From Ornithinimicrobium pratense (GTDB lineage: Bacteria; Actinomycetota; Actinomycetes; Actinomycetales; Dermatophilaceae): 64,000 nucleotides of DNA. A program made the translations under genes and the position numbers. The DNA lies in NCBI RefSeq assembly GCF_008843165.1, contig NZ_CP044427.1:2046001-2110000 (forward strand), written 5' to 3'. A model generated the notes under the pieces. That model made no database searches, had not been told where the DNA came from, and saw nothing but the letters and a program-made list of their open reading frames with translations. Positions 1-64,000 of this stretch are shown piece by piece (within the stretch, counting starts at the first letter, position 1; the number at the start of each line of letters is the position of its first letter).

Positions 1-2
1 GG

Positions 3-680
3 GAGAGCCCCCACGACGACCACGACGACCACGACGCGCACGACGACCACGATCATGATCACCCGGACGACGCGCACGACGAGGACGACGAGCAGCACGC
101 GCACGACGAGGACGACGAGCAGCACGCGCACGACGAGGACGACGGGCACGACCACGGGCCCGAGGATCCTCACTTCTGGCTCGACCCGGAGCGGTACGGC
201 CAGGTCGCCGAGGTCATCGCGGCGGAGCTGATCGTGGTCGACCCGGACAACGCGGCCGGTTACGAGGCCAACCTGGAGCTGGTGCTGGCCGAGCTGGATG
301 AGCTGGACCAGGAGTTCGCCGAGGGCCTGGCCGAGTGCCGCAGCCGTGACCTGGTGACCACGCACGAGGCGTTCGGCTACCTCGCCCACCGTTATGACCT
401 GCGGCAAACGGGGATCACCGGGATCACGCCGGACTCCGAGCCCTCCCCCGCCCGCCTTGCCGAGGTCGCCGCCCAGGTCAAGGACCTGGACGTCCAGGCG
501 ATCTACGCCGAACCGATCCTGCGCGACGACATCGCCCGGACGATCGCCAACGAGACGGACACCGAGGTGCTGACGCTCGACCCCGTGGAAGGCATCACCG
601 ACAGCTCCTCCGGATCCACCTACGCGGAGATCATGCGGGCCAACCTCGAGTCGTTGAGGCAGGGCCTGGGCTGCTCATGA
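3..680 (+). CDS. znuA: Zinc ABC transporter substrate-binding protein, 5' end cut by the window
   Basis: The visible 225 residues are the C-terminal part of a cluster A-I (ZnuA/TroA-type) metal-binding lipoprotein that would capture Zn2+ outside the membrane and hand it to ZnuBC. The reading frame is open from base 3. It begins in an extended His/Asp/Glu loop (roughly the first 55 visible residues) built partly from a 27-bp tandem repeat. This is followed by the family motif DPHFWLDP, with a predicted ligand His, and then TTHEAFGYLA with a second one. Acidic His-rich loops of this sort are typical of zinc-specific members rather than Mn or Fe ones. The stop overlaps the znuC start by 4 bases (ATGA), and zur ends the same operon, so zinc-dependent repression is expected; the promoter lies outside the window. 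Confidence 0.93.
   Translation, partial: ESPHDDHDDHDAHDDHDHDHPDDAHDEDDEQHAHDEDDEQHAHDEDDGHDHGPEDPHFWLDPERYGQVAEVIAAELIVVDPDNAAGYEANLELVLAELDELDQEFAEGLAECRSRDLVTTHEAFGYLAHRYDLRQTGITGITPDSEPSPARLAEVAAQVKDLDVQAIYAEPILRDDIARTIANETDTEVLTLDPVEGITDSSSGSTYAEIMRANLESLRQGLGCS
75..144 (+). repeat. 27-bp in-frame tandem repeat encoding the His/Asp/Glu loop of ZnuA
   Basis: Two exact 27-bp units lie at 75-101 and 102-128, followed by a partial third unit. Each encodes HDEDDEQHA, in frame with the binding protein. The repeat extends the metal-binding loop and could vary in copy number by slippage. Confidence 0.85.
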
Positions 681-1462
681 TCCGCAGCGAGGGCGACATC
701 GCTGACCCCGCGGGCAGCGGCACGATCGACACGGCCGAGCCGGTGGTGTCGATGCACCGTGCCGCGTTCGGCTACCAGGGCCGTCCGGTGGTGACCGATA
801 TCGACGTCGAGGTCCGTCGCGGCGAGGTGGTGGCCGTCCTGGGGCCCAACGGTTCTGGCAAGACCACCCTGGTCAAGGGGCTGGTGGGTCTGTCGGAGCA
901 CCTCTCCGGCGAGGTCAGCGTGCTCGGCACCCCACTGGCCCGGCTGCGCGACCGGACCCGCATCGGCTACGTGCCGCAACGGCATACCCTCGTCGGCGGC
1001 GTGCGCGCCACCGTGACCGAGGTCGTCGCCACCGGGCTGCTCGCCCGCCGCCCCTGGTGGCGACGGGCCTCCCGCGCGGACCGTGCGGCCGTGCAGCAGT
1101 CGCTGGAGACGGTCGGGCTGGCGGACCGGGCCCGTTTCGACGTCGACACCCTCTCCGGGGGACAGCAGCGCCGGGTGCTCATCGCACGGGCCCTGGTCGC
1201 CGAGCCAGAGGTCCTGGTCATGGACGAGCCGACGGCCGGCGTCGACCACGCCAGCCAGGCCGTCCTGGCGGGCGTCCTGCAACGTCTCGGTGCCGAGGGC
1301 ACCACCATGCTCGTCGTCACCCACGAGCTGGCTGCCTTGCGCGGCGTGGTGGACCGCATCCTCGAGGTGGACACCGGCCACCTGGTCTTCGACGGCACGC
1401 CGCGGCGGTATGCCGTGCACCAGGCCGAGTTGGCCCGCGCGGCCGGGAGGGGGTCAGCGTGA
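677..1462 (+). CDS. znuC: Zinc ABC transporter ATP-binding protein
   Basis: This 261-residue ABC ATPase powers import of zinc through ZnuB. Walker A GPNGSGKT is at about residues 56-63, the signature LSGGQ near 159, and Walker B LVMDEP near 180, followed by the switch His in VVTHE. The N-terminus has about 25 extra residues before the ATPase fold, so an internal start is possible. ATG 677 was chosen because it overlaps the znuA stop by 4 bases, as is usual for translational coupling. The gene overlaps znuB by 4 bases. Position between binding protein and permease assigns it to zinc rather than another metal. Confidence 0.93.
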   Translation: MIRSEGDIADPAGSGTIDTAEPVVSMHRAAFGYQGRPVVTDIDVEVRRGEVVAVLGPNGSGKTTLVKGLVGLSEHLSGEVSVLGTPLARLRDRTRIGYVPQRHTLVGGVRATVTEVVATGLLARRPWWRRASRADRAAVQQSLETVGLADRARFDVDTLSGGQQRRVLIARALVAEPEVLVMDEPTAGVDHASQAVLAGVLQRLGAEGTTMLVVTHELAALRGVVDRILEVDTGHLVFDGTPRRYAVHQAELARAAGRGSA

Positions 1463-2502
1463 GCGAGATGATCGCGCTGGAGTTCATGCGCAACGCGCTG
1501 GTCGCGGCCCTGTTCGTCGGTCTGGCCGCGCCGATGGTCGGGATCTTCCTGGTGCAGCGACGGCTCTCGCTCATCGGCGACGGGCTTGGCCACGTGGCGT
1601 TGGCCGGAGTGGCGATCGGTGTCGTCACGCAGACCAGCCCCGTGTGGTCAGCGCTGGTCGCCGCCGCCATCGCCGGTGTCCTGATCGAGCTGATCCGGGC
1701 CCGGGGGCGAACCTCGGGCGACGTGGCGCTGGCGCTGATGTTCTACGGGGGCATCGCGGCGGGCGTGGTCATCATCAACCGCGCGGACGGCGGGCAGACC
1801 GGCAACCTCACCGGCTTCCTCTTCGGCGCGATCACCACCACCTCGCGCGAGGACCTCGGGGTCTTCGCCGTCCTCTCGACCGCGATCATCGCGGCGACCG
1901 TTGTCCTGCGCGACCGGCTCTTCGCCGTGGCCGGTGACGAGGAGTACGCCCGCGCCTCGGGTCTGCCGGTGCTCGCGCTCAACATCGTCCTGGCCGTACT
2001 CACCGCGGTGACCGTGGTGGTCGCGATGCGGGTGATCGGGCTGCTGCTCATCAGCGCGCTGATGATCATTCCCAACGCCGCCGCCCAGCAGTTCTCCGGC
2101 AGCTTCCGGGCCGCGGGGTGGTGGGCGGTGCTCATCGGTGTGGTCTCCTCCGTCGGCGGCGTGGTGACCTCGTTCTACGCCGACACCGCCTCCGGCGGGA
2201 CGATCGTGCTGCTGGCCATCGCCCTCTTCGCCGTCGCCGCGCTGGGGGGTGCTGTCCGCCGCGCCATCGCACTGGCCCGGCACCGGCACGCCGAACGGCA
2301 CCCGCACGAGCACGGCCCCGGCTGCGGGCACGATGTGGTCCCGCACGGCGACCACGTCGACTACCTGCACGACGGTCACCGGCACGCGGCGCACGAGGGC
2401 CACTACGACGAGCACGCATCCCAGGTGCACCCGCACGAGCACGACCCGCTGGGCGTGCCGCATACCCTCGAAAAGCCGAAGAACCAGGAGGCCGCACCGT
2501 GA
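1459..2502 (+). CDS. znuB: Zinc ABC transporter permease with a histidine-rich C-terminal tail
   Basis: This is a 347-residue ABC-3 family permease that forms the membrane channel for ZnuAC. Its multiple hydrophobic segments run to about residue 270. After that comes a soluble tail of some 65 residues with about 18 histidines interspersed with Asp and Glu. Ordinary ZnuB proteins are about 260-290 residues long and end near the last helix, so this tail is an addition. It is predicted to be cytoplasmic and could bind zinc as it enters, as a sensor or buffer; that role is inference. GTG 1459 overlaps the znuC stop. The open frame extends upstream, but that part only shadows znuC. Confidence 0.92.
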   Translation: MSEMIALEFMRNALVAALFVGLAAPMVGIFLVQRRLSLIGDGLGHVALAGVAIGVVTQTSPVWSALVAAAIAGVLIELIRARGRTSGDVALALMFYGGIAAGVVIINRADGGQTGNLTGFLFGAITTTSREDLGVFAVLSTAIIAATVVLRDRLFAVAGDEEYARASGLPVLALNIVLAVLTAVTVVVAMRVIGLLLISALMIIPNAAAQQFSGSFRAAGWWAVLIGVVSSVGGVVTSFYADTASGGTIVLLAIALFAVAALGGAVRRAIALARHRHAERHPHEHGPGCGHDVVPHGDHVDYLHDGHRHAAHEGHYDEHASQVHPHEHDPLGVPHTLEKPKNQEAAP

Positions 2503-2903
2503 CCACCACCCGTCGCCCCACCCGGCAGCAGAGCGCCGTCGTGGCGCAGCTGGCCGAGCTGGACGACTTCACCAGCGCCCAGGAGCTGCACGCCAGCCTG
2601 CGCGACGCGGGGGCCAAGGTGGGTCTGGCGACCGTCTACCGGACGTTGGCCTCGATGGCTGCCGCCGGTGAGATCGACACCCTGCGCACCGACGAGGGCG
2701 AGGCCGTCTACCGCAAGTGCTCCACCGGGCACCACCACCACCTGGTCTGCCGCGGGTGCGGCCGCACGGTGGAGATCCAGGGCCCCACCGTGGAGCGCTG
2801 GGCGGACACCGTGGCCGCCGAGCACGGCTTCACCCAGGTGGAGCACACGCTCGAGGTCTTCGGGGTCTGCCCAACCTGCGCCCACACCGCCCCCACCCAC
2901 TGA
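2499..2903 (+). CDS. zur: Fur-family zinc uptake regulator
   Basis: This 134-residue Fur-family repressor has an N-terminal winged helix, with the recognition segment around KVGLATVYRTLASM. The C-terminal dimerisation domain carries a HHHH run and two Cys pairs (CRGCG and CPTCA) that would hold structural zinc. As the last gene of the znu operon, with a GTG start overlapping znuB by 4 bases, it is best read as Zur, which represses zinc uptake when zinc is plentiful. FurA- or PerR-like roles are less likely in this context. The stop is followed within 3 bases by an array of 22-bp repeats. Confidence 0.92.
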   Translation: MTTTRRPTRQQSAVVAQLAELDDFTSAQELHASLRDAGAKVGLATVYRTLASMAAAGEIDTLRTDEGEAVYRKCSTGHHHHLVCRGCGRTVEIQGPTVERWADTVAAEHGFTQVEHTLEVFGVCPTCAHTAPTH

Positions 2904-2905
2904 CC

Positions 2906-3027
2906 GAACACGCCGAAGGCCTCAAGAGAACACGCCAAAGGGCTCGAGCGAACACGCCACAAGGGCTCAGGGAACACGCCCCGGTGTCCTGTCGGGCCTT
3001 CTGCCGTGTCCTGTGGGGAGGGGTGCG
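2906..3027 (+). repeat. Array of 22-bp repeats between convergent zur and uppS (locus 1)
   Basis: Three full direct units begin GAACACGCC at 2906, 2928 and 2950, exactly 22 bp apart. A truncated fourth starts at 2972. Two inverted units follow at 2984 and 3006, beginning GTGTCCTGT, again 22 bp apart. The inverted units match the reverse complement of the direct ones in part. A second array of the same family lies at 27709-27796. The array fills almost the whole gap between the two convergent genes. The period does not preserve a reading frame, so it is not coding. Confidence 0.85.
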
Positions 3028-3033
3028 GGCGGG

Positions 3034-3819
3034 TCAGGCGCTGGGAGCGTCCACCGCTCCGCCGTAGCGACGGTCCCGGGAGACGTACTGCTCGATCCCG
3101 GCCCACAGGTGCCGCCGGTCGTAGTCCGGCCAGAGCACGTCCTGGAAGACCATCTCGGCGTAGGCGCTCTGCCACAGCAGGAAGTTGGAAGTCCGCTGCT
3201 CCCCCGAGCTGCGCAGGAAGAGGTCCACGTCGGGCACCTCCGGGTGGTAGAGGTAGCGGCCGATGGTGCGCTCGTCGATCCCGCGCGGCGACAGCCGCCC
3301 GGCCTTGACGTCCTCACCGATGGCCCGGACCGCGTCGGCGAGCTCGGCCCGCCCGCCGTAGTTGACGCAGAAGTTGAGGGTGATGACGTCGTTGTCGCGG
3401 GTGCGCTCCTCGGCGTCGCGCAGCTCGGAGATCACCGACCGCCACAGCCGTGGCGTCCGCCCGGACCACACGACGCGCACGCCCCAGGAGTGCAGCTCAT
3501 CGCGTCGCCGGTGGATGACGTCGCGGTTGAAGCCCATCAGAAAGCGCACCTCGTCGGGGCTGCGGCGCCAGTTCTCGGTGGAGAAGGCGTAGGCGCTGAT
3601 GCACCGCACGCCGACCTCGATCCCGCCCGCGATCACGTCCAGCAGCGAGGCCTCCCCGGCTTCGTGGCCCTGGGTGCGCTTCAGACCACGCTGGTTGGCC
3701 CAGCGGCCGTTGCCGTCCATGACGATGGCCACGTGCCGGGGCACGAGCTCGGCCGGGATCGCCGGGGGCCTGGCCCCGGAAGGGTGGGGGAAGGGCGGCA
3801 CGGGCTGGCGGGTCGCCAT
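3034..3819 (-). CDS. uppS: Isoprenyl transferase (cis-prenyl diphosphate synthase)
   Basis: This 261-residue Z-type prenyltransferase adds isopentenyl units to make the polyprenyl diphosphate used as lipid carrier in peptidoglycan synthesis. The hallmark [10 protein letters not shown] (catalytic Asp and diphosphate binding), AYAFSTENW and the C-terminal [14 protein letters not shown] are all present. Start ATG 3819 was chosen over an upstream extension because it has an AAGGACC ribosome site within the end of recO and gives the usual length; only 4 bases separate it from the recO stop. Pairing with recO matches the mycobacterial decaprenyl diphosphate synthase locus. Product chain length cannot be read from the sequence. 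Confidence 0.92.
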
Positions 3820-3823
3820 CGGC

Positions 3824-4555
3824 TCAGAAGGTCCTTTCGACGTGTCGCAGGGACCGCACCCCGCGCTCCAGGTGCCATTGCAGATATGCGGCCACCAGCC
3901 CACTCGCCTCGCGCCGGTGCCTGCTCTGGCTGGCGTCGGCCACCGACCAGTCCCCGGTCATGAGCGCCCCGAGCAGGGCGAAGGTCTCGGCGGCGGGAGC
4001 TGTAGAGCCGGGCGGGCGGCATACCGGGCAGACCGCCCCGCCCGAGGGGACGTGGAAGGCCCGGTGCGGCCCGGTCATCCCACACCGGGCGCAATTGACG
4101 AAGCTGGCGCGCCAGCCACCGATGGCCAACGCCCGGATGAGGTAGGAGTCCAGGACCAGCCGGGGGTCATGCTCGCGCACGGCGAGCGCCGCCAGGCCCC
4201 CTGCCAGCAGCCGGAAATGCTGGGTCGCCGGCTGCCCCTCCTCGGTGAGCTGCTCGCAGGTCTCCAGCATCACGCTGGCCGCGGTGAACGCCGGATAGTC
4301 CCGGGCGATCGCCTCGCCGTAGGGGGCCAACCCGTCGGCCTGGGTGACGGTGTCGAGGTTGCGTCCCTCGTAGCACTGGATGTCGACCACCATGCCCGGC
4401 TCAAGCCGGGCACCGAACTTGCTCTTGGTCCGCCGCACCCCCTTTGCCACGGCCCGGACCTTGCCCCGGCCGCGGGTGAGTAGGGTGACGATCCGGTCGG
4501 CCTCGCCCAGCTTGTGCGTGCGCAGCACGATGGCGGCCTCGCGATAGGTGGGCAT
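3824..4555 (-). CDS. recO: DNA repair protein RecO
   Basis: RecO anneals single strands and loads RecA with RecR in the RecFOR gap-repair pathway. The 243 residues begin with the typical OB-fold opening [21 protein letters not shown] zinc finger lies mid-protein ([10 protein letters not shown] followed by CPVCRPPG), and the protein ends in the [14 protein letters not shown] region common in actinobacteria. ATG 4555 was chosen from alignment with known actinobacterial RecO openings; ATG 4564, three codons upstream, is a possible alternative. The gene is cotranscribed with uppS. The gap to the divergent AlkB-like gene is about 117 bases. Confidence 0.93.
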
Positions 4556-4672
4556 GGTCACCATTGTCTCCCACGCCCCCTGGATGACCGCTCTGCCACA
4601 CCGGAACAGGAAACGCGAACACCCGTGCGGTTGACACTGGCGCCTTCTGCACAGGTGTTCTATTCTCGACCC

Positions 4673-5311
4673 ATGATGCTGCAAGGATCCCTGCTTGATC
4701 AGGTGGAGGAGGTCGGTTTGCGTCCCCTCACCGGGGCGGTCCGCCGCACGCTCCTGGACCACGGTGCCTGGGTCGACGTGCGGCCCGGGTGGGTCACCGG
4801 CTCCGACGAGCTCTTCACCCGGCTCGCGCTCGGTGGCCCCGCCGGGGTGGACTGGCGGGGGGAGCAGCGGCAGATGTACGACAAGCAGGTCACCACACCC
4901 CGGCTCCTACGGTTCTACCGGGAGCGCGAGCGCCTGCCGGACCCCATCCTGGAGCAGGCGCGTCTGGCCCTGTCTGAGCACTATGCCGCGGAGCTGGGCG
5001 AGCCGTTCGCGACCGCCGGCATGTGTCTTTACCGCGACGGACGCGACAGCGTCGCCTGGCACGGCGACCGCTTCGGGCGCGCGGCCGGCCACGACACGAT
5101 GGTCGCCATCGTCTCCCTCGGCGCCCCCCGGGCCCTGCTGCTCCGTCCGCGTGGCGGCGGCGGCGAGAGCCTGCGCCATGTGCTGGGGCACGGCGACCTG
5201 CTCGTCATGGGGGGCTCCTGCCAGCGCACCTGGGACCACTGTGTGCCCAAGACCCACCAGCCGGTCGGCCCGCGGATCAGCATCCAGTTCCGCCCCCGCG
5301 GGGTGCGCTGA
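4673..5311 (+). CDS. AlkB-like 2-oxoglutarate/Fe(II) dioxygenase
   Basis: This 212-residue member of the AlkB family is likely to reverse alkylation damage in DNA or RNA by oxidative demethylation. The iron-binding facial triad is visible as WHGDR (His and Asp) and WDHCVPK (distal His). The arginines that bind 2-oxoglutarate lie in GPRISIQFRPRG. Two in-frame ATGs (4673 and 4676) are possible. The upstream region holds TTGACA at 4631-4636 and an imperfect SOS-type palindrome at 4649-4660. The gene is monocistronic and faces the dha operon tail to tail. Substrate specificity cannot be told from sequence alone. Confidence 0.88.
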   Translation: MMLQGSLLDQVEEVGLRPLTGAVRRTLLDHGAWVDVRPGWVTGSDELFTRLALGGPAGVDWRGEQRQMYDKQVTTPRLLRFYRERERLPDPILEQARLALSEHYAAELGEPFATAGMCLYRDGRDSVAWHGDRFGRAAGHDTMVAIVSLGAPRALLLRPRGGGGESLRHVLGHGDLLVMGGSCQRTWDHCVPKTHQPVGPRISIQFRPRGVR

Positions 5312-5351
5312 GCCGGTAGGCCAACCTGCCACCGGCCGCCCCCTGCACCAA

Positions 5352-5379
5352 CACAACGCGGTGAGCACAACGCGGTGAG
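5352..5379 (+). repeat. Perfect 14-bp tandem duplication in a convergent intergenic gap
   Basis: CACAACGCGGTGAG occurs at 5352-5365 and again at 5366-5379, between the AlkB-like gene and the 3' end of dhaM. No function is evident; recent slippage is the simplest explanation. Confidence 0.8.
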
Positions 5380-5389
5380 CCGGGTTTCC

Positions 5390-7924
5390 CTACTGATGCA
5401 GGAGTTCGCGGACGGCGCCGGCGTCTCGGGCCGCAAGGGCCCCGGCCGCCAGCTCGCGCAGCTGCTCCAGTGACGTCTCCCGAAGGACGGCCTTGACCGC
5501 GGGCACCGCCGCGGCGGTGGAGCTGAGCTCCCGCACCCCCAGCCCGACGAGGAGCCGGGCCACGTCCGGGTCTGCGGCCATCTCGCCGCACAGGCTGACC
5601 ACCACGCCCTCGGGAGCGCGCTCGCAGATGAAGCGGATCAACTGCAGGACGGCCGGGTCCAGCGGGTCCGACCAGCGCTCCAGGCGAGGGTTGCCACGCT
5701 CGGCGGCGAGGGTGTACTGCGACAGATCATTGCTGCCGATGGAGATGAAGTCCAACCCCTGGGCGAGGCGCCCCAGCCGGACCGCCACGGCCGGCACCTC
5801 CACCATGAGCCCGACGCCGAGCCGGTCAGGCAGGCCCGGAAGACCGGCCCGGGCCGCTGCCTCAGCGAGCCGCTCCCGGGCCCAGTCCACGTCATCGAGC
5901 GAGGAGACCATCGGGAAGAGGACGTTGACCCGGTGCTCCTGCGCCACCCGGCAGATCGCCTCCAACTGGTCGATCAGGACGGTCGGGTCCTCACGGAAGG
6001 CCCGGATGCCGCGCTCACCCAGGAAGGGGTTGGCCTCGGGCCAGGACGGCAGGAAGTCCAAGGGCTTGTCCCCGCCCACGTCCCAGGTGCGGATCGTCAC
6101 GGGGTGGGGGTGGTATGCCGCCGCGATCGCGCCGTAGACCTCCTGCTGCTGCTCCACGGTCGGGGCCGTGCGTGACCGGGCGAAGACGGCCTCGGTCCGC
6201 ACCAGCCCGGACCCCTCCGCCCCAAGCCCGGCCCCGAGCCGGGCCACCGCGAGCGAGGACACATTGGCCTTGACCGTGATCCGCAGACCGTCCCGCGTGG
6301 TCACTGGCAGGTGCGTGTCGGCCAAGGCCCGCTCGCGGCGCTTGCGGCGACGCTCGAGCATGGCCTCGAAGGCGGTCTGCACCTCCGGCGGGGGGTCCAC
6401 GTCGACGCGTCCGCTGCGGGCGTCGAAGGCCAGCAGGGTGCCCGGGGGGACGTCGGCGCGCGAGCCGACACCGGTCAGCACCGGCACCCCCCGAGCCCGG
6501 GCGATGAGGACGCCGTGCCCCAGTCCTCCGCCCCGGCGGGTCAGGACACCCTTGACCGAGTGCGCGTCGAGGGAGATCGCCAGACCGGGGTCGAGCTCGT
6601 CGACGACCAGCACGCCCTCCCCCAGCGACTCCGGCTCATGATGGTCGAGCAAGATGCGCACCACCCGGTCCCCGATGCTGCGCACGTCCTGGGCGCGCTC
6701 ACGTTGGTAGCTGTCCGGCAGGGCGTCGAACCGCGCCGCCACCATCTCGACGGCGCCGCACCAGGCGGTGACCGCGGTGGCACCGGCGCGGATCCGGGCG
6801 CGGACGTCCGCCTGCAGAGCGGGGTCCCGCAGCAGGATGGCGTGGGCGGCGAAGACCTCCGCCTCGCCATACCCCAGGTGCCGCCGGGCGTGCTCCTCCA
6901 GCGCCGCCAGTCGCCCTGTGGCCTGTGCGATCGCCCGCTCGAGCTGGCGGATCCGCTCCTCGGGCTCTGCGGGCGACCTCCCTTCCGGCCCGGGATCCTC
7001 CCCCGGGTCCATCCCCGGACTGAGGGGCCGCTCGCCGATGATGGCCGGCCCGAGAGCCGCGTCCAGACCGGACCCGGCCACCCCCGGCTCGCTGGACACC
7101 GCGGCCGGCACCGGCAGCTCGAGCTCTGACAGCGGCTCCACCGGCCCCGCGTGGTCCCCGAAGGCGCTGGCGGCAAGCTCCTCCAGGTCAGCGAGCAGCT
7201 GCTCCGCCCCAGCCCCGCGGGCCTGGGCCAGGAGCACGTGCCCCTGCCGCGCCCCCAGCGTCCCGACCGCGGAGAGGCTGCGGGCGTCGACCGGGCCGTG
7301 TCCGATCGTCACATTGGTGAGCCGCACCTCGGTGCCCGGCTTGGCCCGGCCAACCAGTGTCACCAGGCGGGCGGCAGGTCGGGCGTGCAGGCCGTGCTCA
7401 CCTACCACCGCGAGCTCGGTGGAGACCCATGGCCGGGCGTCCTCAGCCACCGCCGTTTCCTGGGCATCCCCGGCCGAGTCCCTCGCCGGCCGGTCCTCCC
7501 GGGCGCCGGCCCCCAGGTGCTCCACCTTGGCTGCAAGCCCCCTCTCGGCCTCGAGGGCACAGGTGTCGAGGTCAGCGCCGGTGCCGGCGGCGACGACCGC
7601 GGCGAGCAGCCCCTCGACGAGAGGGGCGGGGCTCACCCGCACCCGAGCCGCGACCCCGGGGTCGAGCAGCTCCAGCGCCATCTCCGCCGACAGGACCGCG
7701 CTGCCCAGGTCGACGAGGATCAGCACCCCGTCACCGCCGGTGGCGATGTCCACCGCTGCGACGACCTCGGCGACCAGGGCGGCGTCGGTCCCGGTGGTGC
7801 CCTCGTCCAACCCGGACGCCAGCTCCACCACCGGGCTCGTGCCGCCCGTGCACATCTCCAGGGCCAGGTCCCGCACCGCCCGGGCGAGGGCGCGGCTGTG
7901 TGAGACGACGACGACGCCGATCAT
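5390..7924 (-). CDS. dhaM: Three-domain DhaM: EIIA-Man/DhaM, HPr and enzyme I fused in one protein
   Basis: The 844 residues carry a whole phosphorelay from PEP to the dihydroxyacetone kinase subunits. Residues 1 to about 130 are an EIIA(Man)-fold DhaM domain with active His9 in VVVSHS. An HPr domain follows, with GLHARPAA near residue 177. From about 290 to the end is an enzyme I domain with NPFLGERGIR, SIGSNDLSQYT and the catalytic Cys in CGEMAAD near 778. The phosphohistidine loop reads GGGLGHG instead of the usual GG-x-TSH-x-A, though the His remains. E. coli DhaM has only a truncated EI segment, so this longer version looks self-sufficient. It lies 3 bases downstream of dhaL. Confidence 0.9.
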   Translation of the reverse strand: MIGVVVVSHSRALARAVRDLALEMCTGGTSPVVELASGLDEGTTGTDAALVAEVVAAVDIATGGDGVLILVDLGSAVLSAEMALELLDPGVAARVRVSPAPLVEGLLAAVVAAGTGADLDTCALEAERGLAAKVEHLGAGAREDRPARDSAGDAQETAVAEDARPWVSTELAVVGEHGLHARPAARLVTLVGRAKPGTEVRLTNVTIGHGPVDARSLSAVGTLGARQGHVLLAQARGAGAEQLLADLEELAASAFGDHAGPVEPLSELELPVPAAVSSEPGVAGSGLDAALGPAIIGERPLSPGMDPGEDPGPEGRSPAEPEERIRQLERAIAQATGRLAALEEHARRHLGYGEAEVFAAHAILLRDPALQADVRARIRAGATAVTAWCGAVEMVAARFDALPDSYQRERAQDVRSIGDRVVRILLDHHEPESLGEGVLVVDELDPGLAISLDAHSVKGVLTRRGGGLGHGVLIARARGVPVLTGVGSRADVPPGTLLAFDARSGRVDVDPPPEVQTAFEAMLERRRKRRERALADTHLPVTTRDGLRITVKANVSSLAVARLGAGLGAEGSGLVRTEAVFARSRTAPTVEQQQEVYGAIAAAYHPHPVTIRTWDVGGDKPLDFLPSWPEANPFLGERGIRAFREDPTVLIDQLEAICRVAQEHRVNVLFPMVSSLDDVDWARERLAEAAARAGLPGLPDRLGVGLMVEVPAVAVRLGRLAQGLDFISIGSNDLSQYTLAAERGNPRLERWSDPLDPAVLQLIRFICERAPEGVVVSLCGEMAADPDVARLLVGLGVRELSSTAAAVPAVKAVLRETSLEQLRELAAGALAARDAGAVRELLHQ

Positions 7925-7927
7925 GCG

Positions 7928-8554
7928 TCAGGCCAGAGTCTGGGCGGCCGCGCGCAGCACCAGAGCGGCGCTGCTGGCGCCCGGGTCGACATGCCCGGCG
8001 CTGCGCTCCCCCAGGTAGGAGGCCCGACCCTTGCGCGCCACCATCGGCTCGGTCGCGTCCCGTCCCTCCTCCGCTGCCCGAGCGGCCTGGTCCAGACACT
8101 CCTGGATCGTCCGGCCGGTGTGGGCTGCCTCCTCGAAGGCCGCCAACGCCGGGGCGAACGCGTCATACATGGTCTTGTCGCCACGTTCGGCCTTGCCGCG
8201 CGCCACGATGCCCTCCACACCGGCCCGCAGGGCCTGCGACAGCTCCCGGGCGCCAGCGTCGTCGGAGGCAGACAGCGGACCGGCCAGGCGCAGGAAGAAG
8301 GTGCCGTAGAGCGGGCCGGAGGCTCCGCCCACGGTGCTGACCAAGGTCATCCCGACCTTCTTGAGATAGGTGTCGATGCCGCTGAACTGCTCGTCCTCAG
8401 CGAGGCGTGCGCTGGCCGTGAATCCGCGCTCCATGTTCGCCCCGTGGTCGCCATCGCCGATGGCCCGGTCCAGGTCGGTCAGGTGCGCCGCGTGCTCGCC
8501 GATCGAGCGCGCGCTCTGCGCGACCCAGGCCTGGAATGCGGTCAGATCAGCCAT
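7928..8554 (-). CDS. dhaL: Dihydroxyacetone kinase subunit DhaL (ADP-binding)
   Basis: DhaL holds a tightly bound nucleotide as ADP/ATP that is rephosphorylated by DhaM and donates phosphate to dihydroxyacetone bound on DhaK. The 208-residue protein shows the magnesium/nucleotide motif DRAIGDGDHGANMERG near residues 28-43 and the glycine-rich STVGGASGPLYGTFF segment. It sits between dhaK and dhaM, 9 bases after dhaK, as in other PTS-dependent dha operons. Nothing in the sequence suggests the ATP-dependent single-chain kinase instead. Confidence 0.93.
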   Translation of the reverse strand: MADLTAFQAWVAQSARSIGEHAAHLTDLDRAIGDGDHGANMERGFTASARLAEDEQFSGIDTYLKKVGMTLVSTVGGASGPLYGTFFLRLAGPLSASDDAGARELSQALRAGVEGIVARGKAERGDKTMYDAFAPALAAFEEAAHTGRTIQECLDQAARAAEEGRDATEPMVARKGRASYLGERSAGHVDPGASSAALVLRAAAQTLA

Positions 8555-8563
8555 GTCCCATCC

Positions 8564-9559
8564 TCACCATCGAAGAGCCGGGGTGTCCACCGGGGCGTCC
8601 CACCAACGCAGCATCGGCTCGTCTGGCCGCAGCAGCGTCAGCGAGCAGCCCGCCATGTCCAGGGAGGTCAGGAAACTGCCCACGAGCGAGCGCACCACGT
8701 CCACCCCGCGTTCCTTGAGCTGCCGATGCACCTCGTGGAACATCAGGTAGAGCTCGAGCTGCGGTGTCCCACCCAGCCCGTTGAGGAAGACCAGCGCGCG
8801 CTCGCCCCGCCGCAGCTCGAGGTCCTCCACCACCGGCTCCACCAGTTGCGCGGCCAGCTCCCGGGCGGGGGCGAGGGCCTGCCGGCGCCGGCCTGGCTCT
8901 CCGTGGATCCCGACGCCGATCTCGATCTCGTCCGGCCCCAGGTCCACCGTCGGACGCCCGGCCGCCGGCACGGTGCAGGAGCCCAGGGCGATGCCCATCG
9001 ACCTGCTCGCGCCGGCCACCTGCTCCCCCAGCGCGGTGCAGGCGTCCAGGTCCAGCCCGTCCTCTGCGGCCGCTCCCACGATCTTCTCCACGAGGACGGT
9101 GGCGCCCACGCCGCGGCGTCCGGCGGTGAAGAGACTGTCCTCGACCGCAACGTCGTCGGCCACCAGGACCGTGCGCACCCTGACCCCCTCACCTTCCGCC
9201 AGCTCGGCGGCCATCTCGAAGTTGAGCACGTCGCCGGTGTAGTTCTTCACGATCTGCAGCACCCCGGCCCCGGCATCCACGGCGATCGCCGCGGCCAGGA
9301 TCTGGTCGGGCACGGGTGAGGTGAACACCTGCCCGCAGCAGGCGGCGTCGAGCATCCCCGGACCCACGAAGCCGCTGTGCAGGGGCTCGTGACCGGCGCC
9401 GCCACCGGAGAGCAGCCCCACCTTGCCCGGCACCGGCCCCCCGACGCGCAGCACCAGCTGTCGCTCCAGGTCGACGCGCAACCGGTCCGGATGGGCCAGG
9501 GCCACACCCTGCAGGGCTTCGACGACCACGTCAGCGGGGTCGTTGATGAACTTCTTCAC
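8564..9559 (-). CDS. dhaK: Dihydroxyacetone kinase subunit DhaK (substrate-binding)
   Basis: The 331 residues form the subunit that binds dihydroxyacetone covalently through a histidine hemiaminal. That His is in GIHGEPG near residue 218, the same position as in E. coli DhaK. The N-terminal KKFINDP, SGGGAGHEPLHSGFVG and FTSPVPDQI motifs are classic for the family. GTG 9559 was chosen because it gives the standard VKKFIN opening; the upstream open frame adds 15 unrelated residues. It is the first gene of dhaKLM, converting dihydroxyacetone to dihydroxyacetone phosphate for glycolysis. No regulator gene is adjacent. Confidence 0.93.
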   Translation of the reverse strand: MKKFINDPADVVVEALQGVALAHPDRLRVDLERQLVLRVGGPVPGKVGLLSGGGAGHEPLHSGFVGPGMLDAACCGQVFTSPVPDQILAAAIAVDAGAGVLQIVKNYTGDVLNFEMAAELAEGEGVRVRTVLVADDVAVEDSLFTAGRRGVGATVLVEKIVGAAAEDGLDLDACTALGEQVAGASRSMGIALGSCTVPAAGRPTVDLGPDEIEIGVGIHGEPGRRRQALAPARELAAQLVEPVVEDLELRRGERALVFLNGLGGTPQLELYLMFHEVHRQLKERGVDVVRSLVGSFLTSLDMAGCSLTLLRPDEPMLRWWDAPVDTPALRW

Positions 9560-9610
9560 GCCCCGACCCTGCCACAGATTCGGACGGCGCACGCGCAGGT
9601 CCACCCCTGG

Positions 9611-9624
9611 GCCTGCACGCAGGC
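9611..9624 (-). terminator. Short hairpin just after era
   Basis: GCCTGC-AC-GCAGGC begins 1 base beyond the era stop. The stem is short and has no T-tract, so termination is only a possibility. Confidence 0.3.
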
Positions 9625-9625
9625 G

Positions 9626-10558
9626 TCAGAAGCCGAGCCGGTCCAGCGCATTGGGGTCGCGCTGCCAGTCCTTGGCCACCTTCACGTGCAGGTCGAGGTA
9701 GACCCGGTGACCCAGCAACTCCTCGATGCCCTTCCGTGCCTGAGAACCGACCTCGCGCAACCGGGACCCGCCGCGGCCGATGATGATGGCCTTCTGGCTG
9801 GGTCGCTCGACGAAGACGTTGACCCGGACATCGGAGAGCGGGTCGCGCTCGGGCCGGTCCTCGCGCGCAACGATCTCCTCGACCTGGACCGCCAGGCTGT
9901 GCGGCAGCTCGTCGCGGATCCCTTCCAGGGCAGCCTCGCGCACCAGCTCGGCGATCATCACCAGATCGGACTCGTCGGTCAGCTGGTCCTCGGGGTAGAG
10001 CTGCGGCGACTGCGGCAGATGGTCGGCCAACAGCTCGGCGACCTCCTCGACCTGGTCGCCGCGGACCGCGGAGCAGGGGATGATCGCGTCCCAGTCACCC
10101 AGTCCGTCGATCGCCATGAGGTGCTCGGCCAGCCGGTCGCGGCTGACCGCGTCGGCTTTGGTGGCGATTGCTACCACTGGCACCTTGCGCACCCGGTGCA
10201 GATCCATCAGGTCCTTGGCGATGTACTGGTCACCCGGCCCTACCCGCTGGTCGGCCGGCAGGCAGAAGCCGATGACGTCGACCGAGAGCAGGGTGTCGCG
10301 GACCAGATCGTTCAGCCGCCGTCCGAGCAGCGAACGAGGCCGGTGCAGCCCCGGGGTGTCGACGAGGATGAGCTGTGAGCTCGGGGTGGTCCGGATGCCC
10401 CGGATGGTGTGCCGGGTGGTCTGGGGCTTGGAGGAGGTGATCGCCACCTTTGAACCCACCAGGGTGTTGGTCAGGGTGGACTTGCCGGCGTTCGGCCGGC
10501 CGACCAGGCAGGCAAAACCGGCCCGGTATGCGGTCTGCTCGGGCTCAGTGTGGGGCAC
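9626..10558 (-). CDS. era: GTPase Era
   Basis: Era is an essential GTPase that binds 16S rRNA and assists 30S subunit maturation. The 310 residues hold an N-terminal G domain with GRPNAGKST (about 20-28), a DTPG switch motif and G4 as TKAD (T instead of the usual N). A C-terminal KH domain contains IIGRGGSRLREVG and the RNA-binding helix end near HVKVAKDWQ. The start overlaps the end of the CBS-domain gene by 14 bases. The operon phoH-ybeY-corC-era is widely conserved in actinobacteria and links rRNA processing and ribosome assembly. Confidence 0.95.
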   Translation of the reverse strand: MPHTEPEQTAYRAGFACLVGRPNAGKSTLTNTLVGSKVAITSSKPQTTRHTIRGIRTTPSSQLILVDTPGLHRPRSLLGRRLNDLVRDTLLSVDVIGFCLPADQRVGPGDQYIAKDLMDLHRVRKVPVVAIATKADAVSRDRLAEHLMAIDGLGDWDAIIPCSAVRGDQVEEVAELLADHLPQSPQLYPEDQLTDESDLVMIAELVREAALEGIRDELPHSLAVQVEEIVAREDRPERDPLSDVRVNVFVERPSQKAIIIGRGGSRLREVGSQARKGIEELLGHRVYLDLHVKVAKDWQRDPNALDRLGF

Positions 10559-11897
10559 TGCTGCTCACCTCGTTCTGGGCCGAAATGGCCTCGTCACGGT
10601 CCGGCACGGCGTCTTCCTCACCGGGCTCGGGCTGCCGCAGCCGGCGCACCAGGACGGTCGCGACGCGACGGCGCCGGCCGGCCATCCGCTCGGCGGTCAG
10701 CTCCAGACCGGCGACCTCGCCCACCGACCCCTGGATGGGGACCATGCCGATGGCGGTGGCGAGCAACCCGCCGACGGAGTCGACGTCCTCGGTCTCGATC
10801 TCCACGTCGAACATCTCGGCCAGGTCGTCGACGAGCATGTTGGCCGGCACCCGGACCAGCTCCTGCCCGTCCTCGGCGACGATCGGCTCCACCTCGGCCT
10901 GATCGCGGTCGTACTCGTCGGTGATCTCCCCGACGATCTCCTCCACGACGTCCTCGATGGTGATCAGGCCGGCGGTCCCGCCATACTCATCGATAACGAG
11001 CGCAACGTGGGCCCGGGCCTGCTGCATCTCGCGCAGCAGCTCATCGACCCGCTTCATCTCGGGGACCCGCTGGACCTGGCGCATCACCTCGGTCACGGGG
11101 GTGGTGGCGGCGGCCTCGGGTCGGCTGTTCACCGCGCGGACGACGTCCTTGAAGTAGAGCATCCCCAGCACGTCGTCGGTGTCCTCGCCGATGACCGGCA
11201 CCCGGGAGAAGCCGGAGCGCAGGAACAGGCTCATCGCCTGCCGCAGCACCTTCTCCCCCTTGATCGTCACCAGGTCCGGCCGAGGCACCATGACCTCGCG
11301 GGCAACGGTGTCACCCAGCTCGAAAATCGAGTGGATCATCTCCCGCTCGTCGTCCTCGATGACGGCCGACTCCCCGGCCAGGTCGACCAGCTCGCGCAGC
11401 TCGGACTCGGTGGCGAACGGGCCCTCGGAGAAGCCGCGGCCGGGCGTGACCGCGTTGCCGATGAGGACGAGGAGCTTGGCCAGGGGGCCCAGGAAGAGAC
11501 GCAGCAGCCGGACGAGCGGCGCGCTCAGCAGCGCGACCACGTCCACGTGCTGCCGCCCGAGGGTCCGGGGCGAGACGCCGACGACCACGAACAGCACCAC
11601 CGCCATGATGGCCGAGGCGATGAGGGCGGTCTGGGTGTGGTTGTCGGTCACCATGTCGACGGCGACCGCCACCATGACCGCAGTCGCCGCCTCGGCTGTC
11701 ACCCGGACGAAGGTGGCGACGGCCAGGTAGGGGGTGACCTCCCGGGTGATGCGGACCAGCGCTCGCGCACCGGAGCGCCCCTCGTCGAGCAGCTGCTCGG
11801 CCCGGTGGCGGGACATCCGCTGCAGCGCGGTCTCGCCGGCCGAGAGCACGAAGGCGACGACGGTCGTGGTCAGCGCCAGGACGATGAGCGTGGTCAT
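10545..11897 (-). CDS. Hemolysin-family/CorC-type membrane protein with CBS pair
   Basis: This 450-residue protein has an N-terminal CNNM/DUF21 transmembrane domain of about three or four helices (residues 1-135). A CBS pair follows ([13 protein letters not shown] and [15 protein letters not shown]) and then a C-terminal CorC_HlyC domain. Family members are linked to magnesium or cobalt export and are often misnamed hemolysins; transport of Mg2+ is the best guess. It lies between ybeY (4-base overlap) and era. Its role in that rRNA-maturation operon is not known, though magnesium supply to ribosomes would be a natural link (inference). Confidence 0.88.
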
Positions 11898-12403
11898 GCC
11901 CGCCTCGCCACGCTGTCGTCGTCAGCCGCGCTGGTCGACCGGCCCCGCTGCGCCAGGAAGGTCAGCAGCAGGGTCCGCTGCAGGTCGAACATCTCGCGCT
12001 TCTGCTCCGGCTCGGCATGGTCGAAACCGAGCAGGTGCAGGATGCCGTGGGTGGTCAGCAGCAGCAGCTCGTCGCCGGCGGCGTGCCCGGCCTCCTGGGC
12101 CTGCCGGCGCGCGACGGAAGGGCAGAGCACGACGTCACCCAGCATCCCGGCGACCGACTCCTCCCCGTCATGCCCCGGACGCAGCTCGTCCATGGGAAAG
12201 CTCATGACGTCGGTGGGTCCGGGCAGGTCCATCCACTGCACGTGCAGGGCCGCCATCGTCTCCTCGTCAACCAGGGTGATGGTCAGCTCCGCCTGCGGGT
12301 GCACCCGTAGCTGGTCCAGGACGTGCCGGCCTAGGTCGGCCAGCTCCTGCTCGGGGACCGGCGAGGGCACCTCCCCGGACTCGTTGAGCACCTCGATGCT
12401 CAC
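11894..12403 (-). CDS. ybeY: Endoribonuclease YbeY
   Basis: YbeY is a single-strand endoribonuclease needed for 16S rRNA 3' maturation and ribosome quality control. The 169 residues contain the zinc-binding signature [11 protein letters not shown] (H-x3-H-x5-H) and the conserved VMSFPMDE and GDVVLC segments. The C-terminal 25 residues are an unconserved tail. It overlaps phoH upstream and the CBS-domain gene downstream by 4 bases each, so translation is coupled. Confidence 0.94.
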
Positions 12404-13473
12404 GACGAGGACTCCTCCTCCACCGCGCGGGGACGACGAGGGCCGCGCTGCTGGCGAGCGTCATACCGTCCGTAGGCGTCCACGATGTCCCCGATGAGCC
12501 GGTGGCGCACCACGTCCTGGCTGGTCAACCGGGCGAAGTGGATGTCGTCGACCCCGTCCAGGATCTGCTGCACCACCTTCAGCCCCGACTGGACCCCGCC
12601 GGGGAGATCCACCTGCGTCGTGTCGCCGGTGACGACCATCTTGGAGCCGAACCCCAGCCGGGTCAGGAACATCTTCATCTGCTCCGGGGAGGTGTTCTGG
12701 GCCTCATCCAGGATGATGAAGGCGTCGTTCAACGTCCTCCCCCGCATGTAGGCCAGAGGCGCCACCTCGATGGTGCCGGCCGCCATCAACTTGGACATCG
12801 ACTCGGGGTCAACCATGTCGTGCAGGGCGTCGTAGAGCGGGCGCAGGTAGGGGTCGATCTTGTCGGTCAGGGTGCCGGGCAGGAAACCCAGCCGCTCCCC
12901 CGCCTCGACCGCGGGCCGGGTCAGGATGATCCGGTTGACCTCCTTGGCCTGCAGGGCCGCGACCGCCTTGGCCATCGCCAGGTAGGTCTTGCCGGTGCCG
13001 GCCGGGCCCAGCCCGAAGACGATGGTGTGCGAGTCGATGGCGTCGACGTAGTGCTTCTGGTTCAGCGTCTTGGGCCGGATCGTGCGCCCTCGGCTGGAGA
13101 CGATGTTCATCGTCAGCACGTCCGCCGGACGGTCGGAGGTGGCCGCCCGCAGCATCCCGATGCTGCGCTCCACAGCGTCGCGGTTCAGTGGCTGCCCGCG
13201 GCGGACGATGGACAGCAGCTCGTCGATGAGCCGTTCGGCCAGGGCGAGCTCGGCCGAGTCCCCCGTCAGCCGGAACTCGTTGCCGCGCACGTGCACGTCG
13301 ATGCGCGGGAAGGCCCGTTCGATGGTGCGCAGCAGCTCATCGCGAGGGCCGAGGAGGGCCACCATCGGGACCTCGTCGGGGATGACCACGGTATGCGTGG
13401 CCGGGGCGTGGTGGGCGGCAGGCCCGGGGAGGCCGGTCTGTCCGAGGGGTTCAGGATGCTCGACATCGGTCAT
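12400..13473 (-). CDS. PhoH-family ATPase
   Basis: The 357 residues comprise an N-terminal KH-like region (about 35-110) and a PhoH P-loop domain with Walker A GPAGTGKT near residue 156 and Walker [12 protein letters not shown] near 255. PhoH-like proteins (YbeZ in E. coli) interact with YbeY and are thought to act as RNA helicases or remodellers in rRNA processing. The first 30 residues are variable. A candidate -10 TAGACT lies about 10 bases upstream of the ATG, which would leave little or no leader. Confidence 0.92.
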
Positions 13474-13494
13474 ATCAGGGCCCAGTCTAGTGCT

Positions 13495-13513
13495 CAGGGC
13501 TGCAACAGCCCTG
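13495..13513 (-). terminator. Hairpin after the MFS transporter gene
   Basis: A perfect 8-bp stem, CAGGGCTG-CAA-CAGCCCTG, lies 6 bases beyond the MFS stop and upstream of phoH. There is no T-tract, as is common in GC-rich actinobacteria. Confidence 0.5.
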
Positions 13514-13518
13514 CGACC

Positions 13519-14880
13519 TCAGATCGGGGGACGCGACCGGCCCGCCGCCACGACGGAGACGGCACCGACGACGCACGAGACCACGAGGGTGCCGACGAAC
13601 GCCGCATGGGGTGCTGCGGCATACGTGAGCCCGAACACCACGCCCGTGATCGCCAGGGCGAAGGCGCTGGTCAACGCCTCACCGACCTGCAGGGCCGAGG
13701 AGTTGCGACCGATCTCGCCCGGGGGCGACAAGCGCATGGTGAGCAACGAGGTGGTCGGGTAGGCGGCGCCCAGGCCGAGGGTGGCCAGGCCGTAGATCAC
13801 GATCACGGCCCAACCGGGCCACGCGGCCCAGACCGCAAGCGCCATCACCACCATGAGGGTGGCGTAGATGCTCGCTCCCGCCACCATCACGCGGTAGCGG
13901 TCGGTGGCCGGGCCCAGCCGGCCCTGGAAGAACGAGCCGAGGGCCCAGGCGATGGAGGCCACGGCCAGGATGGCCCCGGCCCTCGCCGGGGAGTAGCCGT
14001 GCTCGTCCCGCAGCATCAACGGCAGGTAGGCCTCAGCGGCCACCAGGGACCCACCCAGGGCGGCGCGGACCCCGATGACGGAGGGCAGGCCCCGTGCCAG
14101 CCGCAGCGCACCGCGCGGCAGCAGCCGCCAGCTGGCCAGCCCCAGCAGCAGCAGGGCGACCGCGCCGATGACCCACTCGCGGCCATCCACCGACTCACCG
14201 GCGAGGTTGAGCACACCAACTGCTGCAGCGGCCACCACGGCCCAGCCGATCGTCGCCGGCCGCAGGAACGGAGCCTCGTCGCTGGGGTAGGTGCCGCGCA
14301 GCGCGGGCCGCAGCACGAGCAGCGCCACCGCCACCAGCGGGGCGACACCGAGGAAGACCCAGCGCCAGGACAGGTAGTGGACCAAGGAGCCGGTGAGGAG
14401 AGGGCCGACCAGGCCGGGCACCACCCACGCGGCGGCGAGCAGGGAGAAGACGGCGGGGCGGGAGACGTCGGGGACCCGCTGGGCGATGACGACGTAGAGC
14501 GCGACCGTGGACAGCCCGCTGCCCAGCCCCTGCAGCCCACGGCCGACGCTGAACAGCTCCATCGTGGGGGCCAGGCCGGCGACGAGCAGCCCGAGGGCGA
14601 AGGTCAGGGTGCCGGCGAGGACGACCGGCCGGGGCCCGCTACGGTCCGACCACCAGCCGCTGATGATCATCCCGACGATGCTGGCGGCCACGGTGGCCCC
14701 GAAGGCCATGCTGTACAGGTGGTAGCCCTGCAGCGCCTCGGCGATCGTCGGCATGGCGGCGCCGACGGCGATGTACTCCAGCGCGAAGAGGGCGATCAGC
14801 GCGGTTGCCCCGATGGAGGCGGAGCGCAGCTGCGGGCTGAAGAGGGAGGGCGCGGGGGCGGTGTCGGTGGTCACCGCCAC
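13519..14880 (-). CDS. MFS transporter, DHA2-like drug efflux family
   Basis: This is a 453-residue integral membrane protein with about 14 hydrophobic segments and the major facilitator loop 2-3 motif GWWSDRSGPRPVVLAG. A second motif, GRGLQGLGSGLSTVALYVV, resembles the efflux antiporter region of DHA2-type pumps. It probably exports a drug-like or toxic compound by proton antiport; the substrate cannot be inferred. Its start overlaps the rsmE stop region by 10 bases, so it is the last gene of the hrcA-dnaJ-rsmE transcript. Confidence 0.85.
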   Translation of the reverse strand: MAVTTDTAPAPSLFSPQLRSASIGATALIALFALEYIAVGAAMPTIAEALQGYHLYSMAFGATVAASIVGMIISGWWSDRSGPRPVVLAGTLTFALGLLVAGLAPTMELFSVGRGLQGLGSGLSTVALYVVIAQRVPDVSRPAVFSLLAAAWVVPGLVGPLLTGSLVHYLSWRWVFLGVAPLVAVALLVLRPALRGTYPSDEAPFLRPATIGWAVVAAAAVGVLNLAGESVDGREWVIGAVALLLLGLASWRLLPRGALRLARGLPSVIGVRAALGGSLVAAEAYLPLMLRDEHGYSPARAGAILAVASIAWALGSFFQGRLGPATDRYRVMVAGASIYATLMVVMALAVWAAWPGWAVIVIYGLATLGLGAAYPTTSLLTMRLSPPGEIGRNSSALQVGEALTSAFALAITGVVFGLTYAAAPHAAFVGTLVVSCVVGAVSVVAAGRSRPPI

Positions 14881-15623
14881 CTGCTCCGGGCGTTGAGGAC
14901 GGCGAGGGCGGCGGGCCCGGCGCTGGAGGAGCGCAGGACGGTCCTGCCCAGCCGGACCGGCTGGGCGCCCGCCGCGGTGAGCGCGGTCAGCTCCTGCGCC
15001 GCGATCCCGCCTTCGGGGCCGACGACCACCAGCACCTCCCCCTGCTCGGGCAAGGACACCTGGGCCAGTGGCTCCTCGGCCTCCTCGTGCAGCACCACGG
15101 TGAGCGCGGACTCGGCGACGCGTCGGACCAGCTCACCCCTGGTCACCAGGTCGGCGACGACAGGGACCCGGACGCGGCGGGACTGCTTGGTGGCGGCCAG
15201 CACGGTCTGCTGCCACTTGCGGTGAGCCTTCTGCGCCCGCTCGGCCCGCCAGCGCACGATCGAGCGGTCAGCCTGCCACGGAACCACCTCGTCGACGTCC
15301 AGCTCGGTCGCGGCCTCGACCGCCATCAGGTCGCGCTCGCCCTTAGCCAGGGCCTGGACCAGGACGAGGCGGGGCTGCGACTCCTCGACCGTCCACAGCG
15401 AGTCGACGCGCAGCTGCAGGGCTGCGCGGTCGGCCGCGGTCACGGTGCAGGACGCGGCCCGGCCCTGACCGTCGGCCACAAGGATCTCCTCACCGACGCC
15501 GAGTCGCTGCACGTCGGCGGCGTGCCGACCCTCGGGGCCGTCCAGCCGTAGGGCGCGCGGCCCGCCCTCGTCGTCGGCGTCGAGGCTGCCGACCGGCACG
15601 AGGAACAGGGGCGCGGTCATCAC
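14871..15623 (-). CDS. rsmE: 16S rRNA (uracil-1498-N3)-methyltransferase
   Basis: This 250-residue SPOUT-family enzyme methylates U1498 in the decoding site of 16S rRNA using SAM. Visible motifs are the N-terminal PUA-like GRHAADVQRLGVGEEI, the LVQALAKGERDLMAVEAATELDV segment and the trefoil-knot SAM site VVVGPEGGIAAQEL with RLGRTVLRSSSAG. It starts 4 bases inside the end of dnaJ; dnaJ-rsmE pairing is common in actinobacteria. Confidence 0.94.
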   Translation of the reverse strand: MMTAPLFLVPVGSLDADDEGGPRALRLDGPEGRHAADVQRLGVGEEILVADGQGRAASCTVTAADRAALQLRVDSLWTVEESQPRLVLVQALAKGERDLMAVEAATELDVDEVVPWQADRSIVRWRAERAQKAHRKWQQTVLAATKQSRRVRVPVVADLVTRGELVRRVAESALTVVLHEEAEEPLAQVSLPEQGEVLVVVGPEGGIAAQELTALTAAGAQPVRLGRTVLRSSSAGPAALAVLNARSRWR

Positions 15624-16747
15624 CTGCCCCTCAGGGCTTCCCAGAGCTTGCTCTTGCGTCCGTGACCGGGCCCGTTGGCGCCCATGCGACCGGTCGGGCG
15701 GGTCTCCTCCCGGCTCTCGGCCAGCCGGGTGAGCAGCTCGCGCTGCTCGTCGGTGAGCCGGGTGGGGACCTTGACGTCCACGTGCAGGACGAGGTCTCCG
15801 CGGCCCTGCCCACGCAGGTGGGTGACCCCGAGCCCGGGCAGGGTGATGGTCTCGCCCGGCTGGGTGCCCGATGCCAGCTCGATCTCCTCGAGGCCGTCGA
15901 GGGTCTCCACGGGCAGGGTGGCACCGAGCGCCGCCGCGGTCATCGGCACCTCCAGGGAGCCGTGCAGGTCGTCACCCCGCCGCTGGTAGGTCTCGTGCGG
16001 CTCGACGGCGATCTCGACGTAGAGGTCCCCCGGCTCCCCACCGAAGGGCCCGACCTCGCCCTCACCGGTGAGCTGGATCCGGGTGCCGCTGTCCACCCCG
16101 GCCGGCACCCTCAGGGTGAGGTCGCGGCGGGTGCGGACCCGGCCCTCCCCGGAGCAGTCGAAGCACGGGTGCTCGATGACGTCGCCGTAGCCGCGGCAGG
16201 CCTGGCACGGACGGGAGGTCATCACCTGGCCCAGGAAAGAGCGCTGGACCTGCTGCACCTCGCCGCGGCCACCGCATACCTGGCAGCTGCGGGTGCGGGA
16301 GTCTGGCTGCGCGCCGGAGCCGGTGCAGGTCTGGCACAGCACGGCCGTGTCGATGTGCAGGGTCTCCTCGCCACCGAAGACGGCGGTGGCCAGGTCGATG
16401 TCCAGCCGGACGAGCGCGTCATGGCCGCGCTGCACCCGAGTGCGGGGTCCGCGGGTGCCGGCGGCGGTGCCGCCGAAGAAGGCGTCCATGATGTCGCTGA
16501 AGGTGAAGCCCTGGCCGAACCCACCGGTGGAGCCGCCGTAGGGGTCCTGGCCCCGGTCGTAGGAGGCCCGCTTGGCCGGGTCGCCGAGGACGTCGTAGGC
16601 CTGGCTGACCCGTTTGAACTCGGCCTCGGCGTCCGCGCCGGGGTTGACGTCCGGGTGCAGCTGGCGGGCCTTGCGGCGGTAGGCCTTCTTGATCTCTTCG
16701 GGGGTGGCCTCGCGGGGCACTCCAAGATCGGCGTAGTAGTCGTTCAC
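15620..16747 (-). CDS. dnaJ: Molecular chaperone DnaJ (type I)
   Basis: The 375-residue Hsp40 stimulates DnaK ATPase and holds unfolded clients. It has the N-terminal J domain with HPD at about 32-34, a Gly/Phe-rich linker (GGSTGGFGQGFTF), and four zinc repeats CQTCTGSG, CQVCGGRG, CQACRGYG and CFDCSGEG. C-terminal substrate domains follow. It is the second DnaJ type, coupled to hrcA rather than to dnaK. The CIRCE element upstream of hrcA should control both genes. Confidence 0.95.
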   Translation of the reverse strand: MNDYYADLGVPREATPEEIKKAYRRKARQLHPDVNPGADAEAEFKRVSQAYDVLGDPAKRASYDRGQDPYGGSTGGFGQGFTFSDIMDAFFGGTAAGTRGPRTRVQRGHDALVRLDIDLATAVFGGEETLHIDTAVLCQTCTGSGAQPDSRTRSCQVCGGRGEVQQVQRSFLGQVMTSRPCQACRGYGDVIEHPCFDCSGEGRVRTRRDLTLRVPAGVDSGTRIQLTGEGEVGPFGGEPGDLYVEIAVEPHETYQRRGDDLHGSLEVPMTAAALGATLPVETLDGLEEIELASGTQPGETITLPGLGVTHLRGQGRGDLVLHVDVKVPTRLTDEQRELLTRLAESREETRPTGRMGANGPGHGRKSKLWEALRGR

Positions 16748-16850
16748 GGCGTGGGGCGTCCTCAGCTGGTCGCGGTCGGAAGGGCTTCGGCAGGTGGTGG
16801 TTTCGCGGGTGGTCGAGCGTGTGCAGGTGACGTGGGGCTAACGACGGGGG

Positions 16851-16868
16851 CACGGCAGGTATGCCGTG
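16851..16868 (-). terminator. Weak hairpin between hrcA and dnaJ
   Basis: CACGGC-AGGTAT-GCCGTG lies 7 bases after the hrcA stop in a 128-base gap. It could attenuate transcription into dnaJ; a 6-bp stem is weak evidence. Confidence 0.3.
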
Positions 16869-16875
16869 AGATCCC

Positions 16876-17901
16876 TCACTCGTCCAGGATCTCGGTGACG
16901 TAGTGCGCCACCGCGCGGACGGCGACCATGGCCTGGCCGTAGTCCATGCGGGTCGGTCCGACGACCCCCAGGTTGCCGGCACCACCGTAGGCGGTGGCGA
17001 CGACGGAAGTGGTGCGCAGCGGCGCGTAAGGGTTCTCCGCGCCGATCGAGACGGTGACGCTATCGCCGTCTCCCTCGGTGATCGTGGGCACGGCCTGCAG
17101 CAGCCGCAGCAGCACCACGTGCTCCTCCAGGGCCTCCAGGACCTGGGACAGGGTGGTCGGAAAGTCGCTGCCGACCCGGGCCAGGTTGGCGGTGCCGGCC
17201 AGCACGACCCGCTCCTCGGTGCTCTCCTCGGTGGCGTCGGCGAGGGCTCTGGCCACAGCCTCGACGAGTGGCCGGTCTTCGGGGGCCATCCGCTCACTCA
17301 CCGTGGCCAGCCGACCCGGGACGGCGGTCAGCGGCTGGCCGACGGCCTGCTCGTTGACCAGGTTACGCAGCCCCGCGACCAGCTCGGCCTCGCTGCTCAG
17401 GTCACGGCCGGTCTCCACCATGCGCTGCTCGACGCGCCCGGTGTTGACGATGAGCACGACCATCAGCCGGGCGCCGCCGACCGGGACCAGCTCGATGTGC
17501 CGCACGCTGGACCTGGTCAGGCTCGGGTACTGCATGACCGCGACCTGCTGGGTCAGGCCGGCCAGGAGCCGGGTGGTCCGGGCGACGACGTCGTCCAGGT
17601 CCACCGCCCCCGCCAGGAAGCGCTCGATCGCCGCACGCTCGGCCTTGCTCATCGGCTTGACCTGCTGCAGCCGGTCCACGAAGATCCGGTAGCCAGCGTC
17701 GGTCGGGATCCGTCCGGCGCTGGTGTGCGGCGCAATGATCAACCCCTCGTCCTCCAGCGCCGCCATGTCGTTGCGCACGGTGGCGGCCGAGACCCCGAGC
17801 TGGTGGCGGTCCAGCAACGCCTTGGACCCGACCGGCTCGGAGGTGCGCACGTAGTCCTGCACGATGGCGCGCAGCACCTCTAGTCGGCGCTCCTGGCTCA
17901 T
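16876..17901 (-). CDS. hrcA: Heat-inducible transcriptional repressor HrcA
   Basis: HrcA binds CIRCE operators and represses chaperone genes until heat stress titrates GroEL away. The 341 residues have an N-terminal winged helix ([20 protein letters not shown] and [16 protein letters not shown]) and the [14 protein letters not shown] motif, followed by the GAF-like domain. ATG 17901 was chosen over GTG 17916 because a GGAGGAGG ribosome site sits directly upstream of it. A CIRCE copy lies about 90 bases upstream, indicating autoregulation. Confidence 0.95.
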
Positions 17902-17991
17902 GGCTCCTCCTCCCACGTCGGCGGCCGGCCCGGACCAGGCGCGACGGACGGCGGCGCGGTCCGAGGCACGGCCAGGCTGGCACTCGATTGC

Positions 17992-18018
17992 TTGGCACTC
18001 GATGCTCCCGAGTGCTAA
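17992..18018 (-). promoter_or_regulatory. CIRCE operator
   Basis: The inverted repeat TTGGCACTC-N9-GAGTGCTAA differs from consensus TTAGCACTC-N9-GAGTGCTAA at one base. A further copy of the left half (TGGCACTC) lies some 16 bases away at about 17978-17985. It lies between hrcA and fumC and should mediate HrcA autoregulation. Confidence 0.92.
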
Positions 18019-18061
18019 GTCTACCCCGGAGGCGCAACTCGCCCGCCGCCCAGACGCGGCC

Positions 18062-19468
<1,407 letters not shown>

Positions 19469-19576
19469 GGCCTCATCGTAGGAGGGCCTGGCTGCAGGTC
19501 TGTGGCCGCGCCCGCCGTCATCGCCCTCCGCGCGCCTCACCCGTCGCAACCGTCACACCACCTAGCGTCGGACGGC

Positions 19577-20440
19577 GTGACGGACAGGTATGGAGCAGAC
19601 GTGCTGACCGGTGACTGGCGCGCGCCGAGGCGCGGACGGGCCCAGCAGGTCGAGGCGCAGACCGGGCTGGTGGTCGAGGACGTCGACACCGGCTGGTGCG
19701 GAGCCGTGGTACGGGTGGAGAAGGCGGGCGGGATGCAGGTGGTGCACCTGGAGGACCGCCGCGGCAAGGTCAAGGGCTTCCCGCTCGGGCCCGGCTTCCT
19801 CCTCGAGGGCTCCCCTGTCGTGCTCACCGCCCCCACCGCCGAGCGCCGGGCCCAGGTCGCGGCGGCGAAGCAGGCGGCCCGCCGGACCGCGAGCGGGTCG
19901 GTCCGGGTCAACGGTCAGCCCGCCCGGGTGGCCAGCGGCTCACGGATCTGGGTCGAGGGCCGGCACGACGCCGAGCTGGTGGAGAAGGTCTGGGGCGACG
20001 ACCTCCGGGTGGAGGGCGTCGTGGTGGAGATGCTCGACGGTGTCGATGATCTGGCGGGCGAGATCCGCCGGTTCGCGCCCACGGCGCAACGGCGCCTCGG
20101 GGTGCTCGTCGACCACCTCGTCCCGGGCACCAAGGAGAGCCGGATCGTCGCAGCGGCGGAGAAGGTCAGCCAGCACGTGCGGATCCTCGGTCATCCTTAC
20201 GTCGACGTCTGGCAGTCGGTCAAACCGGCCCGGCTGGGCCTGCAGTCGTGGCCGGTCATCGAGAAGGGTCGCTCATGGAAGCACGGGGTGCTGGCCGAGC
20301 TGGGCTGGCCGCATACCTCGCAGACCGATGTCGCCCTGGGGTGGAAGAAGATCCTGTCCTCCGTGCGTTCCTACAGTGACCTGGAACCTACGCTGCTCGC
20401 CAGCGTCGAAGAGTTGATCGACTTCGTGACGGTTCCCTGA
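19577..20440 (+). CDS. DUF3097 domain protein
   Basis: This 287-residue protein belongs to an actinobacterial family of unknown function. Its N-terminal 90 residues are rich in beta strands (TGLVVEDVDTGWCGAVVRVE). The rest includes the conserved IWVEGRHDAELVEKVWGDDL segment, which resembles the TOPRIM nucleotidyl-transferase/hydrolase motif with its conserved Glu. It then runs through LVDHLVPGTKESRI and HPYVDVWQ. The TOPRIM-like reading is inference. GTG 19577 was chosen because a candidate -10 TAGCGT lies about 8 bases upstream, which would give a nearly leaderless message; no ribosome site is visible. Confidence 0.82.
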   Translation: MTDRYGADVLTGDWRAPRRGRAQQVEAQTGLVVEDVDTGWCGAVVRVEKAGGMQVVHLEDRRGKVKGFPLGPGFLLEGSPVVLTAPTAERRAQVAAAKQAARRTASGSVRVNGQPARVASGSRIWVEGRHDAELVEKVWGDDLRVEGVVVEMLDGVDDLAGEIRRFAPTAQRRLGVLVDHLVPGTKESRIVAAAEKVSQHVRILGHPYVDVWQSVKPARLGLQSWPVIEKGRSWKHGVLAELGWPHTSQTDVALGWKKILSSVRSYSDLEPTLLASVEELIDFVTVP

Positions 20441-20455
20441 CAAGGAGTGAGTGTC

Positions 20456-20899
20456 TTGACGCACAATCCCTACCCCCAGCAACCCCCTCTCCCGCAACCC
20501 GGCGACCCACGCGGCTACGCCGCCGCCCCGAACCCGGCGAACAGCGAGGAGCGCACGATGATGCTCGTCGCCCACCTGTCCGCCCCGGCGGCCATGCTGC
20601 TCAGCGTGGGCTGGCTGCCCTTCCTCGGCCCGCTGCTGGTCTGGCTGTTCTACCGCGAGCGCAGCGCGGCCGTACGGACGGCCGCTGCCGGCGCGTTCAA
20701 CTTCAACCTGACGATGACCATCGCCTCGGTGCTGACCTGGATCAGCGTCTTCGTCACGTTCGGCATCGGCCTCATCTGGGCGGTTCCCATCTGGGTCGTG
20801 CTGTTCATCGTCCAGATCTGGGTCCACGTGCGTGGCGCGCTGGCCGCCTCCCGCGGCGAGGTCTACTCCTATCCCCTCCAGATCCGCCTGCTCAGCTGA
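20456..20899 (+). CDS. Small DUF4870-type membrane protein
   Basis: The 147 residues begin with a Pro/Gln-rich cytoplasmic tail of about 25 residues. Three hydrophobic segments follow, resembling the DUF4870/Tic20-like family (AHLSAPAAMLLSVGWLPFLG, AAGAFNFNLTMTIASVLTW and IGLIWAVPIWVVLFIVQIW). TTG 20456 was chosen because AAGGAG at 20442-20447 sits 8 bases ahead; GTG 20447 in the same frame would overlap that site. Function is unknown. It probably forms a transcript with the preceding DUF3097 gene. Confidence 0.75.
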   Translation: MTHNPYPQQPPLPQPGDPRGYAAAPNPANSEERTMMLVAHLSAPAAMLLSVGWLPFLGPLLVWLFYRERSAAVRTAAAGAFNFNLTMTIASVLTWISVFVTFGIGLIWAVPIWVVLFIVQIWVHVRGALAASRGEVYSYPLQIRLLS

Positions 20900-20904
20900 C
20901 GCCT

Positions 20905-20932
20905 CTCGGCGTGTCACCCCCGACACGCTGAG
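20905..20932 (+). terminator. Terminator-like hairpin after the DUF4870 gene
   Basis: CTCGGCGTGTC-ACCCCC-GACACGCTGAG forms an 11-bp stem with one G-T pair, 5 bases after the stop. It lies at the head of a spacer between convergent transcription units. Confidence 0.7.
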
Positions 20933-21315
20933 GGACGCGGCCCCGCCCGCACCAACCCCTTGCGCCCGGTGCCGGGCAGGAGTAGAACTCTCCTACGCAC
21001 TCCTCACGGAGAGCGGATCGCAAGACTCGTCGAGGATTCGATGATCCGGCCGGGTGCCTGCACCCCGCCGGTGACCCCTCTGGTGATGCAGGGGAGAGCC
21101 TCGGGCACCTTCGCGATCGTCCGGTGCATCACCACTGGTCGTGGCCCGGTTGGCAGACTCATACTCTGCGAACCGGGCCACATCCATCTCTTGGCTCAGG
21201 CCCTGCTGGCTCATACCCGACAGGGACTGACGTCATTGTGGGGCGCCTACCCGACGGATCGACAGAGCACAGGTGGCGTGTCGGTGAACCCGCCTCCCCG
21301 CGCCGACGATCCGCG
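20933..21315. other. 383-base non-coding spacer with several inverted repeats
   Basis: No convincing gene is seen. The spacer holds three inverted repeats in sequence. The first is GGGTG-N4-CACCC near 21053-21065. The second is TGGTGATGCA (21081-21090) paired with TGCATCACCA (21125-21134). The third is a 39-base hairpin at 21142-21180. It separates the DUF4870 gene from the convergent type VII-like cassette. It could be a structured RNA, a tandem terminator region or the remnant of a mobile element. Confidence 0.6.
21142..21180. repeat. 39-base imperfect palindrome
   Basis: TGGCCCGGTT pairs perfectly with AACCGGGCCA. Inside, after one G-G mismatch, GCAGA pairs with TCTGC around a 7-base loop CTCATAC. 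The total stem is 15 bp with one mismatch. No T-tract follows on either strand. Confidence 0.85.
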
Positions 21316-22029
21316 CTACTTCTTGCGGGGCCTGAGCGGCGAGGGCCCGGGTGTCCACGGCACGACGATCTCCTGTTCCGCGGCCCGGACAGCCAGCCCT
21401 TCGGCCCGGTGTCCGGCGGACACCATCGCCTCCTCGATCGCCCGGGCCAGCTTCTCCGGCCGTGGCGTCCCCAGGATCCACCACGCGTAGGGGGTCCTGC
21501 TGCGGGCGCGGCCAGACGACACCGTGTTGGGCGTCTCCAGCAGGCCCGGGATGTGCAGCCACGTGCCCGCGTCGGTGGCGCTGTCCAGACCGTTCACCGC
21601 CAACGACCGGTAGGCCAGCGGTCCCGTCCCGATCCGGTAGAGCGGACTGACCTGCGGCATCCCCCGGTGCCGCGAGATCAGCTGGCTGCGGCGCAGCACC
21701 CGCACCCGGTTCGGGTCGACGCTTGTCCAGGGCACGACATACCGGGCCGTCCGGGTGGGTCCGTAGCCCAGCACCAGACCGTGCTCGCAGACGCGGTGCC
21801 GCTCCAGGATCCCCGGCAGCGCGAAGGCCGACCAGAACAGGAGCAGCAGGGAGAGCATGGCGAGGCGGAACCAGAGCGGGTCGTCCGGGACGGTGATCCA
21901 GTGCCAGGCGACGAAGGCCACGGTGAGGAGCAGCATGACCGTGCCCGAGAGGGGCCCGGGCCAACACCGGAAGGTCGACAGGACGCGACCCATGTCCGTG
22001 CCTCGCAGGGGCTCCTGGGGCTGCGCCAT
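21316..22029 (-). CDS. Uncharacterised membrane protein, last gene of the T7SS-like cassette
   Basis: The 237 residues have two adjacent hydrophobic helices at about 28-75 (TVMLLLTVAFVAWHWITV and FRLAMLSLLLLFWSAFALPG). A C-terminal soluble part of some 160 residues resembles a PH-like fold in pattern (VCEHGLVLGYGPTR and VPWTSVDPNRVRVL). The topology is the common two-helix bPH arrangement. It overlaps the previous gene by 1 base. In an effector cassette a membrane protein of this type could be an immunity factor against a membrane-active toxin; that is inference, and no homolog was recognised. Confidence 0.7.
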   Translation of the reverse strand: MAQPQEPLRGTDMGRVLSTFRCWPGPLSGTVMLLLTVAFVAWHWITVPDDPLWFRLAMLSLLLLFWSAFALPGILERHRVCEHGLVLGYGPTRTARYVVPWTSVDPNRVRVLRRSQLISRHRGMPQVSPLYRIGTGPLAYRSLAVNGLDSATDAGTWLHIPGLLETPNTVSSGRARSRTPYAWWILGTPRPEKLARAIEEAMVSAGHRAEGLAVRAAEQEIVVPWTPGPSPLRPRKK

Positions 22030-22838
22030 CAGCTCTCCTGCAGCAGCGAGTGGACGAACTCCTCGATCGCGTCGAAGCCTTCCCCGCGGAACCGGATGAG
22101 CCCGTCCGCCTCACGCTGGGACAGGTAGCTGCCCTCCGGACCGGAGTAGAGGCCTGCGAAGGTGGTCTCGTCGGGCACTGCGGGATCGGTCCGGCTCAGG
22201 GTCACGGCGACGAGGGCCTGACCGACCGGCTCGAGCCGGGGGTCATGCCCCTGGACCTCGTCAACGGTGAGGCGCAGGTCGAACTCGGGGACCTGCGTCT
22301 GGGGGTCCACGCCCGACCAGGCCATCAGGGCCAGCGCCGTGTCCTCCGTGGGAGCGAGCACGAACTCGTGAAAACCCTGTGCGGTGATGAACTCGGCCAA
22401 CCACCGCTCCTGCTCCTGCTCGTAGAAGACGATCCAGTCGGTCCCCATCGTGGTGGTGCGCTCGGCGACCACCATGGACGGCGCGTGCCGCCGCATCCCC
22501 AGCAGGGTCCAGACTTCTGGGGGCGAGGTCTGCTGGAGGGTGCCCTGGACGTCGTCGAGGGGCAGCGCCTCGACGAGTCCTCGCACGGTCAGCGAGCGCA
22601 TCCCCATCGCGACGGCGAGCTCACGTTCCGAAGGCTCCAGCGAGTCCAGCCAGGGCAACGGGACCGGACGGTCCACCCCCTCGAAGACAAGAGCGGCGAT
22701 CTCCTCATCGCTGTACGCCCCGAGGTTGAGCGCCTCCTCGGCGGACTCCTCGATCAACTCCCCGTGCAGGGAGATGACGTCAGGGTTGAGGAACGGGTCG
22801 TCCTGGTCCGGGGTCGGGTTGGCGTCATCATCGGGCAC
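22029..22838 (-). CDS. Uncharacterised acidic soluble protein, possibly EspG-like chaperone
   Basis: The 269-residue protein has no signal peptide or membrane helix and is strongly acidic at the N-terminus (DDDANPTPDQDDPF). The pattern SDEEIAALVFEGVDRP followed by SERELAVAMGMRSLTVRGLV, and later predicted strands, loosely resembles EspG-type ESX chaperones. The similarity is remote and judged only by eye. It sits 72 bases downstream of the large effector-like gene and overlaps the membrane protein gene by 1 base. A chaperone or immunity role is therefore plausible but unproven. Confidence 0.6.
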   Translation of the reverse strand: MPDDDANPTPDQDDPFLNPDVISLHGELIEESAEEALNLGAYSDEEIAALVFEGVDRPVPLPWLDSLEPSERELAVAMGMRSLTVRGLVEALPLDDVQGTLQQTSPPEVWTLLGMRRHAPSMVVAERTTTMGTDWIVFYEQEQERWLAEFITAQGFHEFVLAPTEDTALALMAWSGVDPQTQVPEFDLRLTVDEVQGHDPRLEPVGQALVAVTLSRTDPAVPDETTFAGLYSGPEGSYLSQREADGLIRFRGEGFDAIEEFVHSLLQES

Positions 22839-22910
22839 AGCGGGTCTCCGTCGTGGTGGGGGGGTGTCTGACAGGTCAGCAGAGAGATGGGCGGGGACGA
22901 GTGAGCTGGG

Positions 22911-24278
22911 CTAACCGCCGAAGAGTCCCTTCCAGACCTTCTTGCCCACGTTCTTGACGCCGTCGACCGCTCTCGAGCCGACGTCCTTGCCGAAGTCCCA
23001 CGCCCGTGCGGCAGCCTCCCCGATCGCCTCTCGGTTCTCGTAGATCCAGGCCCCGGCCGCCACGGCTCCACCGACGGCGATGACGCCCAGACCCACCGGG
23101 CCCAGCGCGGCACCGGCGAGCAGTGCGTAGGTCGCGACGGACCCCGCCGCCGCGCCCCCGAAGCCACCTGCGCCGACGACAAGCCGGTCCGTGGCAGACA
23201 TCCCGTCTCCACCGCGGACTGCCCGGTAGACGTCGTAACCCCCGGTGACCGCCCCGAGCGGGGCGAGGAGTCGACCGCCGGCCCGGGCGCCCGACATGAC
23301 CCGGCTGTTGCTGAAGCGGGTCAACGCGCCCGGCCGAGCGGCGCTGTTGCGCGGGACACCGTCCCGGATCTCGCCGTAGCGGTGGTGCGACCCGCCCGCC
23401 CGGGGATAGCGGCGCTGGGCATGGCCCAACGCGGTGCGGTCAGCCTGCAACCGCCGCATGTTCTTGTAGTAGCGGTGCGACCCGGCCAGCCCCTGCTCCC
23501 GCCGGGCGGCGATGAGATGCGACCGGGCCCCTCGGCCCTGGCCCCGGCTGTCGATGATGGCCTGCACGGTGCGCTGGTATGCGGCGCTCTCCCGGCCGAT
23601 GGTGACCGCCTGCCAGGAGTACCAGCCGTTGATGAGCGCCTTCTGGACGTTCTTGCCCGTGTCCAGGAGCACCTGCGGACTCGTCTCGCCCCGCACGATC
23701 GCCTCGATCTGCTCGCGGTCCAGCCGGACCTGCTGCGGCAGGATCGCGGCCGTCGACGCCGCCCAGGCGTCGACGGCGGAGGTGCTGGCCCCGTCCGGCG
23801 ACCAGGTCGTCGCGAGGCCGGACAGGTTCGAGCGGGCCCGGGACTGCGCCTCCTCGAAGGTGAGCTGTGCGGAGTCGGCGTTGCTGCGGTGCCGGGACAT
23901 GTCGGTGCGGGCCTGCGACTCCGCCTGCGTCTCTCCCGTGTTGCGGGCCAGGGTGAGGAGCCGCTGCGCCTCGGCATACCCGTCGGAGGCGGTGTCGACC
24001 GCCGACTGGGCAGTTTCCAGTGCGTCGGCGTAGTCGGCGAGCGCTCCGGCCACGTCGGCGAAGACCTGGGCCGCCTCCTCCATGGCCGCCGCACCATCGT
24101 GGTAGAGGCCTTGGAAATCCGCCACGCGCCGGGTGGGCAGCGCAGCCTCGGCGGACCCAGCCGCGCTGAAGAGAGTGTCCAACCGGCCGCCGCCCACGCG
24201 TTCGGCCAGCCCCGTCAGCCGGCTCGCGCCGTCACGGATGCCACCGGGGTTGCCCTGAGGCCGGGCGAAGACGCTCAC
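22911..24278 (-). CDS. Putative type VII-secreted effector with C-terminal glycine-zipper membrane segment
   Basis: The 455 residues start with a helical region resembling the T7SS signal domain (PQGNPGGIRDGASRLTGLAE, then long amphipathic helices to about 230). A basic linker rich in Arg, His and Tyr follows. Two glycine/alanine-rich hydrophobic stretches come near residues 370-415 (GGFGGAAAGSVATYALLAGA and GPVGLGVIAVGGAVAAGA). The end is a Lys/Gly tail containing VKNVGKKVWKGLFGG. There is no enzymatic motif. Glycine-zipper tails occur in membrane-permeabilising secreted toxins, so that activity is suspected. It overlaps the small helical gene upstream by 4 bases. A plain structural LXG-like protein is the alternative. 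Confidence 0.65.
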   Translation of the reverse strand: MSVFARPQGNPGGIRDGASRLTGLAERVGGGRLDTLFSAAGSAEAALPTRRVADFQGLYHDGAAAMEEAAQVFADVAGALADYADALETAQSAVDTASDGYAEAQRLLTLARNTGETQAESQARTDMSRHRSNADSAQLTFEEAQSRARSNLSGLATTWSPDGASTSAVDAWAASTAAILPQQVRLDREQIEAIVRGETSPQVLLDTGKNVQKALINGWYSWQAVTIGRESAAYQRTVQAIIDSRGQGRGARSHLIAARREQGLAGSHRYYKNMRRLQADRTALGHAQRRYPRAGGSHHRYGEIRDGVPRNSAARPGALTRFSNSRVMSGARAGGRLLAPLGAVTGGYDVYRAVRGGDGMSATDRLVVGAGGFGGAAAGSVATYALLAGAALGPVGLGVIAVGGAVAAGAWIYENREAIGEAAARAWDFGKDVGSRAVDGVKNVGKKVWKGLFGG

Positions 24279-24556
24279 CTGGCCACCTGCCCGCCGGTCG
24301 CGAGGTCGAGCTGCTCTCCGGCGGTGTCGCTGCCGGTGCCCATCGCGGACACCAGGACGGCGGCTGCCGCCACGGCGCCACCTGCTGCCAGGACGGCGTT
24401 CTGGGCGAGCACCCCGATCTCCCCGGTCGCGGCCCCCGCGATGTCACTGCCCGGCCCCCGGCACTCCAAGGAGTCGTCCGCCAGGTCCGACCCCAGGTTG
24501 TCCAAGCTTCGCGCCGCCTCGCGCAAGGCCGACGGGTCACCTCCGGAAAAGCCCAT
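24275..24556 (-). CDS. Small helical partner protein (EspC/WXG100-like)
   Basis: The 93 residues form a helix-turn-helix pattern: GDPSALREAARSLDNLGSDL, then an Ala-rich helix from about 40 to 70. This resembles the small ESX substrates that dimerise with, or escort, large T7SS effectors. It has no W-x-G motif, so it is closer to EspC/DUF2580-type than to true WXG100. A GGAGG ribosome site is 7 bases upstream. Its stop overlaps the effector start, implying 1:1 coupled translation. A candidate -10 TAGACT lies on the minus strand at 24637-24642. Confidence 0.65.
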   Translation of the reverse strand: MGFSGGDPSALREAARSLDNLGSDLADDSLECRGPGSDIAGAATGEIGVLAQNAVLAAGGAVAAAAVLVSAMGTGSDTAGEQLDLATGGQVAR

Positions 24557-24720
24557 AGCCAGCCACGCCTCCCACGCCTTGGTCCTGTAGCGGGCTCAGC
24601 GCAGATCCCCTCCGGCCAGCCCGACTGAGCAGCCCTAGTCTATGCACAGACGGCCCCTGACCTGCACCTGGCGACACCCCGGTCCCCACGCCCTGACTGG
24701 GTCGCCGCTCCCGGCTGGAG

Positions 24721-25974
24721 TCAACCCAGCAGCCGGTGCACCACGGTGTCCGCGAGGAGCCGGCCGCGCAGGCTCAGCCCGACCCGCCCCCGCACTGCTG
24801 CCCGCCCGTCGAGCAGACCCTCCGCGACCAGCCCCGCGACGGCGTGCCGCCCTTCAGGACGGAGCTGGCCGACGGGCAGCCCGTCGGCCAGCCGGACGCC
24901 GAGCAGCACCTGCTCGTCATAGCGCTCACTCTCCCCGAGCAGCTCGCGCGCGTGGGCCGGGCTGTTCCCCTGGTCTAGCCGGTCGGCGTAGGCACGCGGG
25001 TGCTTGACGTTCCACCAACGCACCCCCCCGACATGGCTGTGCGCTCCGGGGCCGACGCCCCACCAGTCGTTGCCCTGCCAGTAGGCGATGTTGTGCCGGC
25101 AGCGGCGCTCCGGGGAGCCGGCCCAGTTGGAGATCTCGTACCATTCGTAGCCGGCGGCACCGAGCAGCTCGTCGGCCAGCTCGTACTTGTCCGCCTCGTC
25201 GTCGTCGTCGGGCGCCGGCACGAGACCTCGGCGGACCTGCCCGTGCAGCTTGGTGCCCTCCTCGACCACCAGGGCGTAGGCCGAGACGTGGTCCGGCTCC
25301 AGAGCGGTCACCAGCTCCAGGCTCCTGCGCCAGTCCTGCAGCGACTCCCCCGGCGTGCCGTAGATGAGGTCCAGGCTGACCTGCATACCGGCTTCGCGCA
25401 CCGCACGCACCGCCCGCACCACGTTGGCGGGATCGTGGGTACGGTCCAGGGTGCGCAGCACCTGCGGGACGGCGGACTGCATGCCGATGCTGACCCGGGT
25501 GAAGCCGTGCGCCGCCAGCCGCTGCGCCACCTCGGGGGTCACCGTGTCCGGGTTGGCCTCGGTGCTCACCTCGGCGTCGGGCGCCAGGCCCCAGGTATGC
25601 CGCACCCGCTCCAGCAGTCCGCCGAGCTGGTGGGGGTCGAGCATCGTCGGCGTGCCGCCACCGACGAAAACGGTTTCGACGGGGCCGGGTCGGTCGCCGA
25701 GCACCCGGCCGGCGAGCTCGAGCTCGCGGTGGGCCGCCTCGACGAAGGCGTCGGTCAGGGACCGGGCCTCCCCCGACCGCAGCTCCCCTTCGGGTCCGGG
25801 CTGGCCCAGCTCGGGCAGCGTGTAGGTATTGAAGTCGCAGTAGCCGCAGCGGACCCGGCAGAAGGGGACGTGCAGGTAGACCGAGAAGGGGCCCGCGCCC
25901 ACGCTGGCCAGGGCGGACTCCGGGAGGGAGCCGTCCCGCGGCGCGGGTTCACCAGGGGGGAACGCGGACGGCAT
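24721..25974 (-). CDS. hemW: Radical SAM heme chaperone HemW
   Basis: The 417 residues form a coproporphyrinogen III oxidase-like radical SAM protein that acts as a heme chaperone rather than an oxidase. The [4Fe-4S] motif CRVRCGYCDF follows FSVYLHVPFC. The typical VFVGGGTPTMLDP, EANPDTVTPE and SIGMQSAVPQVL segments are present, and a HemW C-terminal domain completes it. ATG 25974 was chosen because residues upstream are unconserved. The gene is divergent from ppk2, with about 77 bases between them, and a heme role in respiration is likely. Confidence 0.92.
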   Translation of the reverse strand: MPSAFPPGEPAPRDGSLPESALASVGAGPFSVYLHVPFCRVRCGYCDFNTYTLPELGQPGPEGELRSGEARSLTDAFVEAAHRELELAGRVLGDRPGPVETVFVGGGTPTMLDPHQLGGLLERVRHTWGLAPDAEVSTEANPDTVTPEVAQRLAAHGFTRVSIGMQSAVPQVLRTLDRTHDPANVVRAVRAVREAGMQVSLDLIYGTPGESLQDWRRSLELVTALEPDHVSAYALVVEEGTKLHGQVRRGLVPAPDDDDEADKYELADELLGAAGYEWYEISNWAGSPERRCRHNIAYWQGNDWWGVGPGAHSHVGGVRWWNVKHPRAYADRLDQGNSPAHARELLGESERYDEQVLLGVRLADGLPVGQLRPEGRHAVAGLVAEGLLDGRAAVRGRVGLSLRGRLLADTVVHRLLG

Positions 25975-26051
25975 ACCCTCCAGTGTCCCAGACCGGACAC
26001 GGCGTCCTGGCTCGGCGCGTGCGGCCAACCGGGCCACGCTAACCTCGCAGG

Positions 26052-26942
26052 GTGCAGCAGCGCCTCCGTGAGTACATCGACAGCCTGCGGGACCAGGGCT
26101 ACACCGTCCGGGATGACCAGGGCTCAGACCCGGACCTGATCACCCCGGACGGGAGCGCCGTCGACACCTGGCGCGAGGACTACCCCTACAGCGAGCGGAT
26201 GACCCGCGACTACTACGAGGTCGAGAAATGGCTGCTGCAGGTGGAGCTGCTGAAGTTCCAGTACTGGGCCAAGGACAACGGCACCCGGCACCTGCTCGTC
26301 TTCGAAGGTCGGGACGCCGCCGGCAAGGGTGGCTCGATCAAGCGCTTCATGGAGCACCTCAACCCCCGCGGCGCCCGGGTGGTGGCGCTCAACAAGCCGA
26401 CCGAGGTCGAGGCGGGGCAGTGGTACTTCCAGCGCTACGTGGAGAACCTGCCGACCTCCGGGGAAGTCGTGCTCTTCGACCGGTCCTGGTACAACCGGGC
26501 CGGGGTCGAGCGGGTCATGGGGTTCTGCTCGCGGGCGGAGTACGAGATCTTCATGGAGCAGGCGCCGCTGTTCGAGCGGATGCTGGTCGATTCGGGCATC
26601 TCGATCACCAAGTTCTGGTTCTCGGTGACCCAGTCCGAGCAGCGGACCCGGTTCGCGATCCGGCAGCTGGACCCGGTGCGTCAGTGGAAGCTGTCGCCAA
26701 TGGACCTGGAGAGCCTGGACCGCTGGGACGACTACACCGCGGCCAAGGAGGAGATGTTCCGCCGGACAGACACCGACTGGGCGCCGTGGACCACGATCAA
26801 GTCCAACGACAAGAAGCGCGCCCGGATCAACGCGATGCGGCACTTCCTCAGCCAGTTCGAGTACGAGGGCAAGGACCACGACGTGGTGCTGCGCCCAGAC
26901 CCCCGGCTGGTCAAGCGGGCCCGGGACACGGTCGGCGACTGA
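26052..26942 (+). CDS. ppk2: Polyphosphate kinase 2
   Basis: This 296-residue PPK2-family enzyme uses polyphosphate to phosphorylate nucleoside diphosphates (or runs the reverse reaction). Walker A FEGRDAAGKGGSIK lies near residues 84-97. Walker B and the lid are LFDRSWYNRAGVERVMGF, followed by FWFSVTQSEQ and RRTDTDWAPW. The sequence resembles class I PPK2 (ADP-phosphorylating), though class assignment by eye is uncertain. The start is GTG 26052. It converges on trmB with only 4 bases between the stops. Confidence 0.92.
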   Translation: MQQRLREYIDSLRDQGYTVRDDQGSDPDLITPDGSAVDTWREDYPYSERMTRDYYEVEKWLLQVELLKFQYWAKDNGTRHLLVFEGRDAAGKGGSIKRFMEHLNPRGARVVALNKPTEVEAGQWYFQRYVENLPTSGEVVLFDRSWYNRAGVERVMGFCSRAEYEIFMEQAPLFERMLVDSGISITKFWFSVTQSEQRTRFAIRQLDPVRQWKLSPMDLESLDRWDDYTAAKEEMFRRTDTDWAPWTTIKSNDKKRARINAMRHFLSQFEYEGKDHDVVLRPDPRLVKRARDTVGD

Positions 26943-26946
26943 GTTT

Positions 26947-27807
26947 TCAGCGCAGCCGGTAGGCCAAGTCGGTGATCTGCCGACCGGCCTCGGTGCCCCG
27001 GCGCTCGAAGCGGGTCACCGGGCGCAAGGGGGCCCGGTCGGTCGAGGCGAGCTCCAGCCGCGGCTCCGCCCCGACCACCTCACGCATGGACTCGGCGTAG
27101 TGGTCCCAGTCGGTAGCCAGACGCCATACCCCGTCGGGTGCGAGCAGCCGGACCACGGCGTCGACGAAGTCCGGGGTGACGATCCGCCGCTTGTGGTGCT
27201 TGGCCTTGGGCCAAGGATCGGGGAAGAACGTCCACACCTCGTGCACCGAGCCCGGCGCGAACATGGTCTGCAGGGCGACCACCGCGTCGACCTCCACGAT
27301 GCGCACATTGGGCTGCGCCCCAGCGCCGGTCTGGGCTTCCATCTTGGCCAGGGCGTGCCCGATGCCGGGCTTCCAGACCTCCAAGGCGATGAAGTCCCAC
27401 CCTGGTCGCTGGGCAGCGCCGGCGACCAGGGCGTCCCCCGACCCGGAGCCGACCTCGACGACGAGGGGCGCCAGGCGGCCAAAGACGTCCCGTGGGTCGA
27501 GGCAGTAGGCGGGGTCCACCACGGTCGAGGTCGCGCCCATCGGCCGGGGCACCTCGAGCACCACCTGGTCGGCGAGCCGGTCCCAGGCAGCCTGGTGCGT
27601 GCGCGGCATGCGTCCCCCGCGGCGGGTGAATGAGCGGGTCCGCGCCAAGGGCCGCGGGCCGATGAACGGGTGGCCGAGGGCGTAGTGGCCGGCCGGCGGC
27701 TGCGTCCGCGTGTTCGGTGGCGGCTTCTCCCGTGTCCTGTCGGGCGTTGTCGCGTGTTCTGTCGGGCTCTTTGACGTGTTCTGTCGGGGGTGGGGTCCGT
27801 CGCTCAC
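26947..27807 (-). CDS. trmB: tRNA (guanine-N7-)-methyltransferase
   Basis: TrmB methylates G46 of tRNA variable loops. The SAM-binding VVEVGSGSGDALV and the signature FFPDPWPKAKHHKRRIV are clear, ending with TRFERRGTEAG. The start is uncertain. The conserved part begins at about LARTRSFTRRGGRMPR, but the first ATG inside it (27609) would cut that segment. GTG 27807, used here, gives 286 residues, and the first 50 of these would be encoded by the 22-bp repeat array. TTG 27648 is another candidate. The lepA stop is 16 bases upstream of GTG 27807. Confidence 0.85.
   Translation of the reverse strand: MSDGPHPRQNTSKSPTEHATTPDRTREKPPPNTRTQPPAGHYALGHPFIGPRPLARTRSFTRRGGRMPRTHQAAWDRLADQVVLEVPRPMGATSTVVDPAYCLDPRDVFGRLAPLVVEVGSGSGDALVAGAAQRPGWDFIALEVWKPGIGHALAKMEAQTGAGAQPNVRIVEVDAVVALQTMFAPGSVHEVWTFFPDPWPKAKHHKRRIVTPDFVDAVVRLLAPDGVWRLATDWDHYAESMREVVGAEPRLELASTDRAPLRPVTRFERRGTEAGRQITDLAYRLR
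27709..27796 (-). repeat. Array of 22-bp repeats between lepA and trmB (locus 2)
   Basis: Four consecutive 22-bp units start at 27709, 27731, 27753 and 27775 and begin CGTGTTC or CGTGTCC. Read on the minus strand they give GAACACG-type units, the same family as at 2906-3027. The 14-base string GTGTCCTGTCGGGC is identical at 27732-27745 and 2984-2997. The array spans the region just before the conserved part of trmB. Confidence 0.85.
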
Positions 27808-27823
27808 CCCTCGCACCCACCGC

Positions 27824-29698
27824 TCACTTCTTGGTCTTCTCGGCGACAGCGCCATCCTGGGAGAGCGCGGCGATGAAGGCCTCCTGCGGCACCTCGACGG
27901 AGCCCACCATCTTCATCCGCTTCTTGCCCTCCTTCTGCTTCTCCAGCAGCTTGCGCTTGCGGCTGATGTCACCGCCGTAGCACTTGGCCAGGACGTCCTT
28001 GCGGATGGCGCGGATGGTCTCCCGGGCGATCACCCGGGAGCCGATCGCCGCCTGCACCGGGACCTCGAACTGCTGGCGCGGGATCAGCTCCTTGAGTTTG
28101 GTGGCCATCTGCACGCCGTAGGCGTAGGCCTTGTCCCTGTGCACGATCGCGCTGAAGGCGTCCACGGTGTCGCCCTGGAGCAGGATGTCCACCTTGACCA
28201 GGTCGGCCTCCTGGGACCCGTCCGGCTCGTAGTCCAGCGAGGCGTAGCCGCGGGTGCGGGACTTCAGCGCGTCGAAGAAGTCGAAGACGATCTCGGCCAG
28301 CGGCAAGGTGTAGCGCATCTCCACCCGCTCCGGGGACAGGTAGTCCATCCCCCGCAGCGTGCCCCGTCGGTTCTGGCACAGCTCCATGATCGCCCCGATG
28401 AACTCGCTGGGCGCCAGGATCGTGGCCCGCACGATGGGCTCGGTGATCGACGCGACCCGCCCGGAGGGGAACTCACTGGGGTTGGTGACCTCGAAGGTGG
28501 ACCCGTCGTCCAGCACCACGTCGTATTCCACGTTGGGCAGGGTCGAGATCAGGTCGAGGTCGAACTCTCGCTCCAGCCGCTCCCGGACGATCTCCAGGTG
28601 CAGCATGCCGAGGAAGCCAACCCGGAAGCCGAAGCCGAGGGCCGCCGAGGTCTCGGGCTCGTAGACCAGCGCCGCGTCGTTGAGCTTGAGCCTGTCCAGG
28701 GCATCGCGCAGGATCGGGTAGTCCGAGCCGTCGATGGGGTAAAGCCCGGAGAAGACCATCGGGCGGGGCTCCTTGTAACCACCCAACGCCTGGGCCGCCT
28801 GGTTGCGCTCCCCCGTGACGGTGTCCCCGACCTTCGACTGCCGCACGTCCTTGACCCCGGTGATCAGGTAACCCACCTCGCCCACGCCCAGTCCCTTGGA
28901 CGGGACCGGCTCGGGGCTGATGACGCCGATCTCGAGCAGCTCGTGGGTGGCCCTGGTCGACATCATGGTGATCCGCTCACGCGGTGAGAGCTCGCCGTCG
29001 ACGACCCGGACGTAGGTGACCACGCCGCGGTAGGTGTCGTAGACCGAGTCGAAGATCATCGCCCGCGCGGGTGCGTCGGGGTCGCCGACCGGCTGCGGGA
29101 CCAGCTCCACGATGGTGTCGAGCAGCGCCGGGACACCCACACCGGTCTTGCCCGAGACCTGGAGCACCTCGGCCGGGTCGCAGCCGATGAGCCCGGCCAG
29201 CTCCTCGGCATACTTCTCCGGCTGGGCGGCGGGCAGGTCAATCTTGTTCAGCACCGGGATGATGGTCAGGTCGTTCTCCATGGCCAGGTAGAGGTTGGCC
29301 AGAGTCTGAGCCTCGATCCCTTGGGCCGCGTCGACGAGCAGCACGGCCCCCTCGCCGGCAGCGAGGCTCCGGCTGACCTCGTAGGTGAAGTCGACGTGAC
29401 CGGGGGTGTCAATCATGTTGAGGATGTAGGTCGAATCGCCCGCCTCCCCCTGCACGGCCCAGGGCATCCGGACGGCCTGGCTCTTGATCGTGATCCCCCG
29501 CTCACGCTCGATGTCCATCCGGTCCAGATACTGCGCCCGCGCATGCCGCTGGTCGACGACACCGGTCTCCTGCAACATCCGGTCGGCCAGCGTCGACTTG
29601 CCATGGTCGATGTGGGCGATGATGCAAAAGTTGCGGATGCGCTCCGGCGGGGTGGATGCCGGCGGGGGCACCGTATGCGGGCGGGCAAGGGGAGACAC
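27824..29698 (-). CDS. lepA: Translation elongation factor 4 (back-translocase LepA)
   Basis: The 624-residue GTPase rescues or back-translocates stalled ribosomes and affects initiation. The G domain has [24 protein letters not shown] and VLNKIDLP. The EF4-specific C-terminal domain is complete, with [15 protein letters not shown] near the end. The N-terminal 20 residues are variable. It lies upstream of trmB. Confidence 0.95.
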
Positions 29699-29789
29699 GC
29701 TGGGTTACGACCTCGGGGTATGCGGTGAGTCTGGGCAGTTTCCCCAGTGTCCCACGGACCGTGGCCAGGGCTCGCCCCGGCGCGAGGGA

Positions 29790-30221
29790 TCAGCCCACGA
29801 ACCGGACGAACGCGCGCAGCCGACCTTCCCCGTGGTCGCGGATCTCGGCATACCCCAGCGACTCGTAGAAAGCCCGTTGGCCCGGCTCATCGTCGGTGAG
29901 CAGCACCTGCTGGCGCACGTGCGCGAACGGCGCCATCGCGGCGTCGACCAGGGCCTTGCCGACCCCCTCGCGCTGCAGCTCGGGACGGACCAGCACGTCC
30001 TGCAGGTAGGCGATGGTGGCTCCATCGGAGATGACCCGGGCCAGGCCGAGCAGGTCCTCGCTGTAGCGGGCGGTCACGACGTGGGTGGACCCGTCGACCG
30101 CCGCCTCGAGCACCTCGGGGTCGGTGGTGTAGGTGGTCCAACCCACGGCGTCATAGAGCCCGATGAGCTCTTCTCGGCTGGGGCGGTCATCAGCGGTGAT
30201 GACGATCTCATGGGAGGCCAC
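29790..30221 (-). CDS. GNAT-family N-acetyltransferase
   Basis: The 143-residue acetyl-CoA-dependent transferase shows the GNAT motif A as VRPELQREGVGKALVD near residues 81-96 and the terminal FYESLGYAEIRDHGEGRL. The substrate is unknown. GTG 30221 was chosen because a longer frame would run into the divergent malate synthase gene; ATG 30239 is an alternative. It may share the promoter region with aceB, but nothing links it functionally. Confidence 0.82.
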   Translation of the reverse strand: MASHEIVITADDRPSREELIGLYDAVGWTTYTTDPEVLEAAVDGSTHVVTARYSEDLLGLARVISDGATIAYLQDVLVRPELQREGVGKALVDAAMAPFAHVRQQVLLTDDEPGQRAFYESLGYAEIRDHGEGRLRAFVRFVG

Positions 30222-30243
30222 ACCGCCACGATAGACCATCCCG

Positions 30244-30285
30244 TAGGATGTCCACACAACGGTGATTTCTTTCCGCAGTGTGGAA
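30244..30285 (+). promoter_or_regulatory. Candidate -10 and operator upstream of malate synthase
   Basis: TAGGAT at 30244-30249 fits an actinobacterial -10. Just downstream lies the near-palindrome TTCCGCAGTGTGGAA (30271-30285). TCCACAC (30251-30257) also pairs with GTGTGGA (30278-30284). TTCC-N-GGAA symmetry is the pattern of IclR-type operators. The regulator is not in the window, so this is tentative. Confidence 0.35.
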
Positions 30286-30303
30286 TCAACCCCAAGGAGT
30301 GTC

Positions 30304-31923
30304 ATGACCAACTCGTCTCAGACCCCCACCCTCGACCTGCCCGACGGCGTCGCGGTCACCGGTGACCTCAGGCCCGGTTACGAGCAGATCCTCAGCCGGC
30401 AGGCGCTGGAGCTCGTGGCCGTCCTGCACCGGGCCCTGGAGCCGCGGCGGCAGGAGCGGCTCACCGCCCGGGCCGAGGTCGTGCGGGCGGTGGCGGAGGG
30501 TCAGGACCTGGACTTCCTGCCCGAGACCGCGCACGTCCGTCAGGACCCCTCGTGGCGGGTGGCCGAGCACGCGCCGGGCCTGGTCGACCGCCGCGTCGAG
30601 ATGACCGGCCCCACCGACCGCAAGATGACCATCAACGCGATGAACTCCGGCGCCCGGGTGTGGCTTGCCGACCAGGAGGATGCCAACACGCCGATGTGGG
30701 CCAACGTCGTCGAGGGTCCGATGAACCTGCGCGACGCCATCGCCGGCACCATCTCCTTCACCTCGCCCCAGGGCAAGGAGTATGCGCTGACGACCACCGA
30801 CCAGGCGCAGCTGCCGACGATCGTCATGCGTCCGCGCGGCTGGCACCTGGACGAGAAGCACGTCACCGTTGACGGGCAGCGAACCGCTGGCGGCCTGGTC
30901 GACTTCGCGCTCTCCATGGCTGCCAGCGCCCGCCTGCAGATCGAGGCCGGCAAGGGCCCGTACTTCTACCTGCCCAAGATGGAGCACCACCTGGAGGCGC
31001 GACTGTGGAACGACGCCTTCGTGCTGGCCCAAGACTTCCTCGGCATCCCCCGCGGCACGATCCGGGCGACCTGCCTCATCGAGACCCTCCCTGCCGCCTT
31101 TCAGATGGAGGAGATCCTCTACGAGCTGCGCGAGCACTCCGCGGGCCTCAACGCCGGCCGCTGGGACTACCTGTTCAGCATCATCAAGACCTACCGCACG
31201 CGCGGGGCCGACTACGTGCTGCCCGACCGGAACGCCGTGACGATGACAGCCCCGATGATGCGGGCCTACACCGAGCTGCTGGTGCGCACCTGCCACAAGC
31301 GCGGGGCGCACGCGATCGGCGGGATGTCTGCCTTCATCCCCTCCAGGGACGAGGAGGTCAACAAGGCCGCCTTCGAGAAGGTCACCGCCGACAAGCAGCG
31401 GGAGGCCGACGACGGCTTCGACGGCTCCTGGGTCGCCCACCCCGGCATGGTGCAGACCTGCCTGGACGTCTTCGACCGTGTCCTGGGCGATCAGCCGAAC
31501 CAGGTGGACAACCTGCGCGAGGACGTGCAGGTCACCGCGGCCGACCTGCTCGACGTCAGGGCGACGCCCGGTGAGGTCACCGAGCAGGGGCTGCGCGCGA
31601 ACATCGACGTGGGCGTCCAGTACCTCGCGGCCTGGCTCACCGGACGCGGCGCCGTCGGGATCCACAACCTGATGGAGGACGCTGCCACCGCCGAGATCTC
31701 CCGCAGCCAGATCTGGCAGTGGATCCACAACGACATCACCCTGGCCGACACCGGTGAGACGGTGTCCGCCGAGCTCGTCGAGCGCCTGGTCGAGGAGGTC
31801 GTCACCGAACTGCCGGGCGGCGCCGAGCAGTATGCGGAGGCCAAGCACCTCTTCCTGCAGGTCGCCGTGGCCGACGACTATGCGGACTTCCTTACCGTCC
31901 CGGCCTACGAGACGATGCCCTGA
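30304..31923 (+). CDS. aceB: Malate synthase A
   Basis: The 539-residue enzyme condenses glyoxylate with acetyl-CoA to malate. The family features are DQEDANTPMWANVVEG, the catalytic-loop region RGWHLDEKHVTVDG, IRATCLIETLPAAFQMEEIL and SRSQIWQWIH. ATG 30304 follows AAGGAG by 3-4 bases and was preferred to an upstream frame. It stands directly ahead of the glycolate oxidase genes, so it would consume glyoxylate made by GlcDEF. No isocitrate lyase gene is in the window, which favours a glycolate rather than acetate role here. Confidence 0.94.
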   Translation: MTNSSQTPTLDLPDGVAVTGDLRPGYEQILSRQALELVAVLHRALEPRRQERLTARAEVVRAVAEGQDLDFLPETAHVRQDPSWRVAEHAPGLVDRRVEMTGPTDRKMTINAMNSGARVWLADQEDANTPMWANVVEGPMNLRDAIAGTISFTSPQGKEYALTTTDQAQLPTIVMRPRGWHLDEKHVTVDGQRTAGGLVDFALSMAASARLQIEAGKGPYFYLPKMEHHLEARLWNDAFVLAQDFLGIPRGTIRATCLIETLPAAFQMEEILYELREHSAGLNAGRWDYLFSIIKTYRTRGADYVLPDRNAVTMTAPMMRAYTELLVRTCHKRGAHAIGGMSAFIPSRDEEVNKAAFEKVTADKQREADDGFDGSWVAHPGMVQTCLDVFDRVLGDQPNQVDNLREDVQVTAADLLDVRATPGEVTEQGLRANIDVGVQYLAAWLTGRGAVGIHNLMEDAATAEISRSQIWQWIHNDITLADTGETVSAELVERLVEEVVTELPGGAEQYAEAKHLFLQVAVADDYADFLTVPAYETMP

Positions 31924-31925
31924 CC

Positions 31926-31945
31926 CGCGCCGCCTCAACGGCGCG
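31926..31945 (+). terminator. Hairpin after malate synthase
   Basis: CGCGCCG-CCTCAA-CGGCGCG is a perfect 7-bp stem 2 bases after the aceB stop, in a 73-base gap before glcD. It may terminate or attenuate between aceB and glcDEF. Confidence 0.5.
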
Positions 31946-31996
31946 CAGGGTGAGTCGGACCATTACTGTGAGAAGCGTTGACGAGGAGGTCCCGGC

Positions 31997-33556
31997 ATGG
32001 CGACACGACCCGAGGTCGGCCCCGAGGTGCTCGGCATGGCGCCCGAGGGGGAGGCGGAGCGAATCGCTCAGCAGACCCCCTCTGCCGACGGGCAGCCGCG
32101 TGGCACCGCGCGGCAGGTGCTGGAGGACCTGCGCGGCTCCATACCCGAGCATCTGCTGCTGACCGACCCGGCGCAGCTCACCACCTATGAGTGCGACGGG
32201 CTGGCCGCATACCGCGTCACCCCCGCCCTCGTGGTGCTGGCCGACACGGCCGAGCAGGTGGCGGCCACGGTCCGCTCCTGCGCCACCCACCGCGTGCCGT
32301 TCGTGGCGCGCGGGTCCGGGACCGGCCTGTCCGGGGGTGCGCTGCCGCACGCCGAGGGCGTCCTCGTCGTCACCAGCCGGCTGCGCACCCTGCACGAGGT
32401 CCGCCCGCAGGACCAGCGGGCCGTTGTCGACACCGGGGTGATCAATCTGCAGGTGAGCAAAGCTGCGGGCCCCGTCGGCTACTACTTCGCCCCCGACCCC
32501 AGCAGCCAGCAGATCTGCTCGGTCGGGGGCAACGTGGCGGAGAACTCCGGCGGGGCGCACTGCCTCAAGTACGGCTTCACCTCCGGCCACGTGCTCTCCC
32601 TCGACCTGGTCACGCCGACCGGCGCGGAGGTCACCATCGGCACCGAGGCGCCGGACGCGCCTGGCTACGACCTGGTCGGAGCCTTCGTCGGCTCGGAGGG
32701 AACCCTCGGGATAGCCACCCGCGCCGTGGTGCGGCTGACGCGGCTGCCCGAGGAGGTGCGGACCGTCCTGGCCGGATTCGAGACGACCGACCAGGCGGGC
32801 GCGGCGACATCGGCCATCATCGCCGCCGGCATCGTGCCGGCGGCCATCGAGATCATGGACGCCCTGGCCATCGAGGCCGCGGAGGCGGCGGTGTCCTGCG
32901 GCTATCCGCAGGGTGCCGGCGCGGTGCTCGTGGTCGAGCTGGACGGGGCGGCCCAGGAAGTGGCGCACGAGTATGCCGCGGTGGAGGCGATCTGCCAGCA
33001 GGAGGGCTGCTTTGAGTTCCGGATGGCCACCGACGCGACGGAGCGGGCCGAGATCTGGAAGGGCCGCAAGTCTGCCTTCGCCGCCGTGGGCCGGATCAGC
33101 CCGGACTACATCGTGCAAGACGGCGTGGTGCCCCGCACCTCGCTGCCGGCGGTGCTGCGGCGGATGAGCGAGATCAGCGCCGAGCGCGGCGTACGGGTGG
33201 CCAACGTCTTCCACGCCGGTGACGGCAACCTGCACCCCCTCGTGCTGTTCGACGCGTCCGAGGAGGGCGCGACGAAGCGTGCTGAGGAGGTCTCGGGGAT
33301 GATTCTCGACCTGTGCATCGAGCATGGCGGTTCGATCACCGGCGAGCACGGGGTCGGCTCCGACAAGGCCCGGTACATGCCCCGGATGTTCACCGACGAC
33401 GACCTCGACACGATGCAGCTGGTGCGGTGCGCCTTCGACCCAGACGGCATCGCCAACCCGGGCAAGATCTATCCCACCCCGCGGTTGTGCGGCGAGCGTC
33501 CCCGGGTGCGCCAGGGTGCGCACCCGATGACCGGTGACGGGGTGGAGGTCTTCTGA
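31997..33556 (+). CDS. glcD: Glycolate oxidase subunit GlcD (FAD-linked)
   Basis: The 519-residue FAD-binding (PCMH-type) oxidase would be the catalytic subunit oxidising glycolate (or D-lactate) to glyoxylate (or pyruvate). It has the FAD loop VARGSGTGLSGGA, then SVGGNVAENSGGAHCLKYG and the C-terminal HAGDGNLHPLVLFD and GSITGEHGVGSDK. GGAGG lies 8 bases before ATG 31997. It is followed without gap by glcE and glcF, and with aceB upstream the natural reading is glycolate. Confidence 0.93.
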   Translation: MATRPEVGPEVLGMAPEGEAERIAQQTPSADGQPRGTARQVLEDLRGSIPEHLLLTDPAQLTTYECDGLAAYRVTPALVVLADTAEQVAATVRSCATHRVPFVARGSGTGLSGGALPHAEGVLVVTSRLRTLHEVRPQDQRAVVDTGVINLQVSKAAGPVGYYFAPDPSSQQICSVGGNVAENSGGAHCLKYGFTSGHVLSLDLVTPTGAEVTIGTEAPDAPGYDLVGAFVGSEGTLGIATRAVVRLTRLPEEVRTVLAGFETTDQAGAATSAIIAAGIVPAAIEIMDALAIEAAEAAVSCGYPQGAGAVLVVELDGAAQEVAHEYAAVEAICQQEGCFEFRMATDATERAEIWKGRKSAFAAVGRISPDYIVQDGVVPRTSLPAVLRRMSEISAERGVRVANVFHAGDGNLHPLVLFDASEEGATKRAEEVSGMILDLCIEHGGSITGEHGVGSDKARYMPRMFTDDDLDTMQLVRCAFDPDGIANPGKIYPTPRLCGERPRVRQGAHPMTGDGVEVF

Positions 33557-34812
33557 TGACGGCGCAGGAGTTGTTGTCGAGCGCGTGCGAGGTGAGCGAG
33601 GCGGGGCCCGCCGACGCCGTCGACGGGACGCTGCCCCAGGTCGTGGCCCGGCCGCGCTCCACGGAGGAGACCTCGGCCCTGCTGCGCGCCTGCCACGACG
33701 CAGGGCTGGCCGTCGTCGTGCGCGGTCACGGGTCCAAGCTGGCCTGGGGTCGGCCGCCGGAGCGGCTGGACGTCGTGCTCGACACCACCGGCATGGACGC
33801 ACTGGTCGAGCACTCCCGCGGTGACCTCATCGCGACCGCCGGAGCCGGGATGCCCCTGGCCCGGCTGCAGGAGCGACTCGCCGAGGGCGGCCACCAGCTG
33901 GTCGTCGACGACCTCGTCGGCGGCGGCCCGGGGTCCACGCTGGGTGGCGCAGTGGCCGTCAACCTGTCCGGCCCGCGCCGGATGTGGACCGGAGCGGTGC
34001 GCGACCTGGTCATCGGCGTGCGCCTCGTGCGCGCCGACGGCACCGTGGCCAAGGCGGGCGGCAAGGTCGTCAAGAACGTCGCTGGCTACGACCTGTCCAA
34101 GCTGATGACCGGCTCCTTCGGCACGCTCGCCGTCATCACGGAGGTGACGGTTCGCCTGCACCCGGTGCCCGAGGCTGACCGCTGGGTCGGCACCTCGGTG
34201 GAGCCGGAACGGCTCGCCGCCGTGCTGACGGAGGTCGTGCACAGCCAGGAGGTGCCGCACGCGGTCGAGGTCCGGGTCCGGCCCGGGGCGCCCCCGGCCG
34301 TGGTGACCATGCTCTCCGGCACCGAGGCGGGAGTGTCCGCGCGGGCGGAGGCGCTACGCGGGCAGCTCGCCGCCCTCGGGTGTGAGGCCAAGGTCCACGA
34401 CGTCGCTCCACCGTGGTGGGGCGTGCTGCTGCACCCGGGCCAGGTCGGCGGGACGCAGCGCCCCGAGGGCTCGCGTCCGGTGCTGCTCAAGGTCAGCGCC
34501 CGGCTGAGCGGCGTACCCGAGCTCTTGGCGCAGGTCGCCGGGGTGGAGGGCACCGGCAACGGTTCGGCCGGGGCGGGGGTCCTCTACGTCACCCTCCCGG
34601 CGGACGAGCGGGCCGGGGCCAAGGTCGAGGTGCTTCGCGGCACGGCCACCCAGCTGGGCGGCTCCGCCGTGGTGTTGGACGCGCCGCCGGAGCTGAAGGC
34701 GGACCTCGATGTCTGGGGTCCGGTGCCCGCCATCGACCTGATGCGTCGGGTCAAGGACGAGTTTGACCCCACCCGGGTGCTGGCGCCCGGACGTTTCGTT
34801 GGAGGACTGTGA
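33556..34812 (+). CDS. glcE: Glycolate oxidase subunit GlcE (FAD-binding)
   Basis: The 418-residue protein is a second, shorter FAD-binding subunit. It shows VVVRGHGSKLAWG, DDLVGGGPGSTLGGAVAVN and GKVVKNVAGYDLSKLMTGSFG. It partners GlcD in the three-subunit glycolate oxidase. Its ATG shares one base with the glcD stop. The C-terminal half is less conserved, as is usual for GlcE. Confidence 0.92.
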   Translation: MTAQELLSSACEVSEAGPADAVDGTLPQVVARPRSTEETSALLRACHDAGLAVVVRGHGSKLAWGRPPERLDVVLDTTGMDALVEHSRGDLIATAGAGMPLARLQERLAEGGHQLVVDDLVGGGPGSTLGGAVAVNLSGPRRMWTGAVRDLVIGVRLVRADGTVAKAGGKVVKNVAGYDLSKLMTGSFGTLAVITEVTVRLHPVPEADRWVGTSVEPERLAAVLTEVVHSQEVPHAVEVRVRPGAPPAVVTMLSGTEAGVSARAEALRGQLAALGCEAKVHDVAPPWWGVLLHPGQVGGTQRPEGSRPVLLKVSARLSGVPELLAQVAGVEGTGNGSAGAGVLYVTLPADERAGAKVEVLRGTATQLGGSAVVLDAPPELKADLDVWGPVPAIDLMRRVKDEFDPTRVLAPGRFVGGL

Positions 34813-34813
34813 C

Positions 34814-36181
34814 ATGTCTGATACCCACAAGGTCGAGCTGGGGATGCCCGCCGTGCGCGGCGAGCGGGCGAAGGTGCTGGCCGAGCCGGCGTTCGACGCT
34901 CACCGGCCCCCGAGCGCGGAGCTGCTCGACGACTGCGTCCACTGCGGCTTCTGCTTGACCACCTGTCCCACCTACAGCCTGTGGGGTGAGGAGATGGACT
35001 CCCCCCGCGGCCGGATCGACCTCATGCGCGCGGGGGTCGAGGGCGCGCCGCTGACCACCTCGATGGTCCAGCACTGGGACGCTTGCCTCGGCTGCATGGC
35101 CTGCGTGACGGCCTGCCCGTCAGGCGTACAGTACGACCGCCTGCTGGAGCAGACCCGCGCGCAGGTCGAGCGCCGGGCCGAGCGCACCCCCAAGGACCGG
35201 GCGCTGCGCACGCTCATCTTCAACCTCTTTCCCTATCCCTCGCGGCTGCGCGCGCTGCGCGGGCCGCTGCGCCTGGCGCAGCGCACCGGCGCCCTGGGGC
35301 TGGTCCGCAAGACCGGGCTGGTGCGGATGGTCAGCCGGGAGCTGGACGTGATGCAGACGCTCGCACCGCCGCTGGGCCCCCGGGCCACGGTGCCGGAGCG
35401 GACGCCGGCGGTCGGCGAGCGGCGCGCCGTGGTCGGCATGCTCACCGGGTGCGTGCAGCGGGAGTTCTTCGGCGACGTCAACGTCGCGACCGCCCGCGTT
35501 CTGGCCGCAGAGGGCTGCGAGGTCGTGGCTCCGCAGCGGCAGGGCTGCTGCGGAGCGCTGTCCGTGCACACCGGCCGGGAGGACGAGGGGCAGAAGTTCG
35601 CCCGGCGCCTCATCGACACCTTCGAGGAGGCCGGCGTCGAGCGGATCGTCGTCAACTCCGCCGGGTGCGGGTCGACGATGAAGGACTACGTCCACCTGCT
35701 GGCGGACGACCCGGAGTATGCCGAGCGCGCCCAGGTCTTCTCCGAGCGGGTCGCCGACCTCTCCGAGATCCTCGTCGAGTTGGGCCCGGTCGCGCCGCGC
35801 CACCCGGTCACGACCGACGGCCGAGACGTCGTCCTGGCCTACCACGACGCCTGCCACCTGCGGCACGCGCAGCAGGTGGTGAGCCAGCCGCGGCAGCTGC
35901 TGCGCGGCATACCGGGCGTCACGATCACCGAGATCCCGGATGCGGAGATCTGCTGCGGCTCGGCCGGGGTCTACAACATCCTGCACCCCGAGCCGGCCAC
36001 GGAGCTGGGCGACCGCAAGGCGGCCAACATCGCCTCCACGGGCGCCGAGCTGCTCGTGACCGCCAACCCGGGTTGCCTGATGCAGATCAGCCAGGCGCTC
36101 GAGCGTGCTGGCCGCCCGGTCCCGTTCGTGCACACCGCGGTGGTGCTCGATGCCTCGATCTCGGGACGCCCGCTGGTCTGA
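34814..36181 (+). CDS. glcF: Glycolate oxidase iron-sulfur subunit GlcF
   Basis: The 455-residue subunit carries electrons from GlcDE to the respiratory chain. Two CxxCxxC...CP ferredoxin motifs (CVHCGFCLTTCP and CLGCMACVTACP) bind [4Fe-4S] clusters. Two CCG domains follow, with the motifs GCCGALS and CCGSAGVY. ATG 34814 was chosen, with a GGAGGA ribosome site in the end of glcE; the longer upstream frame shadows glcE. It converges on the permease gene, with 21 bases between stops. Confidence 0.94.
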   Translation: MSDTHKVELGMPAVRGERAKVLAEPAFDAHRPPSAELLDDCVHCGFCLTTCPTYSLWGEEMDSPRGRIDLMRAGVEGAPLTTSMVQHWDACLGCMACVTACPSGVQYDRLLEQTRAQVERRAERTPKDRALRTLIFNLFPYPSRLRALRGPLRLAQRTGALGLVRKTGLVRMVSRELDVMQTLAPPLGPRATVPERTPAVGERRAVVGMLTGCVQREFFGDVNVATARVLAAEGCEVVAPQRQGCCGALSVHTGREDEGQKFARRLIDTFEEAGVERIVVNSAGCGSTMKDYVHLLADDPEYAERAQVFSERVADLSEILVELGPVAPRHPVTTDGRDVVLAYHDACHLRHAQQVVSQPRQLLRGIPGVTITEIPDAEICCGSAGVYNILHPEPATELGDRKAANIASTGAELLVTANPGCLMQISQALERAGRPVPFVHTAVVLDASISGRPLV

Positions 36182-36202
36182 GGACCCCCCCACGGTGCGC
36201 CA

Positions 36203-38011
36203 TCAGTCGCGGGCCGAGGTCTCCAGCTGCCGCAGGCTCTTCTCGCGATTGAGCATCCAGAACAGCGCCGCGACGAGCAGGGCCACCACGACGACCGCGT
36301 AGATGATGCCGGTCAGCGTGAAGCCGTAGATCATCAGGTAGCCGACACCACCGGCGACCAGACAGTAGTAGGCCGTCACCAGGGCCGTCTTGCGGATGAG
36401 GTCGCCCTCCCGGCCGAGCAGACCGACCGTGGCCGAGGCGGCGACGATGTTGTGGATCGCCACCGGGTTGCCGCCCGCGCCACCGACCGCCTGGGTCGCC
36501 ACGACCGTCTCCGGCTGCACCCCGATCTCCGCACCCGTGGAGAACTGGAAGAGCGCGAAGGTCAGGTTGGACACCGTGTTGGAACCAGCGACGAAGGCAC
36601 CAAGCGCGCCGATCCACGGGCTGAGCAACGGCCAGTTGGCGCCCGCCACCGCCGCTGCGCCCTCGGCCAGGGTCACCGGCATCGACGCCAGGCCCGAGTC
36701 GGTGAAGTCGGCACCGGAACGGATGAGGATCCGCACCAACGGCACGGCGAAGAGCAGCGCCACGGCCGTGCCGAGGATCTGCCGGCCCGCGACCCCCCAC
36801 GTCTTCTTGATCTGGCTCCCGGTCATCCGGTGCAACGCGTAGGTGATGAGGCAGGTCACGATGAAGACGGTGCCGGGACTGTAGATCCACTGCCACGTGG
36901 TGGAGATGCCGGTCACCCCGAGGATGTCGTTGAACGGGATGGTGACGAAGGGGTTGTCCGAGCGCAGGGCGTTGGTGAGCGGGTCGATCAGGCGCGTGGC
37001 CAGCAGCAGCACCGCGATCACGACGTAAGGGCTCCACGCGGACAGTAGACCCATCTTGGGCCGGTTGACGTCCTCCAGGTGGTCGGGGTTGACCGACCCC
37101 ATCCAACGCTCTTCCCAGGAGGCGCGCGGGCCGAAGTCGAACGTGTCCTTGGGCATGAGGAAGCCCTTGCTGGAGGTGAACATCACCAGGGACAGGCCGA
37201 TCAGGCCACCGATGAGGGCGGGGAACTCGGGGCCGGCCAGGAAGGCGACGGCCACGAACGGCACGGTCATCGCCAGCGAGGCGTAGATGGCGAAGGGCCA
37301 GATCTTCAGCCCCTCGGCAAAGCTCTTACGCTCACCGAAGAATCCGGTGAGGAAGACGGAGAGGATCAGCGGCAGCAGCAGGCCGACGATCGCATGGATG
37401 ATCGAGACGTCCTGGGCGATCCGCGCGACGAACTCCAGGTGCGACAGCCCCAGCTCACTCTCCCGCGCCTCAACACCTGGGTCGCCTGCGAGCCCCTGGC
37501 CCACGCCGACGATCATCGGTGTGCCGACGGCACCGAAGGACACCGGTGTGGATTGGATGATCAGACCCACCATGACCGCGGCCATGGCCGGGAAACCTAG
37601 CGCGAGCAGCAGGGGGGCGACCACGGCGGCCGGTGTGCCGAAGCCGGAGGCGCCCTCGATGAAGGAGCCGAAGAGCCAGCCGATGATGATCGCCTGGACG
37701 CGCCGGTCGGGTGAGATGGCGGTGAAGCCGGCGCGGATGGTGCTCATCGCGCCGCTGGCGATCACGGTTGCCAGGAGCAGCAGGGCGCCGAAGACGATAT
37801 AGAGGAGGGTGACGGCGATGATGAGCCCCTCGATCGTCGCGGCGGCGACAGCGCTGGGGTTCATCTGCCAGACCGTCATCGCAATGATGACGGTGATGAC
37901 GTAACCGACGGGCATAGCGTATTTCGCCGGCCAGCGGAAGCCTGCCAGGAGCACGCCGACGACCACGATGGGAGCAATGGCCATCAGGCTGAGCACTGCA
38001 AGGTTGTCCAC
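36203..38011 (-). CDS. L-lactate permease family transporter (LctP/GlcA)
   Basis: The 602-residue, strongly hydrophobic protein belongs to the LctP family, whose members import L-lactate, D-lactate or glycolate with protons. The conserved [20 protein letters not shown] and [14 protein letters not shown] segments and about 13-14 helices are visible. Next to glcDEF and aceB, glycolate (as for E. coli GlcA) or lactate are the likely substrates. GTG 38011 has an AGAGAGG site 7 bases upstream and a strong promoter of its own. Confidence 0.9.
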
Positions 38012-38072
38012 AATGACACCTCTCTCGGGCTAGTCGGCCCGAACGACGCCGTCCTGACCAATCGACCGTTGC

Positions 38073-38101
38073 ACTATGCCCGCCCTCCCCCACCCCGTCA
38101 A
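38073..38101 (-). promoter_or_regulatory. Sigma-70-type promoter of the lactate/glycolate permease gene
   Basis: On the minus strand, -35 TTGACG (38096-38101) and -10 CATAGT (38073-38078) are 17 bp apart. The predicted leader is about 55 bases. It contains the inverted repeat CGGGC-N6-GCCCG, a possible operator or hairpin. Confidence 0.6.
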
Positions 38102-38137
38102 GCACCGGCCCTGCGCGGCGAGGAAGACGGGGCAGCA

Positions 38138-38171
38138 AGAAGGCCGGGCACCAGATGGTGCCCGGCCTTCT
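38138..38171 (-). terminator. Intrinsic terminator downstream of tRNA-Ala
   Basis: A perfect 15-bp stem, AGAAGGCCGGGCACC with its complement around the loop AGAT, starts 6 bases beyond the tRNA 3' end. On the minus strand it is followed by TGCTG rather than a full T-tract. Confidence 0.8.
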
Positions 38172-38177
38172 ACCCTG

Positions 38178-38250
38178 TGGAGCTGAGGGGATTCGAACCC
38201 CTGACCCCCTCCATGCCATGGAGGTGCGCTACCAACTGCGCTACAGCCCC
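38178..38250 (-). tRNA. tRNA-Ala (anticodon GGC)
   Basis: The minus strand folds into a complete 73-base cloverleaf. It has acceptor GGGGCTG/CAGCTCC with one G-T pair, D arm GCGC-AGTTGGTA-GCGC, anticodon stem CCTCC/GGAGG with loop ATGGCAT, and T arm AGGGG-TTCGAAT-CCCCT. The anticodon GGC reads GCC/GCU alanine codons. CCA is not encoded. Confidence 0.96.
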
Positions 38251-38312
38251 GTGAGGACTGGATTACTTTACCCAGGCCTCAGGTCTTTCACCAAATCGGT
38301 TTCCGTCGCAGG

Positions 38313-38948
38313 TCAGCGGTCTGTGACGCTGCCGACGCTGGGACCCACCCCGGCGTTCCAGACCTCCAGCCGCCACCCTGTCCGGTGCTCGACCAGCTCG
38401 GCCCAGTGGGCGTTGTGCAGGCCCACCAGCGACAGCCACGCCTGGCGGTAGCTCAGCCCCACGACATCGGCGACGAGCGCCCGGCTGGCCAGCCCATGGG
38501 TGCCCACCACGGCCGTCTCCCCCTCCTGCAGAGTGGCGACCAGGTCGTCGAAGGCGGCGCGGGCGCGACGCTGCAGGTCCGCCACGGTCTCGCCGTCCAC
38601 GCCGCGTCTCACGTCCTCACCGCGGTCCAGGGCGTCCATCACGTCCGGGTGGACCGCCACCACGTCGGCGTGCCGCATTCCCTGCCACTGCCCGACGTCG
38701 ATCTCCCGCCACCGCGGGTCGGTCTCCACCCGCAGCCCGCTCACCTCGGCGAGCGCCTCGGCGGTGCCGGCGGCCCGGGCAAGGTCACTGCTGACCAGCC
38801 GCGCAGGACGGCGCTGCGCGAGCAACGCGGCGGCCTGCTCAGCCTGCTGCTGCCCACGGGCGGAGAGCCGGGAGTCCAGGTGTCCCTGGTAGACCCCGGC
38901 CGCGTTCTGGTCGGTCTCCCCGTGCCGCCAGACGATGACGCGCCGCAT
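38313..38948 (-). CDS. Histidine phosphatase family protein (phosphoglycerate mutase-like)
   Basis: The 211-residue protein has the catalytic RHGET motif at residues 8-12 (VIVWRHGETDQNAAGVYQGH) and the second catalytic His in VVGTHGLASRALVADV. It is of the cofactor-dependent mutase/phosphatase fold, and in this position it is often called phosphoglycerate mutase or glucosyl-3-phosphoglycerate phosphatase. A mutase role is doubtful without the full dPGM motif set. ATG 38948 was chosen; the longer frame upstream shadows rsfS. It follows rsfS by 14 bases, as in many actinobacteria. Confidence 0.88.
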   Translation of the reverse strand: MRRVIVWRHGETDQNAAGVYQGHLDSRLSARGQQQAEQAAALLAQRRPARLVSSDLARAAGTAEALAEVSGLRVETDPRWREIDVGQWQGMRHADVVAVHPDVMDALDRGEDVRRGVDGETVADLQRRARAAFDDLVATLQEGETAVVGTHGLASRALVADVVGLSYRQAWLSLVGLHNAHWAELVEHRTGWRLEVWNAGVGPSVGSVTDR

Positions 38949-38962
38949 ACCCCTGGGCCCGC

Positions 38963-39403
38963 TCAGCCGGCGCCCGGTGCCCCGGCGCCCGGAGCACCGC
39001 CGTCCGGCAGCACCACGGGCGGGCAGTCCTTCCACAACCGCTCCAGGGCGTAGAACTCGCGGTCCTCGCTGTGCATGACGTGCACGACGATGTCGCTGAA
39101 GTCCAGCAGCACCCACCGACCCTCGCGCTGGCCCTCGCGGCGCAGGGCTTTGGTCCCGAGCTGGAGCAGCCGCTCCTCTACGGCCTCCACGATCGCGCCA
39201 ACCTGCCGCTCGTTAGGTGCGGAGGCGATGACGAAGACGTCGGTCAGGGCCAGCTGTCCGGAGACGTCGAGGCCGACGACGTCGGAGGCGAGTTTGTCGT
39301 GGGCCGCGGCAGCGGCCGCCTGGGCCAGCTCGACGGCGCGGGGGTGGCGCTCACGTGGTGTTCTCCCGGTAGAGGTGATGTTTGCCGATGTACTGGACGA
39401 CAC
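38963..39403 (-). CDS. rsfS: Ribosomal silencing factor RsfS
   Basis: RsfS binds ribosomal protein uL14 and blocks subunit joining under starvation. The conserved region [34 protein letters not shown] and [21 protein letters not shown] is intact, with [13 protein letters not shown] near the end and a short Gly/Ala/Pro tail. The start is odd. The only canonical start codon in frame before the conserved region is GTG 39403, which puts 53 bases inside nadD and has no clear ribosome site. The family normally starts about 15 residues later. Confidence 0.9.
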
Positions 39404-39938
39404 CGTCAGGCACGAGGTACCACACGGGCTCGCCGTCGTTGACCCGGTCGCGACAGTCAGTGGAGCTGATCGCCATGGCCGGGACCTCGAGCAGGGTCAC
39501 CCGGTTCTGCGGCAGCCCGGCACCGGACAGCTCGTGCCCGGGCCGGGTGACCCCGACGAAGTGGGCCAGCCGGAACAGCTCATCGGCGCCCTTCCAGCAC
39601 AGGATCTCGGCCAGCGCGTCAGCGCCGGTGATGAAGAAGAGCTCGTCGTCGGGGCGCTGCGCGTGCAGATCACGCAGGGTGTCGAGGGTGAAGGTGGGTC
39701 CCTCACGCTCGATATCCACCCGGCTCACTGTGAAGCGCGGGTTGGACGCCGTGGCGACCACCGTCATGAGGTAGCGGTGCTCGGCCGGGCTGACCTGGGC
39801 GACGTTCTTTTTGTAGGGCTGCCCGGTCGGCACGAAGACGACCTCGTCGAGGTCGAGCAGGTGCGACGCCTCGCTCGCGGCCACTAGGTGACCGTGGTGG
39901 ATGGGGTCGAAGGTCCCACCCATCACTCCTAGGCGCAT
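39351..39938 (-). CDS. nadD: Nicotinate-nucleotide adenylyltransferase
   Basis: The 195-residue enzyme transfers AMP from ATP to nicotinate mononucleotide in NAD synthesis. The N-terminal [12 protein letters not shown] holds the (H/T)xGH nucleotidyltransferase motif. [11 protein letters not shown] and the C-terminal [21 protein letters not shown] are standard. It shares one base with the preceding small membrane protein gene and overlaps rsfS. The cluster nadD-rsfS-phosphatase is conserved. Confidence 0.95.
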
Positions 39939-40156
39939 CAGTGCTGGCTGGAGCCCCGGGACACGTCCGGGTCGGGCACACCCTCGGCGATCCCGTGCGG
40001 GTCGAGGGCCAGGCTGTTGCGGAAGGACCAGAGCACACCCAACGCGGCCAGGGCGAGCACCAGAGCGATGACCCCGAACATGATCGGGGGGAACGGCAGC
40101 TCGTTGACGATCGCGTGGCCGCCCTCGGCGGCGAACAGGCTCAGCTCAGACGTCAT
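39938..40156 (-). CDS. Small single-pass membrane protein
   Basis: The 72 residues have one hydrophobic helix ([20 protein letters not shown] at about 23-42) flanked by a short N-terminal segment and a polar C-terminal tail of 28 residues. Small proteins of this pattern often precede nadD in related actinobacteria; function is unknown. ATG 40156 was chosen, with GTG 40165 as the alternative. The 1-base overlap with nadD supports it being a real gene. Confidence 0.78.
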
Positions 40157-40176
40157 GGAGGCCACTCTACCCGCCC

Positions 40177-41457
40177 TCAGCGGATCTGCCCGTCGCCCTC
40201 CACCACCCATTTCGTGGTGGTCAGCTCCGGCAGTGCCATCGGTCCGCGGGCGTGCAGCTTCTGGGTGGAGATGCCGATCTCGGCGCCGAAGCCGAACTCT
40301 GCGCCGTCGGTGAACCGGGTCGAGGCGTTGACGAGGACCGCGGCCGCGTCCACCTCGGTGGTGAACCGCCGTGCTGCGGACCGGTCTGCGGTGACGATGG
40401 CCTCGGTGTGCCCGCTGGTGTGTTCCTGGACGTGCGCGATCGCCGCGTCTAGGTCCTCGACCACGCGAGCCGAAATGTCCAAGGACAAGAACTCGGTGTC
40501 GTCGTCCTCATCGGTCACCGGCACGTGCACGGCACCGGCAGCCTCCGCGTAGCGCTGCATCTCGGCGTCACCGTGCACCGTGACCCCTGCCGCGGCAAAC
40601 TGCTCCATGACTGCCGGCAGGACTCGCTCGGCGGCCCCGCGGTGCACCAGGAGCGACTCCGCCGCGTTGCACACCGAGGTGCGGTGGGTCTTGGAGTTGG
40701 TGACGATCTCCACCGCCATTCCGGTCTCCGCGCTGGCGTCGACGTAGACGTGGCAGTTGCCGGTGCCGGTCTCGATGACGGGCACCGTTGACTCGGTGAC
40801 GACGGTGTGGATCAGCCCTGCTCCCCCGCGGGGGATCACCAGGTCCACCAGCCCGCGGGCGGTCATCAGCGCACGAGCAGCGTCGTGCCCGCCCTCGCCC
40901 AGCAGGTTCACCGCGTCCGGGTTGAGACCCTGTGCGGCCAGCCCGCCTCGCATGACCTCGACCAGCGCGGCGTTGGTCGACGCCGCGGCAGAGCCCCCAC
41001 GGAGGATCACCGCGTTGCCGCTCTTCAACCCGAGGCCGGCGGCGTCGACGGTGACATTGGGGCGGGCCTCGTAGATCATCCCCACGACCCCCATGGGCAC
41101 CCGCACCTGGCGTAGCTGCAGACCGTTGGCCAGGGTCGAGCCGCGCACCACCTCCCCCACCGGGTCCGGCAGCGCGGCGACCTGGCGCAGCGCGTCGGCG
41201 GCCGAGTGCACCCGGTCCTCGTCCAGACGCAGCCGGTCCACCAGGTTGGCGGGCAGACCGTTGCCCTGCCCCCGGTCGATGTCCTCGCCGTTGGCGGCGA
41301 CGACGGCGGCAGTGGCGTCGTCGATCGCGTCGGCCAGGGCGTGCAGCGCCGCGTCCTTCTGCGCCCGGGTCAGCAGCGCCAGCTCGCGGGCGGCGACGCG
41401 GGCGCGGCGGGCGACCGCGTGGACCTGTTCGACGACATCGGGGGTGATGGTGCTCAT
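40177..41457 (-). CDS. proA: Glutamate-5-semialdehyde dehydrogenase (gamma-glutamyl phosphate reductase)
   Basis: The 426-residue NADPH-dependent reductase performs the second step of proline synthesis. The conserved [34 protein letters not shown], the catalytic-cysteine loop [13 protein letters not shown] and [20 protein letters not shown] are all present. ATG 41457 gives the family start; the upstream frame is unconserved. proB lies 105 bases upstream on the same strand. Confidence 0.95.
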
Positions 41458-41562
41458 CAGCGCTCTCTCCTCGTTTGAGCTCGTGGTCTCAGGGTAGGCC
41501 GCACACCTGGCTGGGGCCGGGGGCACGGCCGCATCGGGGTCAGCTCCGGGACGGGGTCTGGG

Positions 41563-42681
41563 TCACAGGACCACCAGGTCGTCGCGCCGCACGACGGGCC
41601 GGGAGGCGGGCGCCGCGGCGCGCAGCCCGGCGCCCCGCTTGAGGCGTTGGCCAACGAGCGGCCGCAGCTCCTCCGCGTCGTAACCGACCAGCCCGCGGGC
41701 CACCACCGTGCCGCGTCGGTCGACCAGCTCCACGGTGTCCCCGGCCGTGAACCGGCCCTCCACCCCGGTGATGCCCACCGGGAGCAGAGAGGTCTGCCGG
41801 CGCACGACGGCCTCGACCGCGCCGTCGTCCAGGACCACCCGGCCCGAGGAGTGGCTGGCGTGCGCCAGCCACCGGCGGCGGGCCGGGCTCTTGGTCCCGA
41901 TCGGGGTGAACAGCGTGCCGACGTCCTCACCGGCCAGCGCGGCGCCGGCCTGGGCGGCGCTGGTGAGCAGCACCGGGATGCCCTCGGCGACCGCCATCCG
42001 CGCCGCCTCCAGCTTGGTCTGCATACCCCCGGTCCCCACGGCGGATCCCACCCGGGACACGTCGACCCCGGTGAGGTCGCCCGGCCCGCGGACCACCGGG
42101 ATGCGCCGGCTGTCCGGCGCGGAAGGGTGTCCAGTGTAGAGCGCGTCCACGTCGGAGAGCAGGACCATGGCGTCGGCGTCGACCAGGTGGGCGACGAGGG
42201 CCGCGAGCCGGTCGTTGTCGCCGAAGCGGATCTCGTCGGTGGCGACCGTGTCGTTCTCGTTGATGATCGGCACCACCTCCAGCTCCAGCAGCCGCTCCAG
42301 GGTGCGGGAGGCGTTGACGTAGTGGCTGCGCCGGTGCATGTCGTCGGCGGTCAGCAGCACCTGCCCCACCTGCACCCCGTGCATGGTGAACACCCGGGTG
42401 TATGCCGTCATCAGCGCCCCCATGCCGGTGCTGGCGGCCGCCTGCTGGGTGGCCAGGTCCTTGGGTCGGCGGGTCAGCCCGAGCGGGACCAAGCCCGCGG
42501 CGATCGCCCCCGAGGAGACGAGCACCACCTGGGTCCCGCGCAGAGCCTTCTTGGCCAGGTTGTTGGCCAGCGCCTGAAGCTGGTACCCGTCCAGGCCACC
42601 CGCCGGCCTGGTCAACGACGAGGAGCCCACCTTGACCACGATGCGGTGGGCATCGCGGATCGCGGAACGGTCAATGGACAT
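41563..42681 (-). CDS. proB: Glutamate 5-kinase
   Basis: The 372-residue enzyme phosphorylates glutamate as the first, feedback-inhibited step to proline. The amino acid kinase domain (VVKVGSSSL, VLVSSGAIAAG, NENDTVATDEIRFGDND and VGTGGMQTKLEAA) is followed by a C-terminal PUA domain from about residue 280. The ATG is only 6 bases from a good -10, so the message may be leaderless. It is separated from obg by 57 bases. Confidence 0.95.
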   Translation of the reverse strand: MSIDRSAIRDAHRIVVKVGSSSLTRPAGGLDGYQLQALANNLAKKALRGTQVVLVSSGAIAAGLVPLGLTRRPKDLATQQAAASTGMGALMTAYTRVFTMHGVQVGQVLLTADDMHRRSHYVNASRTLERLLELEVVPIINENDTVATDEIRFGDNDRLAALVAHLVDADAMVLLSDVDALYTGHPSAPDSRRIPVVRGPGDLTGVDVSRVGSAVGTGGMQTKLEAARMAVAEGIPVLLTSAAQAGAALAGEDVGTLFTPIGTKSPARRRWLAHASHSSGRVVLDDGAVEAVVRRQTSLLPVGITGVEGRFTAGDTVELVDRRGTVVARGLVGYDAEELRPLVGQRLKRGAGLRAAAPASRPVVRRDDLVVL

Positions 42682-42687
42682 GGACGA

Positions 42688-42715
42688 ATACTATTCCACC
42701 TGCGCGCATAGTCAT
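42688..42715 (-). promoter_or_regulatory. Promoter giving a possibly leaderless proB message
   Basis: On the minus strand, -35 ATGACT (42710-42715) and -10 TAGTAT (42688-42693) are 16 bp apart. The proB ATG begins 7 bases after the -10, so transcription could start at the A of ATG. No ribosome site precedes the gene. Confidence 0.45.
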
Positions 42716-42738
42716 GCATCGCCGGCGGCGCCACGGTC

Positions 42739-44244
42739 CTACTCCGGCTCGGTCCACTTGCCTGCGCGCCGCTCGGCCACCAGCTCCTGACGCGCCCGCT
42801 CGGCGGCGCTCATCTTGTCGTGGAAGGCCTCGCGCTTCTCGCCACGGGTGGGCCGGGTCCGCTCGTCGAGCCGCAGGTCGCTCCCCCGCGATCCCAGCAG
42901 CTCCGCGCCGCCGGCCATGGTCGGCTCCCAGTCGAAGACGACGGCGTCGTCCTGGGGGCCGATGAGCACGGTCGAGCCGGCGACGGCGCCCGCCTTGAGC
43001 AGCTCGTCCTCGACGCCGAGCCGGTTGAGCCGGTCGGCGAGGTAGCCCACGGCCTCGTCGTTGGCGAAGTCGGTCTGCCGGACCCAGCGGGTGGGCCGCT
43101 CCCCCACGACGCGAAAGACCTCGCCGTCGGAGGTGTTCTCGCGCACCACCCGGAAGCCCTGGTCGTCCAACGCCTGGGGTCGCACGATCACCCGGGCCGG
43201 CTCGACGACGATTTGCTCCTCGCGGGCCTTGCGCACGTGCGCGGCCAGGGCGTAGCCCAGGTCTTTCAGCCCCTGGTGCGCCACCGCCGAGACGATGTGC
43301 ACCTCATATCCCTGCTCCTGCAGGTCCGGGCGCACCATCTCGGCCAGCTCCCGTGCCTCGGGCACGTCGGCCTTGTTCAGCACGACCACCCGCACCCGCT
43401 CGGCAAGCGGGATGCCGCCCAGCTGGCCGTGGGGGACGTACTCGGCCAGCTCGTGCTCGATGACCTCCAGGTCGGTGAGCGGGTCCCGCCCGGGCTCCAG
43501 GGTGGCGCAGTCGATGACGTGCACCAGCACGTGGCAGCGCTCCACGTGCCGCAGGAACTGCAGGCCCAGCCCCTTGCCCTCGCTGGCGCCGGGGATGAGC
43601 CCGGGCACGTCGGCCATCGTGAAGCGGTTGCCGCCGGCGGTCACCACCCCCAGGTTGGGCACCAGCGTGGTGAACGGGTAGTCGGCGATCTTCGGCTTGG
43701 CCGCCGACATGACACTGACCAAGGACGACTTGCCCGCGGACGGGAAGCCGATGAGGGCGACGTCGGCGAGGGTCTTCAGCTCAAGGACGACCTCGGTCTC
43801 CTCGCCGGGCTCGCCCAGCAGCGCGAAACCGGGCGCCTTGCGCCGGGTGCTGGCCAGGGCCTTGTTGCCCAGCCCACCGCGACCGCCGCGGGCCACGACA
43901 TACTCCGTGCCGTCGCCGACCAGGTCCGCCAGCACCTCGCCAGCACGCGTGGTGACCACGGTGCCGCTGGGGACAAACAGGGTCAGGTCCTCGCCCTGCG
44001 CCCCGTGCCGCTCGCCACCCTCGCCGGGCTTGCCGTTGGGCGCGCTGCGGTGGGGCCCGTGGTGGTAGTCCACCAGCGTGGTGACCTGCGCGTCGACACG
44101 CAGGATGACGTCACCGCCGCGGCCACCGTTGCCGCCGTCGGGACCGCCGAGCGGCTTGAACTTCTCCCGGTGCACCGAGGCGACGCCGTGGCCGCCGTTG
44201 CCAGCGCGCAGGTGCAGCACGACGCGGTCGACGAAGTTGGCCAT
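42739..44244 (-). CDS. obg: GTPase Obg
   Basis: The 501-residue essential GTPase works in 50S assembly and stress control. It has the glycine-rich Obg fold ([16 protein letters not shown] within residues 1-160). The G domain follows with [32 protein letters not shown] and VLNKADVPE. An OCT domain lies at about 340-420 and a charged C-terminal tail ends the protein. It lies in the conserved rplU-rpmA-obg order. A hairpin at 44324-44358 separates it from rpmA. Confidence 0.95.
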
Positions 44245-44323
44245 GGGGTGATCCTCTCAGGGGTATGCGGTGCGTGCCCGGCGGTGGGCCGGGCCAGACG
44301 CTGCGCAGCGGCGGGGGAAGACG

Positions 44324-44358
44324 ACGACGCCGGTGGGGCCAAGCCCCACCGGCGTCGT
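44324..44358 (-). terminator. Strong hairpin between rpmA and obg
   Basis: ACGACGCCGGTGGGG pairs with its exact complement around the loop CCAAG (15-bp stem), 23 bases after the rpmA stop. It probably lets rplU-rpmA be expressed well above obg. Confidence 0.75.
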
Positions 44359-44381
44359 GCCTGTCAGTGCGGTGCCGTGTC

Positions 44382-44651
44382 TCAGGCGTCGACGGTCGCG
44401 TCCGCCCCGACGATGTTCACGGTCTTGCGGCCGCGCTTGGAGCCGAACTCCACAACGCCTGGGACCAGGGCGAACAGCGTGTCGTCCTTGCCACGGCCCA
44501 CGCCCTCGCCGGGGTGGAACTTGGTGCCGCGCTGGCGGATCAGGATTTCGCCGGTGCCGACGACCTGGCCGCCGAACCGCTTGACGCCGAGGCGCTGTGC
44601 GTTCGAGTCGCGACCGTTCTTGGTCGAGGACGCACCCTTCTTGGTTGCCAT
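44382..44651 (-). CDS. rpmA: 50S ribosomal protein bL27
   Basis: This 89-residue ribosomal protein near the peptidyl transferase centre begins [20 protein letters not shown] and has the conserved [20 protein letters not shown]. There is no cleavable N-terminal extension. It follows rplU by about 39 bases. Confidence 0.97.
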
Positions 44652-44690
44652 CTCACATGCCTCCTGGGCTCAGTCTCGGTACGTCGACGC

Positions 44691-44999
44691 TCAGGCGTCG
44701 ATCGCGGTGATCTTGACCTGGGTGAGCGGCTGGCGGTGGCCCTGCCGCTTCTTGTAACCCGTCTTGTTCTTGTACTTCTGGATGATGATCTTGGGACCCT
44801 TGGTGGCGCCCAGGACCTCGGCGGTGACCTTGACCTTGTCGAGCGCGGCGGCGTCGGTGGTCACGGACGAGCCGTCGACCAGGAGGACCGGGGCGAGCTC
44901 GAGGGTGTCGCCAGCCTGAACCTCGACCTTGTCGATGGTCAGCACGTCGCCGACGGAGACCTTCTCCTGGCGGCCGCCAGCACGGACGATCGCGTACAC
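44691..44999 (-). CDS. rplU: 50S ribosomal protein bL21
   Basis: The 102-residue protein starts at GTG 44999 ([17 protein letters not shown]) and ends with [20 protein letters not shown], typical for bL21. A promoter is predicted about 120 bases upstream. rne precedes it on the same strand. Confidence 0.97.
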
Positions 45000-45124
45000 G
45001 TTGAACTCACTTCCTACGGTCTGGGTGGGGTATGCAGCACCTGGCCGGCCAGGTTGGGGTCGAGCCGACGCGTTGTGCGCCGTCTGCGAGACCCGCCTGC
45101 GGAACCAGGGCGAACCGACGCACT

Positions 45125-45154
45125 AGCCTAGCGTGCCGACCGCCCTGGCACCAA
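45125..45154 (-). promoter_or_regulatory. Predicted promoter of rplU-rpmA
   Basis: On the minus strand, -35 TTGGTG (45149-45154) and -10 TAGGCT (45125-45130) are 18 bp apart. The leader would be about 118 bases. In many bacteria this leader carries an L21-responsive structure; no match to it was established here. Confidence 0.5.
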
Positions 45155-45183
45155 ACCCGGCGCGGCCGGTGCCGAGGGTGTGG

Positions 45184-48159
45184 CTACTCGCCGGTCGGCG
45201 GCCCGGCAGGGGCCACGACCCGGCCCCGGCGGCGGCGCTTGGGTGCGGGCGCCGACTCCTCCTGTGCGACGGGCGCGGGAGCGTCCTGCGGGGCGGGCGC
45301 GGGAGCTTCCTGCCGGGCGGGGTCGGGAGCGTCCTGTGAGACGGGGGCCGGCTCCGGCTGCGTCACCGGGGCGGTGACGGCGGCCTTGCTGCTGCGGCGC
45401 CGAGCCCGCTTCGTGGGCTCTGGCTCGGGCTGCGCGGATTCCGGCTGCGGAGCTGCCGTTGACTGTGCGGTGTCGGTGTCATTGCCCGTCCCCTGGTCCG
45501 TGGTTCCCGACGCGTCGCCGTCCGAGTCGATGGCAGCGGTGGTCACCACGTCCTCGGCCACCTCGTCGGCGACCGCCTTGGCGGTGTCGGAGCTCGCGCC
45601 CGCGTTGAGCGCGGCGGCGTGGGCGGCCGCGGCGATCTGGGCCGGCGTGGGACCGTTCGGGTTCGGGGTCGGCAGGACGTTCTTGCCCTCCATCGAGGAC
45701 GACGAGCTGGAGCTGCCGTTGCCGCGGCCGTTCTGGGTGCGGCCACGCCCGCGGCGGGAGCCGCCGTTGCCGCCTCCGTTGGACTCCTCGAAACTCCCGC
45801 CCTTGCCGACCGGCTCGGACTGGACGGTGATCCCCCGTCCGGAGCAGTGGGCGCAGGTCTCGGAGAAGACCTCGATCAGACCCGACCCGACCCGCTTGCG
45901 GGTCATCTGGACCAGTCCCAGCGAGGTGACCTCAGCGACCTGGTGCTTGGTGCGGTCGCGCCCCAGGCACTCCAGCAGACGTCGGACGACCAGGTCCCGG
46001 TTGCTCTCCAGCACCATGTCGATGAAGTCGATGACGATGATGCCGCCGATGTCCCGCAGCCGCAGCTGGCGGACGATCTCCTCGGCCGCCTCGATGTTGT
46101 TCTTGGTGACCGTCTCCTCCAGGTTCCCGCCGGAGCCGGTGAACTTGCCGGTGTTGACATCGACCACGGTCATCGCCTCGGTGCGGTCGATGACCAGCGA
46201 GCCTCCGGACGGCAACCAGACCTTGCGGTCCATCGCCTTGGCGATCGCCTCGTGGACCCGGTGGACGGTGAAGACGTCGGTGGTGCCGGTGTACTTCTCG
46301 ACCCGCTCGGCCAGGTCCGGCGCCACCTCGTCGATGTAGCGCTTGACCTCTGTCCAGGCCTCCTCACCAGAGACGATGAGCTTGGCGAAGTCCTCGTTGA
46401 AGACGTCGCGGATGACCCGGACGGTCATGTCCGGCTCGCCGTGCAGCAGCGCCGGGGCGTTGGCGGTGCGGCTCCTGGTCTGGATCCGCTCCCAGGTCTT
46501 CGTCAGCCGCTCCACGTCCGCCCGCAGCTCGGCCTCGGAGGCGCCCTCGGCGGCGGTGCGCACGATGACGCCCGCGTCGGCCGGGACGACCTCCTTGAGG
46601 ATCTTCTTCAGGCGGGACCGCTCGTTCTCCGGCAGTTTGCGCGAGATGCCAGTCATCGAGCTGCTCGGCACATAGACCAGGTAGCGACCCGGCAGCGAGA
46701 TCTGGGAGGTCAGCCGGGCTCCCTTGTGCCCGATCGGGTCCTTGGTGACCTGCACCAGGACCGACTCGCCGGACTTCAGCGCGTTCTCGATGCGACGGGG
46801 CTCGTTGCCGACCAGGCCCGCCACGTCCCAGTTCACCTCACCGGCGTAGAGAACGGCGTTGCGGCCCTTGCCGATGTCGACGAAGGCGGCCTCCATCGAG
46901 GGCAGGACGTTCTGCACGCGGCCGAGGTAGACGTTGCCGGCCATCGTGCTCTGGGCTGAGCGGGAGACGTAGTGCTCAACGGGCACCCCGTCCTCGAGCA
47001 CCGCGATCTGAGTGTGGTCCTCGAGGCCGCGCACGACCATGACCCGCTCCACGCTCTCGCGCCGGGCCAAGAACTCCGCCTCGCTGATGATCGTGCGGCG
47101 GCGCCCCGCCTCGCGCCCCTCCCGCCGGCGCTGGCGCTTGGCCTCCAGCCGGGTCGAGCCCTTGATCGAGGTCACCTCGTCCTGGGCCGACCGCTCCGCC
47201 TGGCCGTTGCGGCTGCGACGGCGCCGCCGTCGCGTCGAGGACGCATCGTCCTGCTCGTCCGTGGCCTGGTCGTTGCTGTCCTGCCCGTTGCCGTCGGCGC
47301 GCTCCCCCTGCGCCTGGCCGGAGCCTTGGCTGCCGCTCCCATTGCTGCTGCCGCGGCCTCGGCGGCTACGGGTGCGGGTCCGGGTGCCCGCGGACGAGGC
47401 AGCCTGGCCGCCCTCGACCTGCGTACCTGCGCCATCGACACCGTCCTGCGCCGGGGTGTCGTCCTCGCTGGTCTGCTGGGCGTCGTCCTCGGTCTGGTCG
47501 GAGTCGGCCCCTGCCCGCGTGCGGCGGCCCTTGCCACCGCGGCGGCGGCGACGGCCGCGGGTGCCGTCGCCGTCGTCCTCACCTTGACCGGTCCTGCCGT
47601 CAGCCTCGTCCGTGTCGTCACCTTCGCTGGCCTGCCGGTCGAGCGGGAGGTCCTCGTCGGTCGGTCGCTCCACCGGCGTGACCGGCGCGGAGGTGACCCG
47701 ACGGCTCCGGCGACGGGGCAAGTCGCTCAGGTCGGGAGCCTGGAAGACCAGTCCGAAGGACGGCAGCGCCGGCGCCGCCTCCTGGGCCGCATCGCCCCCG
47801 TTGCCATCGTCGTCCTCGGGTGCGGTGTCCGCGACGCTGTCGTCCACGACAGCGACGACGGGCACTCCGCCCAGCTCGTCGGTGTCGTCGGGGTTCTCGT
47901 CTTCGCCACCCTCGTCGGGGTCGGCGCCATGGTCTGCCCCGCGAGTGCCTTCGGTTTCGTCGCTCTCGTCGGTGTCGTCACCCTCGTCGCTGCTGGTCCC
48001 GACGCCGGCATCGGCGGCGTCGGACGCTGTGCTGTCGGGGTCCACGGCGTCCGCGCCGTCCTGGTGCGAGCCGAACAGGGCCTGGGCATCGGCGGCGAGC
48101 TGTGCGGCCCGTGCTGCGCGCTCCTGCGCCTCGTCAGTGGTGATGCTGTCGTCAGACAC
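45184..48159 (-). CDS. rne: Ribonuclease E/G family endoribonuclease
   Basis: The 991 residues have a long disordered N-terminal extension (about 1-350) made of acidic, Ser/Gly and Arg-rich stretches, then an S1 domain near 400-435. The catalytic core follows with metal-binding TVVDVNTGKFTGSGG and IVIDFIDMV. The zinc-link Cys pair is CAHCSGRG near 766, and the C-terminal tail is Ala/Pro-rich. This layout, with the extension at the N-terminus, is characteristic of actinobacterial RNase E. GTG 48159 was preferred to ATG 48174 because GGAAGGA lies 6 bases before it. A hairpin covers the bases just upstream. Confidence 0.92.
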   Translation of the reverse strand: MSDDSITTDEAQERAARAAQLAADAQALFGSHQDGADAVDPDSTASDAADAGVGTSSDEGDDTDESDETEGTRGADHGADPDEGGEDENPDDTDELGGVPVVAVVDDSVADTAPEDDDGNGGDAAQEAAPALPSFGLVFQAPDLSDLPRRRSRRVTSAPVTPVERPTDEDLPLDRQASEGDDTDEADGRTGQGEDDGDGTRGRRRRRGGKGRRTRAGADSDQTEDDAQQTSEDDTPAQDGVDGAGTQVEGGQAASSAGTRTRTRSRRGRGSSNGSGSQGSGQAQGERADGNGQDSNDQATDEQDDASSTRRRRRRSRNGQAERSAQDEVTSIKGSTRLEAKRQRRREGREAGRRRTIISEAEFLARRESVERVMVVRGLEDHTQIAVLEDGVPVEHYVSRSAQSTMAGNVYLGRVQNVLPSMEAAFVDIGKGRNAVLYAGEVNWDVAGLVGNEPRRIENALKSGESVLVQVTKDPIGHKGARLTSQISLPGRYLVYVPSSSMTGISRKLPENERSRLKKILKEVVPADAGVIVRTAAEGASEAELRADVERLTKTWERIQTRSRTANAPALLHGEPDMTVRVIRDVFNEDFAKLIVSGEEAWTEVKRYIDEVAPDLAERVEKYTGTTDVFTVHRVHEAIAKAMDRKVWLPSGGSLVIDRTEAMTVVDVNTGKFTGSGGNLEETVTKNNIEAAEEIVRQLRLRDIGGIIVIDFIDMVLESNRDLVVRRLLECLGRDRTKHQVAEVTSLGLVQMTRKRVGSGLIEVFSETCAHCSGRGITVQSEPVGKGGSFEESNGGGNGGSRRGRGRTQNGRGNGSSSSSSSMEGKNVLPTPNPNGPTPAQIAAAAHAAALNAGASSDTAKAVADEVAEDVVTTAAIDSDGDASGTTDQGTGNDTDTAQSTAAPQPESAQPEPEPTKRARRRSSKAAVTAPVTQPEPAPVSQDAPDPARQEAPAPAPQDAPAPVAQEESAPAPKRRRRGRVVAPAGPPTGE

Positions 48160-48180
48160 GTGGTGTCCTTCCATGCCCTA

Positions 48181-48223
48181 CGGGTAGCCCACACCACGGA
48201 ATCCGCTGGGGATCCGCTACCCG
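48181..48223 (-). promoter_or_regulatory. Hairpin in the rne 5' leader
   Basis: CGGGTAGC (48181-48188) pairs exactly with GCTACCCG (48216-48223), enclosing inner GGATCC/GGATTCC-type pairing. It ends about 21 bases before the GTG start and could control ribosome access or self-cleavage of the rne mRNA. The 278-base gap up to the DUF2344 gene otherwise shows only GC-rich sequence. Confidence 0.5.
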
Positions 48224-48452
48224 CCTGGCGCGGGTGCGTCGTCCGGACCGGTCGGCCGGGACGGAAGTCGTCCTGTCACCCGGGTCGGTTCGCGCGTCGC
48301 GCGGCACCGGGGGTGCGGTGGAGCGGGCTCGACGCTCAACGTGGGCGTCGCGCGTGCCGGCTGGTGGCCGCACAGCGTGGGACTCGCACCGGGTCGGGCA
48401 GCGGTGTGGCGTTCTGTCCGACCACCACGCAGTATCGCACACGCCCGGGCGC

Positions 48453-49214
48453 TCACCCAGTCAGCGACGCGGCGACCTCGTTCCCCCGGAGGGGCCCCTG
48501 GCGCAGGCGGGTGCTGACCGGTCGGGGCAGCCCTAGCCCGCCGACCTGGCGCAACGCACCCCAGATCTCCTCGGGTCGCACGGTGGGAGTGGTGTGCCGC
48601 ACCGTGGCCAGGACGACCACATCACCGGTCGCGGCGGGCACCTCGACCGGCGTGTCGTCGGCCACCGCCAGGGTGACGACCGCGGCGCGCACGTCCAGCT
48701 CGCGCGGGCCCTTCTTCATCATCCGCGTCACATGCAGCTCCTCGATGGCCCGGAAGGCCTCGACCGCCGACCCCACAGCCTCCCGGCCCGGCACGTCCTC
48801 CGCGGCCCTAAACCGCAACGCCCACAGGCTGCCCTGCAGGTGATCGGCCAGGGCCCCGGGCAGGTCGGCCGCGTCAGACACCTCAAGGACGTCGAGCCCT
48901 TCGGGCAGCGCGGCGTCCAACCCGGCCCGCACCGACCCAGGCTCCAAGGATCTGGTCAGCGAGATCTCCACAAACTCCGCCTCGGACGCCGCCCCGGTGG
49001 GGGCGGCGTTGGCGTAAGAGATCTTGGGGTGGGGGTGGAAACCGGCCGAGTAGGCCATCGGCAGCCCGGCCTTGCGCACCGCTCGTTCCAGCGCCCGCTG
49101 GAAGTCGCGGGTGGAGGTGAACCGCATCCGCCCACGCTTGGCATAGCGGATGCGCAGCTTCTGGACCGCAGGGTCGGGTGCAGGCCCCTCGGGCACACGT
49201 CGAGATCCGGCCAT
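48453..49214 (-). CDS. DUF2344 / TIGR03936 radical SAM-associated protein
   Basis: The 253-residue protein has the family opening KLRIRYAKRGRMRFTSTRDF and GLPMAYSAGFHPHPKISYANA. Homologs either are fused to, or lie beside, the B12-binding radical SAM protein TIGR03960, found here at 52066-54039. Their joint reaction is unknown, with tRNA or ribosome modification suspected. In this window the partner is about 2.9 kb away, separated by serC, serA and an SRPBCC gene. ATG 49214 was chosen. Confidence 0.88.
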   Translation of the reverse strand: MAGSRRVPEGPAPDPAVQKLRIRYAKRGRMRFTSTRDFQRALERAVRKAGLPMAYSAGFHPHPKISYANAAPTGAASEAEFVEISLTRSLEPGSVRAGLDAALPEGLDVLEVSDAADLPGALADHLQGSLWALRFRAAEDVPGREAVGSAVEAFRAIEELHVTRMMKKGPRELDVRAAVVTLAVADDTPVEVPAATGDVVVLATVRHTTPTVRPEEIWGALRQVGGLGLPRPVSTRLRQGPLRGNEVAASLTG

Positions 49215-49272
49215 GGTCGGCACCCTAACCTGGGTCCGGAGCACCTCGTCCTTGACGGTAGGTTAAGGAGTC

Positions 49273-50352
49273 GTGCGCGTCTACAACTTCTCCGCCGGCC
49301 CAGCCACCATGCCCCTCGAGGTCCTCGAACGAGCCCAGGCCGAGCTGATCGACTGGCGCGGCAGCGGCATGTCGGTGATGGAGATGTCCCACCGCAGCAA
49401 GGAGTTCGTCACCGTCGCGGCGCAGGCCGAGGCCCGGCTGCGTGCTCTGCTCGCGGTGCCCGAGGAGTATGCCGTGCTCTTCCTGCAGGGCGGCGCGACC
49501 GGACAGTTCGCCGGGGTCCCGTTGAATCTCACGGCTCCCGGCGCAGCAGCGGCTTACGTGAACACCGGCTCCTGGAGTGCCAAGGCCATCGACGAGGCCC
49601 GGAAGTACGTCGACGTGCACGTCGTCGCGGACGAGAAGGACTCCAACTACACCACCGTGCCCGCCGAGGGCAGCCTGGAGGTCCCGGGCGACGCGGCATA
49701 CCTGCACCTCACCCTCAACGAGACCATCGGTGGGGTGGAGTTCCCCTACCTCCCGGACGCCGGAGAGATCCCGCTCGTCACCGACGCCAGCTCCACGATG
49801 CTGTCGCGCCCGGTGGACGTCTCGAGGTTCGGGGTGATCTACGCCGGGGCGCAGAAGAACCTGGGTCCCTCCGGGCTCGTGGTCATCATCGTCCGGCGCG
49901 ACCTAATGGGCCGGGCCCGGCCTGAGGTGCCCGCCGCGATGGACTGGACGGCGATGGCCGAGGCCGACTCGATGCTCAACACGCCGCCGACGCTGGCCTG
50001 GTACCTGGTCGGGCTGGTGCTGGAGTGGGTGGAGGAGCAGGGCGGGCTCACCGCCATGGCTGAGCGCAACCGGGCCAAGGCCGAGCTGATCTACGGCACG
50101 ATAGACCGCTCCGACTTCTACTCCAACCCGGTCCAGCCGGCCGCGCGGTCGTGGATGAACGTGCCCTTCCTCGTGCCGGACCCTGCCCTGGAAAAGCCGT
50201 TTGTCGCGGCCGCCGAGGCCGCCGGGCTCTCGGGGCTGGGCGGCCACCGCAGCGTGGGCGGGATGCGCGCCTCCATCTACAACGCCATGCCGATCGAGGG
50301 CGTGCAGGCCCTCGTCGACTTCATGACCGACTTCGAGAAGCAGAACGGCTGA
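49273..50352 (+). CDS. serC: Phosphoserine aminotransferase
   Basis: The 359-residue PLP enzyme converts 3-phosphohydroxypyruvate to phosphoserine. It has the opening VYNFSAGPATMP, MSVMEMSHRSKEF, FLQGGATGQFAGVPLNL and the PLP lysine in YAGAQKNLGPSG, ending with GGMRASIYNAMP. The GTG start has AAGGAG only 2 bases before it, unusually close; the N-terminal motif nevertheless requires this start. serA follows 3 bases after. Confidence 0.95.
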   Translation: MRVYNFSAGPATMPLEVLERAQAELIDWRGSGMSVMEMSHRSKEFVTVAAQAEARLRALLAVPEEYAVLFLQGGATGQFAGVPLNLTAPGAAAAYVNTGSWSAKAIDEARKYVDVHVVADEKDSNYTTVPAEGSLEVPGDAAYLHLTLNETIGGVEFPYLPDAGEIPLVTDASSTMLSRPVDVSRFGVIYAGAQKNLGPSGLVVIIVRRDLMGRARPEVPAAMDWTAMAEADSMLNTPPTLAWYLVGLVLEWVEEQGGLTAMAERNRAKAELIYGTIDRSDFYSNPVQPAARSWMNVPFLVPDPALEKPFVAAAEAAGLSGLGGHRSVGGMRASIYNAMPIEGVQALVDFMTDFEKQNG

Positions 50353-50355
50353 CCC

Positions 50356-51546
50356 ATGAGCAACGGCAGGTTCCCGATCCAGACCGTCAACGCGATCTCC
50401 CCCGTGGGTCTGCAGCGGCTCGATCGCGACATCTTCGACCTCGGCACCGACATCGCCGAGCCGCGGGGCATCCTCGTGCGCTCGGCTGACCTGCACGACC
50501 GACCGGTCCCGCAGAGCCTGTATGCCGTGGCCCGGGCCGGTGCCGGCACCAACAACATCCCGGTCGACAAGCTGGCCGCCCTGGGCATACCGGTCTTCAA
50601 CACCCCCGGCGCCAACGCCAACGCGGTCAAGGAGCTGGTGATCGCCGGCATGCTCCTCGCCGCCCGCAGCCTTTACCACGCGGCCGACTACACCCGGAAC
50701 CTGGTCGCCGAGCAGGGGTTGTCTGGTCAGGCCCTCAACGAGCAGGTCGAGGCGGGCAAGAAGCAGTTTGCCGGTTTCGAGCTGCCCGGGAAAACGTTGG
50801 GCGTGATCGGGCTGGGCTCGATCGGCGTCCTCGTCGCCAACGCCGCCCAGTCGCTGGGGATGAAGGTGCTCGGCTATGACCCGGCGGTGACGATCAAGAA
50901 CGCCTGGCAGCTCTCCCCCAACGTCGAGCAGGTCGAAAGCGTGGAGGAGCTGTTCGCCCGCTCGGAGCTGATCACGCTGCACGTGCCGCTCATCGACAGC
51001 ACCAGGGGGCTGGTCAACACCGAGCGGATCGCGAGCATGCCCCGAGGTGCAGTGGTGCTCAACTTCGCCCGCGGTGGCGTGGTCGACGAGACCGCCGTCC
51101 TCCAGGCCCTTGACTCAGGTCACCTGCACGCCTACGTCAACGACTTCCCCACCGAGGCCGGGGCCGTCCACTCGCGGGTCATCACCCTGCCCCACCTTGG
51201 CGCCTCCACCGGCGAGGCCGAGGACAACTGCGCGGTGATGGCGGTCGACCAGCTGCAGGACTTCCTGCTCAACGGCAACATTCGCAATGCGGTGAACTAC
51301 CCCGAGGTCATCATGGCCCGGACGCCGGGCACCACCCGTCTGGGGATCTTCAACGCGAACAAGCCCAACATGATCGGCCAGATCACCGCCGTGCTCGCCG
51401 AGGCCGGTCTCAACGTCGCGGAGTTCACCAACAAGTCCAGGGGTGACTACGCCTACACCCTCGTCGATGTCGAGGGCGAGGTCCGCGACGAGCTCAAGGA
51501 GCAGATTCTGGCCATCGACGGCGTCATCCGCGCACGCAAGCTCTGA
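50356..51546 (+). CDS. serA: D-3-phosphoglycerate dehydrogenase
   Basis: The 396-residue NAD-dependent enzyme starts serine synthesis. The NAD fold GVIGLGSIGVLVAN, the catalytic region LNFARGGVVDE and LPHLGASTGEAEDN are clear. A C-terminal ACT domain (about 320-396) could give serine feedback. It lacks the extra intervening domain of the longer mycobacterial enzyme. It forms a two-gene serine operon with serC. Confidence 0.93.
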   Translation: MSNGRFPIQTVNAISPVGLQRLDRDIFDLGTDIAEPRGILVRSADLHDRPVPQSLYAVARAGAGTNNIPVDKLAALGIPVFNTPGANANAVKELVIAGMLLAARSLYHAADYTRNLVAEQGLSGQALNEQVEAGKKQFAGFELPGKTLGVIGLGSIGVLVANAAQSLGMKVLGYDPAVTIKNAWQLSPNVEQVESVEELFARSELITLHVPLIDSTRGLVNTERIASMPRGAVVLNFARGGVVDETAVLQALDSGHLHAYVNDFPTEAGAVHSRVITLPHLGASTGEAEDNCAVMAVDQLQDFLLNGNIRNAVNYPEVIMARTPGTTRLGIFNANKPNMIGQITAVLAEAGLNVAEFTNKSRGDYAYTLVDVEGEVRDELKEQILAIDGVIRARKL

Positions 51547-51558
51547 CCCCAGAGGTCA

Positions 51559-52029
51559 TCAGGTCGACCCGTCGGCCTCCGCGCGCGCCGCGAGCCGGTC
51601 GACGGACGACTGGAGCATCCCGGCTGTGGTGGCGCGCGCCCGGTCCATTCGGGCAGCGTCGGTGAGCTCGCTCCAGTCATAGGTGTGCGTCACCCGGGTC
51701 GCACCGTCCGGCCGGGGCTCGAGCGTCCACCGCCACAGGTGCCCGGCCGGCGGCTCGCCGGGCGAGGCAGGCTTCCAGGCCAGGCGCCGGCTCTCCTCGA
51801 ACTCGACGACGTGGTTCTCCCGCACCTTCCCGTTGGTCAGCGTCATCGTGAAGACATCGCCGAGCTGCCGCACCCGCTGCCCGCCCGGCGCCTCGACGAG
51901 GTTGTCGTTGCCGTCCCACTCCGGCTGTCGGGCAGGGTCGGCGATCAGCTCGAAGATCGTCTCCGGGGGTGCCTTGACGTCACGGCTCGCTCGGACGACC
52001 TGGGTCGTTCCGTCCTGGTCTGCGTTCAT
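51559..52029 (-). CDS. SRPBCC (START/polyketide cyclase-like) family protein
   Basis: The 156 residues fit the SRPBCC lipid/ligand-binding fold: RDVKAPPETIFELIADPARQ, FEESRRLAWKPASPG and WRWTLEPRPDGATRVTHTYD, followed by a C-terminal helix. Such proteins bind hydrophobic ligands or act as stress-related ATPase activators; the ligand is unknown. It converges on serA with 12 bases between stops and is not clearly linked to its neighbours. Confidence 0.82.
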   Translation of the reverse strand: MNADQDGTTQVVRASRDVKAPPETIFELIADPARQPEWDGNDNLVEAPGGQRVRQLGDVFTMTLTNGKVRENHVVEFEESRRLAWKPASPGEPPAGHLWRWTLEPRPDGATRVTHTYDWSELTDAARMDRARATTAGMLQSSVDRLAARAEADGST

Positions 52030-52065
52030 AGGCTCATCTCAGCACACGGTGCCGCTCGCCGGAGG

Positions 52066-54039
52066 TCAGGGGTGGAGCACGGTCAGGGGCAGCAGCGTCT
52101 TGCCCGTGGGGCCGATCTGGATCTCGGTGTTCAGCTGCGGGCACACGCCGCAGTCAAAGCACGGGGTCCAGCGGCAGTCCTCGACCTCGCGCTCGTCGAG
52201 GGCGTCCAGCCAGTCCTCCCACAGCCACTCCTTGTCCAGCCCGGAGTCGATGTGGTCCCAGGGAAGCACCTCGTGCTCACCGCGCTCGCGGGTGGTGAAC
52301 CAGTCGACGTCCACGCCGGTCCCGGCCAGCCCGCGCTCGGCGGCTGACATCCACCGCTCGTAGGAGAAGTGCTCGCTCCAGCCGTCGAACCGTCCACCGG
52401 CACGCCATACCCCCTCGATCACCGCGCCCAGGCGGCGGTCGCCGCGGGAGAGCAGGCCCTCGACGATCCCCGGCTGGCCGTCGTGGTAGCGGAAGCCGAT
52501 CGCCGAGCCGTAGCGCCGGTCCGAGCGCAGCGCCTCGCGCAGCTTGGCCAGCCGCGCGTCGGTTTCCTCCGACCCCAGCTGTGCGGCCCACTGGAAGGGG
52601 GTATGCGGCTTGGGCACGAACCCGCCGATCGACACCGTGCAGCGGATATCTCGTCGCCCGGAGACCTCGCGTCCGGTGTCGATCACCTTCTTGGCCAGGT
52701 CGGCGATCGCCAGCACGTCCTCGTCGGTCTCGGTCGGAAGTCCGCACATGAAGTAGAGCTTGACCTGGCGCCAACCGGCCGCGTACGCGGCCGCGACGGT
52801 GCGGATGAGGTCTTCCTCGGTGACCATCTTGTTGATCACCTTGCGCAGCCGCTCGCTCCCGCCCTCGGGCGCGAAGGTCAGGCCCGAACGTCGACCGTTG
52901 CGGGTCAGCTCGTTGGCCAGTTCGATGTTGAAGGCGTCGACCCGGGTCGAGGGCAGCGACAGCCCGGTCTGGGTCCCCTCGTAGCGGTCGGCGAGCCCCT
53001 TGGTGAGCTCGGCGATCTCGGAGTGGTCGGCCGAGGACAGCGAGAGCAGCCCGACCTCATCCAGGCCGGTCGAGCACAGCCCCTGCTCGACCATCTCGCC
53101 GATCCCGGTGATCGAGCGCTCGCGCACGGGGCGGGTGATCATCCCGGCCTGGCAGAACCGGCAGCCACGGGTGCAGCCGCGGAAGATCTCCACGCTCATC
53201 CGCTCGTGCACCGACTCGGTGACCGGCACCAGCGGTGTCTTGGGGTAGGGCCAGGCGTCAAGGTCCATCACGGTGTGCTTGGAGACCCGCCACGGCACGC
53301 CGTGCAGGTCCGCGCGTGGCGCGACCCGCTGGATCCGCCCGTCGGGAAGGTAGGACACCTCGTAGAAGGCAGGGACGTAAACACCCCCGGTGCGGGCCAG
53401 CTCCAGCAGGAGGCCCTGACGACCGTCGGGGCGGCCGGCCCGCTTCCAGGCGTTGATGATCCGGGAGGTCTGCAGCACCGCCTCCTCACCGTCGCCCACG
53501 ATCGCGGCGTCGATGAAGTCCGCGACCGGCTCGGGGTTGAAGCTGGCGTGCCCGCCGGCCAGCACGATCGGGTGCTCCTCGCCGCGGTCCTTGCTGTGCA
53601 GCGGGATCCCGGCCAGGTCCAGGGCCGTGAGGAGGTTGGTGTAGCCCAGCTCGGTGGAGAAGCTGACCCCCAGCACGTCGAAGTCACCGACCGCCCGGTG
53701 CGCGTCCACGGTGAACTGCGGCACCTCGCGCTGGCGCATGAGCTCTTCCAGATCGGGCCACACCGCGTAGGTGCGCTCGGCGAGCACGTCCGGCTGCTCG
53801 TTGAGCACCTCATACAGGATCATCACGCCCTGGTTGGGCAGACCGATCTCGTAGGCGTCGGGGTACATCAGCGCCCAGCGCGCGGTGCTCACTCCCCCGC
53901 AGTCCCAGTCCTTGACCTGGGAGTTCAACTCACCGCCGATGTACTGCACCGGCTTGCTGACCTCCTCCAGCAGCGGCTCGAGGTCGGCGAGCAGCGACTG
54001 GCCGGGCGCGCGGGCGGGGGTGAGGGGTGCGGCGGACAT
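52066..54039 (-). CDS. TIGR03960 family B12-binding radical SAM protein
   Basis: The 657-residue protein has an N-terminal cobalamin-binding region (about 45-220: ALMYPDAYEIGLPNQGVMIL and VLAGGHASFNPEPVADFID). The radical SAM motif is CTRGCRFCQAG near residue 290, followed by LTFAPEGGSERLRKV. A C-terminal four-Cys region contains CRWTPCFDCGVCPQ. The reaction is unknown. It usually works with the DUF2344 protein, here at 48453-49214. ATG 54039 was chosen; upstream codons look spurious. Confidence 0.9.
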   Translation of the reverse strand: MSAAPLTPARAPGQSLLADLEPLLEEVSKPVQYIGGELNSQVKDWDCGGVSTARWALMYPDAYEIGLPNQGVMILYEVLNEQPDVLAERTYAVWPDLEELMRQREVPQFTVDAHRAVGDFDVLGVSFSTELGYTNLLTALDLAGIPLHSKDRGEEHPIVLAGGHASFNPEPVADFIDAAIVGDGEEAVLQTSRIINAWKRAGRPDGRQGLLLELARTGGVYVPAFYEVSYLPDGRIQRVAPRADLHGVPWRVSKHTVMDLDAWPYPKTPLVPVTESVHERMSVEIFRGCTRGCRFCQAGMITRPVRERSITGIGEMVEQGLCSTGLDEVGLLSLSSADHSEIAELTKGLADRYEGTQTGLSLPSTRVDAFNIELANELTRNGRRSGLTFAPEGGSERLRKVINKMVTEEDLIRTVAAAYAAGWRQVKLYFMCGLPTETDEDVLAIADLAKKVIDTGREVSGRRDIRCTVSIGGFVPKPHTPFQWAAQLGSEETDARLAKLREALRSDRRYGSAIGFRYHDGQPGIVEGLLSRGDRRLGAVIEGVWRAGGRFDGWSEHFSYERWMSAAERGLAGTGVDVDWFTTRERGEHEVLPWDHIDSGLDKEWLWEDWLDALDEREVEDCRWTPCFDCGVCPQLNTEIQIGPTGKTLLPLTVLHP

Positions 54040-54113
54040 GCCCCCAGGGTATGCAGTGCGCCGCCGCCGACCCAACCGTGCCGCCCGGCACGGCTGGGTC
54101 GACTCAGCGCGCC

Positions 54114-55957
54114 TCAGGCGTCGGCGTAGAACCCGTCGAGCGTGTCCCTGTACTTCTCGGCGACCTTCTTGCGCTTGAGCTTCATGCTCGGGGTCAGGTC
54201 ACCCTCCTCAACGGACAGGTCGTGGTCCAGGATGTGGAACTTCTTCACCTGCTCGTGCCGGGCCAACTTGGTGTTCAACTCGTCGACGTACCCCTGAACC
54301 ATCTTCCGGGCCTTGTCGGAGGTCACGATCTGGGCGTAGGAGTCACCGGCCATGTCGTTCTTGGCCGCCCAGCCGGTGATCGAGTCAGGGTCCAGGGTGA
54401 TCAGGGCCGAGACGAAGTTGCGGTGCTCGCCCTCCACGATGAGCTGGCTGGCGTAGGGGCAGACGCCCTTGAACAGCGACTCGATGTGCGAGGGGGCGAC
54501 GTACTTGCCGCCGGAGGTCTTGAACAGGTCCTTCTTGCGGTCGGTGATCCGGACGTATCCGTCATCGTCGATCTCGCCGATGTCGCCAGTGTGCAGCCAT
54601 CCGTCCTGGAGCGCCTGCGCGGTGGCCTCGTCGTTGCCGTGGTAGCCGGTCATGATGCCCGGGCCCCGCATCAGCAGCTCGCCGTCCTCGGCCACCTTGA
54701 CCTCGGTGCCGGGCAGTGGCCAGCCGATGGTGCCGATCCGGTTCTTGGCGTGCTCGGGACGGTTGACCAGCGAGGCGGCGCTGGACTCGGTGAGGCCGTA
54801 GCCCTCGATGATCATCAGGCCCATCGCGTCGAACCAGCGGCCGATCTCGTGGTTCAGGGCGGCCGAGCCGGAGATGAAGAAGCGGATGCGCCCACCGAAC
54901 CGGTCGCGGATCTTGGACAGCACCAGCTTGTCGGCCACCCGGTGCTTGGCTGCGAGCACGCCACCGGGCTCGGCGCCGCTGGCCCGGACCTCGGAGACCT
55001 CCTTGCCGACCCGGCTGGCCCAGCCGAACAGTTTGGCCTTCACCCCGCCCTCGTCGGCCATCATCGTGGTGATGCGGCCGTAGGCCTTCTCGAAGATCCG
55101 CGGTGCGGCGCCCATGAAGGTGGGCTTGACGACCGCAAGGTTCGGCACGATCCTGTCCACCCGGCCGTCGACCGCGGTGGCGAAGCCCATCTGCAGGGGG
55201 AGCATGAGCAGCAGCTTGCCGAAGACGTGGGCCAGGGGCAGCCAGAGGTACTGAAGGTCCTCCTCGGACAGGATCTTCACGGCGTCCACCGCGGCGGCCT
55301 CGTAGGTCCACGCCGAGTGCGAGAGCCGCACGCCCTTGGGCCGGCCGGTGGTGCCGGAGGTGTAGATGATCGTCGCCAGGTGCTCGGGGGTGAGCAGGTC
55401 GATCCGGGCGTCCACGACCCCGGGCTCGGACTGCAGCCGGGACCGGCCCAGCTCCTCCAGCTCGGCGAAGGTGATCACGTCCTCGCTCTCCCCGAGCTGC
55501 CATCGATGACGACGATCTTGAGCACGCCGCCGAGCTGGTCCCGGTGCTCGAGAACCTTGTCGACCTGGACCTGGTCCTCGGCGATGACCACCCGGCTGTC
55601 GGAGTCGGTGATGATGAAGCTGACGTCCTCGGACAGCGTCGTGGGGTAGATGGTGGTGGTGGCCGCGCCGGCGCACATCACGGCCAGGTCGGAGAGCACC
55701 CACTCCAGGCGGGTGGCGGAGGCCAGCGCGACCCGCTCCTCAGGCTGCACGCCCAGCTCGATCAGACCGGCGGCCAGCGCGTAGGCCCTGTCCTTGGTCT
55801 GCGCCCAGGACAGGGACGGCCAACTCTCACCGTCGGGGTAGAGGAAGGCGTCCCGGTCCGGGCTCTTGGCCACACGGTCACGGAACAGGTGACCTACGCT
55901 CGGGGCGCGATCATCCAGAATCGTCTGGTCGTAGGTTTCGTCGGCCAGTCGGGCCAT
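54114..55957 (-). pseudogene. Long-chain fatty acid-CoA ligase with a single-base frameshift
   Basis: The two halves lie in different frames. The N-terminal part starts at ATG 55957 (ARLADETYDQTILDDRAPS) and reads to KIVVIDGSSG. The C-terminal part continues as ESEDVITFAELEELG and holds the AMP-binding motif TSGTTGRPKGVRLSH, EGYGLTESSA, WLHTGDIGEIDDDGYVRITD and the catalytic Lys region SMKLKRKKVAEKYRD. Restoring one C to the run CCCC at 55490-55493 (plus strand) joins them into about 614 residues, the normal length of FadD15-like AMP-forming ligases. Everything else is intact. A sequencing error, a recent mutation or slippage could explain it. Confidence 0.85.
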
Positions 55958-56012
55958 CGTCAACTCCTTCGTCGGCAGGTCCTTCGTGCATCCTCTCAGG
56001 TCCAAGGGCGCG

Positions 56013-57158
56013 TTACCAAGCGCCACGCCCTCGCAACGTGGGCTGCTGGGCGCAGGCGAGCAGCCCCAACGCAAGCCAGCAGGCCAGCATCGAGGACCCG
56101 CCGTAGGACAGGAACGGCAGCGGCAGCCCGGTCACGGGCATCAGCCCGAGATTCATCCCGACGTTCTGGAAGGTCTGGAAGGCGAACCAGCAGGCGACGC
56201 CGACCGCGACCAGCCGGCCGAACGGATCCTCGCCGCGCAGCCCGACGAGCAGGGCCCGCACCACGAGGAAGCCGAGCAGGCCGACCAGGCCCAGGCTGCC
56301 GAGCAGCCCCAGTTCCTCCCCCGCGACCGAGAAGATGAAGTCGGTGTGCTGGAAGGGGATGAACCCGCCCTGGGTCTGTGGCCCCTGACCCAGACCGGTC
56401 CCGGACCACCCGCCGGAGCCGATCGCCAGACGCACCTGGGTGGTCTGGTAACCGATGCCTTCCGGGTCTAGCGCCGGGTCCTGGAAGGCGAGGAGGCGAT
56501 TGACCTGATACGGGTCCAGCAGGGGCACCCTCAGGGCAGCCACCACGGCGACGACCGTGCCGCCCACCGCTGCGGCCGTCCATCGCCATGACGCCCCGGA
56601 GGTGGCGACCACCCCGATCGTCAGCACCCCGAAGACCAGCGCGCTGCCCAGGTCGGGCTGCAGCATGATCAACGCGATCGGCAGCGCCGCCAGCACCCAT
56701 GCCAGGAGCACCTCCCGCCACGTCGGGGGCCGGTCAGGATCACGACCCTCGGCCAGGATCATCGCCAGCCCCACGACGAGGCCGATCTTGGCCAGCTCGG
56801 AGGGTTGCAGGGAGAAGCCGCCCGGCAGGAACAGCCAGGACCGGGAGCCGTTGACGGTCTCCCCCAGCGGAGAGAGCACCAGCAGCAGCCCGAGCAGCCC
56901 GGTGAGGTAGACCCAGGGGGCGACCGCACGCAGCCAGCGCACGTCGACCGCGACCACCGCCAGGGCCAGGACGATCCCGACGGCGGCGTTGACCAGGTGG
57001 CGCACGGCCAGCGCGCTGCCGGCCCAGCCCTTGGTCGAGGACCAGATGAGCAGGGCGCCCACCACGGTGAGGCCGAGCCCCGCCACGAACGGTGCCCAGT
57101 CGGTGCGGGCGTAGCGCGCGCCGACGGTGCTGGCACCGGTGGCGGTCACGCTCGCCAT
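56013..57158 (-). CDS. rodA: Peptidoglycan glycosyltransferase RodA (SEDS family)
   Basis: The 381-residue polytopic SEDS protein polymerises glycan strands from lipid II. The hallmark SWLFLPGGFSLQPSELAKIG, MLQPDLGSALV, FIPFQHTDFIFSVAGEELG and the C-terminal GLPLPFLSYGGSS are present. RodA rather than FtsW is preferred by sequence style and by its order relative to the rne cluster. It normally needs a class B PBP partner (mrdA), which is not adjacent: ribF lies directly upstream. Confidence 0.9.
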   Translation of the reverse strand: MASVTATGASTVGARYARTDWAPFVAGLGLTVVGALLIWSSTKGWAGSALAVRHLVNAAVGIVLALAVVAVDVRWLRAVAPWVYLTGLLGLLLVLSPLGETVNGSRSWLFLPGGFSLQPSELAKIGLVVGLAMILAEGRDPDRPPTWREVLLAWVLAALPIALIMLQPDLGSALVFGVLTIGVVATSGASWRWTAAAVGGTVVAVVAALRVPLLDPYQVNRLLAFQDPALDPEGIGYQTTQVRLAIGSGGWSGTGLGQGPQTQGGFIPFQHTDFIFSVAGEELGLLGSLGLVGLLGFLVVRALLVGLRGEDPFGRLVAVGVACWFAFQTFQNVGMNLGLMPVTGLPLPFLSYGGSSMLACWLALGLLACAQQPTLRGRGAW

Positions 57159-57169
57159 ACCGCCCCTGC

Positions 57170-58138
57170 TCAGGCCAGCAGGGCGCGGGTGCGGTCCACG
57201 TCCTGCGCCATCTGCTCCATCAGGGTCTCGACCGACTCGAAGCGCACGTTGCCGCGCAACCGCTCGACGAAGTCGACCCAGACCAGCTCGCCGTAGAGGT
57301 CGAGGTCGAGCCGGTCCAGCACGTAGGCCTCCACGGTGCGCCGCACGACGTCGTCGAAGGTGGGGTTGGTGCCGACCGAGATCGCGGCGGGCAGCCGGCG
57401 GTCGGGGTGCTCGACCGGCAGTGCGGGCCGCTCCAGCCAGCCTGCATACACCCCGTCGGCGGGGATCATCCCCTCGCTGCGGGTGGACAGGTTGGCCGTC
57501 GGGTAGCCCAGCTCACGACCCCGGTGGTGCCCGTGCACGACCTCGCCGGAGACGCGGTGCTCGCGGTCGAGGATCTCGGTGGCGGTGGCCATGTCCCCCG
57601 AGGCCAAGGCCTCCCGCAGGGCGGTCGAGGACCACGTCCGCCGGCCCCGCTCGAACTCCCCTTCCGTCTGCTGCACCACGACCTCGAAGCCGTGCCGCTC
57701 CCCCAGCTCGGTCATCGTCCCGACGTCACCGGTGTTGTGCAGGCCGAAGCGGGTGTCCTGGCCGACGACCACGACCTGCGCGCGCAGCCCTTCCACGAAG
57801 GTCTGCACCACGAAGTCCTCAGGAGAGAGCTGGGCGTACTCCCGGGTGAACTCGATGACCACCACGCCGTCGAGACCGAGCTTCTCCAGCAGCGCCAGCC
57901 GGTGCTCCAGCCCCACGATCGCCTCCGGGGCCCGCTCGGGGTGCAGGACCGCCACGGGGTGGGGGTTGAAGGTCACCGCGACGGCTGCCAGACCGCGGCC
58001 TGCCGCCAGGTCCACCACGGTGCCCAGCACGGCCTGGTGCCCTCGGTGGACGCCGTCGAAGTTGCCGAGGGTGGCCACGGTGGGACCAAGGTCGGCGGGG
58101 ACGTCGTCCAGGCTGCTCCAGCGATGCACGGGCGTCAC
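57170..58138 (-). CDS. ribF: Bifunctional riboflavin kinase/FAD synthetase
   Basis: The 322-residue enzyme makes FMN and FAD from riboflavin. The N-terminal nucleotidyltransferase domain has VATLGNFDGVHRGHQAVL and VVGQDTRFG. The C-terminal flavokinase domain has GRELGYPTANLS, GVYAGWLE and ISVGTNPTFDD. GTG 58138, 1 base after the truB stop, was chosen because the family begins there; the longer frame shadows truB. Confidence 0.94.
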   Translation of the reverse strand: MTPVHRWSSLDDVPADLGPTVATLGNFDGVHRGHQAVLGTVVDLAAGRGLAAVAVTFNPHPVAVLHPERAPEAIVGLEHRLALLEKLGLDGVVVIEFTREYAQLSPEDFVVQTFVEGLRAQVVVVGQDTRFGLHNTGDVGTMTELGERHGFEVVVQQTEGEFERGRRTWSSTALREALASGDMATATEILDREHRVSGEVVHGHHRGRELGYPTANLSTRSEGMIPADGVYAGWLERPALPVEHPDRRLPAAISVGTNPTFDDVVRRTVEAYVLDRLDLDLYGELVWVDFVERLRGNVRFESVETLMEQMAQDVDRTRALLA

Positions 58139-58139
58139 T

Positions 58140-59075
58140 CTAACCGCCGTCGGCGGGCGCCAGGACCACGTGCGCCCTGGCCTGCCCCCGCGACTCGTCC
58201 AGCACGGCCACCAGCCGACCGTCGGGACCGATCGCGGCCACGGGGCCGGCCCGACCCGGCTGCTCGGCGGGGATCCGCTGGCCGTAACCCAGCGCGCGCG
58301 CCTCCGGCTCGGTGAGCTCACGCACCGGCAGGGCGGCGCGGGCGGCGCTGGCCAGGTCGACGAGGTATGCCGCCGGGCCCGGCCCGTGCTCGGGGTCCAG
58401 CTGGTCCAGGGTGACGGCGTGCTCCAGGCCCAGGTCACCGACCCGGGTACGGCGCAGCGCCGTCAGGTGGCCGCCGACCCCGAGGCTCGAGCCGAGGTCG
58501 CGGGCCAAGGCCCGCACATAGGTCCCTGAGGACACCTCGACCTCGACGTCCAGGTCGACCACCGACGTCCCGTCCGGCAGCTGCTCAGCACGCCGCCGGA
58601 GCACGGTGAACCGGGAGACGGTCACCGGCCGGGCGGCCAGGGTGACCTGCTCCCCGCCGCGCACACGGGCGTAGGAACGGCGGCCGTCGACCTTGATCGC
58701 GCTGACAGCACTCGGGACCTGCTCGAGGGGCCCGGTCAGGGCGGCCACCGCCTCGGCGATCTGCCCCTGCGTGAGATGTCCCGCCTCCGCGGTCGACGTG
58801 GTCTCACCCTCGGCGTCGTCGGTCAGGGTCGCCTGGCCGAGCCGGACGGTGGCGGCATACCCCTTGTCGTGGCCGACGAGGAAGGTGAGCAGCTTGGTGC
58901 CACGGTTCACCCCCAGCACCAGCACCCCGGTCGCCATCGGGTCCAGGGTGCCGGCGTGGCCGATCTTGCGCGTGCGACACAGGCGGCGTGCCCGCCCGAC
59001 CACGTCGTGGCTGGTCCAGCCCGCCGGCTTGTCGACGACGATCAGGCCGTCGCCGACGGGCGGCTCAGCGGTCAT
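58140..59075 (-). CDS. truB: tRNA pseudouridine(55) synthase
   Basis: TruB makes pseudouridine 55 in the T loop of tRNAs. The 311 residues show VVDKPAGWTSHDVV, the catalytic Asp in GHAGTLDPMATGVL and the GTYVRALARDLG segment. A C-terminal PUA-like tail ends the protein. ATG 59075 overlaps rbfA by 11 bases; the longer frame upstream shadows rbfA. Confidence 0.95.
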   Translation of the reverse strand: MTAEPPVGDGLIVVDKPAGWTSHDVVGRARRLCRTRKIGHAGTLDPMATGVLVLGVNRGTKLLTFLVGHDKGYAATVRLGQATLTDDAEGETTSTAEAGHLTQGQIAEAVAALTGPLEQVPSAVSAIKVDGRRSYARVRGGEQVTLAARPVTVSRFTVLRRRAEQLPDGTSVVDLDVEVEVSSGTYVRALARDLGSSLGVGGHLTALRRTRVGDLGLEHAVTLDQLDPEHGPGPAAYLVDLASAARAALPVRELTEPEARALGYGQRIPAEQPGRAGPVAAIGPDGRLVAVLDESRGQARAHVVLAPADGG

Positions 59076-59559
59076 CCGTGTCGGTCTCCCTGACGGAGTC
59101 GGCCTGCGCATCCAGCTCGTCCTGGGCCTGCTCGGCCTCGGTGCGTGGCTTGCGGTAGGGGTCGGGCTCGCCGGCATACGCCTGCTCCGCGCGGGCGGCG
59201 GCGAGCTCGGCGTCCCGGGCGGCGACCTGGGCCAGCAGCTCGTCCAGGTGCTGGGCGTCCTCCGGCAGCGCGTCCAGGATGAACTCCAGGCTGGGGGTGA
59301 GCCGGATGCCCAGACCCTTGCCGACGAAGGAGCGCAGCCGGCCGCGGTAGTTCTCCAGAATCTCCGCGGCGGTCGCGCGGTCCTCCTCGGTGCCCAGGAC
59401 GGTGTAGAAGACGCTGGCGTGCTGGGTGTCACCCGTGACGCGCACGTCGGTGATGGTGATGAACCCCTTGCGCTCGTCCTTGACCACCTGGGACAGGCCT
59501 TGTGTCACCAGCTGCTTGATCCGCTCGGCGATCCTGCGTCCGCGTGCCTGGTCGGCCAT
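59065..59559 (-). CDS. rbfA: 30S ribosome-binding factor RbfA
   Basis: The 164-residue KH-type factor helps mature the 16S 5' end and cold adaptation. It has RIAERIKQLVTQGLSQVVKD, FITITDVRVTGDTQHASVFYT and the terminal helix TPSLEFILD near residues 87-95. An acidic, Gln/Glu-rich tail of about 55 residues follows that is longer than the core family. It lies between infB and truB as in most bacteria. Confidence 0.94.
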   Translation of the reverse strand: MADQARGRRIAERIKQLVTQGLSQVVKDERKGFITITDVRVTGDTQHASVFYTVLGTEEDRATAAEILENYRGRLRSFVGKGLGIRLTPSLEFILDALPEDAQHLDELLAQVAARDAELAAARAEQAYAGEPDPYRKPRTEAEQAQDELDAQADSVRETDTDDR

Positions 59560-59623
59560 GAGGTCCTCCTGTTGTCGTCGGCGGCGCTCCCATCGGGGAG
59601 CGCGACCATCTTACGGACGACGC

Positions 59624-59655
59624 GGCCGGCCCCACCTTCGCAGGTGGGGCCGGCC
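59624..59655 (-). terminator. Strong hairpin between infB and rbfA
   Basis: A 14-bp perfect stem, GGCCGGCCCCACCT with its complement, has a 4-base loop. It starts about 17 bases beyond the infB stop. A full stop or attenuation before rbfA-truB-ribF is likely. Confidence 0.7.
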
Positions 59656-59671
59656 GGACGTCATACCTAGA

Positions 59672-62650
<2,979 letters not shown>

Positions 62651-62853
62651 GGTGTGGTGTCTCCTTGAAGGTTGCGCCACGACCGGGGCCCGCTCAGGGC
62701 ACAGCCGTGACTAGTGCTGCTGGGTGCTCATTGCTGAGTACTCATCGGGTGCTCATCAGCGTCAAACCCGCTTCCGGTTCCTCGATGACAGGTCCCACGT
62801 CAGGACCCGCCCTGTGCTGACCGACCGGGTCGGGCGACCCGGTCTTGTTGTTG

Positions 62854-63177
62854 TCACGCGCGCTGCTGCGCCAACCGCTCCTGCACGGCGTGCGTCTCGG
62901 GCTGGCTCCCCGCCGGAAGGCGGAGCGCCCGACCAAAGGCTCGGCGCGCGATCGCGGTCTGCAGGCAGGCTGGGTCGGGGTGCACATAGGCTCCTCGGCC
63001 CTGCCCACGCCGTCTCTCGTCGGGCTCGATGGTCCACCGGCTGGTGGTCCCGTCCCGGCGCGCGACGACACGCAGCAAAACAGTCTGTTCGTCCCGCCCC
63101 CGACACCCCACGCAGGTACGCACGGGCGTGTGCCGTGCACGTGGAGGGGTGGGGTCGGTCCGGACAGCGTTTACCAT
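62854..63177 (-). CDS. YlxR family RNA-binding protein
   Basis: The 107-residue protein (DUF448) shows the family motif TCVGCRGRDEQTVLLRVVA and the GRGAYVHPDPACLQTAIARRA segment. YlxR proteins sit between nusA and infB and have been linked to RNA binding and transcription control. ATG 63177 has AAGGAG 8 bases upstream and starts one base after the nusA stop. About 200 bases of spacer lie before infB. Confidence 0.92.
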   Translation of the reverse strand: MVNAVRTDPTPPRARHTPVRTCVGCRGRDEQTVLLRVVARRDGTTSRWTIEPDERRRGQGRGAYVHPDPACLQTAIARRAFGRALRLPAGSQPETHAVQERLAQQRA

Positions 63178-63178
63178 C

Positions 63179-64000
63179 TTACACTCCTTGGGCGTCTGCC
63201 CCGTGCTCCTCCTGCTCCTCGGTGTCGGCCCGGATGTCGATCTTCCAGCCAGTGAGGCGGTTGGCCAGGCGCGCGTTCTGCCCCTCTCGGCCGATCGCCA
63301 GCGACAGCTGGTAGTCCGGCACGACGACCCGGACCTGCTTGGTGCGGGGGTCGACGACACGGGCGGACTGGACCTTGGCCGGCGACAGTGCCGAGGCGAC
63401 GTAGCGGGCCGGGTCCTCGTCGTAGTCGACGATGTCGATCTTCTCGCCCTGCAGCTCGCTCATCACGGCCCGCACCCGCTGACCCATGGGGCCGATGCAG
63501 GCCCCCTTCGCGTTGACCCCCGACACCTCGGAGTGGACCGCGATCTTGGTGCGGTGGCCGGCTTCGCGGGCCAGCCCGGCGATCTGCACGGTGCCGTCGG
63601 CGATCTCGGGCACCTCCAGGGCGAAGAGCCGGCGGACCAGGTTGGGGTGGGTCCGGGACAGGGTGATCTGCGGCCCACGGGGTCCGCGCTTGGCGCTGAC
63701 CACGTAGCACCGCAGCCGCTGCCCATGCGGGTAAGACTCCCCCGGCACCTGCTCGGCCGAGGGCAACTCGCCCTCGACGGTGCCGAAGTCGACAAGCACC
63801 ATCCGAGGGTCACTGCTCTGCTGGATGATCCCGGAGACGACGTCGCCCTCGCGGGCGCGAAAGTCGCCCAGCACGGCGTCGTCCTCCAGCTCGCGCATTC
63901 GCTGGGTGATGACCTGCCGCGCGGTGGCGGCGGCGACCCGCCCGAAGCCCTGAGGGGTGTCGTCATACTCCGGACCTGGCTCACCCCGGGTGCCGTCCTC
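63179..64000 (-). CDS. nusA: Transcription termination/antitermination factor NusA, 5' end cut by the window
   Basis: The visible 273 residues include the end of the N-terminal RNA polymerase-binding domain ([20 protein letters not shown]), an S1 domain ([20 protein letters not shown]) and two KH domains ([18 protein letters not shown] and [16 protein letters not shown]). The protein ends with a short acidic tail, as in actinobacteria without the C-terminal repeats. It heads the nusA-ylxR-infB-rbfA operon. Confidence 0.95.

Follow-up and report, generated by a model that had tools for sequence, protein, structure and literature searches.

What is the short repeat array that separates the convergent genes zur and uppS of Ornithinimicrobium pratense, and what could it do there? 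The array was studied in a window of 64,000 nucleotides, the whole stretch of DNA analysed, and it is confirmed as real. It occupies window positions 2901-3026 and consists of four direct and two inverted cores, GAACACGCC starting at 2906, 2928, 2950 and 2972 and GTGTCCTGT at 2984 and 3006. An earlier account of this DNA, the sequence-only reading, had placed all units at exactly 22-bp spacing. This is correct inside each arm, where the pitch is exactly 22 bp, but not between the arms, where the step is 12 bp. The left arm scored 95 with a period of 22 in Tandem Repeats Finder, and a search for an inverted repeat inside the unit at this locus found none. The left edge of the array is the zur stop codon (TGA, 2901-2903), the GA of which is also the GA of the first core, GACCGAACACG, at 2902-2912. 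The window holds a second array of the same family. The features are:

2499..2903, + strand: zur, Fur-family regulator gene (Pfam FUR, E 1.2e-30); its TGA stop at 2901-2903 shares bases with the first core
2902..2978, + strand: left arm, in zur sense; four cores (2902-2912, 2924-2934, 2946-2956, 2968-2978) with three 11-bp fillers between them
2983..3026, - strand: right arm, in uppS sense; two cores (2983-2993, 3005-3015)
3034..3819, - strand: uppS, undecaprenyl diphosphate synthase gene, convergent with zur (Pfam Prenyltransf, E 5.3e-75)
27709..27785, - strand: second array, in lepA sense; four cores at 27709, 27731, 27753 and 27775, the first core 38 nt past the lepA stop
27824..29671, - strand: lepA, upstream (in sense) of the second array (Pfam LepA_C, E 1.3e-49)

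Tandem Repeats Finder places the second array at 27731-27788. The same program reported a tandem repeat of 9-bp units like CACGACGAG at 12-152, which may be a His/Asp-rich part of a gene for a zinc-binding protein located upstream of zur.

That the array is an isolated peculiarity, or due to chance, was ruled out by a search of the 3.54-Mb genome to which the window belongs (G000; other G numbers denote compared genomes). The exact pair CGTGTYC-N15-CGTGTYC occurs there 39 times, 23 on one strand and 16 on the other, and the reversed pattern does not occur. A few of these pairs look unlike the unit, for example the one at 1638386. The same pair was found 122 times in G002, of the same genus, with one reversed match. 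At least 14 core pairs are present in 14 of the 31 genomes of the genus, the window's own genome with its 39 included, and the other 17 have at most 8. A search with the general core gave 139 pairs in G421, 134 in G420, 117 in G010, 79 each in G012 and G018, 68 in G424, 53 in G004, 48 in G020, 37 in G013, 27 in G002, 21 in G008, 18 in G017 and 14 in G019; the remaining genus genomes had at most 8 (G423 8, G419 6, G006 4), and the reversed control gave 0-2 per genome. Searches with a pattern of their own raise G002 to 122 and G017 to 104 pairs. Species without matches may carry arrays with a different core.

The other 155 genomes of the taxonomic family had at most 5 pairs with the general core and at most 1 in a search with an earlier pattern. 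Many of the general-core matches are one recurring sequence, which we take to resemble an rpoB coding match. In 396 genomes of the order, a draw that contained two genus members, the maximum besides the own genome was 6 pairs with the G000-type core alone. A GTDB-wide scan for one motif, in which records near the window may be left out, returned 25 stretches, 22 from O. tianjinense and three from Streptomyces; the latter, one similar sequence in three species, were taken for a chance coding match. As far as tested, the repeat family is confined to Ornithinimicrobium. Phage, viral and plasmid collections were searched for the array and gave no match, by which an origin from any of them was ruled out. 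Literature searches, few of which named Ornithinimicrobium, found no paper describing such arrays.

Several reversed controls were not empty. In the exact-pair search there were 30 reversed matches in G018 and 8 in G012, exceeding the forward pattern, and we read them as the array type of those genomes themselves, which was found later. In the family-pattern search G000 had 10 reversed matches and G002 had 26; the cause is that TGTCCTGT is the same when read backwards. A search allowing three mismatches gave 133 reversed versus 211 forward matches and was thus too loose for counting. The strict single core matched 13 times in 454 kb, with 3 matches in arrays, 8 single in gaps and 2 in coding calls. 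G213, from another genus of the same taxonomic family, gave 19 matches to the reversed control, and another repeat family may exist there.

The array belongs to a family of polar tandem arrays dispersed through Ornithinimicrobium genomes, built from a core at fixed pitch and a clade-specific filler. The common core is 10-11 bp long and reads ACMGRRCRCG on the sense strand. In G000 and G002 the unit, in the sense of the upstream gene, is the core GACMGRACACG followed by the 11-bp filler CSAAARGGCCC; other clades join the same core to different filler, as in ACCGGACAGGCGTTCCTGCCGG (G017), ACCGGACGCGCGGTCGGGCCGC (G012 and G420) and, with a longer filler, ACCGAGCGCG (the 32-bp species). In four sets of units the core carried 1.55, 1.83, 1.78 and 1.87 bits per position versus 0.83, 1.19, 0.85 and 0.81 in the remainder, figures that are favoured by the selection of the repeat phase to fit the core. 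The core was absent from 6 of the 167 arrays found through self-similarity alone. In a tree of uppS, 11 of whose 27 inner branches are well supported, the type of G012, G018, G420, G423 and G424 makes up a single clade with good support. The pairing of G000 with G002 has modest support, and the 32-bp type is divided between two clades. The sense consensus of G000 and G002 has no U and more C than G, and that of G017 has G equal to C. Moreover, the G000/G002 consensus unit contains no stop codon in any frame, so the array can sit in coding DNA. A GTAG/CGTC tag is not common to the consensus units of the four sets, CGTC being found only in the reverse complement of the G012/G420 unit. At L216 and L217 a common motif, CGCTGACGTTGACGTCAA, lies between opposite arms and is perhaps a regulator site.

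The periods of 208 core-bearing tandem arrays were 22 (133 arrays), 44 (19), 32 (11), 33 (7), 21 (6), 40-43 (7) and 29 (2). The pitch is 32-33 bp in G008, G010, G020 and G421, 33 bp in G013 and mostly 22 bp in the other array-bearing species; 22 and 32-33 bp correspond to about two or three helical turns. A Rayleigh test singled out no helical pitch, and the pitch arose in few independent origins. G017 has many irregular links (17, 27, 29, 32-34, 40-43). One locus of this O. tianjinense genome (L209, 2554-2790) has about eight copies with a period of 29, an exception to the 22/32 rule. At L308, in G013, the cores that make up the period of 33 are separated alternately by 12 and 21 bp, an arrangement that points to a second half-site in arrays of long period.

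The pitch is kept while the letters drift. Neighbouring units in G000 and G002 differ by 600 substitutions over 125 pairs, or 4.8 of 22 letters. Phase was changed in 9 of 134 links, or 13 of 156 under the loosest unit threshold, which amounts to about 50-67 substitutions per indel; the reference rates in the same two genomes are 6.9 for ordinary intergenic DNA and 61.4 for coding DNA. When cores alone were counted with one mismatch, 28 of 186 distances were off phase, some of them surely involving chance cores, and the figure was about 26 substitutions per indel. Relative to substitutions, indels that change the phase between adjacent units are about 4 to 10 times less frequent than indels in ordinary intergenic DNA; the factor varies with the way of counting links, the most lenient count (cores only, one mismatch) lowering the constraint to about fourfold. 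In G012 and G420, 1 of 144 links was off phase. Orthologous arrays compared between G000 and G002 gave 5.6 substitutions per indel (361 and 64), like ordinary intergenic DNA, and we take most of these indels, which were left unsorted, to be whole-unit gains or losses. A conserved core, a helical pitch and constrained spacing, the marks of a phased array, are all present in the family, with links of 27, 29 and 40-43 in G017 as exceptions. The sequence-only reading had proposed that the genome and relatives be searched for the unit and its 22-bp phase, and had named two lone arrays, no counterparts in relatives and freely varying spacing as grounds for giving it up. Instead, arrays are numerous both in this genome and in its relatives, the core is conserved, and the spacing is retained and looks constrained.

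The arrays lie mainly at gene 3' ends, are mostly read away from the stop codon, and often start in it. In six species 140 arms were collected from loci that had been picked because they hold arrays, with a detection that favours intact cores; 14 of them fell within a called gene and 2 at the edge of a locus, and the remaining 124 were classified. Genes were called by a codon-usage script, and nine of the proteins were checked with Pfam. The arms were distributed over convergent (51), tandem (66) and divergent (7) gaps. In the sample loci of G000 and G002 the corresponding gap lengths are 12.2, 26.2 and 18.0 kb, and against this background convergent gaps are enriched for arms and divergent gaps depleted. 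The nearest gene has the sense of the array for 43 of the 51 convergent arms, and 46 of the 66 tandem arms are sense; exceptions are the tandem arms of G008 (2 sense, 3 antisense) and the convergent arms of G420 (3:3). Arms sharing a locus are not independent, and the p-values for position and polarity are therefore too small.

Of the 124 arms, 97 follow a gene of the same sense. Forty-nine of these start in the stop codon or at most 5 nt past it, 26 of them in the final 20 nt of the called gene and 23 at 0-5 nt past the stop; 31 start at 6-30 nt past the stop, 13 further away and 4 deeper inside the gene. As at zur, the first core and the TGA stop share their GA in 21 of 72 sense arms (6/19 in G000, 8/30 in G002, 7/23 in G017). 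In G012 and G420 a TAG within the first unit is the stop codon in 8 arms, and six of the proteins consequently end in APDAR and the others in a near form. At ten two-arm loci between convergent genes, every arm has the sense of its own adjoining gene. The arms are thus inverted because two gene ends face each other, each arm following its own gene.

The arrays turn over quickly. uppS is present in all 31 genus genomes, and 30 of its loci were retrieved. The 330 bp past uppS could be read in 18 of them; a 22-bp array was present in two (G000 and G017) and absent from 16, some of which have a neighbour other than zur next to uppS. Tandem Repeats Finder detected no further 22-bp array in the post-uppS gap of the 30 loci; elsewhere in them it found one 22-bp array in G004 and 32-bp arrays in G010 and G421. 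The G017 array has a different unit and likewise begins at the zur TGA. The zur-uppS array is missing from G002, where a gap of about 22 bp separates the two genes. The aligned blocks of G000 and G002 are about 84-94% identical, and arrays were gained, lost or changed in copy number between them. At L096, L112 and ispD, several units in one species correspond to one or two core remnants in the other. At G000:C1:824160-824330 (L259) there is another 22-bp repeat, GACCGGGGACACGCTATGCCCC, in about four copies, and G002 has a standard array in that place. In two genomes with few or no core pairs (G007, L148; G280, L152) a long near-perfect hairpin lies directly past the uppS stop; its stem starts with CCACGGGATAGCACAACC, also at the TGA, and it is possibly another gene-end element.

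Three intragenic arrays were verified, all in frame, in tilS (antisense), in ispD (sense) and in the gene of an MFS transporter. IspD of G000 carries an insert of 31 residues; at that position the G002 protein shows a single core-like stretch. The earlier description of the array as something other than coding DNA is accordingly right for most arrays, which are at gene ends, but too narrow for those that lie in frame inside genes or provide stop codons. The fast turnover, the tilS and ispD arrays and the near absence of core pairs from 17 genomes speak for a weak or redundant function, or none.

Could the two arms act through RNA? A classical bidirectional hairpin terminator built from both arms would agree with their inversion, and of the 13 stretches that were folded, 3 clearly do better than their shuffled versions (z -4.97, -2.85 and -2.71). 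However, the other ten lie between -1.85 and +1.33, many loci are single-armed, and a scan of window 2400-3600 detected no terminator-like site, that is, no G+C-rich hairpin followed by a T run, in keeping with the earlier view that this is not a classical terminator. The same view had allowed the large inverted repeat to fold as RNA; that idea fails, since the two-arm RNA of the window is no better than shuffles (z -0.63 and -1.65), and a long RNA hairpin was rejected. A hairpin terminator is thus very improbable. A known RNA family was also rejected, two matches under the cut-off lying at 2799-2873, outside the array. An RNA-level element at the 3' end is improbable to a lesser degree. Here the transcribed array would be a Rho loading site or an RNA-protein site, freed when the ribosome leaves at the stop codon and hidden by translation inside genes. 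The polarity, the position directly past stops, the arrays in translated genes and the U-free, C-rich sense consensus of G000 and G002 are compatible with it. It is opposed by the fixed G of the core, a strict motif rather than loose YC runs, by the equal G and C of G017, by a fixed pitch of 22 or 32-33 bp that RNA binding does not demand, and by the search of the 13 stretches for a common RNA fold, which found none. Somewhat less probable again is a topology site. Phased arrays would then retain DNA gyrase or a bending protein at the ends of genes, the places in which positive supercoils accumulate when transcription converges. The BIME elements of E. coli are gyrase-holding topology sites of this sort. 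The near-helical pitch, the enrichment in convergent gaps and the depletion in divergent gaps suit this explanation, but polarity relative to the gene is not expected for a gyrase site.

With its conserved core and variable filler, its guarded pitch and its polarity, the family probably fits sites for a DNA-binding protein better than an RNA fold or a simple satellite. Our preferred reading, held tentatively and short of an even chance, is that the arrays are platforms, phased and polar, to which a protein is predicted to bind at the 3' ends of genes, and that their turnover resembles that of REP repeats. A putative sequence-specific DNA-binding protein would recognise the core, and a spacing of roughly two or three helical turns would set the copies on one face of the DNA and allow joint binding. 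The polar complex might cap transcription at gene ends, stopping both read-through and head-on transcription, or might instead anchor DNA topology there; the arrays would spread and vary in copy number in the manner of REP-like repeats. A search for a trans-acting protein, which covered the Y1 family, gave no candidate. A strong roadblock is difficult to reconcile with the arrays that lie in frame within tilS and ispD. The main rival is a selfish or neutral interspersed satellite, copied by some route, changed in length by slippage and read by no host protein, surviving where it does least harm: right past stop codons, between convergent genes and in protein loops. We regard it as a serious possibility, if not a probable one. 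Its case consists of the differences between G000 and G002 in the presence and copy number of arrays, the patchiness across the genus, the in-frame insertions in tilS, ispD and the MFS gene with a stop-free consensus unit, the 5.6 substitutions per indel between orthologous arrays, and the same gap preference of REPs in the part of PMC3733652 that deals with it. Against it stand the retention of the core across clades while the filler was replaced, a pitch that, per substitution, is preserved about 4-10 times more strictly than expected, the exact stop-codon start in 21 of 72 sense arms, and a search for the Y1 transposase (PF01797), which found it in 0 of 31 genus genomes and in 5 of 14 control genomes. 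It is because of the intragenic arrays, the fast turnover and the near absence from 17 genomes that the protein platform is put forward with such reserve and the satellite is given the weight it has.

Known systems resemble the arrays in part. Plasmid iterons and 22-bp transposon-end sites are direct repeats about two helical turns apart with a conserved core; unlike such phased protein sites, the arrays are dispersed over the chromosome at gene ends and had no plasmid, phage or viral match. REPs, in the relevant part of PMC3733652, are short and numerous in each genome; they lie for the most part in convergent and tandem gaps, on the downstream side of coding regions, and are sometimes intragenic. 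Like REP and BIME elements, the arrays are short interspersed repeats in many copies, and 117 of 124 arms have the extragenic convergent or tandem placement downstream of genes. They differ in that the unit is not a 20-40-bp palindrome, has no GTAG/CGTC tag across types, and is set in arrays of strict pitch, polar relative to the stop codon; a REP with its RAYT was rejected, the Y1 transposase being absent. MIRU elements, in the section of PMC12548453 on them, are likewise actinobacterial repeats precisely joined to gene edges, inserting at start codons with a coupled ORF, whereas the arrays join stop codons, have 22 or 32-33-bp units, need no ORF and have 7 of 124 arms in divergent gaps. Rickettsia palindromic elements, as far as the parts of PMC10969869 and PMC3733652 on them go, are palindromes of about 150 bp in frame inside protein genes. 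The arrays in ispD, tilS and the MFS gene share the in-frame position; they are not such palindromes, and the arrays lie mainly at gene ends.

It is possible, though doubtful, that the family represents a class of bacterial gene-end element: polar, helically phased arrays of putative protein sites that run outward from the stop codon and close transcription units in much of the genus, the site being conserved and the pitch switching between two and three turns as clades diverged. If the spacing constraint reflects protein binding, genes would be closed or insulated by phased protein arrays rather than by hairpins, which would be a new mode of transcription-unit closure for a lineage of high G+C content. 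If they are selfish, the arrays would be a repeat with a precise junction to stop codons that genes such as tilS and ispD tolerate in frame, and that manages without a REP transposase. Either way, two close genomes in which the same sites are filled or nearly empty make the question directly testable.
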